Assembly (NCBI GenBank): GCA_010405405.1
Contig: MU004239.1
Location: 1,228,713-1,292,712 of the forward strand
Origin: Microthyrium microscopicum
Taxonomy: Eukaryota; Ascomycota; Dothideomycetes; Microthyriales; Microthyriaceae
Direction: 5' to 3'
Length of the DNA stretch: 64,000 bases
The translations under genes and the position numbers were made by a program. Under the pieces are notes generated by a model, which saw only the letters and a list, made by a program, of their open reading frames with translations, searched no databases and was not told where the DNA came from. This document shows positions 1 to 64,000 of the stretch, piece by piece (within the stretch, counting starts at the first letter, position 1; each line of letters begins with the position of its first letter).

Positions 1-1013
1 CGAACAATCTACTGATGTCAGCTCCGTCCTCAATCTTTGAACTGTCGTGACTTACGCCGAGCACCATTCCGGTGGGAAATAAGATCCCCCATCCAAATAT
101 CTGTATTAAAATATGTATCCATAATATTTTGTCCTATTGCGCGCATCAGTATAACCTTGCCGGAACCGGGCGGAGGTAGCACAAGCTTACGATGGGATCG
201 CTCGAGATTCCCTCTCCTTCAGCTATGTTATTCATATGGTGTTCATGTCCGTTGACGACGTTCGAGAGAAGGAGGAGGGCGAGAGACGATGTGAGCATAA
301 CGGGCCGCGCCGTCCGAGGCAGTAATTGTGTCATGTCGGAAACGCTTGCAGGAAGGCGTGCCACGCGTGGCGGATAGGGACGATGTTTGATCAAGCCGTG
401 AATCCAATCTTCAGCAACTCACTGGTAGGCTTTTGGAGTTTTCGTGAGAAGTTCAGTGTCGATAGGAGTGAACGCGCGGCATAGGAGTGGTGGAAGTGAA
501 GTGAATCCGCATGAGGGCTGTTACTCAATTAGAATCCCTGATTTGAAAATAGATCATAGTAACCCTAACCCTCAATATATAAAGAGTCCAGCAGTGAAGC
601 CGACAGTTCGTAATAATTTACAGTTAAATATACCAAGAATTTTTCTGAGCTTGGCAAATTATTGATCTTGTTGTCGTTGCCAATTTTAGAATGTGGACCA
701 TTCTTTTCTATATTGAACGGCCCTGGAAAGAATTTCAAGTATCAACAGCTCGATATGTCATGACCATGCTTATAGCATTTGGTATCAACTTACACCAGCA
801 ATATATACGGAGTCGCATTAGTTAGTTCCAGATGCTGAATCGGCTCATTTTTTTCTTGGGTGTTGTAGGGGACGCGGCACAGCCTAGGAGATGATGCTGC
901 ATTCCCGTATAAATTACAGCTCAGAAGCATTAGAACCAGTGACCAACGACGTTTATTCCATCGCGTCATAATATACTACACTCTATATTTCTCAGAGTTG
1001 ACGATAGCCTCGT
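1..1013. other. intergenic, no gene seen
   Basis: No open frame here has a recognisable domain or convincing splice pattern. The only oddity is two head-to-tail copies of the CCCTAA telomere-type unit at about 560-572, too few to mean anything alone. The right end holds the 3' flank of the minus-strand MIC19 gene. Confidence 0.5.
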
Positions 1014-1668
1014 TCACCTAATTGTCTTGTCCACAAACTTCTTCTCTAACCGTGCAACTTCCCGACGGAACTTTTCCTTTTCCTCCCAGCAATTGAGAGG
1101 TTTCCGGTCGTTTATTCTCAAACATGTCACCAGACCATCTCTTGCCTTTTCTACGTCTGCATCAGGCTCTTCGAGCTTCTTTCGTCCAGTTAATTTCTTC
1201 TTCAAGAGCTCAATCTCCTTGGATACGCTCTCGTGTGACCGTTGCGACTTTTGACTATCTTGGTTCTGGTTCACGGGCGAGTTCGAAAGGAATGAATTGG
1301 ATGACTTGGGTGCCTCATCATCTGGTAAGGGTATCGATTGCGTGACCTTGAGGAGCTTTTGTGATTCTTCAGACGCTAGCTTCTCAAGCTCTGATTTTAG
1401 CCGGGCTTGAACCTTGAGCTCGATGTTCGCGGATCTCGTTGAGTCGGTCTATGTATTGCTATTAGCACACGAAAGCTGGCTTCAGGATGCTAAAGTCGAT
1501 TACTTGAGGACTAGTTTCTAAATTGTTGAGGAAGCTCGGGGAGAAGGTTGTTGGTGCTGATCTATCGCATGTCAGTTACAGGTTCTTCATGGAACTCCGC
1601 AGGGCAACTGACGCGGCAAATATATGTTGCGGTGGCTCAGTAGCCGGTTTTGAGGTTTCGGCGCCCAT
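1014..1668 (-). CDS. MIC19: MICOS complex subunit Mic19 (CHCH-domain protein)
   Basis: Three exons on the minus strand (1668-1613, 1561-1504, 1448-1014) give 182 residues. The start reads MGAETSKP, an N-myristoylation-type start (Gly2, Ser/Lys-rich) as in Mic19 proteins. A long charged helix in the middle is followed by a C-terminal CHCH-type segment with two cysteines ten residues apart (CLRINDRKPLNC). Mic19 is a peripheral protein of the mitochondrial inner membrane that joins Mic60 to keep crista junctions; the cysteines are normally oxidised by Mia40. Intron 1 uses a GTCAGT donor, intron 2 GTAATC with a GCTAAT branch site; both close the frame exactly. The gene is divergent from the Naa50-like gene, with 287 bp between start codons. 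The family assignment rests on the joined protein, not on one exon. Confidence 0.85.
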
Positions 1669-1955
1669 TATGAATCGGATTTGAGGGCAATTGGATTGTT
1701 GAGATGTCCTCTGGAAATTCTCATCGGCTGTCGTAGGAATCGCGAAGCACATGGTGGTCTGTGCTCGCGGCGGCTTCCATCTTCAATTCTTGGCGATATT
1801 CAACACCATAAACATCACGACAGTACACTCCTTGGCCATCTCCATTTTATGTTAAAGCTGTGCCCTCAAAACCACGACATCTGGAGCAAGAAACCCCCGA
1901 CGCGAATGTTCATTGAAAAAGCAAGCCCGACACTGCTCCCGGTCGCGTCGAGCTG

Positions 1956-2705
1956 ATGCAATCTTCCATTACGTCGTGGCTCAATAAAAAACCTCCTCGG
2001 CCAAAAGTCGCGTCAGGAATTACCGCGCCAGACAAGTTAAAGCTTCAAAGCCCGTTCGATTCTTCACAGTCACCACGCGTAGTTGATGAATTATCGTCTC
2101 AAAAACATGTCAACGTCACCAAGAAGGCTTGCGGAATCCCGACTAAGGCCCAAGTGCAGGCGGTAACTGAAGCCACACTCCCGGAGCTACGAAAACTAGT
2201 TCAGATTCTTCTACCCATTCCCTACCCCGACAAGTTCTTCAGGGAGATCTTAAATGATGAGGTCACAGCTTCCTTGACGCTCGTTGTACTCTGGTCTGAT
2301 GACGAACCTATTTCCAACCCACGGGTTGTTGCCGGAATCCGGGGCAGACTTCTCGCAAAGACTCCAAATGGTAACACAACTGTAAAACAGTTGGACCTGG
2401 AAAAGCCATGCTTATACATTGCTACAATCGGCACACTGGCTCCCTATCGCGGTCATGGACTTGCCACGACGCTGCTACGTCAAATTACCGCACGCGCTAT
2501 TGAAGATTACGGGATAGCGACTGTTACTGCACATGTCTGGGAAACGAACGAAGAAGCGCGAGGGTGGTACTCAAATCTTGGGTTCACAGAAGTCCTCTAC
2601 GAACCCCATTATTATCGCCGACTGAAGCCGAGCGGAGCATATTTGTTGGAACGACGGGTTCGCCCGACGGATTTGTTAAATGACCCGAGAAAGGAGAACG
2701 CATAA
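1956..2705 (+). CDS. Naa50-like GNAT N-acetyltransferase with PCNA-box-like N-terminus
   Basis: Single-exon gene of 249 residues. The C-terminal two thirds is a GNAT fold: an IPYPDKFF segment like the substrate loop of Naa50, a central strand ending in IATIGTLAPY, the acetyl-CoA loop RGHGLA, and the late motif YSNLGFTE. Naa50 acetylates protein N-termini, usually attached to the NatA complex, and in animals is needed for sister-chromatid cohesion. This protein has about 70 extra residues in front. They begin QSSITSWL, which fits the spacing of a PCNA-interacting box (Q-x-x-I-x-x-aromatic-hydrophobic) and is followed by a basic KKPPRPK stretch. The ATG at 1956 puts this motif at residue 2. Naa50 is the best match; another GNAT enzyme is possible. 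Confidence 0.75.
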   Translation: MQSSITSWLNKKPPRPKVASGITAPDKLKLQSPFDSSQSPRVVDELSSQKHVNVTKKACGIPTKAQVQAVTEATLPELRKLVQILLPIPYPDKFFREILNDEVTASLTLVVLWSDDEPISNPRVVAGIRGRLLAKTPNGNTTVKQLDLEKPCLYIATIGTLAPYRGHGLATTLLRQITARAIEDYGIATVTAHVWETNEEARGWYSNLGFTEVLYEPHYYRRLKPSGAYLLERRVRPTDLLNDPRKENA

Positions 2706-4658
2706 TCTCAAGGGGATATTTCTTGCTGGATCGGCTCCTTACCCGAGTGTGACATGGCCAGATGATTACGCCTTTGGCTAGCCTATGCTGTGTAACGCTC
2801 AACTTCATATGAATTCGCGCTGGTCAAGCACCATGCTGCTAACAAGAAAGAATGCTTCCGGAAACCTTCTTGATCAATTTAGTAGCCAAGCGCATGGAGT
2901 CCCTGCCTTGTTCATCCGAGTTTCCGGTCAAGCCTGTGGCATCATGATGACATTGTTCAACCATGCTTCGCGGAAGAGGTCGTTGGTCCCAGAGCCGGAT
3001 GGAATTTCCGGTTCTGACCTCAAGGCTATCGATAAATTCCTGTTCCAACCCATGTCTCTCGAAGGATTGAGATGCGGAACTGCTTTAAACTCCACCTCCT
3101 CGTTCTAATATCGATATATAAAGACAACGATTCACTATCGCGGTATTTACAACAATCTTCCATTGTCCAGAGTGGTCACAAGTTTTCGCAGACAACAAGC
3201 TTTCGAAGTTCGCACACGATTCCATTTCGTGCTGACTCGATGAGGTATGAATGGAGCTGTAGACAATTCGTCAATCATCAACTCTACCTTTCGGTATTGA
3301 TTCCTCCAGTTGCGTTCCTTTTGAATTGATGTAGTATCGATTTGTCACTACGATCAACACTATATCCAGAGCATGAATGTCTCAGTCTGAACATCATCCT
3401 AAGAAAGAATGTCGTATGGCTAAGTCTTGGCATCTGATAACTTCCCAGGCTCGAAAGGACTGAATTGTTTGGAGTCGTACCAGGGTAGCCGTTCCTCGTC
3501 AAAGAGCTGAAATGTTCCCGGTTTGCGGTTGGATAGTCTTGCTAGATTTCTTCAATGTCTCGCAGCCTTGTCCTACCACCAACTTTAAAACATCATGTGC
3601 TGCTTATGTCCATCTAACTTTCCCATCGCAGTTGGAACCAGTTATTCAACAACACGTAGGTTTCGATCCGAAGTTCAAATCCATGGCAATCTAAAGATTT
3701 GCGGGAATTGTGGAAAGAGGTCAGACGTGCTTCGTCGCCACGCGCATGGAGAGTCCAAATAATCATAGGACAAGACAATTGTAAGACTTTAGTCACCATC
3801 TTTGAGTATCTCATACTTGCGCATCTTAAAAGCATAAACATAATTTCAGTTATGCTGGTTGACAAAGTACCAGCTCAAGAAAAAAGGCTGCTTCCGAAAC
3901 TACAAGACCTTTGATATAACTCCAGAGAACCTCAATTTTAGCAAAACACCAATCTGCTCAAAGAATACCTGATTACGTTCTTTATTTTGGGCTACTTGTC
4001 GAATCAAGGTTGTGAATCACACGGTAGTAGGCAGGCTATCAAATGGAGCAAATCGGTAGGTAGTATTTGGACGGCATCCTTGCGGAAGATCGACTGGATT
4101 ATTTGGATAGCAAAGCCCAACTGGGTCATGATTGAAGAGAGTCAGTACCTGGCTCCCACGACCCCTGGTAGATCACGGACTCGAAGTACCTTCTCTTCAC
4201 CAAATCATTAAAGTCGCCGAAACCTTCATCAGCAATTCCTCAGATACAATCAAGCATTACCGAGTAAATCCCTCAGTGAAACTTATATTCGTCGACATGG
4301 ATTATTGCGAATTGTCTCCAGACACGATGCATTCCATGCTACATGGATCCTATTCCGTGTGATATTTCTTGTCGGCTTACATGGAGCCATCTTGTCTGAT
4401 TCGTACACAGGAGAACTCCGAGCCTGACCTCTAATTCTTATACACCATGATGAAGGAACGAACCCGAATCTGGAAGGTGTAGGAATTTTGGTCTAATGAC
4501 ACGTTTGACTACTACTTTAGCAAATAGTCGGAGTATGGATCCAACATGCGGCGCAGACAGATATTAAGGATCGCTATATTGCTCCTATCTCTCGAATCCA
4601 GCTACGTCTTGAGCTATTGTCCATATATTTCATTCTATTTACGGTGATCGTGCCAGTA
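2706..4658. other. intergenic, no convincing gene
   Basis: About 2 kb with only short overlapping open frames in both strands. A segment near 3690-3750 reads like one C2H2 finger (CGNCGKRSDVLRRH) on the plus strand, but the His spacing is incomplete and no supporting exons close around it. It may be a very decayed regulator gene or chance. Confidence 0.4.
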
Positions 4659-5890
4659 ATGAAGCTAACAATCTGGACTGCTTTAATAACAGCTGTGTCT
4701 GCACAATCTTATAGATTGACAGACTCATACACTGGCAACAATTTCTTTTCCAAGTTCGACTTCTTCACGGGCGACGACCCAAATCATGGATTTGTGGAGT
4801 AAGTACAAATACGAGCCCTTCAAATTATTGGGGAACTAACTCTTGATACAGCTACCAGAGTCAAAGTAGCGCTCAATCCAGAGGATTAATTTCAAGTACC
4901 TCTGACTATGTCATAATCGCTGCTGATGCGACGAATGTCTATCCGCGAAGTGCTAGAGGTCGGCCAAGTGTGCGGATTGAAAGCATCAACAGCTACACTA
5001 CAGGACTGTTTGTGGCTGATATTGAACACATGCCCGGGAATGCTTGTGGTATCTGGCCCGCATTCTGGACTTTGGGCTCTGACCCGTGGCCGCAAAATGG
5101 AGAAATAGGTAAGTCACTGAATTCGCCTGATTCAATGGTTCTTCGTATATTGATTTCGACTACAGACATCATTGAAGAAATCAACCTGAATGCGAACAAT
5201 CAGTACACACTCCATAGTGGAGATGGCGCTTGCAGTATATCTGGTTACAGTGGAGCAGGAAGAATCAGTTCTGGAAACTGTCAAGTAAGCAAATTTGTAC
5301 ATAAAAGTCATGCTTCGGAGCTAAGATGCTACAGACAACCAACAATGGAAATGTTGTCAATACTGCTGGATGTACTATCCAACCTCCTTCAGTAAACAAC
5401 TACGGCAATAATTTCAACAACAACAATGGTGGCACTTACGTGATGCAATGGACTAACAGCGTGATCAACTTCTGGTGAGTGTTCCAGTCCCATGTACTTG
5501 ATCTTGCTGATACCAAGGGAACAGGTTCTTCCAACGAGGCCAACAGCCTGAAACACTTACCAGTGGTAGCCCAGATGTTGGACAGCTCGGGACTCCGGAC
5601 GCATCATTCAACGGCTGTGATATCGGTTCTCATTTCCGAGACAATCGACTAATAATCAACACAAACTTCTGTGGCGATTGGGGTAAGTTGACAAACTCCA
5701 TCAATAAATATCTATACCTTACTAATCACTTCTCACAGCTGGTGGAAATGGCTTGTACTCATCACAGTGTCCGTTGGTGAATGGAGCATCTGATGCTGAA
5801 TCGTGTGCGCAGCATGTGGCTGCAAATCCAGGCGATTATGCTACTGCGTATTGGCAGATTAATTCCATCAATGTATTCAGCGCTTCCTGA
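4659..5890 (+). CDS. secreted GH16 family endo-beta-1,3(4)-glucanase
   Basis: Six exons (4659-4798, 4852-5108, 5166-5284, 5335-5474, 5525-5682, 5739-5890) give 321 residues. Residues 1-16 (MKLTIWTALITAVSAQ) are a signal peptide. The body matches fungal laminarinase-type GH16 enzymes: SYTGNNFFSKFDF, a GIWPAFWTLG tryptophan motif, and the catalytic cluster GEIDIIEE, in which the nucleophile Glu, the Asp and the acid/base Glu are all present. An intron splits that motif after GEI. The end, with INTNFCGDWAGG and paired cysteines, is also typical; no GPI signal or carbohydrate module follows. It probably hydrolyses mixed or beta-1,3 glucans outside the cell, either from plants or in wall remodelling. 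An in-frame upstream ATG at 4617 is not used here because the signal peptide starts at 4659. Confidence 0.9.
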
Positions 5891-6213
5891 GTATAACGCA
5901 ATTGGGGCGGGTGTTTGAAGTTGTTATCCTGTATAATTTGATGAAAGTAATGCAACCATATAATGAACTAAGCTTCTGGTATATCGTGAGAGAATGACAT
6001 TGAAAGGCATATAATGCTGATGCTGAAGCTGAAGCTGAAGATAAAGATCGATCGAAAGTACCTTTGATGCAGTATACGAGTAGCCAGGTGATGTTGTTCT
6101 CGAATATTTCGCGGGGCAAGGGCATACCTCGATCACAGGTCTGACTGTCGATGCGCTAGATTGCACGATTTGCATCTGATATTGAGCAAGGAGTTATGTC
6201 CTGACTCCTGAGG

Positions 6214-6363
6214 TACCGAAAAATTCCATTCAGTTGCACAAAGCTAGCGCGATTTTCTAGCGAGGTTCTGTTCCTAATCAATAGTGAGGGTCCCCTAAAT
6301 CAGAAGCACCCCCTGCAAGAAAAACCACGCTAGCTTTGTGCAACTGAATGGAAGTTTTCGGTA
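6214..6363. mobile_element. MITE-like hairpin element with 35-bp inverted ends and TA flanks
   Basis: Positions 6214-6248 and 6329-6363 are reverse complements over 35 bases with a single mismatch (near 6223). The 80-bp centre has no coding potential, and weaker complementarity runs a further 15-20 bases inward. Each arm begins TACCGAAAA, so the unit can be read as terminal repeats starting CCGAAAA flanked by a TA duplication, the target-site signature of Tc1/mariner-type elements. The near identity of the arms suggests recent origin or conversion between arms. It lies 254 bp before the STI1 start and 324 bp after the GH16 stop. No transposase is in the window, so family placement is inference. 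Confidence 0.55.
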
Positions 6364-6434
6364 AAGAGAAGACAGAGGAGACGGAAGAAGGAGTTGGAGA
6401 CAGGATGTGGAGGTGGCTGGAGAAGTGGCGCGAA

Positions 6435-6442
6435 GAACTTTC
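6435..6442 (+). promoter_or_regulatory. possible heat-shock element before STI1
   Basis: The octamer GAACTTTC is a GAA-nn-TTC pair, the core unit bound by Hsf1, and lies 175 bp before the STI1 start codon. STI1 genes are classic heat-shock targets. Only one full pair is present (a second GAA/TTC pair near 6472 is misspaced), so this is a weak call. Confidence 0.3.
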
Positions 6443-6616
6443 AGCCTCAAAAGAAAGCTCTAGAATTTCCATCACAAGCTCACTCCACCTAGCAACCTGA
6501 ACTATTTCAGCCTGCCAACAACCCTCTACATTGACAACTCTTCATCCCGCCATATCCAAGCTAGACGACATCCAAAGCCCATCTCTGCTACTCTCTACAG
6601 CCTCCTATCCTTCACC

Positions 6617-8535
6617 ATGGCCGACGCTCTCAAAGCTGAAGGCAATAAGCTCTTCCAAGAGAAGAAGTTCGAGGAGTCCATGTAAGTACATGTTTGTTGA
6701 TTTGATCATGCCCGATTTAACCTGCAGTTAGCGAGAAATTCACCCAAGCCATCGAAATAGATCCCTCAAACCATGTTCTCTACTCCAATCGATCGGGCTC
6801 GTATGCATCGCTAAGTCAATTCGACAAGGCTCTTGAAGATGCAAACAAAGTTGTCGAAATCAAGCCAGACTGGCCCAAAGGATACACACGCAAGGCCCAC
6901 GCTTTACATAGAAAGAACGATCTACGTAAGATCCTTGAGCAGCTCTTTGGATCCTCCAAGCTAATTATATAATCTTGTAGTCGAAGCATACGAGGCGTAT
7001 GAGCAAGCACTAAAACTCGATCCTGCGAACGCGCAAGCGAAGCAAGGTCTTGCATCCGTTGATCGCGCAATGAAGGCCGAAGTCACCGACAATCCAATGG
7101 GCAGCTCCAGTAACCCTATGGATAGCTTTTCCAACATGTTCTCTGATCCTCAGCTTATGACCAAACTTGCTAGCAACCCCAAGACTAGCCACCTCCTCGG
7201 AGACTCCGAATTCATGATGAAGCTACAACGTCTACGACAAGATCCAAACGCGTTCAGTGGAGAGACCCTACAGGACCCTCGATTCCTACAGGTCTTTGCT
7301 GTAATGATGGGTCTCGACATGTCGTTTGGAGGACAAGGATCAAAGGAGCAGGCTACTGCTCAACGAGCAGCTGGAAAGGTGGAGGACGAAGATGAGGAAA
7401 TGCCAGATCTTGAACCCGCTTCAAAGAAGGCTAAGCCAGAGCCTGTGCCAGAGCCAGAACCAGAACCAGAAGATGAGGAAGCAAAAGCCAAGGCCGAAGC
7501 AAAGACAAAGGGTGATGCAGAAAAGAAGCTTGGAACTGATGCCTACAAGAAGCGACAATTCGACGAGGCAATCGAACATTATACCAAGGCATGGGAGCTC
7601 AACAAGGATATAACATATCTTACCAACCTTGGCGCGGCTTACTTCGAGAAAGGTGACTTTGAGAAGTGCATCGAATCCTGCCAAAAGGCCATCGAAGAGG
7701 GCCGTGAAGTCCGTGCCGACTTCAAGCTCATTGCCAAAGCCTTTGGCCGCATTGGCACAGCTTACGAAAAGCTCGAAGACCTCCCCCACGCCATCAAAAA
7801 CTACAATTCCTCCCTCACAGAGCATCGCACACCCGAAATCCTCACCAAACTCCGCGCTGCCGAAAAGGCCAAGATCACAAAAGAGAAGAACTCATACATC
7901 GACCCTGAGAAGGCTGAAGAAGCTCGTGTTCTCGGCAATGACAAGTTCAAGGCCGCTGACTGGCCTGCCGCCGTCGAGGCCTACACGGAGATGACGAAGC
8001 GTGCCCCTGAAGATCCTCGTGGCTACAGCAATCGTGCTGCCTGCCTCATCAAGCTGCTTAGTTTCCCAGCGGCAGTACTGGACTGCAATGAGGCCATTCA
8101 GCGCGACCCCAAGTTCATCCGTGCGTATCTACGTAAGGCGCAGGCATACTTTGCCATGCGTGAGTACAACAAGTGTCTAGATGTGTGCACTGAAGCGGCT
8201 GAACATGATGAGGGTGGCAAGAATACCCGTGAGATTGAACAGCAACAACAGAAGGCCGTACAGGCGCAGTTCTCGGCTCGTGAGGGTGAGACGGAGGAGC
8301 AGACGATGAAGCGTGTACAGGAGGATCCTGAGGTAAGTTATTAGTGTCACAGTATTGATGCTTCATGGCTAATCGTCTCTAGATTCTCAAGATTTTGCAA
8401 GACCCAGTCATGCAGACCATTCTCCAGCAGGCAAAGGCGGATCCAGCTGCCTTACAAGAGCACATGAAGAACCCCCAGATCCGTGCGTCAGTCCAGAAGT
8501 TGGTTGCAGCAGGTGTGATTCGTATGGGACGGTAG
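6617..8535 (+). CDS. STI1: Hsp70/Hsp90 organising co-chaperone Sti1 (Hop)
   Basis: Four exons (6617-6681, 6732-6925, 6981-8332, 8383-8535) give 587 residues, the usual Sti1 length. Domain order is complete: TPR1 from residue 3 (ADALKAEGNKLFQEKKFEE), a DP1 domain with repeated aspartate-proline motifs around SDPQLMTKLASNPK, an acidic/EP-rich linker (EPVPEPEPEPEDE), TPR2A beginning GDAEKKLGTDAYKKR, TPR2B beginning EARVLGNDKFKAADW, and the C-terminal DP2 (LKILQDPVMQTILQQAK). It hands clients from Hsp70 to Hsp90 in the cytosol. In intron 1 the acceptor after GCAG would bring an immediate stop, so the next AG (exon at 6732) must be used. A hairpin element and a possible heat-shock site lie upstream. 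Confidence 0.95.
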
Positions 8536-8788
8536 ATAGTTTGACTAGGCGGTGGGCTCTAGGTATGTACAGAGCACGATTAATGTTAAATGTACTCAGC
8601 GTTGCAATTATATCTAACTTTGTTAAATACCATAAGATGCTAGAAGTTACTACTGATATCATACAAGTGCCCAAAAGATTTTATCAGCCTCGTATTCAGC
8701 ATATCGCTTCTTCCATGGCACCAACAGCTTAGCAAATATGCCCAAGTAAATCCATCCAGCTAAAATCCTTACTCGAATAACATTTTGC

Positions 8789-9570
8789 TCACATGAACGG
8801 ATCTTTCAACTTGATATGCTCCAATGATCCAATCCACCGACTAGTCCTCTTCCCTCTCATATGATGCACATCCGCCCACCGTTTTGCAACTTCGAGAACC
8901 TGCGGGCAAAAACTCTCTCGTGGACCTAGTGGATTGCGCAATACCCAGTTCAACTTATCAAGTCGCTGTCGAAGCTCTTCCACCAACTGTTTCTCCATGT
9001 TAGCCATATCGCTAGCTCAGCTAAGTTTTGACCGTCACTTACTGCGTCCTCCAGCGCAATCTTTGTAGCCCAAGTATCCTCATCATCACAATCCAGTCTC
9101 AACAGTGTGTACCTAACCTGCCGGACCGAACTTCCCTCTTCCTCCACGAGACGAGCCCGTTGTAGTAGACAAGGACTGCTTGGTTCTGTGCGTTCACAGC
9201 GTGTGCAGGCTGGTTTTCTGGCGTCACAGGGGAGACCTTTGAGGGCACATTGGAGACAGGGCGGGGAAATGTGGTAGGATAGGCTGGATAGATATAGAGG
9301 AGTGGCTTTCTTTGCTGAGGGAGCGGCGCTGGAGGTTTGAGTGGTGGTTGCTGGTGTGGTTGGAGCTGTAATCAGGTTGCTGGTTGAGGACTCAGATGGA
9401 GCCGCAAAGGTTGTGGATGATTGAGTTGATATTGGAGAGCTGGACTCTTCTGCGTCGAGCTCGTGAGAGAGGTCTCGTTCTGGTGTCTTCAGCTTTTGGG
9501 TATTGTCTGGGTCTCCATGTGGGATGGAGAGCTTGGTGCTCAGAAGTAGGTTGCAGACTTGGCTTTCCAT
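8789..9570 (-). CDS. uncharacterised protein with atypical Zn2Cys6-like motif
   Basis: Two exons (9570-9043 and 8986-8789, 56-bp intron) give 241 residues. The only acceptor that avoids an early stop is the CAG at 8987-8989. The first 95 residues are Ser/Thr/Pro-rich. Residues around 100-140 hold six cysteines with the spacing of a fungal binuclear zinc cluster (C-x2-C-x6-C-x5-C-x2-C-x8-C: CLQCALKGLPC then CTRCERTEPSSPC). The loop after the second Cys lacks most of the basic residues that contact DNA in Gal4-type proteins. The C-terminal half is Trp/Arg-rich and helical, and no Fungal_trans domain follows. It may bind zinc or a protein partner rather than DNA. Function unknown. Confidence 0.65.
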
Positions 9571-10176
9571 TTTGTTGGTGATTTGTTAGATTTCTAAGAT
9601 GTGTGGATCAGATTTTAAGCAGCAGAACAAGATTCGTAGATGTTTTAAAAGAACGTAAAGCAATTGAAGATTGTTGAGGTCGGATAGTGTACTCATACGA
9701 TGATGATAAAAGTCAGGCTATGAGATGGAATTCTTTCCTAATCGAGCAAGTAGATAATACTCACGACGGAAAGAGCATTGGAAGAACGAGGTTGGCCACG
9801 CTTTCTTCTCGTGGCAGCCGTCAGCACACCTTTTAGCGTTCGTCCTTGCTACTTTTATATGCTAACCTAACTACATCTGCACTATACGATAGCTTTACCA
9901 AGCGATTTGCATTGAACTTGGTGAAACTTGAGCCTTAGAGACGGCGGTCAGACCAGATGTGGAGAAAATTTCCAGCGACAAGGCTGAATCTCAGCCTCAT
10001 TGCTTTTGGTGGACACAAAGTTGCTTTGATTATGCCCTCTGATTGGCTACTTCCAAAGCAAGCCTCACAGGCATTTATAAGAATGACTTCACCTTCAAGT
10101 TCCAACCTTCCTCACCATCAAACACTCCCAAATTCTAGAATCTCCTAGTAAAAGGCGGATTCAAAGTCTACGCCTG
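9571..10176. other. intergenic, divergent promoter region
   Basis: No gene. Shared upstream region of the minus-strand zinc-motif gene and the plus-strand Ada gene. An inverted CCAAT (ATTGG) near 10043 and a TATA-like TTTATAAG near 10074 are placed suitably for the Ada gene. Confidence 0.5.
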
Positions 10177-10908
10177 ATGGCTGCCAGCACTTTCACAACC
10201 GACTCTGCCCGCTGGGCCGCCGTTCAATCCCGCCTGCCCGCCGCAGATGGCCACTTTGTCTACTGCGTCCGCACCACCCATATCTACTGCCGTCCCGTCT
10301 GCAAAGCTCGACCTGCCCGTCGCGCTAATGTCGAGTTTCGAACGACACCGTTTGAAGCTGAAGAGGCAGGCTATCGGGCTTGTAAAAGATGTAAGCCCGC
10401 GCTGGCATCTAGTATGCCGGAAGACGATGCGGTTATCAAGGTTCGGCAGTGGTTAGCGGATGATGCGCAAGGAAAACATGTGCAAGACGGGAAGAGTTTA
10501 CAGAGTTTACGGGTGATGGCGAAAGAGACTGGCTTGAGCAAGTGGCATTTTCATCGGGTGTTTAAGAAAGTTGTTGGTGTGACGCCGGTGGAATATGCGC
10601 GGATGTGTAGGAGCTTGGAGGAGAGTTTGGGGGAGTCGAGTAGTGCTTCGCCAGCGAGTACTGGGCTCGAGAGCCTGAGCGTTGGAGAACTTGGTGGTGT
10701 GATAGAGGGTATGCCGTTTCCTGTTTTTGCGGAGGATTCAATAGCGATATGGCCGACTCAGGACGAGTAAGTTGGTGTGGTGTGAGGAGGACTTCAGCGA
10801 GCTAATTTGGGACTTAGGGACAGTCTTTGGGATCTATTCCTTTACGATGGGCTGCCAGAGGAGGAGATAGGGGGCTCTTTCCTGCCGCCTCTCGACCCGC
10901 TGTTATGA
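10177..10908 (+). CDS. Ada-type methylphosphotriester DNA repair protein / regulator (AdaA-like)
   Basis: Two exons (10177-10766, 10818-10908) give 226 residues. Residues 10-75 match the N-terminal zinc domain of bacterial Ada. The four zinc cysteines fall at 38, 42, 69 and 72, the same numbers as in E. coli Ada, within YCRPVCKARP and CKRCKP; Cys38 is the residue that takes the methyl group from methylphosphotriesters. Residues 105-150 resemble half of an AraC-type helix-turn-helix (SLRVMAKETGLSKWHFHRVF). The O6-methylguanine methyltransferase half with its PCHR site is absent. The short second exon, after a GTAAGT intron, encodes an acidic hydrophobic tail. The family is bacterial by origin and is known in some moulds; it likely repairs alkylated DNA and may switch on repair genes. 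Confidence 0.85.
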
Positions 10909-11138
10909 TTACGAAGGAACAGCAGAGAGAGAAAATGGTTACCATAAATCCAAAAGTAGCAGCAACATCGTCATGACCAACGAGCGTTTGAATATACAGA
11001 AAATCTCATTCTCTATTTGAGTTCATCGAAACTTGACCGCGAAAATTAGTCTGGTCTTTCTCGAGCCGTCTAAGCTGTCTGATGTTCAAAGATCAATCTG
11101 TACAGAAGTCTCTGCTCATACTCTTCTAGTATCTCCTA

Positions 11139-12912
11139 TCATTTGTTGACGCCAAAGAGCCGGTCGTTGCCCATCCACGGCCCCGCTCTGCTTTTAATGC
11201 TAGCCTGAACATCTTCAAGCCAAAGCCTCTTCGGTACATCGTGCGGACATTCAGATTGCAATAAAACCCGGTGCGCAACGCGAAGAGGCAAGAGCAGGTG
11301 AAAATTTCGAGGACCAGAACTGCCAGATATGACTGTAGTAGATGACTCCGTGAATGGCAAATGATAGTCCACACTCTGTATTATGCCCATTGTAGCATCG
11401 GTTATTTCTTGTAAGGCCGAGACTGTTGCCGAAACATCATCATTGTGGGTACCGGTCAGTCGATGTATGGATACGATGAGTTGGTTGGTCAATATGATTA
11501 AAGCGTTGTAAAGCGTGAACACGTTTGCGAAGTCGAGAGAGGTGAAGTGTATGACGGTTGTACATGGATATGGATATGCGGACGGGATGGCTGTACTAGG
11601 AGTAGTGAGAAACTCGGATTCTGGATCAGAAAGTTTCCATAGATCTCGTGAAAGATGCATGCCATCTCGAAAATTGGTGACTTTCTGTAAGAGTGTTTGA
11701 TGAGCTTTTGACCAAGATTGCCTCTGTTCGTTTCCATCGGACATGGTGATGGGGAGTACCTCTGAAAGGGGCACTGATCCCAAATGATCCCGTTCCTGGT
11801 ACAAAGCCGAGATTTGGGCTAAACTATCCCAGAGATAGGCAAGAGCTGAGCTGGGCGAATTTGTACTCTCTTTGGTGAGAGAGACACTAGCGCTCCATTC
11901 GGGACATGCCATTAAAGAGGGACGGCGAGCATATAGCGCCGCTACAATCATCATTGGCCGGGTGTGCTCGAGTAAAGCCCTGAAAATTGGATTTGTTGCT
12001 CTCAAAGCAGGACCTTGAAAAGAGAAGAGCTGCTCTACCCCATCAATGTGGCGTAACCATGAATGTTCATTACTGTCGGTTGGTGCGATAACCTAGACAT
12101 GTAGTGTTAGTCGTTGGAGACAAGTATCAATGGTGGAACCTCTTACTTCATGAAGACACAAAGCAACAACGGAGCTGAGTGTATCTATGATACTAGTAGC
12201 CCCGGAGCTATTCACTGTTGATTTCACTGTATTCAAAGCACTAACATAGCGACGTCGCCCATCATGTATATGCGCTTCTTGCTGGTGGCCCAAGCCATAC
12301 AACGTTGTGGCTAATGCCATAAAGCATTCCTTCCGGATAGTTGATTCCAAGGCATCACTACGATAACTTGGCACGACAAGACTACCACAGATAGACTTCA
12401 TGGGCCCATCGAGATTCGCAAGTAGGTAGGAGATGGCCTGATCGCTTTGCATCTCTGGGCTTGAGCTTGGTGACCAGAGATATGATACTTGACAGTACGG
12501 CGATGAGAGGGAGTACTCATAACCAGTGGTCTTTTTCAAGGGAGGTGAAACTGTTAGAATATTGCTGTTCCCAGTCGTGTTGGAAAGAGTTGTCTTCTTC
12601 GAAGCCGTCTCGGCTTTCCGCTCCAGACGTTGTAAGACTTGCTGTTTGGCGTCGATGAAGACGATATCTTTGTAGCCCTGACAGCTAAATTTCGCTTTAG
12701 CGCACCGAAGACATGTTGGGCGGCCTTGATCTGATGGAAGTGTCTTCGCATTAGCTACATTAACCCAATGTACGGTATCTCCAAGCTTGAGAGCAAGTGA
12801 TGAGAGCCACCAGTGTTTCTACCGCCTAATGACTGGGATGCCACATACCACATTTCACGCGTCGCTTCACACAAGTTATACAGCCCTTAGACCGAGCTCT
12901 GGTATTTCCCAT
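11139..12912 (-). CDS. Zn2Cys6 transcription factor
   Basis: Three exons (12912-12849, 12754-12147, 12092-11139) give 541 residues. The zinc cluster is split by intron 1: exon 1 ends in KGCITCVKRRVKC, and exon 2 supplies the second half, RPTCLRCAKAKFSCQGY. All six cysteines are present, with an unusually long 14-residue loop between the third and fourth. A coiled linker follows (DAKQQVLQRLERKAE), then a mainly helical region like the Fungal_trans_2 group of C6 regulators. The start ATG at 12912 gives MGNTRARSKGC. It is convergent with the Ada gene, with 230 bp between stops, and divergent from the esterase, which it might regulate; no sequence evidence shows this. The target is unknown. Confidence 0.85.
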
Positions 12913-13551
12913 GATCCGGGATCCCGGAGGATGGTTTATGATATCGATACTGCCGTCCAGTGCCATGAACCATGTCGCGAATGCTTCCCTTTCGAGCAAT
13001 GGGCTTCCGGTCTACTACTAAGTAAACCGTACCCCTTTTGAACTCTCATTTTCAAGTAGCAGTTACGTCAAAGATGTTGAGGAACAAAAAGAGTTGGCCG
13101 CCAAGAGATGAGCCGCATGCCATGATCGCCGTTGCTGATCGACATTCAAGACGCTAAGCCTATTTGGGGCCTAACCACGAGCTCCTGTCAGCCTCGATGC
13201 ACCCGCGACTTAACTTCATGTCGCTCCATCGCCATTCGACCTTCTTTAGGAGCCTCAACGCGATGGATTTGCGCTTCAGTACCATTGGCAATCCAGGTAC
13301 TAATGTTCACGCCGCAACACATCTCTCGCCACTAGCCATTATGAGGCGGAGCATCTCATGTCTATCGGATCTTGTTGGCTACTACACAGGTAGTATCGCG
13401 TACAGAGCATCAAGTAGGTAAAGCGATCTACAGATACCTTTAATTTGGTCAAGCCTAGAGTCCACAAGTAGGTGTATAAAACGATGGCATCCCTTCAAAT
13501 ATTCTCGCAGCTTCAACTCCATCTCGTGCGTCGCAACTAGACTCTATAAAC
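12913..13551. other. intergenic, divergent promoter region
   Basis: No gene recognised. It separates the minus-strand zinc-cluster regulator from the plus-strand esterase and ends in a TATA box listed separately. Confidence 0.5.
13475..13481 (+). promoter_or_regulatory. TATA box of esterase gene
   Basis: A TATAAAA heptamer 71 bp before the esterase start codon. The spacing suits a TATA box with a short leader. TATA boxes usually mark inducible fungal genes, which fits a secreted hydrolase. Confidence 0.5.
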
Positions 13552-15054
13552 ATGCATCAATCCAACCTGCTACCCATTATATCTTTATTCGCCTACCTTG
13601 GCATATGTTCTCCAACTCCGTCTTCCTCTTCGAATCTTGAGGTCAAAACTGATAGTGGTGTGCTTCATGGCTTCATCAATCAAGTAGCTCCTCATGTTCA
13701 ACAATTCTTGGGCGTGCCATTCGCTCAACCCCCGATCGGATCTAGACGATGGCTACCACCTTCGAGGTTCCGGTCCAACTCATCCTTCAATGCTTCTGAC
13801 ATAGGCCCTGCATGTCCCCAAATCCCAATTGCGGATCAGGGAAACTCGAGTGTGTATGCTCCACTTGGAGGCAACCAGACCGAGTATTTTCCACCATCAA
13901 TGGGGCCTTTCAGCGAAGACTGTCTGACACTGAACGTATGGGCACCCAGCAACTCCAAGAAGAATCTACCAGTGATAGTCTTCTACTTTGGAGGAGGCTT
14001 TGTCCAAGGAGGAACCAACGCGCTCTATTTTAATCCCCAATCATGGGTCGAACGAACACAGAGTCATATCGTGGTCACGCCAAACTTCAGATCTAATATA
14101 TTTGGTTTCCCAAATGCTGCCGGGCTAGATGAGCAAAATCTCGGCTTGCTCGATCAACGCGTATCCTTGGAATGGATTCGAGACAATATTGCCAATTTTG
14201 GTGGAGACCCATCGAGAATCGTTGTTTGGGGTCAAAGTGCCTCCGCGATTGCCCTAGACTTTCTCAATTTCGCATATCCGATGGACCCCATCGCCTCTGG
14301 AATGATCTTAGACTCCAGCACCGCGCTTTTCCCATCAAGGGGCTCGCAAACACCAGACACAGCCCATTCAAACTTCACAGCCGTTGCTGCGGCGCTCGGC
14401 TGCAAAGACCCATCATCTCAAATCGACTGTCTACGCAACTCATCATGGCAAGACATTGAAGCTGTACTACAAGCAGACTCAAGTCTCAAGTTCGTCACAG
14501 TTGTCGATGAGAACATCGTTTTTTCCAACTACACCCAACGCTACGAGCTAGGCGCCCTATCATCAATCCCAGCCATCATCGGGAGCAACGAGCACGAATT
14601 CAACGAAGGCATCCCGTACCCACTAGGCCCACTGCTCAACCAGACTGGTTCTGACGAGATTACGAATTCCACGTTCCTCTGCACAGCAGCTCTTACATCT
14701 CGATTGCGGGCATCAGAATCTCGGCTCACGTACCGATTTAGATATGATGGTAACTTCTCTAACATATCACCATCTGCCTATCCCGGTGCATACCATGCGT
14801 CGGAGTTGCCGCTGTTTTTTGGAACTGCTGATCTTCATGCTCCTTCCACGGCATATGAGAACAAAGTGAGCCGGGCGTTGCAGGACTTGTGGCTTGACTT
14901 TGCTACAGACCCTAAGGGCGGGCTTGCTAAAGCTGGTTGGGGATCCTATGGGGATGGTAAAGCTGTGTTGCTTGGTGGTGCTGATGTTCCAGTACGGGAG
15001 ATAGAGCTCTCTCAGCTTGAGGGGGTGTGCGGCAGTGTTACGATCAAAACATAG
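13552..15054 (+). CDS. secreted type-B carboxylesterase
   Basis: Intronless gene of 500 residues with a signal peptide of about 20 residues ending near CSPTP. The alpha/beta-hydrolase signatures of cholinesterase-type esterases are in order: LGVPFAQPPIG, the oxyanion-hole strand VFYFGGGFVQGG, the EDCLTLNVW signature, the nucleophile elbow VVWGQSASAI with the catalytic Ser, a Glu in SNEHEFNEG, and the catalytic His in YHASELPLFFG. Many N-glycosylation sites fit export. The elbow reads GQSAS, so the last position of the usual G-x-S-x-G is Ser. Substrate unknown; homologues split carboxylic esters of small or lipophilic molecules. At about 500 residues it is slightly shorter than typical relatives. 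Confidence 0.9.
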   Translation: MHQSNLLPIISLFAYLGICSPTPSSSSNLEVKTDSGVLHGFINQVAPHVQQFLGVPFAQPPIGSRRWLPPSRFRSNSSFNASDIGPACPQIPIADQGNSSVYAPLGGNQTEYFPPSMGPFSEDCLTLNVWAPSNSKKNLPVIVFYFGGGFVQGGTNALYFNPQSWVERTQSHIVVTPNFRSNIFGFPNAAGLDEQNLGLLDQRVSLEWIRDNIANFGGDPSRIVVWGQSASAIALDFLNFAYPMDPIASGMILDSSTALFPSRGSQTPDTAHSNFTAVAAALGCKDPSSQIDCLRNSSWQDIEAVLQADSSLKFVTVVDENIVFSNYTQRYELGALSSIPAIIGSNEHEFNEGIPYPLGPLLNQTGSDEITNSTFLCTAALTSRLRASESRLTYRFRYDGNFSNISPSAYPGAYHASELPLFFGTADLHAPSTAYENKVSRALQDLWLDFATDPKGGLAKAGWGSYGDGKAVLLGGADVPVREIELSQLEGVCGSVTIKT

Positions 15055-15391
15055 ATTATGTAGGAAATATTAATAGAAATGTTTTAGAATTGTTCAGGGT
15101 CCATCGAATTTATGAATTGATTCTCGTTCTTGCCTCTTATACTTTTAAGCCTGAATTCATGTTTAGCTTTCTTTATGTCGCTGATCCGACATCTCTAGAA
15201 AGCTCGTCGAATCGACTTTTAGGGTTCTTAGATATATGCTAGAAAATGCAAGTGTAAACAGCAACCGCCGAAATCAAGATTTGTTGATATCATTAGAGTG
15301 TTCATCATCGCCAGCTTAGTCTAGCAAAATTCCTCAACACCGCGCCATATCCATATCCTACAACAAGGGGTATCAAAACAACCACCACACA
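15055..15391. other. intergenic between convergent genes
   Basis: No gene seen. The AT-rich 3' flanks of the esterase and of SSU72 meet here. Confidence 0.5.
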
Positions 15392-16312
15392 TCAAAACCA
15401 AGCCAGCGTCCACAACGCCGGCAAATGCGGCCACCTCTCCTGCCACTCCGCCAATATCTCCGGCACACTCTCATCAAAGCCGTCCCTCGCCTTCCCCTCA
15501 AACGTCTCCTCCCCCACCCTTTCAATCTCCCTCCTCGCAGCCGCATTCAAACTATTCGCCAAATCCAAAATCGCCTGCCCACCCACCAACGCCTCCTCAT
15601 GATTATCCTTAATATCCACATTAACCACATGCACCGGCCTATTCAACGGCGCACCCCTATTCCCCAAATCCTCCACCACCGCATCCCAACACCGTTCCTC
15701 GCACGTGATCACAATATCCACCACCCCGCTCTCTGTGCCAATGGATCCGCGGTTCTGTTTCTGTTGAGACGAGACGCGGGGCACGCCGACGGGCCAGTCT
15801 TGCCAGCGCTCTGGACCCCATTTTACGTGCCGGTTGCGGTCGAGCATGGGGAGGAGGCCGTTTGCGCGGTATAGGCGTGTGTCTTTGGTGGCGAGCTCGG
15901 TGTACATGGCGTCGTAGGAGGTTACGTTGAAGTTGTAGACGTTTGGTTGGGTTATGGTGGGGCCGGGGAGGCGGACGAGGGAGCCGGTGCCGAAGGAGAG
16001 GACGGGGTAGGCGTTAAGGGCGAGTTGGAGGTGGGATTCCATTGATCTGGGATGGTTTTAGTATTGAGGTTATATTGCTGGTTGAAGGAGGAGGTACCTG
16101 TTATTGTTGCTGGCGCAGACGGTGCAGAATTTTAACTTGAAGCCGTCGTCTTGCTGCCGTGGTGGTGAACCTGGGGGTGTTGTTGATTCTACCATTGCTG
16201 TGTCATTTGATGGTGTTGGGTCTGTTGCTGGCGGTGGGGGAGGGGGTGGAGGAGTTGGAGTTGCTGCTGCATCGTTCGCTGCTGATGACCTCGTGCGACG
16301 CCTAGGATCCAT
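15392..16312 (-). CDS. SSU72: RNA polymerase II CTD phosphatase Ssu72
   Basis: Two exons (16312-16098, 16046-15392) give 289 residues. Exon 1 encodes a Pro-rich low-complexity leader (with a run of eight prolines) of about 60 residues and then the active-site loop [16 protein letters not shown], whose C-x5-R-S is the signature of Ssu72; the intron cuts between the Arg codon and the Ser. Exon 2 has the family landmarks [13 protein letters not shown] and [15 protein letters not shown], the latter carrying the catalytic Asp. Ssu72 removes phosphate from Ser5 and Ser7 of the polymerase II tail within the cleavage and polyadenylation factor. The low-complexity leader is absent from yeast Ssu72 (206 residues). 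Confidence 0.95.
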
Positions 16313-17973
16313 TTTGAGAGTACTTTGGAGTTGGAAAGTGTCTTCAGGCTGCTGCTAGCCGAGACAAAGGACGGGAGGATATGGGACGATGCAGCTATAT
16401 TTGAAGAAACAGTTAGATAGGTCAAACAGTCAATGAGAATGATTCAGAGTGGAGGTAGTAATCAGATTTTTAGCGTATATGGTAATTTGTTTGGTGTCAT
16501 CACAGTGAATCGGATAGCTCCAATATGTTGATCATCATAAAAGAAAGGATAGTTGATATGAGTTCTCTACAGTCACGTACCTTGAATGAAGATGAGAAGA
16601 AAAGGTTGTATTAAGATAGAGTCGACCGCGAAGGCCCAAGCTACATGAGACTAGCTTTTAGAAATTCAACAAGGGAAGCGATGAAATTTGTGAAGGTATC
16701 AAAGTGATACTGGATAAAAACTGAAGATGGTTGGTGGTTGGGTGAAGCTTGAAGAAAGCTAAGCCAAAACAAGAAGACAAAAGAATGTGGCGGCTTAGTA
16801 AGAGTAGATTACGGTAGGGCCCTCTTGCCGTGGGACCAGACTTAGTCACTTAGGCCAGGATGAGACTGTGGAACAATTCAAATTAACTGGTCCAAAAATG
16901 GCGTGGCTATTGTTACTACGTGCGTGCATTGGGCGCTGAACCAAGCGCATACCTGTTACCACATTGATCAGATGTGACATGTATGTCGAAAAGATCCAGT
17001 TTTGATATAAAGATAAGAGTATAGAAGAAGCGACGATGCAAAATGAGGCCAGAAAGACCATCACTAACAAAATAATAGAGAATAGGCAGCTGAAAATAAG
17101 AGGAAAAGCGCGCAGGTGTAAGTAGTCGTGGAAAGGGCGTTTATGGTGAAACAATGGACTATTATTTTTAGCAACCAATAGAGTCTGCTGATTTCATGTG
17201 GAGTGCCCAAGCAGGAGAGAAGTCGCATGGCCACACGGATCGGTTCCCAGGCCGCACTCGTGAAATGGTTCGTTCCATGTGTTTTGTTGTCTGATCACAA
17301 ATTGGTAGAAGTCCCGATTTATCCTGGATGATTGCTGACAGAGTTGTGGATACAGGAGACTCTTGGTAGATAGAAAGTATATCTGGGGGCCAAGCGCCAA
17401 TTGCTTAGTGGGTAGTTGCACCTAAAGTCTAGACAGTCAAGACAGTCAAAGCCGGGGTACGGTATTTGATGGAGCGCAAATAATAAATATATCGAGGCTC
17501 AAGTTGAGAGGCCATGGGTCAAAGCAGATCGTCGACAAGAAATGGAAGTTGGAGGCTCAAGTTCATTCGAATGTCCTGGCTTCAAAGAGGCAAAAGGCAA
17601 AAGGCCTAATACAAGTCAAGTCCAACTTGGGAAGGAACGACACAATAACGTCCTGGTCGTTGCTGCCACCTTTATTCTTGTGTAGTGTGTAGTGTGTACC
17701 TTCCAAGTTCCATCTCTGTGTACGGTTGTCGCAAGTCGCAACTGCACTTTTCTAACCCAGACCTCCACTTCCACTCCCTCTCTTTCTCATCCTGCCTGCC
17801 CTTTACTTCCCTTCTTCTACCTTCACCATCTCTACCAACTGCCTGCTCAATCACCTATATACCTCTCTCTTCACTTCTCTATTCCCTTCATTCCCTGCGG
17901 GCCTTCTTACTCCCATATAATACTCTTGCCCAAAGCCCCAGCGGCTATTTACACCCAAATAATACACACAACC
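16313..17973. other. intergenic, long divergent region with pyrimidine-rich leader
   Basis: No gene recognised in 1.66 kb. Minus-strand frames near 16846-17178 are hydrophobic but have no ATG start. There is a small tandem of GACAGTCAA-like units near 17430-17450 and a TGTGTAG repeat at about 17680-17700. The last 230 bp are CT-rich, probably the untranslated leader of the SH3 gene. Confidence 0.5.
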
Positions 17974-19335
17974 ATGGCTCTTCTCGAAGCATCACAATCC
18001 CCCGTTCCGTCGTCGCCACGCTCCATCTTAACCCCGATACTTACCTCGCCTGCCCAACCGAGCCCAAGACCTTCTGCAATGTCTGCTGCCATGCAAAAGC
18101 GCTTCTCTACATACTCGGTCCATTCCAACAGCTCAACAACTCAAGCCCACAATTCCAGACCTCAATCCATGGCTTTTCCCCATTTTCATTCCAGTTTATC
18201 CTATGCGCTGGTCCGAGACTTTGCCTATCCTCCTTTTCATCCCCTCCATTACGGCCCGTCACCCGACGAGTCATCTGGTGCGACAACACCATCCAGCGAC
18301 GCGCATACAAGACAATCGGATCCTGCACCATCGTGGGAAGAACCCAAGGCCAAGTGGCCTGGCAACTGGATTTCTACAAGCGACCAGCAACTACCTGGCA
18401 CAAAGTTTGGCGAAAAGGACGGCCCGCCATGGAGCGATGACGAAGATATACAAAGCCCTGTAGTAACGAGTGTGCGCCATCGTAAAAGTCGACGCCCAGA
18501 CGAGCGACGCGGCTCATATACTGCTACCAATGGCGACGGCTCTGAAACATACTACGTGAGCGAACGAGATGAGACCGCTGGCGGGCCAGGTGGCGAGTTT
18601 ATCACATATCCCGCATCTCAACAACATCCCAATATCGCATCATTGGCTGGAGGTGAGCCAACCGGTCGGAAACGCGACTCTAATTTCGCCGTCACACTAC
18701 CTTCGCGAACATATGACGAACATTCCCCAGCTCGATCGACATCACAAGAAGAGCACTATCCATCTTCATCGCCAGAAGATTGGGACACTGACGATAGCCG
18801 ATATAGTCGCGACTACTCTTTTACAATCGTCTCTCCCGACGAGGAGTTCCACGGTAAAGCCGTCGCGCTATTCGACTTTGCCCGGGAGAGCCAAAACGAA
18901 CTGCCACTAGCCGAAGGTCAAATAATACTCGTCTCATATCGGACTGGGAAAGGATGGCTCGTTGCTCAAGATCCCCTGACCGGCGAGTCCGGTCTTGTTC
19001 CCGAGGATTATGTTCGTCTCTTACGAGACATCGAGGGCGGCTGGAACGGCCTCATGAATGGCATCACTGATCCTGACGAGTCAAGGACTCCCACTCAGGA
19101 AACAGCTGGAGGTGCCCATCATGGTGATTCTTCCAATTACACGCCAGTCGTGAGCACATTTTCAACTAGTCGCGCTGATTTCAAGGAGCCTTGGAGCCGA
19201 GACAAGATCGCCAGCCCTTCTATCAACACTCCTACCGAATACTCCAAACGTATTGGTGAGGATTTACGAGCGCATAAACTGGATGAGAATGAATTGCCAA
19301 AGAAACCTGATCGGACTTCCAAGGGCGCTGCATGA
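17974..19335 (+). CDS. SH3-domain protein, Nbp2-like
   Basis: Intronless gene of 453 residues. Most of the chain is Ser/Pro/Glu-rich and disordered. One SH3 domain lies at about residues 292-352, with the landmarks ALFDFARESQNELPL, GKGWLVAQDP and GLVPEDYVRLL, closest to yeast Nbp2 among the SH3 proteins I know. Nbp2 is an adaptor that brings the phosphatase Ptc1 to MAP-kinase kinases in the wall-stress and osmotic pathways. The start chosen (17974) has an ACC in front; the open frame upstream contains only non-ATG starts. The WPGNWISTSD segment and the conserved C-terminal KRIGEDLRAHKLDE are further regions of likely function. The Nbp2 assignment is inference from the SH3 domain. Confidence 0.7.
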   Translation: MALLEASQSPVPSSPRSILTPILTSPAQPSPRPSAMSAAMQKRFSTYSVHSNSSTTQAHNSRPQSMAFPHFHSSLSYALVRDFAYPPFHPLHYGPSPDESSGATTPSSDAHTRQSDPAPSWEEPKAKWPGNWISTSDQQLPGTKFGEKDGPPWSDDEDIQSPVVTSVRHRKSRRPDERRGSYTATNGDGSETYYVSERDETAGGPGGEFITYPASQQHPNIASLAGGEPTGRKRDSNFAVTLPSRTYDEHSPARSTSQEEHYPSSSPEDWDTDDSRYSRDYSFTIVSPDEEFHGKAVALFDFARESQNELPLAEGQIILVSYRTGKGWLVAQDPLTGESGLVPEDYVRLLRDIEGGWNGLMNGITDPDESRTPTQETAGGAHHGDSSNYTPVVSTFSTSRADFKEPWSRDKIASPSINTPTEYSKRIGEDLRAHKLDENELPKKPDRTSKGAA

Positions 19336-20029
19336 TGAATCACCAATCTTGCAATAAGCTTCATTTCAAACATTGCCATACAGAGACCCAGCAGCGCATC
19401 GTAGCGAGCTGTGACTTGAGGACGTCACTTCGCCAGTCTTTGGCACGATCGAACATGCTCAACCAAAACTCTGGGCTCAACGAACCAACACTAATACTAT
19501 CACGACCATCGAACCACCATTGCTTCGCCTCGTCACTATCTAGCCTTGTGTCTGGACCTGGCCTCAACAATTCATTGAAATTGCATCATACCACATTTCC
19601 ACCCCAAGCAGCGCTTCAATACAGCTCGTTCAGCCGTATATTTGAACACCGAGTGTTTTACCAATTCTTACGAAGAACATGGACCAAACACACCTATTTT
19701 ACTGGTTTGCATTGCGAGACTGGCTCTTTTTTGGCACGGTTGGAACATTGCATAGGAACGGAGAGATCCAGGAATGCATGAGCGTGTGGGGTTGTTCTTT
19801 TCTTCTTTTTCTTGTACTATAATCTTACTTTTATGACGAAGATGACGATTTGGTTGGGGTGGCTAGAGGTTGGAATGGGTGAAGATGGTGGATTACGAGT
19901 AGAGAAGCTGTATGAAGAATGAATTGGCATGGCTTGTTTGGATATGAAGACCAAGTTCTATGATACACTTATGATTCAGCTGTAATGCAGAGTGATGCGT
20001 GATGGTCGTTGATTATGTATACTATTATT
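19336..20029. other. intergenic between convergent genes
   Basis: No gene recognised; 3' flanks of the SH3 gene and of the Rab escort gene. Confidence 0.5.
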
Positions 20030-21841
20030 CTACAGGTATTCGTCTTCTTCGTCCTCTGCTTGTCCTTCACGGTCTTCGAAGACGAGGAAGGCTGCATTTG
20101 TGTCACCGACAAGGGCGCGCCAAATGGTTTCTACGCGGTCGAGGATTGTGTCGTCGAATACTAGATCTGCTGACATGCCTGCTGGGAATAAATGCACGCC
20201 ATCCCCTGCATCACTCGGGATACGAGCTGGGACGAATGGATAATGCATTCGCCATAGGACCGGCGGATTATCGATGCATGCGAGCAGTGCGTTGACTGCT
20301 GCATCAAGCAAACTCGGACCCGCGGGTGCAGATGCTGGAGTTGAGGCGTAGATGATACCTATGATCAAGCAAGTTAGCTAGAGTCAGAGAATGGTGTTGA
20401 TGTGTAAAAAGGGCATATGAGGAGTTCGTGTATCAGGTTGTCAGAGATTTTATCTTCAATGTAATTACAGCGAATGTAGATAAGTATTCAAAAGGTTGAT
20501 CATCATACGAACAGGGACTTGGAATGATGGGTAGACTTACATTGGTTCTTGGGACATTCGCCCGTTTCGCTCGAGTGGATTATTAGCTGCACAGGAGCTG
20601 GATCTGAGGTTTCGCTCGGGAAGCTTCCTGCTGGACGAATGACAACTGCACCGGCTGGAATAGGTGCGCCTTCTGTGAGCTGAGGGAAGAGCGCTGGCAG
20701 AGATGATCCAACGATTGATATTGAGCGTGAAGTCCCTTCGCTGGAGTTTTGCGATGGCTGTGAACTGTTGGAGGATAGGCTGACAGGATTCGCAACTAAA
20801 TGCTTGGTTCGAACTATATCTCCAGATGTGAGATGTAATGTTGTTGAGTCATCAATAGATTCTGTCTTGGAAATGCCACTACCGAGCATGTAAACAGCAC
20901 CGCCTACAGCACCTGCTCGGCAACCTACTTGAGAGACTTCTGCTAGTCCGCCCCATTTAGGTATTACTGAACTGAAGCCGGGGCCTAATCTGCCAATAGA
21001 GCGCAGATGTCGTGATATCCTGGGAAGAGCAAAGGCTGTGGTGGTCTGCGATGAACACGTTGGCGAGAATGTCAAGGCAAGAAAGAGATCGACAAGTGTT
21101 GGTGGTAGCTTGAAATGGTTCGTCAAAAACTCTGCAAATGGCCGCTCTTTGTAGCCTTCCCACAACTCTTCCTGATTATCGTAATCCATGATGAAACGAA
21201 GCACTTTCATGACTGATCGTTTGGATCGCAAATCGATAGTCGAGTCTGAGAATGCAACATCCTCCCGGTTCGTGGGAATTCTAACGAGGTTGCCAGATGC
21301 CTCAGCAGGGGTACCTGAAGAGTCTGGTTCTGAATCTTTCGACGCAGAATATAGCCACCAGCTTCCCATCGCTTGGAACTCTAGCTGCCGAAAAGCCTTG
21401 GATGTGACCAGACATTCTATGAGTTTCGATGATGTATATATGAGCTGTGGAGCAAGCGCCAAGCTATATGCTCGAGGGAAGGACAGCTTTGGGCCATCTT
21501 CTTCAGAGGGCGACAAATTCTCGATGCTTGCGGAGCTGTTATTCTGTTCTAGCAGCAAACGTTAGACGAGACTTGACGGTAGTTGGCATTATCCTACCCT
21601 TTACCCATTCCTCAGCTTCTTGCAAGCTGAAAGCAGCCTCGGCCTCGCCATAGTAAGAATTCTTATCTAGGTGAAGAACTTTCTTGTCGGATCGTGAAAG
21701 AGCTCTTCAAGAGCTGCGTCAGTCAGATTTGGTCGCCAAAAAAGTGCTCTTTATGACTTACAAAGCTAGCAGAGACTGATACAGACCAGTTCCAGCGATG
21801 ACAATGTCCCAGTCGGTGTCGTTCAGGGACTCGGCTTGCAT
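20030..21841 (-). CDS. MRS6: Rab escort protein (Rab geranylgeranyltransferase component A)
   Basis: Four exons (21841-21762, 21704-21598, 21548-20541, 20358-20030) give 507 residues. The N-terminus has the GDI/REP nucleotide-fold motif DIVIAGTGLYQSLLALALS followed by KKVLHLDKNSYYGE; the first intron interrupts it, and the acceptor at 21705-21706 restores it exactly. The middle holds the REP/GDI conserved regions (FLTNHFKLPPTLVDLFLAL, PKWGGLAEVSQ and GAVYMLG). The last exon ends in an acidic tail (EDEEDEYL). REP binds new Rab GTPases and presents them for prenylation, then delivers them to membranes; it is essential in yeast. It is REP rather than GDI because of its length, divergence and acidic tail. 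Confidence 0.9.
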
Positions 21842-22463
21842 GGTGAGAGTTTGGTGGAGTTGAGAAGTGGGCAGGTTGTTAGGCGGCAGAAATAGCTTGA
21901 TGGATTATGTAAGCACTTCTCCTAACTACATCCCATTCGACTCTAAGCTTCTATTTTTGCACCTTCAAACAAGTCGACAGGATTCGAATGAGCTTTGCAA
22001 TTCTGGTTTGCTTTTCTCTATTGCATTTGACGCAATGTTGATGTACGACCGAATTTCGCGAACTTCCAGAATAACCTCCAACCAACCGTTTTTCGAATGT
22101 AGAAGCGTTATGTACCTAGACAGCCATTTAATCTATCAGATTTATCTTTCAGACGAGCTCTCTGTCATCACAACTTACCTTACCATCATATTTAGTTAGC
22201 TTGATCAGTCTCGCAGGTGGAAGGCAGATTCGCTGCGCCACGCTCTGCATGCGACACTGACCATATAAGGTAGCACCAATGAGGAACTGCGTACACCACA
22301 AGCTGCATACTTCGAACATTTCTTGAACTTGAAACCTCACACCATACTTCCCAGAATATCTCTTCAACTTGCGCGGGGCAAAAGCCTTATGATATGATCG
22401 ACCATCTTCGCTCTGAAGCCGCGAGCTTTTCAGCTTCACAACATCCACTGGTTTTCGTCCAGA
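21842..22463. other. intergenic, divergent promoter region
   Basis: No gene recognised. It lies between the divergent Rab escort and HET-ankyrin genes. Confidence 0.5.
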
Positions 22464-25400
22464 ATGCGTCTCTTGCAGATTGACGAGACCGGACGTGTCA
22501 GCCTGACGAGAAATCACATCAACAACATCCCTCCATATGCCATCCTTTCACACACCTGGGGCAGTGATGAGGATGAAGTCACCTTTCAGGAGCTATCGAC
22601 CGGAACTGGAACACATAAGGTGGGCTTTACAAAGATTAGGTTCTGCGGCCAGCAGGCTGCTAAAGATGGCCTACAATATTTCTGGGTCGATACCTGTGCC
22701 ATTGATAAATCAAGCTCCACGGAGCTACAGGAATCTATAAACTCTATGTTCGCCTGGTATCGTAACGCCAAAAAGTGTTATGTATACCTTACAGATGTCC
22801 CCACAAATACTTCTATCCCATGGCAGACGGCGTTTCATAAAAGCCGGTGGTTCACTCGTGGCTGGACTCTTCAAGAACTCCTCGCGCCATCGTCGGTTGA
22901 ATTCTTCTCAAAGGACCAACGACTTGGTGATAAGAGATCACTGGAGCAAGATATTCATGAGATTACTGGCATTGCAGTTGAAGCTCTTCAAAACAATGAC
23001 CTTTCCAGTTTTAGCGTTGAAGAGCGCATGAGTTGGACCGAGAACCGCAACACCTTACGGGAAGAGGATAAAGTCTACTCTCTTCTAGGCATCTTTGGTG
23101 TATACATGCCAATGCTCTACAGCGAAGGACAAAACAACGCGTTCCGCCGCCTAAGGGAAGAAATCGCCAAAAATGAAAACATGAGTTGTGTCTCCGCTCT
23201 TCCTACTACGCAGACCCTCGATGGCAAGTTTATATCCTGTGCTGGGAGCTTTCAAAGCATCCACAACAATACATTTCATCGTGCTAACGCAATCCCCGGG
23301 CACATCCTCAGGATAATAATCTTGCCCAAGACTTAGCTGGAATATCTTCGGAGCAACGAAAGATGCAGTCTCAGATAACGGAAATGGCCAAAGCCTTGGT
23401 TGCTCTACAGGCGAGAATGCAAAGTAATGGGTTTGCTTCCGCTACTTTGATCATTGGATCTGCGACGGATGCCTCAATAGCCATTTCGCACGTCTTTGGA
23501 TCTTTGAACAACGTGTCCTATGCTCTCTCAAGCAGTAAAGCGACCACCACCTCTGGCTGTCTAAAATTTCTATGGCTTCGACAAGAGCTCGAGAATAATA
23601 TGGCCGACGTTCAGTTCGCTTCAGCTAATGAGCTCAGAGCAGGACAAGGACGACATCGGGCAGTGGGGAATGATCCTAAGGCTGGCTCGAAGTCGTTCCC
23701 CCAAGACTTGGTAAAACACCAATTAAGAATAGGCCAAGAGCAAAACTCCAAAGACTATGACTCATCTGAAGTGAACATGCCAGCTGGTCAGCTTAGTTCG
23801 TCGTTCGTCAAACAGCAGAAAAGTAGAAGAATACTCGCAGCGCGGGCTATTTTCATACCAGCTACTTATACACAGTCATACATCAAAGGTTTTTATGCAA
23901 TATCTGTAAGGGACAGCCTGTCGCAGCCTTGTGGACGAACTTTTTCAACATTCCGAATCGTCCCTCAAGATTCGAAAATTTTCTTGTACATACAAGAAGG
24001 CGATCTGATAGCAATTCGTCACCTTCTCACAACTAGTCAAATATGTCCAAATGATCGTGATGAAGCAGGATACTCCTTACTCCAGGTAGGTCGCTTGTCA
24101 CTCTAGACAACATTTTTTACTAAGCGGCATTAGTGGGCCATAGCTAATGGCCAATATCAAGTCTGTCAACTGCTCATTCAAGAAGGTGCAAACTACATGG
24201 ACGTAGATAGGTAAGTCTGAGCCTTTTTTCTTTGGCCAGTGTTCAACCAGGGAGACTATCTTAGCTCCGCTACGATGCTTTTCCAAGGGTCGCATGGCTG
24301 ACAACGAGCATACATGCGCCACTGCAAGAACTTCAGAGGCTGGCAGGAAAGCACAATACCCGTTGCTGACGATAGAAGTAGGCGCGGACGATCTGCATTG
24401 ACTTCATTCCTCCTGGAGAGAAAATCTGGTTCCAGTCTACATAATTCTTCTCCCTACACTCAAGAGTCGGTCACCGATCTCATCATGCGTCTCTTCACTC
24501 GATTATGTGGACCCGATGGTGGAACAACATTCCAGTTCTCGAAAGTAGGAATTAATAGCCACACTCGGAACATATGTTTTGTTCCCCATCTCCAGCAAAT
24601 CATGGACTTCTTTCCAAACGAAACGGCTGAAGTTTGCATGTTCCAACCATTGCGCTACATACTCGCATACGGCTGTGACTTGGAAGAAGTAGATGTTTTT
24701 GGGAGAACCGCACTTCTGGCATCAGTTCATCGGGTCTCTCGGGCTCATGTTGTTCAGACTATGGAATTGCTACTTCAGTTCAAGGCAAGTTTTTTAGTAG
24801 TGGACAGAAATGGTTGGGGAGTGCTACACTATCTCTTCGATGCGATCTCTAGGTGTATGAACGCATATGCCCAGCCACAAGTGCATGAGCCAATGACGCG
24901 TCTAATATCAAAGCTGCTGTTGGGAGGATGCAACCCAAATGCTACGGGCACGGCGTATAAGACTCCGTCTGACCTGGCCCTTTCTCCCGTTACGTGGGTG
25001 ATCTGGTGTGATGCGCTGAACGCCGCGGCACTGGACCCTCATGAGATAATACTTGAAGACGATCGGATTCATCAAGTAGCCACTCCAGTAAAATTCGTAG
25101 CACACAGATATCCCCAATACTCAAGCTCCCGCCCACCAGGATGGGCGGTATTAAGCGAGCAAACATCTACATCCGCATCAAATTGCGAGACTCCATGTAT
25201 TCTTTGTGGACTTTCAGATGACTGGACGCATTTCCGACTGCCGTTTGATTCTCAAGGATCTTGCTTGTATCAGAATCAGTCAGGTGCACATGGCCATTTC
25301 TCATCTTATAATCATAGAAATAAAACTTGCTGCACAAACCAATGGAAGCTGCTATCATGCCATCACGAAACCCATCGGTTCTATGGCCAAGAATCTCATC

Positions 25401-25543
25401 AGCAATGGTCTCAAAGGTCTATAAGCCTCAGGAAACATGTTGCGTACAGACTGTGGAAGGACAAGATACTAGCTGACCCGGACACCGCGTATACGTGGGC
25501 CTCTGGACTGTCGCCCGATTGGGAAACCATGCCTGATGATTAA
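22464..25543 (+). CDS. HET-domain protein with ankyrin-type repeats
   Basis: Residues 1-230 are a HET domain with its three conserved blocks: PYAILSHTWG, YFWVDTCAID and RGWTLQELLAPSSVEFF. HET proteins trigger incompatibility cell death when unlike fungal individuals fuse. A coiled segment follows (QSQITEMAKALVALQARM), then ankyrin-like repeats (SLLQWAIANGQYQVCQLLI; FGRTALLASVHRVSRAHVVQ) and a Cys/His-containing tail. Three introns are needed. Intron 1 lies between about 23190 and 23311, where a GCTAAC branch and CAG acceptor are clear but the donor is not. Intron 2 is 24086-24133. Intron 3 begins at 24211 and can end at 24336 or 24375, both in frame. A stop between exons 3 and 4 at first looks like a frameshift but falls inside intron 3. 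Product about 870 residues; the first intron border is uncertain. Confidence 0.75.
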
Positions 25544-26132
25544 ACTCAGTAAGCCGACGTGAAGGCCCTGACGACTTTCCTCACGACTTTCCTCAAGCGT
25601 TGCTAAGTGGAAGCTGTTTTGAGGTCGCTGCGAATCATAATATATCACACTTTTTTAGTGAGGAGCAAAACAATGGAAAATTTCAAGCCAGTGATTTTCT
25701 CGCTTCTAGTTGCAACAGATTGTACAATAGGAGATGCTCGACTTTCAATAATAGACACAGGTTAAGAAGCTTGGAGACCCGTGATATGTTCGACTTGGTG
25801 CGCTATAATTGGCAATATTGTTACATTGAGCATGTACATAAGAGCAGTACTCCCTGTTCAAAGATCGTGATCCACAGAATGGTCAGCTTGGCCATGAAGA
25901 ATGATTCATGATTCACTATCTTGCTCGGGTATGTTCTCCCTTTTACACTCATTTACCTTGCACTGTGTCTTGATTCAGGATTGATATGAAGATAGGTCTT
26001 CGCAGAGGTTTGGCATCCCGGCTTTGAGGCTCCATGAGGTAGGGATTCAAGCATTTCTGCCGACTGGACCGAAAACTCGGTCAGAGCTATTTTTGATCGA
26101 GGCCACGTAGCTTTGAAGGTATAGCTCCAATT
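25544..26132. other. intergenic between convergent genes
   Basis: No gene recognised. A short direct repeat of the CTTTCCTCACGA type lies just after the HET stop, about 25570-25595. Confidence 0.45.
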
Positions 26133-26852
26133 TCATATGCCATGTGAGCTCGCTACAGCATCTGGAGGCGGCAGATTTTGTATCCGCTTGAGCTCTGCAT
26201 CTTCATGTCCGATGAGAGATACACCAGCTTCTTGCAAAGCTGTCTCAAGCTTCGCGATATTTTCAGGTGATGGATCAACAGGCTTTGTGCCTTCTCGAAT
26301 GATGAATGTCTTGAAGCCTTCCTTCGCCGCATCGATGGCAGTATACTTGACACAGTAGTCATATGCGAGGCCAACAACATAGCAATGCGTTACGCCAACA
26401 CTCTTTAGCAGATGAGCCAGTGAACTTTTCGATACTGGTGTTGGAAATGGATCTTGGAACGCAGAGTACATCTCGACACGCTTATCCGTTCCTTTTTCAA
26501 CGATATGCGTTATCTTGTTGATATGCAGCTCTGGTACGAGTTGACTACCAGGAGTATTCTGAATGCAATGATCAGGCCATAGAAGCGTGGTTTCCGTCTC
26601 CTCATCATTCAAAGGATTCTGAATGGTGATGCTAGTCTGGAATGCCTTTGCATCTTTATGGTTGCTTGCGAACGATATGTGGTCCGGTGGATGCCAGTCT
26701 TTAGTTGCGACTTTGACGACGAATGGCAAATCAAGTAATTGATTCACTACAGGCGCAATATCACCTCCATTCGCAACGGCAAGCGACCCATTGGGTGGAC
26801 AAAAGTCTTCCTGGAAGTCCACGATAATCAATGCTGGTTTGAAGAAAGCCAT
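26133..26852 (-). CDS. PNC1: nicotinamidase
   Basis: Intronless gene of 239 residues in the isochorismatase-like fold. Asp12 in IIVDFQEDFC, a Lys in the IVEKGTDKRVE segment and a Cys in GLAYDYCVKYTA form the Asp-Lys-Cys triad; the metal ligands are in KDWHPPDHISF and WPDHC. The enzyme turns nicotinamide into nicotinic acid and ammonia in the NAD salvage route and relieves inhibition of sirtuins by nicotinamide. The start is the ATG at 26852: the open frame continues six codons further upstream, but only to a TTG. It is convergent with the HET-ankyrin gene. The C-terminal extension past the yeast length (216 residues) is about 20 residues and Pro-rich. Confidence 0.95.
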   Translation of the reverse strand: MAFFKPALIIVDFQEDFCPPNGSLAVANGGDIAPVVNQLLDLPFVVKVATKDWHPPDHISFASNHKDAKAFQTSITIQNPLNDEETETTLLWPDHCIQNTPGSQLVPELHINKITHIVEKGTDKRVEMYSAFQDPFPTPVSKSSLAHLLKSVGVTHCYVVGLAYDYCVKYTAIDAAKEGFKTFIIREGTKPVDPSPENIAKLETALQEAGVSLIGHEDAELKRIQNLPPPDAVASSHGI

Positions 26853-28244
26853 TGTTCGACTTGAGGCCAATGTCGACGAATGGAAGTTGGAGAGGCAGAT
26901 GGCAAGTTCCGTGAGATTTGCCGTATCCGTGTTTTAAGTTACACAGACGTCTGACTGATGCGCAGTGATGATTGATCCGATGGAGGGGTGTTTAGCCTCG
27001 AGGTGGGATTAAGTGACCCAGCTGCCCGGATATGCGGGGGGTTTAAGCAACGGCTAACCGACCTAGATATTGGTACTATTTGGTATCTTTTTTAGTATAT
27101 AGGACCTTAAAGACTGCAATAAATACAACAAACGGTACACATCAAGCTTTATCTGGTGCGACCAATCCCATATTAGAGTCCATGCTTTGAGGCAATAGCG
27201 CGAACCGTGAGATGCTCGCTTCGCGCCGCACAGTATAGCGAGGCTATAGTGACTCGTAATACAGTGAGAAAGTGTTGCAAGCGAACAAGGGCTGGGATCA
27301 AGAGTTATCTTTACTTTTAGCGAGCATTGGGTGGACGGGATAGTGGAAGCTTTACCTTGTACGGGACGGGGGTTTCCTGCGGTCCACGACTAGGAAGTAT
27401 TTGTCAAAATGGCAGTAATCAACACAGGCATGGGAACTATTGCAATTGGGTATGGTACCGGTAATCGCTGACTTCGATGGCAATCTACTGGCGAGAAAAG
27501 CGATTGGAACAAACATGAAGTCGAGCAAGCACAGACTGTACGTAAGTACGAAGACCGACTAAACTTGCCTTCAATGACTCGATATTGGCTTGCTGCCCAC
27601 TAAGTTAACGTGCATGCGAACTTGAGGACAATATATTCTAGAACAACAGGTTGACGCGTAGTGCGGTTGCTATAAATGAATTGCGGGTGGAAAAGATCCA
27701 AATATCTGGTTTGTTCCAAGTTTATCCCAACAAGTGGTACTTCACTGCAAGAATTGGTGCATCATTGCCTCCTGGCTACTCTTTTCTTGGTTCCGGCCAA
27801 GTACTCTTCTTCACCCCAGCGACAACGCTGTTTTTCGCTGTTCATTTGGTACCAATTGCATTTGATGGCCTTACGAAGGTCAATGGAAGCGACTTCCAAT
27901 TACGACCAAAACGCTCTGGTAGAAGCGACATAATTTAGGATTTTCGGAAGGTTTATGAGCGCATCAGGCTGAACCCCTACTCTGGCTCGTGTGTCTAAGA
28001 TTGAACTGGCTTACTTTCGGAGCATTGATACAGTTCTTCGACCCCCTACCCTTTAGCGACTTTCAACTATCATGACCTTTCCTGCATCGTCTCAAATTCT
28101 CTCAAAACAACAAGATATTTCGAAAGTTACGCTGCCCAGTGTTCACTGAGCAGTGAGGATCACCATCCATCTTCAAGTCGATGAGCGCGCTCCAAGTCTG
28201 ACACGGAACAAGCCGTCGCGCAGTACAACTTCCGTTGCACCGAT
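26853..28244. other. intergenic, no gene seen
   Basis: About 1.4 kb between the divergent PNC1 and zinc-cluster regulator genes. Short open frames near 27650-27940 overlap in two frames without domain or splice support. Confidence 0.5.
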
Positions 28245-31181
28245 ATGGAGAATTCCGGTCGTCGACGCGAGAGCGAGACGGATTACAGCGCACAAGTAAA
28301 CAAGAAGCTGAAATTATCCAACAGAACTGGCCAGGCGTGCGATCGATGCAAGGTACGTCTGAATTTTTGTTCCATTGCCTTGGACGGCTGGCTGCTTGTT
28401 GCACATCAACCACGTGGAGTCGTGGATGTACCTGCTCACAGTGCTGATCGTCACTTCTCGAGCCCATTGTCCAGCAACTCCGAGTCCAACACACGTCGCG
28501 TACTATCATTCTTGGAATTATTGCAAAGCACTCCCTGAAAAGGGTTGTCTCAAAAAGCCGCAGCTGACCATGATTCCTCTAGCTTCGCAAAATTCGATGC
28601 GACAGTACCGCCGAAGGGTGCCATCCATGCCAGGCCGCAAATTGGGCATGCAAAACCACCGACCGTATCACGGGAAAAGCAACAGTTCGCGGCCATGCTG
28701 AAAAGCTTGAAGACGATGTGCGATCCCTCAAAGCCACCCTCGTAGAATATCATACGCGCTTGAAGGCGTTGGGCGAACATGTCCAACCATTGCCCCCGGG
28801 GCTCTCATACCCAGAGGAAGACAGTCGTTCATATCCAAATGGACAAACACTTCCTACCGAAAGCCAGCGAAACTGGCCTGCAAGAGCAAACACGATGTCG
28901 TCCTCCGCGACAACGCCGCAACGTACGAGCACGGCTCCATCCATTTCTACCATTATACCCATGCTCTCGAATCCTCCTCCTCCATCTTCGAATCCCGATC
29001 TGCGAATGTTAATGGGCACAAAAGTCTCATTGTTTGGCATGGAAATAGACGGGACAACCTTTGACGATACATTCGGGGATACAGAATCTCCAAGATCATA
29101 CCAGGGTGTGCTGGCACTCACCGCCATGTACAATTCTGGTCAAATACAAATACACGCCCCACTGCCTTCAACGAAGAATGAAGCATTACACTATGCCGGG
29201 CTATATTTCAAACTCGTCAATCCCTATGCGCCTGTTCTAGACAAGAGAGATATGTTCAGTCGGGTGAGTCAAACCTAGTTCAAGGCCGAGTTCGAGGCTA
29301 ACCTTTGTAGCTGGACAAAATATACGATGACCCTACCAATACCACCTTTGAAAGGTTTACGATGCCCGAAAAGATAATGGTCCACATGATGTTCGGTTGT
29401 ATAAAGCACCAAATTGGAGTGCGTCGCAGTAGCTCCCCACTCGTCAACGAGGGTATCGAACATTTCAAATATTGTATGGTTCATTTTAGAGAAGTACTTC
29501 AAGGCCGAGAGCTAGGATACGTGCAAGCCGTCTCCTGTCTTGCGCTCTTTTCAAGAAACTATCAAAAACCAGAAGCGGCATGGTTCATTATGCACGCTGG
29601 ACTATGGATAGCGATTGAAATCGGCCTGAACCGATCAGCAAGCACACTATCCGAAGCAGAAAGGTCTGCCTTGACTCCACACAGCGTTGAGCTCAGGAAG
29701 CGATGTTTCTGGACAATTTATGGCCTTTCTGTGATCGTCAGTGGTAGACTTGGGCGGCCAATGCCTATACGACTACAAGACATTGACATTGAGTTTCCGG
29801 ATCCGGTGCACGACTATTTGCCTAATGAGATAGGAGTTCCTGAATTCGACAAATGCTCATTTCGAGTCTTTATATGTGGATGTCGCCTCCTCGTCTTGCT
29901 TTCTCAGCTCTACAGCACCATGTATTGCGTCAGACGGAACATAGCAACCTTTGACGTAGACATGGCTCGTTTGGAAGAGGAATTTCATATCTGGAAGAAC
30001 ACTATCCCTCCGGAATTAGTAGACCCAGACACTGCCGTGGAGCAAGCGAAACCTTGGGGCTACTACCTTCAGGTCTGGCAATATGAGTTCATGTTTCTTT
30101 TACACCATCCAGTTCTACGTCAAACGGAGAGCAACAATTATGATGGATCAAATCTGCTGTCCTGTTTGAAAACCTGCGACGACATACTCGATGTCACCAA
30201 AAGGCTTTGTAAGATATTGAGCGTGGATTCACAGTGGCTGACTGTGGCATTTCTGTTGGCTGTCGTTTTCACGACTCTGTTCATCCATGAATCGCGAAAA
30301 GACTGTTTGACCGAGAAAGAGCTCTCCAAGTTAAAGGCAGATATGAATGACTGGCATGAAATCTTTGGACTTCTAGGTAGAATGCTTGGTAAGATTTGCG
30401 GTTATGACTGCTATCAATATAAACGCTAACCATAGGCTCAGGTGGTGGCTCGAAGCTACAAGTAGCTACAAGAAGAATCGTCACGCAAGCAATCGATAAG
30501 CACGATTTACGTTTCGCTGCCAAACGAACAGCAGCGGTAGCAGCCGCGAATATCACCCAACCGCTTCCTTCGTCAACTCCACAACAAAGCCTTGGATCGC
30601 ATCCCAACGGAGGCGTCTACGGAACCTCGAATACGAGTACACCAGATCTAATCTTGAGGACCAACATAGCCTCCAAGTCTCCCCAACCATATCTCCCCAA
30701 AAACTCTACAGTTACCATGGACCAACCGCCCTCCCAATACGTTGCCCACGGCCCACAACCATATCCATATTCAGAAGCCACAACACCGCAAGTAGGCTAT
30801 CAAGCCAGCACATTCAGCGACAGCTACCAAGCAGCGCCATCACCCAGCAACGCCAGTACTCAAGCATATACCCCCCAACCACAAGAACAATTCTACAGCA
30901 TGCAGCAAGAAATGGGCCAACAAACACCACTAATGAATCAATGGACTCGCTGGACACAAGGAATCACATCCTACTATCCATCTCCCGTCAACAACCAAAA
31001 TATGGCCTCACAAATGGGACAAGATTATATAAACTCGGCCAACTCGCTGGTAGCTCTGAGTGAAGGTAATCGAATACCCATGGAAAGCCATTCGGTTACA
31101 CAAGCAAGTAACGATGCGAGAAATATGTGGCCGATGGGATTCTTGGATTCTGCACATGGTGCTAATGGACAGCCTGGTTGA
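28245..31181 (+). CDS. Zn2Cys6 transcription factor with Fungal_trans-type domain
   Basis: Four exons (28245-28352, 28583-29263, 29311-30388, 30436-31181) give 870 residues. The zinc cluster is split by an unusually long 230-bp intron: exon 1 ends GQACDRCK, exon 2 opens LRKIRCDSTAEGCHPC and completes it with ANWAC. A basic linker (TTDRITGKATVRGHAEKLE) and a coiled coil follow. The middle (residues about 230-560) is the helical Fungal_trans region, with the usual HAGLWIAIEIGLNRS and ELRKRCFWTIYGLSV landmarks. The last 200 residues are rich in Gln, Pro, Ser and Tyr, as in activation domains. It would act in the nucleus; I do not recognise the target or ligand. The nearest open frames inside intron 1 are shadows. 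Confidence 0.9.
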
Positions 31182-33521
31182 GATATGGCACAGAGCGGTT
31201 TTATGATTATGAGTACCGCAAAGCTTATTAAGATCGGAATTGTGGGGATGTAGGGGAGAAGAGAAAAGCGCACAGCATTTTTAGTATGCATGAACCTGTT
31301 GTTTGATTGCTTTGGTGCACAAGCGAGGCGTTGGACGTGTACAGATATCAGTTTATCGGGTCAGTGATCTACGAAAAGAAACGATTTGTACATATGTATC
31401 AGATACTTCGTTTGGCGGTACAGTTTAATGGCTAGTGACTGTTTTGAGATGACATGGAAGTTTATGATCTGATCATCGGGTTTGCGAGATGAAGATGTGA
31501 GAAGAGAGATCAGGATGTTGTGATATATTATACAGCCAATGTGGTCTGTGAGATGGGTTTCTAGGCTGGGAAGTACAAGTGACAACGAGGTTCCTAGGTA
31601 TGGGCGGATGAATCCGTGTATGGTCTCACAGTCTGATGCACATGCTCTTTGGCTCGATACTGTATATCGCCAAGTCGGGAATAACTCGAGATCTGGATAT
31701 GCTCGCAAGTAGACTGTACTCTAGCAATCAGTACATTTGTTGTCATGAAGCAGGAAAACTTGAAAAAGTTAGTCGATTGAAGATTCGTCAGCAAGTGGAG
31801 CTTTCCGGATTCCAATCGTAGAGATCTTGCTAAGATTGAAGCGAGAAAGAGTCAAGTTTTATGCAGTTCAACATCGCCAGCCGATGGATGGCAGGTCTCG
31901 ACAACAGCTTCCCTGCGTCAGCTAGCCACGAGAACTGCACGATGCAATCCTTGTGCAGCACTGCAGCAACGGCGATTTCTTCAGAGCTTCACGGCTCTTG
32001 GAGCTCCACTGATGGCTCCACCTGGGCAAGCTTTCTCTGCGGCGCTGTAGACAAGCCACAAAGGAACGCCTCGTAGATTGTGAATGGTGAATTGAGAGCG
32101 TGCTCTCTCCACACTGGTGGAGTTTCAATGGTTATTTTCACCGCTAAGCTAAAATGGGACAAGATCCTTTCTTGTGCCTGGTGTTCGGAGACAAACGAGG
32201 GTCCAATCCTTGCAGAACCCAAGATGCAATGCCTGTGATTGTCTGCGTGAGTAACTTCATCTCTTCTTTTCTCTTGCAGCACCGCGTAATCCGTCGGGTT
32301 ATCGGGGCCACGCTGTATATTCCGACTGCTAGCTATCCTAGCCGTTGTCATTTCCCGCATCAGGCCTTCTTCAATCGATTCGTCTCGTCAATGGTATTGT
32401 GCTGGGTTGTAGAAACAACCATCTCGACAAAATCCAGGGGTAGCTGGGGAATATTGAGGCTGAAAATAGAAGCCGCTGCAACCTAGCGCTCGCTTTGGAG
32501 CCTCCTATGGCCCCACGAATAATTTCCCAAGGCTCAATTCGTTGATGGACAAGGCTACAAGCGCGTGGCATGGCGCTTTTGACGCGCCCACTTTCGATAT
32601 GTGGCGTTCTCTTTGCTTGCTTGACCAGTCTGAGGGTCCAAGGTTGTTGTTTTTGGAAACGTTCCAAGACGGTCAGTCGAGGCTTGCTCTCCCCTGCTGG
32701 CTTGACTAATTCTGGTCGCAATTGGCGAGATCAGCTCAAGGTGGCTGTACGGAAGCTTATTTTCTCGAGATCTTTGATCCATCATGAGCTTGGGAACTTG
32801 GCGGAGACTTTTTTCTGTTAATCCTCCGTGGTGTTCCTGTTCTGGAAGCGAACTCTTTGCGTTCTTCTGCTATACCAATTATATTGAATATCGTTCTTCT
32901 TTTGCCATATTCCTACCTTTGTATTAGGAGGCCGTCACTCGTTTATCTCGTTTAACATCTATTGCTCGTCAGACACGCGGTTCTTTCCAATATCCGATCT
33001 GCACCTAATCTGTCGCTCCACTTTCAGTCTTGTTCAAGTACCAACCTCGCAGATCTGGAGAATTGAAACTTGCTGTACAGGACGCAGGCATTACAGCTAG
33101 CCATTTTTCTATTCATTCGTTTAATATCCTCTACTTGCATCTATCACGGCCTCTCTCTACAACTTTGTCCCAACTCACCACTCATTGGATCACCTCCTCC
33201 CCAGCATATTCCACGGCCACGACGTATACCTAGCGACGCAGTACTCTATATCCTAACCTCCCGACTGGAAACTTCTCTCGCTATCCAATTTCGGATTATA
33301 TCCTCCAAGCAGACAACCTTCGCTGTCAACTGTCACAACACGCGGAGCTTGAGCGCGACTTCCGACTCGCTCTTTCCTCACGTTTCCCGCCGTGCCTCCC
33401 TGGCCAACATTTCCAATCCACGCGGCGCGCCAAAGCATGAGTTCTTAACTTGACCACAGAGCTATCTTGCCTCAACACATTCACTCACCTACCTCTGCCC
33501 TTCCGGAGTCTGCTGTTCACC
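31182..33521. other. intergenic, long upstream region without recognised gene
   Basis: About 2.3 kb. Short open frames on both strands overlap each other, several begin at non-ATG codons, and none has a recognisable domain. The last 500 bp are CT-rich with short upstream ATGs and look like the leader of the DUF4203-type gene. Confidence 0.5.
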
Positions 33522-36500
33522 ATGCAGCTCCAGCGCCTCCTCACCGCTCTCCTGCTATGCTGCTCAGCAACATCCGTGGCTGCCATTGACGCTCGTGGCC
33601 TTGTTGCGCGAGACGATACACCTCCACCTTCAACTACACAAGCTTCGCAGACACAATCGATCAGTGGGGCAAGCAGTACGGCCGAGCCGCCAGCAACGAC
33701 ACGGGCTGCGAATAATGCGACGAGTTTGGTGCCGTCCATGACTTTTACGACGTCCATGATGACGGTGGCGGCAAATAATCAGACAACGGCTAATGGTAAG
33801 TCAATCTGTGGTGGTATATATCGACATTGGGCTAATGGTGGTAGATCCGGTACCGTTGCCTATACTGCCTCAAATCGATCCTGCGAATGCTGTGGCTGGT
33901 GTGTTCTTATTGATATCTGGACTGGTCTATACATTTATTGCTGTGCAATGGAGCATGTAAGCTTTTTTTCGAGGGAAATCTTTATGGGCGCTGATCGGAT
34001 ACAGGGTTCATAATTTCTTTTCGGTCGGCTTCGTGGGAAGCTTGGCGGTGACGGTAAGGAATCATGAATTGCAGATATGAATTGGTGCTAATGAGTTGTC
34101 AGTGTTTAATCGTATTTATTGAGAATCCTGGAGCAAGTGCAGGTCTTGCGGCTGGATATGTCATTGCTGCGCTACTGACTGGCGTGGTCATGGGTGGTCT
34201 ATCAACACCATTTGCGCAATTGACTGAAGGTATCGGATGCTTTCTAGGTGGATTTTGCTTGAGCATGTGGCTCCTTACTGTCAAAGATGGCGGGCTCATA
34301 CAGAACAAGGCTGGTAAGGTCATCTTTGTTGCTGGTATGACCTGCGGTATTGGACTTCTCGTTTTCCACAGCTTTACCAGACGACGAGCTCTGTTGGCTT
34401 GCATTCCGTTTTCCGGAGCTACTGCTATCGTTCTTGGTATTGACTGCTTCACGCGTGCTGGACTCAAAGAATTCTGGATATATGTGTGGGGTAAGCTTGG
34501 TTGAATTCATGATAAGTGATGAGTACTAACACTGGCAGATATTAACGAAAACCTCTTCCCTCTCAACACTAATACTTATCCTGTTACACGAGCGATCCGG
34601 GTCGAATCTGCCTGCATTATTGTCCTGTTCTTTTTCGGACTGGTTGTCAACTTGAAACTCTGGAAGCTGATCCGTAAGAAGGAGGTAGCTGCCGATGAGG
34701 TTCAACGAGCTCAGCAAGATCAATTAGATGAAGTTGAAGCCGCCGCAGGCCTGCGCACTGAAAAGTCTGTTGCCAATGAGAAAGAGCTTTGGGAACAGCA
34801 GTATGGCGGCGAGAAGAAGGGCTCGGTAACCGTGTCTGAGCAAAGTCTCAAGCGTAGTTCGACCAACAGTCAACCAGGAGAGCAACGTGATACCATCGAG
34901 CTGGTCGAAGTTGATGGCGACCACTATGAAGACGACCCTTTGTCACGCGTAACAAGACGGGTGGGTCAAGGAGCCGGCATTACCATCAACGTAGATGACC
35001 AAGAGTCTGCTTATCCTTCAGCGCTTAAAATCAACAATCCAAGGCCATCATCGGAGATCTTTGCTCGTGCGGCCTCCCCGCAGATTCCGGAGCGCAGCGC
35101 GGCTAGAAACTCTGTCAGAAGTTCCCGGTTGTCAAATGGACCAAGCATCATCCCGCTTCCATTTCCTAACCCTTCAGTGGATAATTCGAAGAAAGAAAGC
35201 ACCTCTAGGGACACATCGCGGCGTGCTAGTAGCGAGTCGAAACGAGCATCCAGGGTCTCTCAAAGCAAGTCTCAATCGCAAGATGATCTCTTGAGTGCTA
35301 TGACTTCAGAATCGGAGGATTCATCTCTGGCTGTTGTACACGATGATCAGGATTACTTTTCATTTTCCCAACATTCTCCGCCACAATCTACTCACAGCAC
35401 TTTCTCGGATAAGGATAAGCGAGAATCATCATTAGTTGAACAATCACTCGATAACACTGGAAAACAGGGAGACGACAAGGACAATGAAGTCGTCGCAACT
35501 AATAATAATGAAGTGGAAGAGGGAAAACCTAGTAATGCAACAATACCTGAAACTGGAAACCCCAAGGAACCACTAAACGAAGAGACACCGAAGGAAGCCC
35601 ATGCTACAGATGGTGATAACAAACTATCAGACAAGGAGGAACAAGACCTTGCTCCAAAGTCCTCCTTCTTAGCACTCACGAGCGCTAAGCCAAAATCTAC
35701 AGTTGCATCAACGGTCGATTCGGAAGAGAAAGACACGCATCAAAGGTCAGCATCGGTAATGTCAGATCGTTCAAGCATATCATTGGATGCTTTGAAACTG
35801 CACACGTCGCCACGGGTGCTAAAAGCATATAAGCAACACAAGACTTTTGAATGGGCAAAGGAATCGACCTTGGCAGAGATGCCGCCACTGGAAGAGCTCC
35901 AAAGGCCTGAATCTCCTGGTGTGCAGTACGAAGTAAATGAGCCAGAACCACCTCGCAAACCAATCATCGAAGAAAGCTCATCCGAAGACGATCAATCGCT
36001 GGATTCCACACCACTCGCTTCCACGAGAAACTCCTTCTTGGTCCCCAAAGATGGCTCTCTGTCAAAGCGAAACTCTGATGCATCATCTGGAGAATCACAG
36101 CCTGCAACGATGGCCCAGAGTTTACCAAATATGGCGAGATCTTCCACAGCGCCAACTGGCGGACTCTCACCAGGTGGAAGTCTCGGGACAGTACGCCGAA
36201 GTTCATACAACGTATCGAGTCCCATGCTCGGTCAACTGTGCGAATCACCCATCGAAGAAGAACCCGAAGCAGAAGGCAGCGAAGAAGCCAAAGATGCCTC
36301 ACTGCCCCTTCCATCGAAAAAGGCCACTCTCCTAGGCGAGCGAGAAAACAAGCTCAAAAACCGTCTCTCCAGCGTCGGCTTCTCCACCTTCTCACAATCA
36401 ACTCCCAATGTCACCCTACTCGCCCAAGCCAGTCGCCTCTCCCTGCAACCCGAGGGCGACGCCGGTACCCGCAGTCCGCCACTGAACCGAGACGTCGTCG

Positions 36501-37036
36501 AGGATCTCGACGACATTCCGCTTTCCGAGCGCCGCAAACTCCTCCGCAATAACACCCAAACCACCACCTCAACCATCCAACGCCCCGATCCAATCCGCAC
36601 ATCCTCCAATCCCATGCGCAGCGACTCCTACCAATCTCTCTCCCGCCGCACCTCCGACTCGGCCGCCATCTACGCCTCCGGCACCGCAAACCACCGCCTC
36701 TCCCAGCAAAATCTCAACGGCGCCTTCAACTCTCACCAGCCGCTCCGGCGCGAAGACTCACTGCCCACACAAGACGACCGCGCGGCCAAACTCGCTGAGT
36801 GGCGCACCTCGCTCCAACAAGACCCCAAGCGCGCAAGCATGACAGCCTCATCGGTGGAAGACCATCGAGCTCTGATGCTTCGTGAGAAGCGCATGCGCGA
36901 ACATATGCAGCGACAGCATAGTGCGGCGAAGGAGCAGTTTGGTGCTGCTATGGATCAGCAGATGAGGGCGCCGGATGGGATGTGGTTGCATGCAAAGCGG
37001 TTGAGCCAACTGCAGGCGCAGACGAAAATGAAGTAG
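33522..37036 (+). CDS. DUF4203-type multi-pass membrane protein with long serine-rich tail
   Basis: Five exons (33522-33795, 33845-33956, 34005-34053, 34103-34490, 34539-37036) give 1106 residues. A signal peptide (LLTALLLCCSATSVAA) is followed by a Ser/Thr-rich extracellular part. About seven hydrophobic helices follow between residues 100 and 320 (AGVFLLISGLVYTFIAVQW, GYVIAALLTGVVMGGLS, VIFVAGMTCGIGLLVFHSF, ACIIVLFFFGLVVNLKLW and others), resembling the TMEM198/DUF4203 fold. The remaining 780 residues are a charged, Ser-rich tail with many RRSS and SKRNS-like kinase sites, likely cytosolic. Homologues are found widely in moulds; function is not known to me. Four introns crowd the membrane part; the tail is a single exon. 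Confidence 0.8.
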
Positions 37037-37647
37037 ATATTGAAATTATTTGCTTTCTTGACATGGGGCTAGTTATATTGGGTTTTCACTTACATACATT
37101 GCGTGGGAATAATGGGGATCTCGATAGATAATCTCACGAGTATCTGGTCATTTGGAAGGATAAAATTAGGCTGGGTGGTTGGAGTCGATTTGATATGTAG
37201 ATATAGGTTTGGTGATTGGGCTGTTATGCCGCTCACCATGCCGTACGTAATAAATAATCACGATCTTCATTGATTCTAAAAATGTCTTTTTTGGGATCTT
37301 GGACCTCCAGTTGCGGTTTGTTAAGCATAATGATACAGAGTATGAACGAAGGGTAGGAAATGGGCAAAGGTCTGGGAGTAATGTATTTACATTTTCAATT
37401 AGGGGTATCATGTATGAAATTATATTACATCTTTGAATAGAGAGTTGCCTTGAGCCGCTGGTTTGCTCCGATATTTCATCAAACATATCGCCATATGTCG
37501 CCAACATCGATATTTTGGTAGTGTTATGTCTAACATGAGCTCTTATGTTAGTCATAAATTAACTATGTTGTCTGATGAGCTCGCGGTTTTGAGGGAATGC
37601 CTGAATCTTCCAGGGTACTGATGCTCACGGCTGAACAAGGAGTGTCG
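37037..37647. other. intergenic between convergent genes
   Basis: No gene recognised; AT-rich 3' flanks. The minus-strand frame at 37166-37555 has no domain features and begins in low-complexity sequence. Confidence 0.5.
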
Positions 37648-40600
37648 TCATTTGATATACTCTGGGCTCAAAATATTCGCTATCTCCTCATCAGACACAG
37701 CATTCCGTGGGGAGGGAGGCCTTTTGCCTTGAACCACTCGCTTTTTTTGCACGACGTCTTCGGGCTTTGCAGGCTCAGGCTTAGACTCCGATGCAGCAGG
37801 AGTTGCCACCTCCAACTCTGGTATAGTTACTGTCGCTCCTTTATTCTTGGCTGCGCCATCTACAGCTTTGACTGGGAATTTGAGGGTGGCTTTCCTAGCT
37901 TTTCGTTGCTTGCGAGGCGAGACTTTAGCATCTTCGATAGCTCTCCTCTTTGCCTTTGCAGACTGTACTTCTTTGGCGGCTTTCTTGTCCGACCTGAGCT
38001 TTTGCAGAAGCTCACGGCGTAGGTCAGGTTTCAGCAGGCTCTTCGTAGACAATGGCATGTTCCTCCGACGCCCTTTTATAGCAGCATTTGGATCGAACTT
38101 GCTTCTTTCACCACCTTTGCTGACTACAGTTCTATGATAGGGTGTAAAGACAATCGGCCTTGAGTGGGCACTCATCCGGCTTTGGAACTTTGTGAAATAC
38201 TCGGATCCTCTGAGTGCGAGAGATCTGAGCATGCGGAGGAATGATCCGTCATATAATTTATCTTTCTCCTCGTCCGTATCTCTGATGAACTTGCGTCGCA
38301 GCATCTCGCGATACTGGTCGAGTTTGACACGATCTTCACCAGGTGGCTTTTCAGCATATTGCACTGTCCATTTCTCAGAACTCTCGAGATTGTTTGGCCT
38401 TCTGACTGTTTGACCATTGACGTAGTTGCGGACGTCAAATTCGTACATGGCTAGATTGGCAGGCTGGTGGTTCCAGTGGAAGGATCCAATGCCCTTCTTT
38501 GTTTCTCCTTGTATTTCTGCCGCCTTTTGGGCAATCAGTACGAGCATAGGCTTTGACACGGTGTTCAATATTTTCTTGACCATAGTCAGGGCTTCTTGAG
38601 CATCAGATATCACCGGGTCAAATTCTTGGCCTGTCCCAGAAGTATGTACGTCTACAATCACCTGCTCCGTTTTCCTCTTGAGAGGCTGATAGTAGCGATA
38701 CAACGGAGCGAAAGGCTCAGGCGTTATGGCGGTAGAACTGGTCACTGAAGACTCTTGAAGATGTTTGAAGGCTGCTCTGCAGGTCTCGTAGAGATGGCTG
38801 GTCATCTCTTTTATCTCTTTGACTTCACGAGCTAATAAACTTGGGGCAACGCCGTCCGAGTCTACATCTCCTGCTGCGGCTTTCGGAGAGTCTTCCTTGG
38901 CTATTTCACGTAACTCTTGAGCCTCTTGCAGAAGCTCAGGTGTCACTGTTTCCGCGAACACCTGTAGCGATGCGGGTGCAGACCCCTTTGATGAGTTTTC
39001 AAGGCCCCGGTACGATGTGGGTAAGGTGAAGAAGTGTACCCATAGGTCCTACGTAATGTTAGTAAGTGAAGTGCTGGAGGGGCCAATCTCATGTGTACCT
39101 TTTCTGGATTTTCCTCCGTAACACGTTCAAGAATTTCTTGTAACATTTGCATGCTGTATTGAAACTCTTGGGGTCCAACTAGTTCTGGCTGGCCATGTAT
39201 TATGGTGTCAATGTCAGGAAGAGATAGGTACCTGAATCCAAAGAGCTGGGCTAGGTTGTGAAAGGCTATAAATATGCCGTCCATTCTCCCTAGCCTGGCT
39301 TGAGCACTATATTTGAAGAGCATGGTTCTCGAGAGATCATACATTTCTCGCTCGTAAGACTCGACGTCTCCCTGTAGGGTTTTGATTTGGTAGCCTCGCA
39401 TCTCTTTATAACGTTCTTGAGGATCCATACGGACAGCCAGTGCCGCTCTGGTCTTAAGATCGAAATATCCCCCTCCTCCGTTGACTTTCAAACGTGGGTC
39501 CATAGCATCCAGCTGCGAACGCACCAGAAACTTTCCGATGCCGGTGAAGTTGAATGCCTGCTGCTCGACCTCCTGCTGCTTCTGTTTTTTACCAGCGTCG
39601 CCTTCTTGCTTGTTAGATTTTAGAAATGTACGAAATTCCTCTTTTGGGACAGTAAGGAGCTTTTCTAAGAGGTGACCAGCCATCATCAGCTCTTGAGCCC
39701 CTCCGCTTTTGGTCATGTCGGGATCAACGCAATAGCAACCATTTCCAAGATACTTCAGCATTATAGAAGTAGGTACTTTTTGCGTGTCTGTAGGGTCGCT
39801 CTTGACTGCTTCAAATTCCTTGCTGGTAAACTTCACATTAACTGGACGCCAATCGCTGATGAAGTAGTGCAACTGCTGCAGCATTTGGGTCATCGTGGAA
39901 GTAGATCCGAAGAACTTCCTGGAAGGATATTTTTCCAGGAGAGAAGGGAGCGTAGGATCTTCCGAGGGTTTGTGATATGGTGGTAAGGCATCGAAGTTGA
40001 AATCATCTACTGAGGGTATCATTTGGATATCTGGGTCAAAGTTGTAAACACCCGTTCGTGGGCACTGAAAGGTGGAAACTCCCGGGTTGAAAATGACACG
40101 GTCTAATCCATGGTGAAGCCTTGGGGGCTCTACTTTTTCGCTTGACGTTCCACCGCCAACATCCTCAAGCTCCGACTCTACTATTAAAACGTTCTTGAAT
40201 TCCCACCTCGTAGGATCGTCAGCCCTTCCATCCTTCCTCGCAAGGCTGACAGGTAGCTGCTTGATGCCAGGCGGTTCAAGCGGAAGTGCCAACTCTGGCT
40301 GGGAGTTCAGCTCATGTCTCGTGAATTCGCGAGCTACTTGCTGCTTTTTTGGCAGCTTGCTAGGCGATTGTGTGACACTGGGTTGTGCTCTGCGTACCAT
40401 CTCTGGCAGCGCCCCGGTTTGCTCAGTTCGGATGCCCTTAATTCGGACGCCATGAACCAGGGGCCGCCCATCTGTAGCTTGGACACGCTCAATCTTGATG
40501 GTGGTAGGTTTATAGTTGTATGCCAATCCCGCCGGGTTTTTCAACCACTTCCAAGCTAGCCCGCATGCTAAGTATTTCGCTTCTTTCTTAGTGTTTTGAG

Positions 40601-41030
40601 GGCGGTCGGCGATAAATGTTTTCCTTGTGCCGTCTTCCAGAGTCAAAAAGATCTTGCCAAGGAATGGACCTAGGTGACCATCATTTGGGTTCCAAGCCTG
40701 GAAATCAACAATAATCCGATTCAATGTACAGAATTTATAAAGATCGGTCACTGGATTCTCCCTGGACACGGCCTTAGGTGATTTGGCCGCTGAATCCGAT
40801 GAGAGGACGACATCGTTCGATATGCTAGAGGGGAGGTGTGATGATGAGCTGGATGTAGTGCTTTGCGAAATGTAGTATCGTATACTCGTGGGTAGTTTGC
40901 TCGAGATTCGTCGGGGGGCGGAGAAATGTCGACAGCGAATGATGCCATGGCGATAGACAGTCCTTGAAAAGAGATACTGCGTGTTACGAAGGTTCATGAG
41001 GCCGTGAAAGCATGGCTCGTGTATTCGCAT
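37648..41030 (-). CDS. PET127: mitochondrial Pet127-family protein
   Basis: Two exons (41030-39099, 39048-37648) give 1110 residues. The two long minus-strand frames join through a 50-bp intron (donor after GAAAAG, acceptor ACGTAG), giving EKDLWVHFFTLPTSYRGLEN, so they are one gene. The N-terminus is Arg/Ser-rich and lacks acidic residues, as a mitochondrial presequence should. The Pet127 core follows, with KFFGSTSTMTQMLQQLHYF, YLGNGCYCVDPDMTKSGG and GGGGYFDLKTRAALAVRMD. Pet127 is membrane-bound in mitochondria and works in 5'-end processing and turnover of mitochondrial RNA. The C-terminal 200 residues are Lys/Arg-rich. The ATG at 41030 was chosen because the open frame beyond it begins at GTG; an in-frame ATG at 40997 is an alternative. 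Confidence 0.9.
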
Positions 41031-41077
41031 TACTTTTGAGGACTGATTGTTGTAGGATGTACAGGAGTTGGGGCATT

Positions 41078-41299
41078 TCACCCTATTCTTCTTTCAATTT
41101 CAATGAAGTCTGCGACTTTTTTGTTAAGCCAATGATATGATTCGGCAATTTCGGGATCAGACCCGAAAGCATAATGCATGCTGGTCGGCATTTCGGAGGC
41201 AGCACGCAGGGCTGCTTCCGACCAGCTAGTCTCCACGCTAGACAACGTGGGTGATACAACCTCTCCTCTGTTAATGTTCCTTTCATCAAAGGCTCTCAC
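41078..41299 (-). CDS. possible C-terminal exon of small unrecognised gene
   Basis: The frame ends in a protein-like acidic helix (EIAESYHWLNKKVADFIEI) and stops 48 bp before the PET127 start on the same strand. It has no ATG at its open end, so it would need an upstream exon; a GTAAGA donor lies near 41485, but no clean join was found. It could instead be PET127 leader sequence. Confidence 0.2.
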   Translation of the reverse strand: MRAFDERNINRGEVVSPTLSSVETSWSEAALRAASEMPTSMHYAFGSDPEIAESYHWLNKKVADFIEIERRIG

Positions 41300-42706
41300 T
41301 CAAAATCTACTACATGTATACTCGCTAACAACAAACGCGTAAAGCTCGCCTTTCATCAGACCAGAGAATCATCAAATCATCGCAAATGATCGGAGCCCGC
41401 CGCACGTGCGAGAGAGATCTTCGGCGTCGGCAGGTTTCACGTCCAATTGTTATATCGAGAGATGATATGCTGCAAGGGTTCTTACCTATGACGCACCACC
41501 AGTTAATTCTCAACTCAAGCTGATATCGCCAGGCTTTCCCATTAGTCTCTTGATTTTACCCCAGCATTATTGATGCTTAGCTACACTCAGGGCCTTGAAC
41601 GGTGGGGTATCAACTCCGAGCGCACCGTTAGCTATACGTAGTATTGGGAGGTAGTAAGAAGCGTGTTTAACTGCCAGTGGAGAATAAGAACCTGTACTTA
41701 TCTTTCCAACTTCATCTTCAGCTCTTACTGCATGTCTGCCTTTACAGTCTTTGCACTTTGTGTAACCTGTTACCTTCTACCTTTCTGACGACCAGTTTTA
41801 TCTCCTACTACACCAGCTAATAACACAGTCCTTGCTCACATCATTCCGTTTCCATCCTAGACGAATTTCTTGTAAGTTCCAGCCTTCATCATATACTCAA
41901 TTATCTTTCTTCGGTTCGCCTTGTGCGTGACACGCGCAACAGGTCAACAAAGCGGATGGTACGCGGATCGATACCAAACTCCTTATCACTACCATCGTGC
42001 TTCATCAAGGCATGATGCTCTTTGACTTGTTGTTGTCAATTGGGGCTTGCCAGTTATCCCATTTACGCGCGTGGCCACTGCGTTCGGTTAGGCTTTAGTC
42101 TGCTCGCGCCACGACCAATGTCGGGTCTGATCTGTCAAGTCACAGCAAGAGATCTTCCCCGTTTACTCCGTTGTCCTGTCATTTCCTCAATTTTGTTGTT
42201 TCATTTTTGTGTCTACCTCTTTACATTCAGATTTATATGGCTTTTTCCATTCCCACAAATCCGCGTCTCCAGATGGAGAGCACAGGCCTGTTGAAACCCC
42301 ACTGGCTGCATTCAGTGGCATCAGTGGCACAAACGCACCTGATGGCATGTCACCAGTCTTGTTTTGTACACGCTTACTCCCACATAAACATGGACCTGTC
42401 GAGATTTCGTTTTTGTCACTAATTGAAAGAATAGCTTTTATACCATTCTGGAGAACTTTTTATTGGACCGCTTTAGTGTGCTAGGGCAAATCCATCCACC
42501 TCAGAATCGACTTCAGAAATAAGCGTTGCGGGCATGAAGTTGGGTAGTACGCGAAAGGTAAAAGCTCTTGGGAGACACAAGCTTTCACAAGCTTCCGCCG
42601 CCAGTCACGAATTCGTCCTGGTTTGAATCTCCCTCCGTCAGAAATCCACCAAAACGTCCAGCGTCAATATCAACAACAGCAATCACCAGCCTGCTAAAAC
42701 ACGACA
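41300..42706. other. intergenic, upstream region of PH-LRR gene
   Basis: No gene recognised. A minus-strand open stretch near 41580-41830 lacks a start. Much of 41700-42700 is CT-rich with short upstream ATGs and is probably promoter and leader of the downstream gene. Confidence 0.45.
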
Positions 42707-45700
42707 ATGCCTCGATCTGCTAGTGACGGTGGTGCCAACCATCATCTTTTACGCAATGTCTTTGCAAAGTCGGCTCTTGGGTTCAACTCATTCAAGGAGG
42801 ATACAATACATCTCCACAAAAAGGGCCTAGAGAGCTCCGTGACAGAAATAAGGCAGCGAACGCAGAGCATCTTCCACACTCGATCAGCTTCCCATTCTAT
42901 ACCGGGCCAGGCGGAACAATATGCAAGCTCAGGTTTACTCAAAAAAAGACGTTCCATCGCCCGGTTAGAAAGTTTGCGCCCTTCCTCGCAATCCAGGCAC
43001 TACCCGACTATCTGGTCTCCTTCATCACCAACAGTGACTGAAGTATTATACAGCCCAGCCGAGACAGAAACTTTTACATCTGAAGCCTTTTACGGACGCG
43101 TTCTACAGCACGGAGAAGTCCACTCGTCTTCGGTACCATGGCGCAAAAAGACAGAATACCTCGTGCTCACCGAAAACTACTTGCTAAGATTCAAGAGCTT
43201 AAAGAAGGCTGCAGAGAGCTTTCCATCACTAGCTTCCCAGGCCTCTAATGTGTCGCGGCAGAATTCGATCCAGTCATACAACTCGTCATCGCCCGTAGAC
43301 TCTGTTCCAAGCGGATCAAGTGGGACAGACTCACCTACAGAGCCAGCTGCGAAATCTTCCATTTGGCTCCAATATCTCATTGCGGCTCAGGTGGTTCATG
43401 AGAGTAGAGCTCACGCGACTGTTGAGATAGTCTGGGATAACAATGCCAAGTCGAACGTATCAATTCTCCCAATTACCGTGGATCGACATAATGGTCAGCC
43501 TCACTGGCTCGAATCATTAAGCAGCATAGCAAAGGCGTGTAGAAGTGAGAATATACCTTCTCCGTCGCCAATTCACCAGAAGGCTATCAACGAGGCGGTC
43601 GAAAAGAATCTCGACTCAATTCTTGATGATCGGTCGTCACAATTTTTGGTGCATCCTCGACCCAGCAACGGGAGTGAATCTGGATTTGTTGTTCCAGATG
43701 AACTTTCAAAAGATCTAGAATGTCTACGATTTCTAGTTATTGGAAAGAACAAAACGCATCTCATACCAATTACGCCTTGTTCAACCGGTCTCACTCGATC
43801 GCACTCTGATACCCCAGTCAAGGCCTTATCTTATGGAACCGTCGGCCTCAAGAGTGTCTCTATTAATGACCAAACTAATTCACTGACACTGATCTTCAGG
43901 TAAGGATTCAGTGTATCTACACACGTGTTCATTGCTAACAGTATGGTAGTCAACCGCGACTGCTGGATGTGGTGCTAGACTTGTCATCTATGCATTGCCA
44001 GGAGATCGCCCAGCTACTCTATACACAACTTGAGTACCTTCGTCCAAAATGGGTTATAGAGCCATCTCTTTTCAAGGTCTCGCCAGATTTACAGTCGCAG
44101 CTAGGTCAAGAGCCAGTAGCTGCTTGTCCTCCATGTGAAACCTTCAGTCGAGTCCTGGATGCTTATTGCGCTGCCTGGAATATTCGCTCTGAGACCATAA
44201 TCTATGACATCGACGTAATGGTTGAGGACAAGCCAAAGTTCCGATTGAAACCTCGTGGCAAGGTCTATCAAGCGCACGAACTTCTAGCAGTATTCCGCGC
44301 GCTGCGCTACAATGAATACTTCGCCACGATCTCATTTGCCAACATTGTTCTGGACTCAATCACAAGTAATTACGGACAAGCTGGTTACCAAGACATATGC
44401 TTGGATCCTGTAATTGGGCCCCCGCTGAAAACAAGTCATGTGGAGGTGAAGGAGACTTCTCTCCTGTACCAAGAAATCAGTGCTATAGTCATGACGAACC
44501 GAAAGCTGAGGAGGTTGGATCTGACGTCTTGCATATACCGACACCACAACGAGCAGATATTCTCGATAGGAGAGAATAAAGGCTGTGACATAGTCGAGGC
44601 ACTTTACAGCCTTTGCAGCAATCAAAATACGAACCTTGACTGGATCATCCTTAGCGGCATACGACTATCGCAAGTTGATTCAGATCACATTGTGGAAATG
44701 CTTGCAAATAAAGATTGTCATCTTCGCGCTATCGAGTTGAGCGGATGTCATCTCGATACATATAGCCTGCGAGCTATCCTATCTGAACTGCCGAAGCAGT
44801 GGAGAATGCTCGAAGGTATTGATATCTCAAATAATCCTGGAGCGATTGATCCGGAAGTCTCGTTCCCAGTCGACTTCGGTAGTTGCAATGCTGTCCGGAG
44901 TATCAATCTATCTCGAATACATCTCAAGCGAAGTGTCGCTCCTCTCATCCCCAGAAATATCCTTTTTTCCTGGAAACTTGAAGACATCAAACTCAGCTGG
45001 ACATCACTGAACGATCAAACGATGACCGATTTAGTTGAGTATCTACATTCCCCAGCCTCCAAACAGCTCCAATCACTATACCTCGACAATTGCGGACTAT
45101 CGATAGACTGGATAGCCAAGATCTTCGATGCCCTGGCAGGCCACGACAGCGGATCCATCCACCTAGATATCTCCAGTAACAGCATCTCAAGTGTAGCTCC
45201 TGCCATCGCCTCACTACAAAACTGCAGCGGACTGCGCTCCCTGTCCTGGAAACTACTTGACTTCCATTCCCCCGACGAATTCGGCCACTTCATTCAGGCC
45301 CTCACCGCAAACACAACCATCACCCATCTCGACCTATCCGAGTTACTACTAGAATTCGACCTAAACATCGGTCTCGCCACCGATCTACGCACCCTGTTCG
45401 CCGAAAACAAAGTCCTCAAATCCATAAGTCTCGCCGGCAATAACTCAATCCTCGACAGCAGCCAATTTGGCCCCCTAGTCGGCGAAGCCCTCGCTGGCCT
45501 CGCACAAAACACCACCCTCGAACGCTTTTACATCGAGCGTCAAGCCATCGGACTCGTAGGCGCGACCGCTCTAGCTACCGTGCTTACGTCCAACAGCACT
45601 CTAAAAGAGCTGCACTGTGGCTCCAACGAGATTCCACTAGCGGGCTGGTCCGCTTTACTGGATAGCTTACAGGGCAACAACACATTGCTATATATTGCCG

Positions 45701-45876
45701 ATCCAGAGCCAGATGGGCAACGAGATCTGAACGCTGTAATGAAGAGTGGAGCTGGCTCCCATGAAGCGAGAAGACGGGCGACGGAAGTAAAGGATGTTAC
45801 TGAGAAGTATTGGCAACACCAATATGCGAGAAGAAAGGAGTATCTAGAGCGGAACTTTCAGAGCAGTGGTTTGTGA
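42707..45876 (+). CDS. PH-like and leucine-rich-repeat protein (CARMIL-like architecture)
   Basis: Two exons (42707-43899, 43950-45876) give 1039 residues. Residues about 120-260 read like a PH domain (EAFYGRVLQHGEVH, KKTEYLVLTENYLLRFKS, then a Trp-bearing strand and final helix HWLESLSSIAKACR), with a Ser-rich insertion. From about residue 560 onward there are irregular leucine-rich repeats of the ribonuclease-inhibitor type: LRRLDLTSC, LRAIELSGCHLD, LEGIDISNNPG, LQSLYLDNCGLS, ITHLDLSELLL, LKELHCGSNEIP. A basic helical end follows. PH followed by RI-type LRRs is the order seen in CARMIL capping-protein regulators, but no CPI motif is obvious, so the actin link is only a suggestion. Probably a cytosolic scaffold at membranes. 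Confidence 0.8.
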
Positions 45877-46197
45877 TGAAGTATGTATAATTAGAGTTAT
45901 GACTTGTATATTATTATGATTTGCGATTGGATTAGAAGGATTAGAAGGATTAGATTCCTGGAGGCAAAGCGTACACTTCTGAGCGAATGATATTGAACTT
46001 CTTGATGAACCAATGCACACTTTCTGTCTTTCAAATCCCTTCAGAATTGAAATTATACCTGAGTAATTTCGTAGAATATTTCCATTATTGACTTGACGAT
46101 TCAAGGGCTCCGAGGTGGATCAAGCTCTCTGCACCACCACGGGCGAACCCCCGTAAACTCCACCTCCCTCCTCATACAATACCCCGAAAATGCGATA
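45877..46197. other. short intergenic region
   Basis: No gene. A GGATTAGAA unit is repeated near 45931-45957 in the 3' flank of the LRR gene. Confidence 0.5.
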
Positions 46198-46830
46198 ATG
46201 CGATATTCAACGCAATTCAAAACCGAGGAAGAGGTCCAAGATGCCTACAGAGTTGCCCTCCAGGGCGGAGTTTCTGGCGCTGCACGGGTACGTTCACATC
46301 AATCTTCATCCATGCGTCATTGATTCGCGAACTCTCGCGAGGCACGCGACACCCAATATCAAGAGCAAGAGACAAGACGTTACGAAGAATTGTTTTATGC
46401 CAATGCGATGTAGAACTCACGCTGACATGTCTTCTTCTTGAATCCAGTGGGGATTCATTTCCGCGCTCGCTGGCGCTACCGCCATGTACTTCAGTCCTGT
46501 ATTCCGCGGTGTCACGGTCCAGTATAAAGTGTAACTACCACCTCCCATCACCCATCTCTGCCTCCTCACTCGCTTACTCACCATTTCTATAGCTTTTTGC
46601 AGATGGCCAGTATGACGATGGGTGGTTTCATCGAGGCAGATCGGAGGATGGTAGCTCACGAGCTTGTGGTCCGTCAGCGTAAACGCGCAGAGCGACAGAG
46701 AGTGCTGAGGCAGGAGTTCGCCAAAGAGATGGAGAAAGAACTGGATGAGATTGATGATGCTACGCTTGAAGCGCAGATTCGCGAGGCGGAGTTGATGAGT
46801 GCTATGTCGAGGAAGAAGAGGGTGGAGTAA
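46198..46830 (+). CDS. small conserved fungal membrane protein
   Basis: Three exons (46198-46287, 46448-46530, 46593-46830) give 136 residues. The N-terminal 30 residues (YSTQFKTEEEVQDAYRVALQ) lead into two hydrophobic segments, WGFISALAGATAMYFSPVF and VFLQMASMTMGGFI, then a long charged helix. Exon 2 begins exactly at the first membrane segment; the second intron uses GTAACT so that YK-VFLQ joins in frame. The layout recalls small mitochondrial inner-membrane proteins of the HIG1/Rcf type, but the HIG1 signature is not clear. Proteins of this form recur across filamentous fungi; the function is unknown to me. Its internal start at 46198 is supported by the later in-frame exons. Confidence 0.7.
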
Positions 46831-47319
46831 TGGTGTACGATACTTGCTTTGTAACTCTATAGCGCCAGATGAACGCTACGGACTGTTGACAAAAGGATTT
46901 GAGATCCTAATAGCTTTAACAGCCAGAAGTAGAAGATTTTTTATATAATTCTTGGATATCCAACAACTCATTGCAGTTATAGGCAGAGATGCGCTTGTTC
47001 AACGGGCTCCCTGGCGCATGGCACCACTATTTTCTGTTCATATCATCTACAAGCATACGTCCTTAATTTAATCAAGGCTATAAGAATTATATTCCATTTA
47101 GCCCAGCAGATAGAAGAAGAGAGATGTTAGAATCTTGATGGCTCTAGAAATGGGGGCTAGGAAATGGCCATGGAGAGCAGCGCTCGTGCTCGCTAGCCCC
47201 CTTTGGCCCAGATTTTCACCCCACAAAATCATATCAACCTTCAGTCAACAACATCTCTCCCATCGCCTCGCATATAAACGCTTCCGCATCAAATCAATAA
47301 ACTCATCAAATCCATCAAC
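46831..47319. other. intergenic, SmF promoter
   Basis: No gene. A TATAAA hexamer at 47273-47278 lies 42 bp before the SmF start. Confidence 0.5.
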
Positions 47320-47691
47320 ATGAGTGTCGTACCACTTAACCCTCGGCCCATGCTTCAGAGCCTCATCAACGAACCCATCATCGCGCGCCTCAAATGGGGC
47401 GAGACAGAATACAAGGGAACGCTAGTTTCCGTTGATAGCTGTAAGATATCCTTCGAGATTTTGATGGATGTGCAGCTAATTTTGTTCTCTATAGACATGA
47501 ATCTACAGTTGTCTGGTGCGGAAGAGTATGTGTCGGGGAAGGCTTCTGGATCGCTAGGCAACGTCTTGATAAGGTGAGCTTCAGCCTGCTTTGAGTGTAA
47601 GATCACGAACTAATAACTCTGTAGATGCAACAATATCCTCTGGATTCGGAGCGCGAATGAGGAAGAGTCGGATGTCAAGATGTCGGATTAG
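47320..47691 (+). CDS. SMX3: small nuclear ribonucleoprotein SmF
   Basis: Three exons (47320-47440, 47495-47573, 47625-47691) give 88 residues. The Sm1 motif (KWGETEYKGTLVSVDSYMN) spans intron 1, and the Sm2 motif (GNVLIRCNNILWIR) spans intron 2, as in the Sm fold. SmF is one of seven proteins that ring the U-rich site of U1, U2, U4 and U5 RNAs in the spliceosome. F rather than LSm6 because of the N-terminal NPRPMLQSLINEPI and the acidic C-terminal EEESDVKMSD. Length matches yeast and human SmF (86). Confidence 0.95.
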
Positions 47692-48565
47692 CTGAAGATC
47701 TGAGCAGGCGTTTTTGTGGGAATTCAAGGTCATGAGAGGCATACGTTTGGGCGCCAAAGCTGGAATGAACTCGGAGCAAATGCTGTGTTGTATTCCGTAA
47801 GCAAATTCAAAATCATTCACAGACATAGTTAACAACCCCAAGCGTTTGGCAAACCAATTCTGAATAGTATACGCTGATCCTTGGGCTATGGCGACATGGA
47901 ACTGGGTCCAATAGCCTTGCTGGAAGTCTCGAAGCATGCACATCCTCACATACAAACATGGAAAATATGAACCTATTGCAAGCTTTTTTCAGGAAATCAT
48001 AGTCATAGCTGAACTATGATTGCGAGCACCAACATGGCGATGCCGACCAAAGGAGACTGGGCACTCCGGAAACCCTGAGCCTTGTTGGCCCATAGTTTGC
48101 AATCATATATGACGACATGGAGCTTTTTTTTGAGGTTCTGAACTATGCAAATCTGTGTATGCGCTGGGCGTACCTTGAAAATCAAGTCGATGCCAAGTAT
48201 AATTGTTTGGCCTATCGGTTGTGGTTATGACCATCGATCCTTATGATTTCAAGTGAGCATGTAATAAAAGATGCATATCGTTGTCTTGGAACTTCAGTCG
48301 AACTTATCAGACTAATCAGCCTTACCAAACCCCACGTTCGTCAAAATGCCTCGGATTGCGCCAAGGGATTTGAAGAATCAAGCTGCAGATACCAGTCAGC
48401 CTGATGGGCGCAGTCACGGTGGCTGCGTCGCCGTATCAGGCCTGTCTCGTAGCAGGGTGATGCATAATCACCTTTCGACGGCCTCATCGTCGCGAAAGGT
48501 TATCTAATACGTTCTGTTCAAGGAAGCAAGGTTATCTCCCATGCCTTACAGCACATTATCTATTT
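47692..48565. other. intergenic, no gene accepted
   Basis: About 870 bp. A minus-strand frame at 47581-47955 (124 codons, ATG start) overlaps the last SmF exon and has no recognised domain; see rejected items. Confidence 0.4.
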
Positions 48566-49219
48566 ATGCGGTGGCACCTCTTACCGACGCTTTTATGCTT
48601 CCTCTTGGCTACCATAACACCATTAGGCTACGCCCAGAATGAAACGGAAGGGATTGAGTGCGGCATACATAATGGGGGAGCAAAATGCGGTCCCAACGAA
48701 GGATGTTGTAGTCACTACGGGTAAGCAGAATTTCGAAACAAATCGTCATGTCTAAACCATATTCAGATGGTGTGGCTTCACCAATGCGCAGTATGTGCCT
48801 CCAGGACACTCGTTTTCGATCTTCTAATAGTCCCGGATAGTTGTCTTGACACCAATCGCTGCCAGAGAGGCTACGGAGAATGCTCGAATGGCACAGTGAC
48901 TTCAACCTCGCCTTCACCAGCGACGGCAACCTCACAACCAGCGAAAAACGGACCACTGAGCGACAAAGCCATAATAGCAATAGCTACTGTCGGAGGATCC
49001 ATCGTTATTGCTTGCCTTGTTGTCCTTGTTTGCTGCTGTATGCAGCGAAACAATCATCGACATCAGCGCCAGATGGCCAATGATTTTCTTGGACGCCCAG
49101 CACCACTACAGATTGGTCAAGGGCCTGTCCAACGACTTATAGGTGGGAGACCTGGGCGTGTTTATGGGGTAATTACCCGCACAAACCTCGTCGGTCAAAT
49201 ACAAATGCTAATCAATTGA
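48566..49219 (+). CDS. membrane-anchored chitin-binding (CBM18, hevein-type) protein
   Basis: Three exons (48566-48720, 48767-48790, 48841-49219) give 185 residues; exon 2 is a 24-nt micro-exon. Signal peptide: MRWHLLPTLLCFLLATI. One hevein-type module follows with eight cysteines (ECGIHNGGAKCGPNEGCC, YGWCGFTNAHC, RCQRGYGEC) built across all three exons, which supports the splice model. Next come a Ser/Thr/Pro-rich linker, one transmembrane helix (IVIACLVVLVCCC) and a basic cytosolic tail of about 60 residues. The protein should display a chitin-binding module on the outer face of the plasma membrane. A final intron (GTAATT donor at about 49170, CAG acceptor at 49224) would change the end to VDD and move the stop to 49236. 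Confidence 0.8.
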
Positions 49220-49461
49220 TACAGGTGGATGACTGATGGAAGACTTCCAGACCCGATGTCTCTGTTCATTTTGTGCTGCAGGGAGTGTATATATTCGCAA
49301 TCGTCTTTCATAGGCTTCGATATTTAACTTCGTTTTCGCTCTGATGCCCAATGGCATTATTCTCCAAAAAGGAGCGATGCACAACTTCACTATTAATGAA
49401 GAATGCCAACCTCTGTGATCAACCAATGCTGTGGGCCGATCCATATGAACCTCGAGAAATA

Positions 49462-50461
49462 TCAGTAATTATCCGCTCCGTATCCAGCCGCTCCTCCCTT
49501 ATCGCTTGGCTCATCCATACTCAAGATTCGTTGACCTGGTCCCAGCTTAACGTGATGTTTCAACATGTGCTTCAACAAATCGACGTCTCTAGCAAAACAT
49601 GAGTTACACTCCGCATCCTTGTACGGCCATATACAGGTCCAGCCGTCTGCTCTTCCTCTCTCCCGGGCGCAATGTGCTTTGAACAGCCCAACAGGGTCCA
49701 TCCAGATCCTGCTTTGATTCGCATCATTGCGAGACACCCGAAGCGAGATGGTGTTGACGACCATGCTACAGTGACTGCACGCGTACTCTTCGCCGTTTGA
49801 GTTCGAAATTGGTCTAGCTACGCGCCACAGATGGACACGACCTTCGCGGTAGGCGCGTGCATTTTTGCAGGTGTTTGCATGATAGCGCGGATTTGAAGTG
49901 CGTGAGGGCGGCGGATGAATTGTGGAGGAGATGCTCGTAGCGTTGAGATATGGATCTGTTGATATAGGAAGACGCAGCGATGAAGCCATTGCAAATTGCC
50001 GAGATTGGTTAAGGACGCTCTGGTATCCCATCAGAGCACCTTCGAACGGGTGGCTTGGACGAATTAATGACTTCATCTCGCGGAGAACGAGAGACGGGCC
50101 GCTCGGAAAGATATCAGACTCTACTGGAAGAAAGATCGAGATTAGCTGTTACTCGTGCCGACGCCTATAAGGTGAATAATGCACTTCGAATGAGACTGTG
50201 GCTCATGAGGAACAGCATAGCTCATAGGAGGAGCTAAATCCGAACATGAGTGAAGAACTCACCATGATCCAAGTCTGATAGCTCTGAAGAATTGTCTTCC
50301 TCGGATCCACGACCACCTCGTAGACCAATGCTTAGAGCATTATTAGGCTGTACTTGCTTCGCTGCTTTCTTCTTTTGATGTCTCTTCATTAACCATTTGA
50401 CACCAGCTATAGAGGAGCCAACTATGCCCAGCGCCGCGGCTGCCGTTTCTACGGCAGGCAT
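49462..50461 (-). CDS. uncharacterised protein with C-terminal C2H2-like zinc finger
   Basis: Two exons (50461-50263, 50123-49462) give 286 residues. Two nearer acceptors lead to stops; the CAG at 50124-50126 keeps the frame. The N-terminus has a short hydrophobic stretch (ALGIVGSSIAGVKWL) followed by a basic RHQKKKAAK. Near the C-terminus CSHC is followed by a finger-like unit: Cys in WTCIWPYKDAEC, then CFARDVDLLKHMLKHH, giving C-x8-C-x12-H-x3-H with the hydrophobic positions of a C2H2 finger. A second His/Cys pair (FKAHC) lies before it. The family is unknown to me. It is convergent with the CBM18 gene, with about 240 bp between. Confidence 0.65.
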
Positions 50462-51252
50462 TGGTTAGGCTGAATGATGTAGAGAGCCTGTGATGGGAGG
50501 GTATACACAGAAAAAGAAAAACAAGCAAAACAAGTGGAGATAGATCTTGGAGAAGATTCAAAGCTTGAGCATCTCCAAAGCCATGGAAATCAACTATTCA
50601 CCGAAATGCAGGCAGCATACCACCAGGCTGGAGTAGGTTCTGAAAGGAGCATCCTCGCCTTCCAAGATTACGAATAGCTACCTACCTTCCAAACTCATTA
50701 TCATACCATGTGAGAGAGCGAAGTAGTGCAGTGGCGCAAGATTTCCTTACGACGAATAAGATTGAACCACGTTAAGTGAGGCTTAATGCTGAAGAGAGTT
50801 TATCAGGCTGATACTTTGATGGCTGTCACCTGCATATGTGCACTCTCTTCACGAGGCACACTACTGATCCGGCTCAGCCTACAAGAAGCCGCCAGCAGTA
50901 CAAGTAGGTATTTTTTGCTATAAAGGAGGATGTGGCTGTCAACAAGTCTGCTATACAAAATGGACGCTTGGCTTTATCGACTGCGATGTCTCCCAGCAGG
51001 AAGCAAAGCACTGAATAATCAACCGTAGCAGATGGAAGGCTTCACAGATGATAAAAACATGCCATTCCACAATGTCGCCCTGTCGGGGTACGTATATCAA
51101 CTAACTTAATCTACCAACAAATATAAGCTCGGACATTGCTCAGAGTGACCGAGAGCGGATTAATATATATTCTCAAATCTCATATCTGAACATTGCCAAA
51201 ACAAAGAAAGCAACATAACGATGTCTTTTATCGTTCATCCATTCGCGCAATT
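50462..51252. other. intergenic, divergent promoter region
   Basis: No gene. An AT-rich TAATATATAT run near 51165-51175 may be the TATA element of the GH43-like gene. Confidence 0.45.
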
Positions 51253-52297
51253 ATGCATATTCCATTTGCTCTACTGTTGATCGGTGCTAAGTTGGCTTCA
51301 AGTATTCCATCTGTTGCGGCTAGCGACATAGCACCATCATATGTGGGCTATTTAATATCTACCTTCTCGGATGTTGAACCTACTGTGAAGTTCTATCTCT
51401 CGAACGGCAATGATCCTGGAAGTTACAAATTCCTGAATAGGCGGAAAGCAGCTCTAATATCCACTGTTGGCACCAGAGCAGTTCGGGATGTATTCCTGGC
51501 AGTGAACGGAGATAGAACCATGTGGTATATGATTGCAACCGGTCAGTCGGCCAAGAAAGTGAATCCATCTGGCTCTAATGAAGATAGATCTCGATGTGAA
51601 AGCCCCGGGATTTAGTTGGGATAAGGCCACTAGGAAAGGAAGTCGAAGCATTGTAGTTTTTTCGTCGCCTAACCTAGTCGACTGGAGCGCACCAAGCCTT
51701 GTCACAGTAGAGGATAGCACAGCTGGCATGGTATGGGCCCCTTCCGCCGTATGGGATGAGAAAACGTCTCAATTCCACGTCTTCTGGGCATCAAAGCACT
51801 ACCAAGCATCCGACAAGGACCATACCGGCAAGGCAAATCAAGATCGGATTCGCTATGCCTCGACCGCAGACTTCAAAACATTCACCGCCCCAACAGACTA
51901 CATTGCATATCCAGGAACACCAGTCATTGATCAAGAATTTCAATACCTGGGTACTCCAGGACACTTTGCACGCTTCTTCAAGAATGAGACACAAAGCCAA
52001 GTATATCAAGAAATGTCAACCACTGGACTCTTTGGACAGTGGAAGTCGCTTGGTCCAGTAACACCCCAAAAGAGCCTCGAGGGGCCGGCTTGTTTTGCCG
52101 ATATCAAGAACCCGGGGGTCTATCATCTACTGCTTGATGATTATAAGCAATATATCCCCTTTACGACGATGGATATTAGCTCGGGGAAATGGCAGAAGTC
52201 CAACTTCCCACTGTTTCCGAGCGGCTTGAAGCATGGTAGTGTCACTCCCGTTACGCAGGCGGAGTATGAGGCTGTAGAACGCCGATTTCCTGCTTAA
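51253..52297 (+). CDS. secreted GH43-like glycoside hydrolase
   Basis: Two exons (51253-51541, 51588-52297) give 332 residues. The start ATG at 51253 opens a signal peptide (MHIPFALLLIGAKLASS); the frame upstream has no ATG. The five-bladed propeller family GH43 is suggested by YLSNGNDPGSYKFLN, the RDVFL segment where relatives read RDPF, the IATDLDV strand that is restored by removing the 46-bp intron, VVFSSPNLVDWSAP, WAPSAVWDEKTSQFHVFW and LEGPACF, whose Glu is the likely acid. GH43 enzymes remove arabinose or xylose from plant hemicellulose. Val in place of the usual Pro in RDPF, and an unclear catalytic base near the N-terminus, leave activity open. Confidence 0.75.
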
Positions 52298-54978
52298 ATC
52301 GCCTCCGTTTGGTATCAACGGTTGAAGAGCAAAGCTCGATATTTGAACACATTTTTTCAAATTTTTATCGAATGCGCTGGGAGTTGAAGTATTTTACAAT
52401 CAAGTCGCCGGTCGTAACCATCTTCCCGAGGACCATCTTACTATTTCCAGTCCTACCATGAAGAAGTCTTTGAGGATATTATATCCTTGAAAAAGGCAGG
52501 ACACAGCCTTTTGTAACAGCCTTGGAGGATCAAGGCCTAATTAGCAGAAAACTCGTGCTCCGGATTACATCATTCGATACGTTGACTCATCAGAAACCTT
52601 AATTCGGTGGTAGAAAAGGGGCCTCGGGGAGGTTGAGTACCTACACGATGGCAAATTCTGGTGGTGGTGTTGCTTGGATGGGATGCGAAAGATCACTACA
52701 ATAACTTTAGCATAGGTCTCCAATACGAGCCTTATTGTAGAGCAAAGTATATCTGCGACCTTGTAGACCTTAAAATTTCCATATTTCAACGCAATTTCAA
52801 TATCAAGCTGATATTCCATACTCGATCGGGCAAGCAGAGACAAGATGTAGTAATATCTCGTCCAAATAAGCTCATCTTTGGATCAAGACATCTTTTTTCA
52901 GAGTGTATCGCAAGACAATGATGGATGTTCAAATGATCGACAGATGGCTTGTCTCTCTCTTTCCCGAATTGCTTTTCAGACACGAAACTCGAGAATTGCG
53001 CGAACAAGACACGAACCCTTTTGGACAAGGTCCAACCCTTGTCAACCTACGTTCGAGCAATATAGATTAAAATGCCATGGTCCACCATGTATGGTGGGTG
53101 CACAGGAAACAACTCCGATCGGAGGCCAAGAGATGCGGACCGTCGAAATGTTCAGCTATTCCGACAATTCAACTAATAATAGGAGTTCAGTAATGGTAGA
53201 TCCAATTGTCGTCTGAAGTTGTACAGCATATGATATCATGTTCTCCGATACGGATGTGCCTGGGGGAATGACGATAAATCTCCCGTGCCGGACGATCAAA
53301 TGTTGTGGCGCTGAGGCGTCTAAAGCAAAGAAAAGGAAGTTTTAGCAACGGATATCATGAGAATTTCATCGGATGCGGGTCTTCGCAGTTGTACAACAGC
53401 ATGTGGGTCGGTCATTAGGAGACAAATATAAGACTTGGTCTTACGTAGCAAGCATACGTCGGACTTGTCATCATTTTCACTGACAAGTAAAAGCGAAGTG
53501 CGAGGAGAGAAAAAGGGGCCTGGCCTCGAACACAAGAGTGGGGCTCTCGCACATGTTGCGGTGGTGAACGATTGTACCAAATATCGTTGAACCAGTCGCC
53601 AGAAATGTATGGAAAACATGGCACGACGTTAGATTATTTTGATTTGCGTAGATTGTATGGGTTCGGACAGGTCCAAATTTTTATATGCTAGCCGTTAGCG
53701 ATTTGCACGAGGATGGTTGGGCGGGCCAGTAACAAAGAAAGATGGGATTCCGGAAGCAGTAGATTAAGCGCTGCCAGCATTCCACAGACGAATCAGGGTG
53801 GATGGATGACCCTGGGTAAATAGTGCGCTGGCTAGAAGCGCCGTTGTCCAGGCAGTTGGATTTGAGCTTAAAAGATTGCTTCAACACTTTCAGTTTGTGG
53901 TGAAGATGAGAAAAAAGGGAGGTACAGCGGGCGTTCATGTATGATATCGTTTTCTTGAAGGATGGCAGGCCACAGATATGCGGGTGAATGCCGCTGTCCG
54001 TCGCTTGTCATTTACGGTGCATTTACAAGGTATATCTACCATTTTTCACAGGGCTAAGCCTGTTCCTGAAAATGGCGGTCGTCTTGCATGTTGTGGGGAC
54101 TTTTGATCACTGCTGTGGTGAAGCACTATACCATAACGGGCCGTTAATTTAAGCCTCCTTAACAATCAACATGTTGGCCGAGAAATAGCCTCTGATCATT
54201 TTGCTGTAATTGTTCGCTGTTGGCCCTGGATCGTTTTTTAGGAAATGCAATCTCTACTAGTTGCCGTGCTCCGTGCTCGACTTACACCACTTTAGTCTTT
54301 GATCTGTCTAGAGTACCTAGTCTCTACTGATAGTCTCTACAATCTCATCTTGAATAGTTGTACTCTTAGCCTCCTAAACTGTCCATCTACATCCGGACAT
54401 CTTCTTTGCATCTTTTTCCCTTTTTCTACCAACTATCTGTCGCTCTCTGGAAAGCCCTTTGTGTGTTTTTGCATTTATATTTTTTATTTGTTTGTATTGT
54501 CTCAGACTCGACCTGCCCAGTGCCCATCGCCTAACCACCCCCAACCATCTTTGCCAGCAATCCAGCAAGGGGACCACACACCATACACCACAGAGCATTG
54601 AATGCTCAAGCTTCTACAACTTCTTTCAACAAAAACACCATTATCCATTGTCAAATCCCATCACCGGCCCCCGTTGACGTTTCCATTGTTTCTGCATTCC
54701 CGCCTGTCACCACTCGCCTCCCCATCAAACCTTTGGGGGTTACCTGCTGCTTGTACCCATTCGCACCTGTCTAGGAGGTCTCTCGCGCCTTTTCCAACAA
54801 CATCTGTTTCATCTCTTCCCTTCCATCCTATCTTTTCTCTGGCCCCGTCTCTCCAACATTGAAACGTCTCATCATTCGCTCCCTCCCTGGATGCCCCTCA
54901 AGAGCCACATAGCAAGCAATCCACAGTCACTCCACGCCGGACACGCGCCCTCGCCGCCCGCACGAGGCCTCATGAGCC
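52298..54978. other. long intergenic region before SPA2
   Basis: About 2.7 kb without a gene that I can support; all open frames are short and overlapping. The last 600 bp are strongly CT-rich with several short upstream ATGs, one of them (54964) overlapping the SPA2 start in another frame. This is probably a long promoter and leader. Confidence 0.5.
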
Positions 54979-57885
54979 ATGAGCCTCAGATCAAATCTGC
55001 TGCCAAACCATGCCCCTGCTCCGCCCCTCTCCCCTCTGACGCCCGCCGATTCCGACTGGAGCCCTCTTCACTCCTATCAGTACTCCAACACTGGCAGAAG
55101 CAGCCCAGCAGTCACCCCAGGCCTCAACTCCAACTTCGGTCCCAAACCACCTATACCTAATCCCGCCGATACACCACCACTCTCCGTACATTCCAGCGCA
55201 AACTCTAGCGGCCCAGATGGCCCTCTCAGCACACGTCCACATGGCAATCCTTCTCCACCGAGCTCAATAGGCCGCGCCAGCTCTATTGGCCGGGCATCCA
55301 TCGTCACAACTGCTACAATCGATGAAAGAAAGCTACAAGAGATGGAACAAACACTAGCTACCCATCATCGGGCGCTGGTCCGGTATCTGGCTCCATACCT
55401 TAGAGAGCTACGGTCAGATCCACGGCAAGATCGCGCGCGCGACAAGCTCCAACGACTGTCTATGAGCCAATTTCAAGAATTAAGTACAGATGTATATGAT
55501 GAACTTACGCGGCGCGACGAAGAACGAAGACGAGGTGGACCAACCCCTGGAAACCCAACACCTAAGTATCTGTTGCCGAAACCAAAATTCCACCCCAAGC
55601 GAAATCAAGCGCGTCAAAAACTATCGGTACTGGTGCCAGATCGATTCCAACAGTTGGCAACAGACGTTTTCTTCGAACTTGAACGTCGATTCCCTCGATT
55701 CGGTCGCTCCCAAAGTCGTGCCGAAAGCATTCCCGATCGAAATACACCCAGTCGCAATGGCAACTACCCACCACGCGGTCAATCGAGAAACGATTCCCGA
55801 AGTCAGTCAAGAGATGGCTTTAGACCTGGTTTACCTGGTCCTTATGGCGGAAATCCAGGAGTACAGCCAGGTCTCGATGATCAACCGAATGTACTGGGGA
55901 AACCTCTGCCGAAAATATATCAAAGTAATACAATCATGCCCAGTAAGGGTGTAATGGTGGAAGACGATGGCGAAGTGGATGGCTCAAGATCAATTAATGG
56001 CGGGCCAGAAACATTAATGAGCCAATATTCAAAACAACAATCTGAGCCTCCGGACTCAAGGGTTGAGGACTTGATGAATCAGTTGCAGGAGAAAGATAGA
56101 CAATTGGCGGAGGTACAATCAGCGTCACGCGAAGTAAGCAACCTGATAATTTTGTATGACAATACTAATAGTGAGCAGGATATGGATAGAGAAAAATCCC
56201 AATGGGACGATTTGAGATCTGACTTGGAGCGCAAGCTTAGGGACGCTGAATCATTAAACAATTCTATGCAAGCTGAGCTTATCAAGGTCCAAGCAGACAA
56301 ATCTGAGATGGAACGGAAACGCGGTTTTGAGACGGATCTTCAAGCACAACTCAACGAGACCAAGGAAGCCAATCAAGAAATGGAACGTAACTTGAGATCG
56401 CAATTGCAAGTAGCACGAGAAACTGCTCAACGGACCGAGCAGAACCTTACAATGCGACTGGAAGAAGCTCAGAGCCAGCCCGACCGTGGATACGACGAAA
56501 GTATGGAGTGGAGACAAAGGTGTGATCTTTTGGAGAATGACTTGGTTGAGCAAAGAAAGATTACCGAAGAGGTACAAAATGAAGCCGCACAATTCCTGCA
56601 AGAGATGCGGACCTTGTCGCAAAGGAGCACTGATTCCGTCGAGAAAGAAGAGAAGCTTCTGGATCAGATTGTACAGCTTGAAAGAGAAGTGAGGGTATGG
56701 AAGTCAAGATACGCCAAATCAAAAAGCCAAGCCAGGTCTTTGCGGTCATCTTCCCTAGGCTTACCGGCGCGGGATATCACAGAATACAACGATGACAGTG
56801 CCTTTGTCGCTCAGGATGGCGTTATCAAGGACTTTCACGTTATGAACTTCCAGGTCTCCATTGATGAATTGCTCCAGCAAACAAGGAATGGCGATTCAGG
56901 ACTCATTAATGAAAGTATGAAACAGGTTATCATGGCTGTTCGCTCAATTACTCTCGACATGGATTCCCTGGAAAATGCTGAAGCGAGCACACCAAACAAG
57001 CGAGCGAAACTTCGCGTACGCCTATCTCAGGCCGCCAACAACCTCATCACCGCGTCTAAATCGCATACAGCATCAGCAGGAATTGCGCCAGTAACGCTAG
57101 TCGATGCTGCGGCCTCACATCTTACTACTGCTGTGGTAGATGTCATCAAGATACTCAAGATCCGCCGCTCCACACCAGAAGAGCTTGAACGCGAGGAAGC
57201 AAATAACGACACCCTCTCTGTCCGCCCTGCGTCTCGACCTGTCTCTGCCCGTCCTCCACCACTGGCCCCCTTGAAGACGCGTGGAAATGGTAGCATCAGC
57301 AACTCGTCTCAAGGAACTGGTGTCGCACGTAACACCAGTGTCTCCTCCACAGGCTACAGCGCGTACAGTCGCTACTCTGGCCGCTACAGCATGAACACCT
57401 CCCCTCCCGCCATGAGCGCTGGGGGCGATATTCCAAACTACGGCACCAGTGCCATGGGCATGCTCCGCGAAGACGGCATCCAAGAATTCGTCAACTATAT
57501 CGAAGACACCTCCGCGCTGCTCGTCCGTAGCATCCAACCACTGGTCAACACCATTCGCTCCCAGCCTACCATCCTCGCATCGGATCCGGCCGTTGTCTCC
57601 TATGTCTCCGAAATCTCAGGAACAGTGGCGCAAATCGTAATGAAGGCCAACAGCGCTGTCTCAGATCTCAACAACGCCGCTCTCGAGAAACACGCACCAC
57701 CAGTCATCAGCGTCCTCGACACCACTGGCCGTGAACTGCTCACGACCAAGGACCGCGGAGACGTAAGCGGAATGCCACAACTCGCCTTCCGTATCGCTCG
57801 CGCGACCAAGGAACTGCTCTGGCGTGTCCAGCGCATTGAGGACGGTGAAGTCACAGCCTCTTCCTCTCTTCCCCTCGAAATATGA
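54979..57885 (+). CDS. SPA2: polarisome scaffold Spa2 (SpaA)
   Basis: Open frame of 968 codons; removal of a 45-nt GTAAGC...CAG intron at 56134-56178 (in frame, no stop) would give 953 residues. A Ser/Pro-rich start is followed by the two Spa2/GIT homology repeats (residues about 120-230: RDKLQRLSMSQFQELSTDVY and LSVLVPDRFQQLATDVFFEL), a disordered Arg/Ser region, a long coiled coil (about 360-590), and a C-terminal helical domain of the GIT type starting near DFHVMNFQVSIDELL and ending after IARATKELLWRVQRIE. Spa2 sits at hyphal tips, gathers formin, Bud6 and MAP-kinase kinases, and keeps growth polar. The ATG at 54979 was chosen because the one 15 bp upstream is in another frame. Confidence 0.95.
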   Translation: MSLRSNLLPNHAPAPPLSPLTPADSDWSPLHSYQYSNTGRSSPAVTPGLNSNFGPKPPIPNPADTPPLSVHSSANSSGPDGPLSTRPHGNPSPPSSIGRASSIGRASIVTTATIDERKLQEMEQTLATHHRALVRYLAPYLRELRSDPRQDRARDKLQRLSMSQFQELSTDVYDELTRRDEERRRGGPTPGNPTPKYLLPKPKFHPKRNQARQKLSVLVPDRFQQLATDVFFELERRFPRFGRSQSRAESIPDRNTPSRNGNYPPRGQSRNDSRSQSRDGFRPGLPGPYGGNPGVQPGLDDQPNVLGKPLPKIYQSNTIMPSKGVMVEDDGEVDGSRSINGGPETLMSQYSKQQSEPPDSRVEDLMNQLQEKDRQLAEVQSASREVSNLIILYDNTNSEQDMDREKSQWDDLRSDLERKLRDAESLNNSMQAELIKVQADKSEMERKRGFETDLQAQLNETKEANQEMERNLRSQLQVARETAQRTEQNLTMRLEEAQSQPDRGYDESMEWRQRCDLLENDLVEQRKITEEVQNEAAQFLQEMRTLSQRSTDSVEKEEKLLDQIVQLEREVRVWKSRYAKSKSQARSLRSSSLGLPARDITEYNDDSAFVAQDGVIKDFHVMNFQVSIDELLQQTRNGDSGLINESMKQVIMAVRSITLDMDSLENAEASTPNKRAKLRVRLSQAANNLITASKSHTASAGIAPVTLVDAAASHLTTAVVDVIKILKIRRSTPEELEREEANNDTLSVRPASRPVSARPPPLAPLKTRGNGSISNSSQGTGVARNTSVSSTGYSAYSRYSGRYSMNTSPPAMSAGGDIPNYGTSAMGMLREDGIQEFVNYIEDTSALLVRSIQPLVNTIRSQPTILASDPAVVSYVSEISGTVAQIVMKANSAVSDLNNAALEKHAPPVISVLDTTGRELLTTKDRGDVSGMPQLAFRIARATKELLWRVQRIEDGEVTASSSLPLEI

Positions 57886-58849
57886 ACAACCCAACCACAT
57901 CTCAACCACAATCATAAACCATCAAGTCGAAGAGCATTAAACCCCTCCATCCCCAAAAAACGAGACGAAGACTTACGAACCAAACTTACCCATCCGCTGC
58001 CACCGGCGCCGGCTACATCATAACCATCATATACCATTTGCATGTTTTCCCACCAGCATCAAAAATCCCACCAGCATCTACACAAACGCATCTACTACCT
58101 TTAATTCAACGACCACCAACCCACCGTGCCATATTGGCCTTTCTTATCCTACTTCCAGGCCAGTTCCCGGAACACTTATTCTGTACTATTACAACACTTT
58201 TTTTTCTATGCGGCTTTAGGCAGAGCATTTCATCTTGGCATTCGGCGTTTGATATACCCCTACCTGCAGAACTTGTTTCATTTGACCTTGTATTGGAAAA
58301 AACAGGTCGCTTGGTATTACCTTTTATAAACCATGGAAACCCCTGGGACCCTCCGGTGCCCTCCGGGACAGCTTCCCTTGGGATAGGGAAAAAGGCTTTT
58401 CATGAGACGATGGGAAGCATTGAGCGTGATTGGTTATGGGGTTATGGAGATTTTTATGTAGTATTGTTTAATTTTGATGCTGTGGATGCTGGGGTTGCAT
58501 TGCGGCTGTTGTGTTATTTCTGTGTTTTCTTGTGATATGTGTGATGTGTTATGCGTGGTGGTGAGGTTTTATGTAAGATGAATTTGTTCTTTTGACGAGA
58601 TCTGGGGTAGTTGATGTACGGATACGATTGTTGAGCCCTGGGGTAGGGAGATTAGTTTTGGTAGTGTGGGAGGCTGAGATGGCGGCGTTCGTATCGTGTT
58701 GTTCTAGAAGATTGGGAGATGAGTCATTGGGGGCCAGAGGATATGCTGTTGACCGGTTTGGTGGTTGCTTTTTATGAGTTGTTGTTTATATCGTGTTTTC
58801 TTGATGTCGATTTACTCTCTGCGTTGTATGGTTTCACTCGATCAGATAA
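57886..58849. other. intergenic, SPA2 3' region
   Basis: No gene accepted. A 165-codon open frame at 58038-58535 has no recognisable features and sits in T-rich 3' sequence. Confidence 0.45.
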
Positions 58850-60098
58850 ATGCAGAGTTTGGCATCTACAACGGTGGTAGAAATGGTACCTACCTAGCCA
58901 CGAACTACTACTAATTTTCAGAAGACACAAGAAATGGGTGTCAATAAAGATTATGATGGCCGAGTATTCTGAGGAGTGTCACTAGGATCAAATGATAGAA
59001 TTGTTGAAAAATATGCCAGCCGCGGATAGAATTGTGACGCTGCTTGACACTTTCTTTCATCAAGGACCTAATGGAAAGCACAAATGCCTTGTCTTTGAAC
59101 TTCTTGGTCCGACGATTTATTTCCTAGTGAAGTGGCTTTCTGATGATGGAGGCTTGGACGAACGAATGGAGCCAGAAACGATGTTGAAGATAACAAAGCA
59201 GCTCTTAGAAGCAGTTGCTTGTCTTCATAAATCAGGGTACGCCCATGGCAGTTAGTCTTATCAATCTGTTCCGTAGAGTCGTGGACTGACTTTATATTAC
59301 GCAGACATCAGCTGTCTAAGCATTGCTTTCACGAGCCCGAAACTGACAAGGCTGTCAAAAAAGAAGATTCTCAAATCATTGGCCAACCGAATCTTGAGGA
59401 GCTCATCCGACTAGATGGCAAACCAATTGACCCCAGTATGCCAGAGCAGCTGATAGAAGCCGCAGGCTGGAATGACTGGCTTGACGAGGATGATGAAGAT
59501 ATTCGCCTAATTGATTTTACACAGACATTCGCCCACGGCAATGAACCAGCCGAGCTCTCTCAGCTGCCTGGCTTGGAGTGTCCAGAGACTATCTTTACTG
59601 ATAGTTTCGATTATCGCGTTAATCTCTGGCGTGTGGGTTATACGGTATGTGGAATCTGGATTCACTCTTCCTAGTGCTCAAGAATAAATACTGAACTCGC
59701 TCAGGATATACACGATGCTGTTTGCTTCAATGCCACTTATGACATTGGGAGATATCAATTTCGTCGTCGTGCAAATGATTGACTTCATCGAGGAATTGCC
59801 GGAGGAATGGGAGACGAAATGGGCTCAAATGCAGGAGGAAGCTGGAAGAGAACCGCACACTATACCCCGTACGTCTTGCCAGATTATCGACTGATCAAGC
59901 CTGTTTGAAGTGGCTCGCTGACCCTCTAGCGTAGGTGGATCTGACGAACGGTCAGTGCTGGAGCAAAAGTTTCATGATGGGATCCACGATCCAAGTCTGC
60001 GGCAACTTCTTCCAATTATCAAGGGCCTCATGAGATTTCGACCTTCTGATCGAATGGAAGCGTCTTCTGCACTTGAGCTGCTTGAATCGTTCTATTGA
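58850..60098 (+). pseudogene. decayed SRPK-like serine/threonine kinase gene
   Basis: Pieces of one kinase appear in order. An N-lobe remnant (KCRVWHL, then WVSIKIMMAEYSEECH with the ATP-site Lys) is followed by HKCLVFELLGPTIYFLVKW, the catalytic-loop start CLHKSGYAHG then DIS, an insert (DGKPIDPSMPEQLIEAAGW), IRLIDFTQTFAHG in place of DFG, the APE-like PETIFTDSFDYRVNLWRVGY, and a C-lobe ending LMRFRPSDRMEASSALELL. This order matches fungal SRPK-like kinases. It is broken: stops interrupt the N-lobe at about 58878 and 58983, the donor after HG reads GCAGTT, and the frame changes near 59360. No start codon is in a suitable place. The later introns (after GYT, and before GSDERS) still look normal, so decay is fairly recent. 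Confidence 0.7.
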
Positions 60099-60645
60099 GC
60101 TTTTCACATGCTCTTCATGTCTCCGAGTTGAATTTAGGTCACTTCAAAGATTTGAATGATGGCGAAAGCATAATCTTGACGAAGAAAATGACTGATGTGC
60201 TCCCATCAATAATGGTGTCCGTTATCGCCTTCTGTAAGGAGAAGATGAGTTTTAAGAGAGACTACCGACTAGTATGTGGCCACAGTGAGCGTAAGAATCA
60301 TCATGTAGGGGTCTAAAACCAAACAGGAGAATCTAGGAATACTCAAGATGATTAAAGAAATAGATGCGTCTGCCGAAACGGAACAGCAGGATATGTGGTA
60401 GAGAATGATTGAAAGTGACGAAAAGAACTTGTATATGCACGATCGCAGATTACAATTCCCTCGGCAGAACGCATTGCTACTTCTTAGCATTGCAGACTTG
60501 ATATTTCATTACTAGCTCATTTTCCCTCTCATCATCATCATCATCAAGTAGCCATCTCCCTTTGATAACAACCAGCGGATGTGAGCATTGTTCTCTATTT
60601 CACAATGAGCCAGCTAATACCCATCAGCTCATGAACTTTTTGAAA
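60099..60645. other. intergenic between kinase remnant and BTB gene
   Basis: No gene recognised. A TCA triplet run lies at about 60530-60547. Confidence 0.5.
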
Positions 60646-61302
60646 CTACGTGTCAGGGAATAGCGACCTTCGATTGATGATCGTTGTCCTCGACAACTCG
60701 AACACCCGCCCATTCTGCAAATCTGCACTCTTCAGTAGCTCCCAATCCAGCACAGTCTCCCCCTTGACGTCGAATTTGATCTCAGAGTCTCGGTCAGACA
60801 TGTAGGCAGGATGCACTGGAAACTTGCGCAGTGTCATGCGGGCTTTCTGATGCACTACGCTTTTATACAAGCCTTTCTCTATCCAGGACTTTAGGCGCTC
60901 GACTTGGAGGTAGTCGGCGAGGGCTTCTATTTTGGCGTATGTGATGCCGTCGAAGCCATCTTCGCGGGTCCAGAGGAGTGGCATTACGCCGGTGCGCAGA
61001 TAGGAGAGGATGTGGGCGAAGGCGGGTGGGTCAAAGTCGTAGTAGTAGTGTGGTGTGGTGTCTTTCTGGGTGGCTTCGGTGGTGATGGTTGTGCTGCTCT
61101 GTTCTGCCATTCTATAGATTTATTAGCAAGGTAGCTCTGATAGAAAATAGTTTGCGCGCTGGAATATTTTGCTTTACCGGCTTTCCAAGTCAAACATGCT
61201 GCGGAAATAGTCGCTGCCGCCATATATGCCATGGATCAAGATGTCTTTGGTGGTGGTAAAAGTCTGGTCACCAACTTCCAACGTGATTTTATCAGTTGAC
61301 AT
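60646..61302 (-). CDS. BTB/POZ (T1, KCTD-type) domain protein
   Basis: Two exons (61302-61178, 61111-60646; 66-bp intron) give 196 residues. It opens with the potassium-channel tetramerisation (T1) form of BTB: KITLEVGDQTFTTTKDILI, then SDYFRSMFDLES, after an insert YYYDFDPPAFAHILSYLRTG with the family RTG motif, and ALADYLQVERL. The intron falls inside the domain. The C-terminal 75 residues have no known domain. KCTD-type proteins form oligomers and often act as substrate adaptors of Cullin-3 ubiquitin ligases; that role is inferred. An ATG upstream of 61302 runs to a stop, so 61302 is the start. Confidence 0.85.
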
Positions 61303-62797
61303 ATTGATGAAATCTGTACGAAACGGCTGGTTATCTGGATGTGATGAGGCTGTAGCGATAAAGTTGGTGTTTCAAAGCATTCGAGGTCTTGTGTCATTTG
61401 ACGATGTTGTTCCTGTGCCCATGAGGGAGGACATTTGCACATATTGCGTTATGACTACATGCTTTATAAGTGTTAGGGACGCTAGCATTCACCTTGTAAT
61501 CCATAATGTCTGGGCATTTTACAGCAAGATTCCATATTCCCAGCATACCAGGTCAGTGATGAGTTGGAGTTAAAAGCCGCCGCACTATTGACGGGGAATT
61601 GTGGTAGACTAGTTCAACCAAGCAAGGCTTGCAATCTTTTAACTTCATGTGCTCAATTACTTCCTGAAGATGTGCTTTTTTGTCGGTAAATGCCAAGTGC
61701 CAATATTTTCGGTGTCCATATTTGCTTTCAAGCACCTCATGATAGCCAAGCTTCATGGCCAATCATTGGCACTCTGGCTGACTCTATACAGAGCACACTG
61801 ATGGCCCTTCTAACAGTTTCTGTAAAGAAATCGGGCCTCTTACCGCTCATGGAAAGTGTCAAACGCAGATTTTTGGATGTCTCCATAGGTAGTACTTACT
61901 TCCCGTTCTGTACTGCTTTCGCGAAAAAGAGATCACTGCCTGTCATGATATAATCAGAAGAGACAACAGACAACATATTGTACGATACAAGGTAGAATTA
62001 ACCTGACCTTCAGTTATCTGCCTAATGTTAGCCATAAAGCCGTTGCTCACAGCACTAACTAAGTTCAAACTGTGAGGTTTATGGACTTCGTTTAGAAGTA
62101 CACTCCCAGTGTATGTACTGTTGAACCTTCCTTTCTCGAGCACTTTTTTTGTCAGTAATGCCAGAATGTGTTTGCCTAAAAGCAAGCATCGTCTTCCGTA
62201 GTCGTTCTGAAGCAGCCGATTCAAGTCACATATCTTACCAGACACGCCATTTGTTTCCCGGAGGACGTCCTGATTCGGTAACTTCGCTGACTTTCCTTCC
62301 AAGGCTCACTCCATGAGACGGTGAGGGTGTCCTCCACTGCGCAATCATCACTTTCCAGTACCAGTAACAGCGAGTCTATGTCTGTATAATCATCATACAT
62401 CGATTTTCTACTCCTCTCTACTCCTCTAAATCATTCCGCTCCACTTCCAAACATTCCAACAACTCTTCTTCTACAACTTCACCAGAAAACACCTTCTTAT
62501 TTCCAGAGTGGTAATTAACTGAAATACAGTATATTATTGTTGGAAGACCATCAATCCGTCACTTACTTTATGTTGACCATACACCCTATCCTCTCCAGAT
62601 TCGAGAAGACTTGTTTTTGAACATCGTCAACAACACCAGGAGCAAAGTGACTCCAGCATTCATATCACAAATTCAGTATCTCATCTGTATATCGACTGGC
62701 TCTAATCCCTCTATCCCTCCACCAAGCCGACTACCAGCGCACTTGTTTATTATCTTACTCTCAATCGATCAGACTACTACATGAAGAAACCATCAAC
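61303..62797. other. intergenic with minus-strand coding-like remains
   Basis: No intact gene. Minus-strand coding-like stretches (61553-62302) are listed separately. The last 400 bp, from about 62380, are CT/CA-rich and look like the leader of the tandem zinc-cluster gene. Confidence 0.45.
61553..62302 (-). pseudogene. possible decayed gene, unrecognised
   Basis: Two minus-strand open stretches read like protein: an upper one with LLQNDYGRRCLLLGKHILALL and a lower one with LAFTDKKAHLQEVIEHMKL. Between them, candidate introns (donor GTTAAT, acceptor GACAG near 61960) do not give one clean frame, and the upper stretch lacks an ATG. I do not recognise a family. It may be a decayed gene or a chance run. 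Confidence 0.25.
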
Positions 62798-64000
62798 ATG
62801 TCACTACCCACCCCCAATAAGACGCCAAGTCCCAACGACCACAAGAACCAAAGAAAAGCAGACGAGTCGACATCCGTACAGCCAACCAGCATGGAGATAT
62901 CCTCTAACATCCAGACTCCTAGCAAGACATCTCCTCGCCATCAAGCTTCCGAATCACCTGGACCATTCTCATCACCACCAATAAGCATGTCAACGTCAAC
63001 AAATCCCGATACACCCAGTCGCAGCATATTGGACTCCTCCGTCGAACCGGACACCTCACAGGCACTGACCAACCTGACTTCAGGTTACAAATGGCCACCG
63101 GACCCGCCACGCACCGAGGCAGATCGTCTCTTCGAAGAATTCAAAGCCACGTATGTCCCAAAATCAGAGCTCTACACACAGATCGTACCAGAAGTCACTC
63201 AGTTCATCGAGATATGCAAGTGGTTGCGTGGTTTCATACAAGCGGGTGCTATTCGTCAGCCATGTGTAACTGATGAGTGGTTTTGGCTGTACATGGCATA
63301 CAGATGGCACACATACGGACATTCAGCATGGCTACATGACTTTCACGCCATTGGAGTCGCAGATGTCGAGCAGTTCAGCAAAACATTCGCTGCTAGTGGA
63401 TGGAAAGAGGCATTTCGAGCCTGCCTTCCCGAAGCGGAAGTTGACTGGGCAAATTCATTATTCCCAGACTCAAACCGACTCAGTGGAGCAGTTGAGGACG
63501 CGAATTCCCGATATCAGGCAGCACTGGCTGATCCTTCACAATGCGTGTTGAATGAGGCGGCTTTGGAGGCCATTGTGAATGAATTGCCAGAAGACAAGTC
63601 GAAGTTGGCAATCTTCCACGTACTGGAAGAGGTAAAGAGCCGTCAAAAGGCGGCCACAGAAAAAATTCGACAAGTTACGGCTTCCTCCTCGAATTCGTCC
63701 AGTGAAGTGTTCCCCAACGGCTTCTCGTGGCAGCTGGCAAATGCATCCAAAGGTAAAAAGACCAATGCAGCTTTCGCACAGGGACAAGTTTGTGCTCGCT
63801 GTAGAGCAAAGAAGAAGAAGTGCGACAGAGCAAGACCACAGTGCGGGCCATGCGTGAGCCGGGGTTTTGCTTGTAATTACGATGGTGTTGACCTTGAAGA
63901 TGAGAAGATTGCTGCTCACAAAGAACCTGATGCCAAAGCCTGTTTGAGGTGTAAGAGCAAGAAGCTGAGATGTGATGGAGCAAAACCGGCGTGTCGAGCA
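62798..64000 (+). CDS. protein with two tandem Zn2Cys6 clusters, partial at right edge
   Basis: The frame from the ATG at 62798 stays open for 401 codons to the window end, so only the first part of the gene is seen. Residues 1-105 are Ser/Pro/Thr-rich. Residues about 106-235 form a Trp-rich helical region (EADRLFEEFKATYVPKSELY, FIEICKWLRGFIQAG, WFWLYMAYRWHTYG, FSKTFAASGWKEAF) that I do not recognise. Residues 332-359 are a perfect zinc cluster (C-x2-C-x6-C-x6-C-x2-C-x6-C: CARCRAKKKKCDRARPQC). Only 22 residues later a second starts at Cys382 (CLRCKSKKLRCDGAKPAC) and is cut by the edge after its fourth Cys. Gal4-type proteins normally carry one cluster, near the N-terminus. Likely nuclear and DNA-binding; no intron was needed. 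Confidence 0.85.
   Translation, partial: MSLPTPNKTPSPNDHKNQRKADESTSVQPTSMEISSNIQTPSKTSPRHQASESPGPFSSPPISMSTSTNPDTPSRSILDSSVEPDTSQALTNLTSGYKWPPDPPRTEADRLFEEFKATYVPKSELYTQIVPEVTQFIEICKWLRGFIQAGAIRQPCVTDEWFWLYMAYRWHTYGHSAWLHDFHAIGVADVEQFSKTFAASGWKEAFRACLPEAEVDWANSLFPDSNRLSGAVEDANSRYQAALADPSQCVLNEAALEAIVNELPEDKSKLAIFHVLEEVKSRQKAATEKIRQVTASSSNSSSEVFPNGFSWQLANASKGKKTNAAFAQGQVCARCRAKKKKCDRARPQCGPCVSRGFACNYDGVDLEDEKIAAHKEPDAKACLRCKSKKLRCDGAKPACRA

Follow-up and report, generated by a model that had tools for sequence, protein, structure and literature searches.

A Microthyrium microscopicum gene with two consecutive Zn2Cys6 clusters in the middle of a probable gene regulator

INTRODUCTION

Gal4-type regulators usually carry a single Zn2Cys6 cluster close to the N-terminus, although this arrangement is not strictly defining. 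They are textbook dimers, in which the dimer linker sets the spacing of the half-sites. In Gal4 the Lys-Lys and loop Pro residues contact the CGG triplet. The sections available from PMC5559640 describe Gal4-type proteins as typically binding paired CGG triplets as coiled-coil homodimers, and cite AlcR as a monomeric binder. With AlcR cited in this way, there is a precedent for one cluster contacting DNA as a monomer.

Some proteins with two Zn2Cys6 domains have been published. In the available parts of the sources, PoZCP55 of Pleurotus ostreatus is described with two such domains plus septin domains. CCG_02279 of Tolypocladium guangdongense and CCM_00582 of Cordyceps militaris are described with two each, grouped with DUF3468 proteins, the first listed cluster pattern having X5. 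An Alternaria brassicicola factor with two Zn2Cys6 domains is cited together with a transmembrane domain in the accessible text of PMC10305253. PMC2289846 and PMC4192604, considered as further two-cluster reports, were rejected, the passages at hand referring to two separate genes.

The locus described here probably also involves the multiplication of host sequences by repeats. According to the portion of PMC6710886 at our disposal, histone H3 of Pseudocercospora fijiensis underwent transduplication and repeat-induced point mutation (RIP), by which every copy but the original was inactivated. The first fungal example of transduplication came from Pyrenophora tritici-repentis (PMC3538342, partial text); in that case, as the same portion of PMC6710886 notes, the copies are little affected by RIP.

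RESULTS

An uninterrupted gene extends beyond the window

The window is a stretch of 64,000 nucleotides (C10:1228713-1292712) from a genome of 36.9 Mb in 20 contigs, whose numerous PF00172 genes and mutated repeats evidently point to a filamentous fungus. It ends within a gene for which a tandem of Zn2Cys6 clusters behind a 330-residue novel domain had been proposed. The following features of the gene carry the clusters:

62798..64000, + strand: protein-coding gene, codons 1-401 of 676 within the window, single uninterrupted ORF
63791..63874, + strand: Zn2Cys6 cluster 1, Cys 332-359, CX2CX6CX6CX2CX6C
63875..63940, + strand: inter-cluster linker, 22 residues (aa 360-381)
63941..64000 in the window, + strand: Zn2Cys6 cluster 2, Cys 382-409, spacing as in cluster 1

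Only the first four cysteines of cluster 2 lie inside the window, the last two being just beyond the edge. When the gene was read past position 64000 in the assembly sequence, the frame stayed open to a stop codon at C10:1293538-1293540 (L009 3039-3041), whose last base lies 828 bases beyond the window. The gene spans L009 1011-3041 and encodes 676 amino acids in a frame that is never broken. The stop-to-stop frame comprises 725 codons, which under uniform codon use has a chance probability of about 8e-16. A stop, a frame change or the loss of the fifth and sixth cysteines beyond the edge is excluded, the frame being intact and all the cysteines being there.

Scanning the ORF for simple splice motifs gave five candidate introns, all of them clear of the clusters. 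Two would preserve the frame, one within the N-terminal domain (aa 118-168) and one running from aa 634 to the stop. Splicing out of aa 118-168 is argued against by a paralogue on C12 (see below), which aligns over part of that stretch.

Both Zn2Cys6 clusters are complete

The cysteines of the protein are located at positions 140, 156, 209, 249, 332, 335, 342, 349, 352, 359, 382, 385, 392, 399, 402, 409, 450, 575 and 656. Zn2Cys6 clusters (PF00172) were defined by six cysteines in the pattern CX2CX6CX5-12CX2CX6-8C, and both clusters show it. The Pfam scan delimited two PF00172 stretches. In the PF00172 search of the genome, where the cut-off is 21 bits, one cluster scored 38.6 bits with an E of 5.9e-8 and the other 33.1 bits with an E of 3.0e-6 (for one genome). 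The tandem in one protein is therefore real, with 12 of 12 cluster cysteines present. The expectation that more clusters may follow was not borne out: the cysteine positions across the 676 residues and the Pfam scan give exactly two clusters and no third. Besides PF00172 no Pfam family exceeded its cut-off in the 676 residues, and the Fungal_trans (middle homology) region was absent from the whole protein in a Pfam scan taken up to E 1.

The Zn2Cys6 regular expression matched twice in the window, as compared with no match across five window shuffles; one match is the gene described here, the other a weak match at about 9.2 kb. The latter belongs to a 206-aa ORF (window 8950-9570, − strand) with the Zn2Cys6-like sequence CX2CX6CX6CX2CX8C, in which the last spacing is wide. 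Its score of 18.2 bits falls short of the Pfam cut-off (21).

The clusters resemble those of Gal4-type proteins in their spacing, in the basic loop between Cys2 and Cys3 and in the loop proline. Cluster 1 could be aligned to the GAL4 structures 1d66 (E 5.6e-4) and 1aw6, with the Lys-Lys pair and the loop Pro kept; inspection of cluster 2 revealed the same Lys-Lys, basic loop and loop Pro pattern. The matching chains were GAL4, HAP1/CYP1 and LAC9 for cluster 1, and RSC3, RSC30 and Cep3 for cluster 2 (E 5.6e-4 to 0.02). Unlike the Gal4-type proteins, this one has two clusters per chain, carries them in mid-protein (aa 332-409 of 676), and lacks Fungal_trans. Cluster 2 is followed by the basic stretches KKRR at 438 and KRSK at 456, and clear heptads of a coiled-coil dimerization helix were not apparent by eye in residues 410-480.

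Between cluster 1 and cluster 2, 7 of 22 non-Cys residues and 45 of 84 bases are identical. As a comparison set we used 16 other clusters, chosen from loci already in hand; among themselves these have on average 5.5 non-Cys residues in common (maximum 11). The best outside matches were 8/22 for cluster 1 and 9/22 for cluster 2, each better than the match to its own partner. A recent internal duplication was rejected, the identity of the pair being near the mean of the other clusters and closer matches being found outside. As each cluster is closer to a cluster of another gene, there is room for different functions of the two.

A second two-cluster gene in the same genome

The PF00172 search of the genome, in which 150 of the 169 candidates were scored, yielded at least 111 matches with an E of 0.001 or lower. 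Among the matches listed, two pairs of same-strand neighbours within about 300 bases were recognized by eye: the gene at the window edge and C11:444743-444973 (L010 2705-3418). The C11 gene likewise has two clusters in a row, but these are N-terminal, 15 residues apart and both of the X5 type. The next ORF has a Fungal_trans match and is probably part of the same gene, following an intron. NCBIfam gave zero matches with either two-cluster protein.

The rule of one cluster per Gal4-type regulator, on which the original prediction drew, thus describes the usual case and has exceptions, both published and on C11. Paired clusters are rare but already known, and it is the setting of the present pair that differs. 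The available parts of the descriptions of PoZCP55, CCG_02279, CCM_00582 and the Alternaria factor name no domains resembling those that flank the present pair. What is new is that the domain in front of the clusters has relatives in two other genes of the genome.

The flanking domains occur in two cluster-less paralogues

The part of the protein in front of the clusters consists of two sections:

62798..63082, + strand: Ser/Thr/Pro-rich N-terminal stretch, aa 1-95, from the sequence
63113..63667, + strand: N-domain, about aa 106-290, common to the C12 and C8 genes

The supposed 330-residue domain is accordingly not single: aa 1-95 are rich in Ser, Thr and Pro, and the conserved part extends from about 106 to 290. 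It can be called novel in so far as no Pfam family reached its cut-off, yet it has relatives in the same genome. In a low-confidence single-sequence model the first helix does not begin before residue 86, and the N-domain is predicted, again with low confidence, to be all-helical. Eight Trp occur within residues 88-300 (213 residues). Two structure predictions of the window part had mean pLDDT values of 52.7 and 44.5, and were uninformative at this low confidence.

Pfam searches with the N- and C-domains, including those of the C12 and C8 proteins, found no family over its cut-off. Sub-threshold matches to HRDC (E 0.19, N-terminal part of the window protein), DUF6859 (E 0.17, C12 protein) and zf-CRD (E 0.065, C8 piece) were taken as chance. 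Profile searches against the PDB returned chance-level matches alone (best E 0.32 for the N-domain, 0.22 for the C-domain).

A genome search with the full protein detected a match to the C-terminal domain in a gene on C12, along with repeat-borne pieces of the gene and zinc clusters of other genes. The C12 protein used here is a spliced model that we built (five exons, four introns, 395 aa). By blastp it matched the window protein in two places with the order preserved, at residues 106-279 with an E of 6e-4 and at residues 494-616 with an E of 1.4e-13. The C12 protein in turn picked up a gene on C8 (E 6.5e-7); the reverse search with the C8 protein found C12 (E 8.3e-7) and, weakly, the window gene (E 0.0022).

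The similarities were compared with 1000 shuffles each. For the window and C12 proteins no shuffle reached the score of the N-domain, and none that of the C-domain. The N-domain of C8 gave 0/1000 against either relative, so that all three pairs (window, C12, C8) stand at 0/1000 for this domain. The C-domain of C8 is weak, its scores being reached by 14/1000 and 22/1000 shuffles; in control pairings of unlike domains 688/1000 and 230/1000 shuffles reached the score. In a full-length MAFFT alignment of the window and C12 proteins the N-domains were out of register, whereas local or trimmed comparisons aligned them.

In both paralogues the linker between the domains is shorter than that of the window gene, basic and devoid of clusters. 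The C12 linker has no counterpart of a cluster (score 25.0, shuffled mean 26.1; no PF00172 match), and neither its sequence nor Pfam indicated zinc clusters in the C8 gene. Both genes appear intact. Judged from these alignments, the cluster pair seems to sit inside a two-domain family, whose C-domain is clear with C12 and possible with C8. Among these three genes, the pair was either gained in the window gene, which takes one step, or lost from C12 and C8, which takes one or two. Full-protein scans of viral and prokaryotic contig collections found zero relatives.

The window gene is uninterrupted and the C12 model has four introns, a difference for which a retro-origin or intron loss is possible.

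Degraded copies in AT-rich repeats

One segment of the N-domain is present elsewhere in the genome:

63203..63532, + strand: stretch aa 136-245, with degraded copies in six AT-rich repeats

The repeats L044-L049 are located on C7, C2, C4, C12, C4 and C12, respectively. All six carry the same piece of the window gene, a gap-free 330 bases (aa 136-245), with 94-95% identity when C-to-T and G-to-A changes are set aside. At 0.9 to 1.1 kb from it lies a second piece in inverted orientation, which comprises 26-27 codons with one gap (aa 600-627, but aa 600-626 in one of the repeats). The 9.9-kb stretches retrieved for the six repeats contained both pieces; in them aa 1-110 and the cluster region gave control-level scores only. 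A scan of two of the six (L044 and L047) with the whole gene region revealed no extra pieces.

Among the alignments listed, the repeats are 87-91% identical to each other; L044 aligns with L046, L047 and L049 in single blocks of 8.2-8.4 kb, and shorter blocks were obtained elsewhere, of 5.8 and 2.2 kb with L045 and of 3.9 and 2.3 kb with L048. As several blocks hit the end of the fetched stretch, these lengths are minimum values for the repeat. Helitron_like_N had zero matches, but so had the controls. RVT_1 had 98 matches, none within the fetched spans of the six repeats, where heavy mutation could hide one.

A seventh place (L043, C4:1788074-1789280) contains aa 207-288 and, adjoining, further partial copies. 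It also holds aa 296-412 with both clusters recognizable, and some pieces in the region are inverted. Of the 12 cluster cysteines, 9 are opposite Tyr in the tblastn alignment, one is kept, and one each is opposite Ser and Thr. Because this degraded copy holds both clusters, the cluster pair predates the C4 duplication.

Seven 3-kb loci, which together take in six of the seven places, had TpA/ApT ratios of 1.7-1.9, as opposed to 0.44 in the window gene. When the gene was divided into seven segments the ratio varied between 0.20 and 0.70, never exceeding 0.70. The lack of a RIP signature suggests that the gene has been kept functional.

These observations fit a scenario in which a repeat captured pieces of the gene and then underwent RIP. 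L043-L049 would probably be products of transduplication, the regulator-like gene itself having stayed intact. As in the P. fijiensis H3 case, to the extent that the available text of PMC6710886 describes it, host sequence would have been multiplied within a repeat, with RIP altering the copies and the original remaining intact; unlike there, fragments are involved here, and the gene is regulator-like.

DISCUSSION

The product of the window gene is probably an unusual gene regulator. We lean towards a nuclear, sequence-specific DNA-binding protein that reads its target with two clusters. From the features described above we infer the nuclear location, DNA binding by both clusters, a bipartite target and a role of the flanking domains. 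In the proposed mechanism the two Zn2Cys6 modules would lie between an N-terminal, probably helical domain and the C-terminal domain, and the basic stretches behind cluster 2 may serve nuclear import. Through its Cys2-Cys3 loop each cluster would contact a CGG-like triplet, so that a single chain could cover two half-sites with no need of a coiled-coil dimer as in Gal4, and the N- and C-domains would supply a regulatory or partner-binding function. Monomeric reading of two half-sites appears reasonable because cluster 1 is GAL4-like, cluster 2 has the same pattern and Fungal_trans was not found. The linker of 22 residues should in principle be long enough for two half-sites.

A more far-reaching version, which we regard as rather doubtful, is that a cluster-less family turned into a monomeric bipartite reader by gaining two Zn2Cys6 modules in its linker, and that the 22-residue linker rather than a dimer interface sets the CGG spacing. 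A natural single-chain pair whose genome also contains cluster-less paralogues would make it possible to examine directly whether such modules can be linked in series, and how regulators of this kind come about when DNA-binding modules are inserted into an unrelated family.

It is also conceivable, if somewhat unlikely, that one cluster alone reads DNA, the other having a protein-interaction or structural role, and that the protein is an ordinary dimer formed through the N- or C-domain. The divergence of the clusters (7/22 non-Cys residues in common) would agree with this division of labour. So would the paralogues on C12 and C8, which retain the flanking domains without clusters; because they do, these domains would have a role of their own, possibly oligomerization. 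This reading has to accommodate the fact that both clusters kept the six cysteines, the basic loop and the loop Pro.

The repeats bear on two further explanations. It seems improbable that the gene is decaying or non-functional, a recent chimera under no selection that is heading for silencing like the copies in the repeats. Pieces of it do occur there with RIP-type mutations, and it lacks the four interruptions of the C12 model, but its 676 codons are open, a RIP signature is found in none of seven segments and 12 of 12 cluster cysteines are preserved. We give very little credence to the reverse relationship, in which the window gene derives from a transposon-borne ORF and is not the donor of the pieces. 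Six repeats carry the same piece, as a transposon-borne origin would have it, but in the 9.9-kb stretches examined they hold aa 136-245 and the inverted aa 600-627, with aa 1-110 and the clusters at control level, and the paralogues look like ordinary genes with introns.

The upstream neighbour of the gene (window 60649-61110, − strand) has a marginal BTB/POZ match, 21.2 bits at a cut-off of 21.4, and the downstream one (L009 4494-6362) resembles transportin-3/importin-13 (PF24140, E 2.4e-8).
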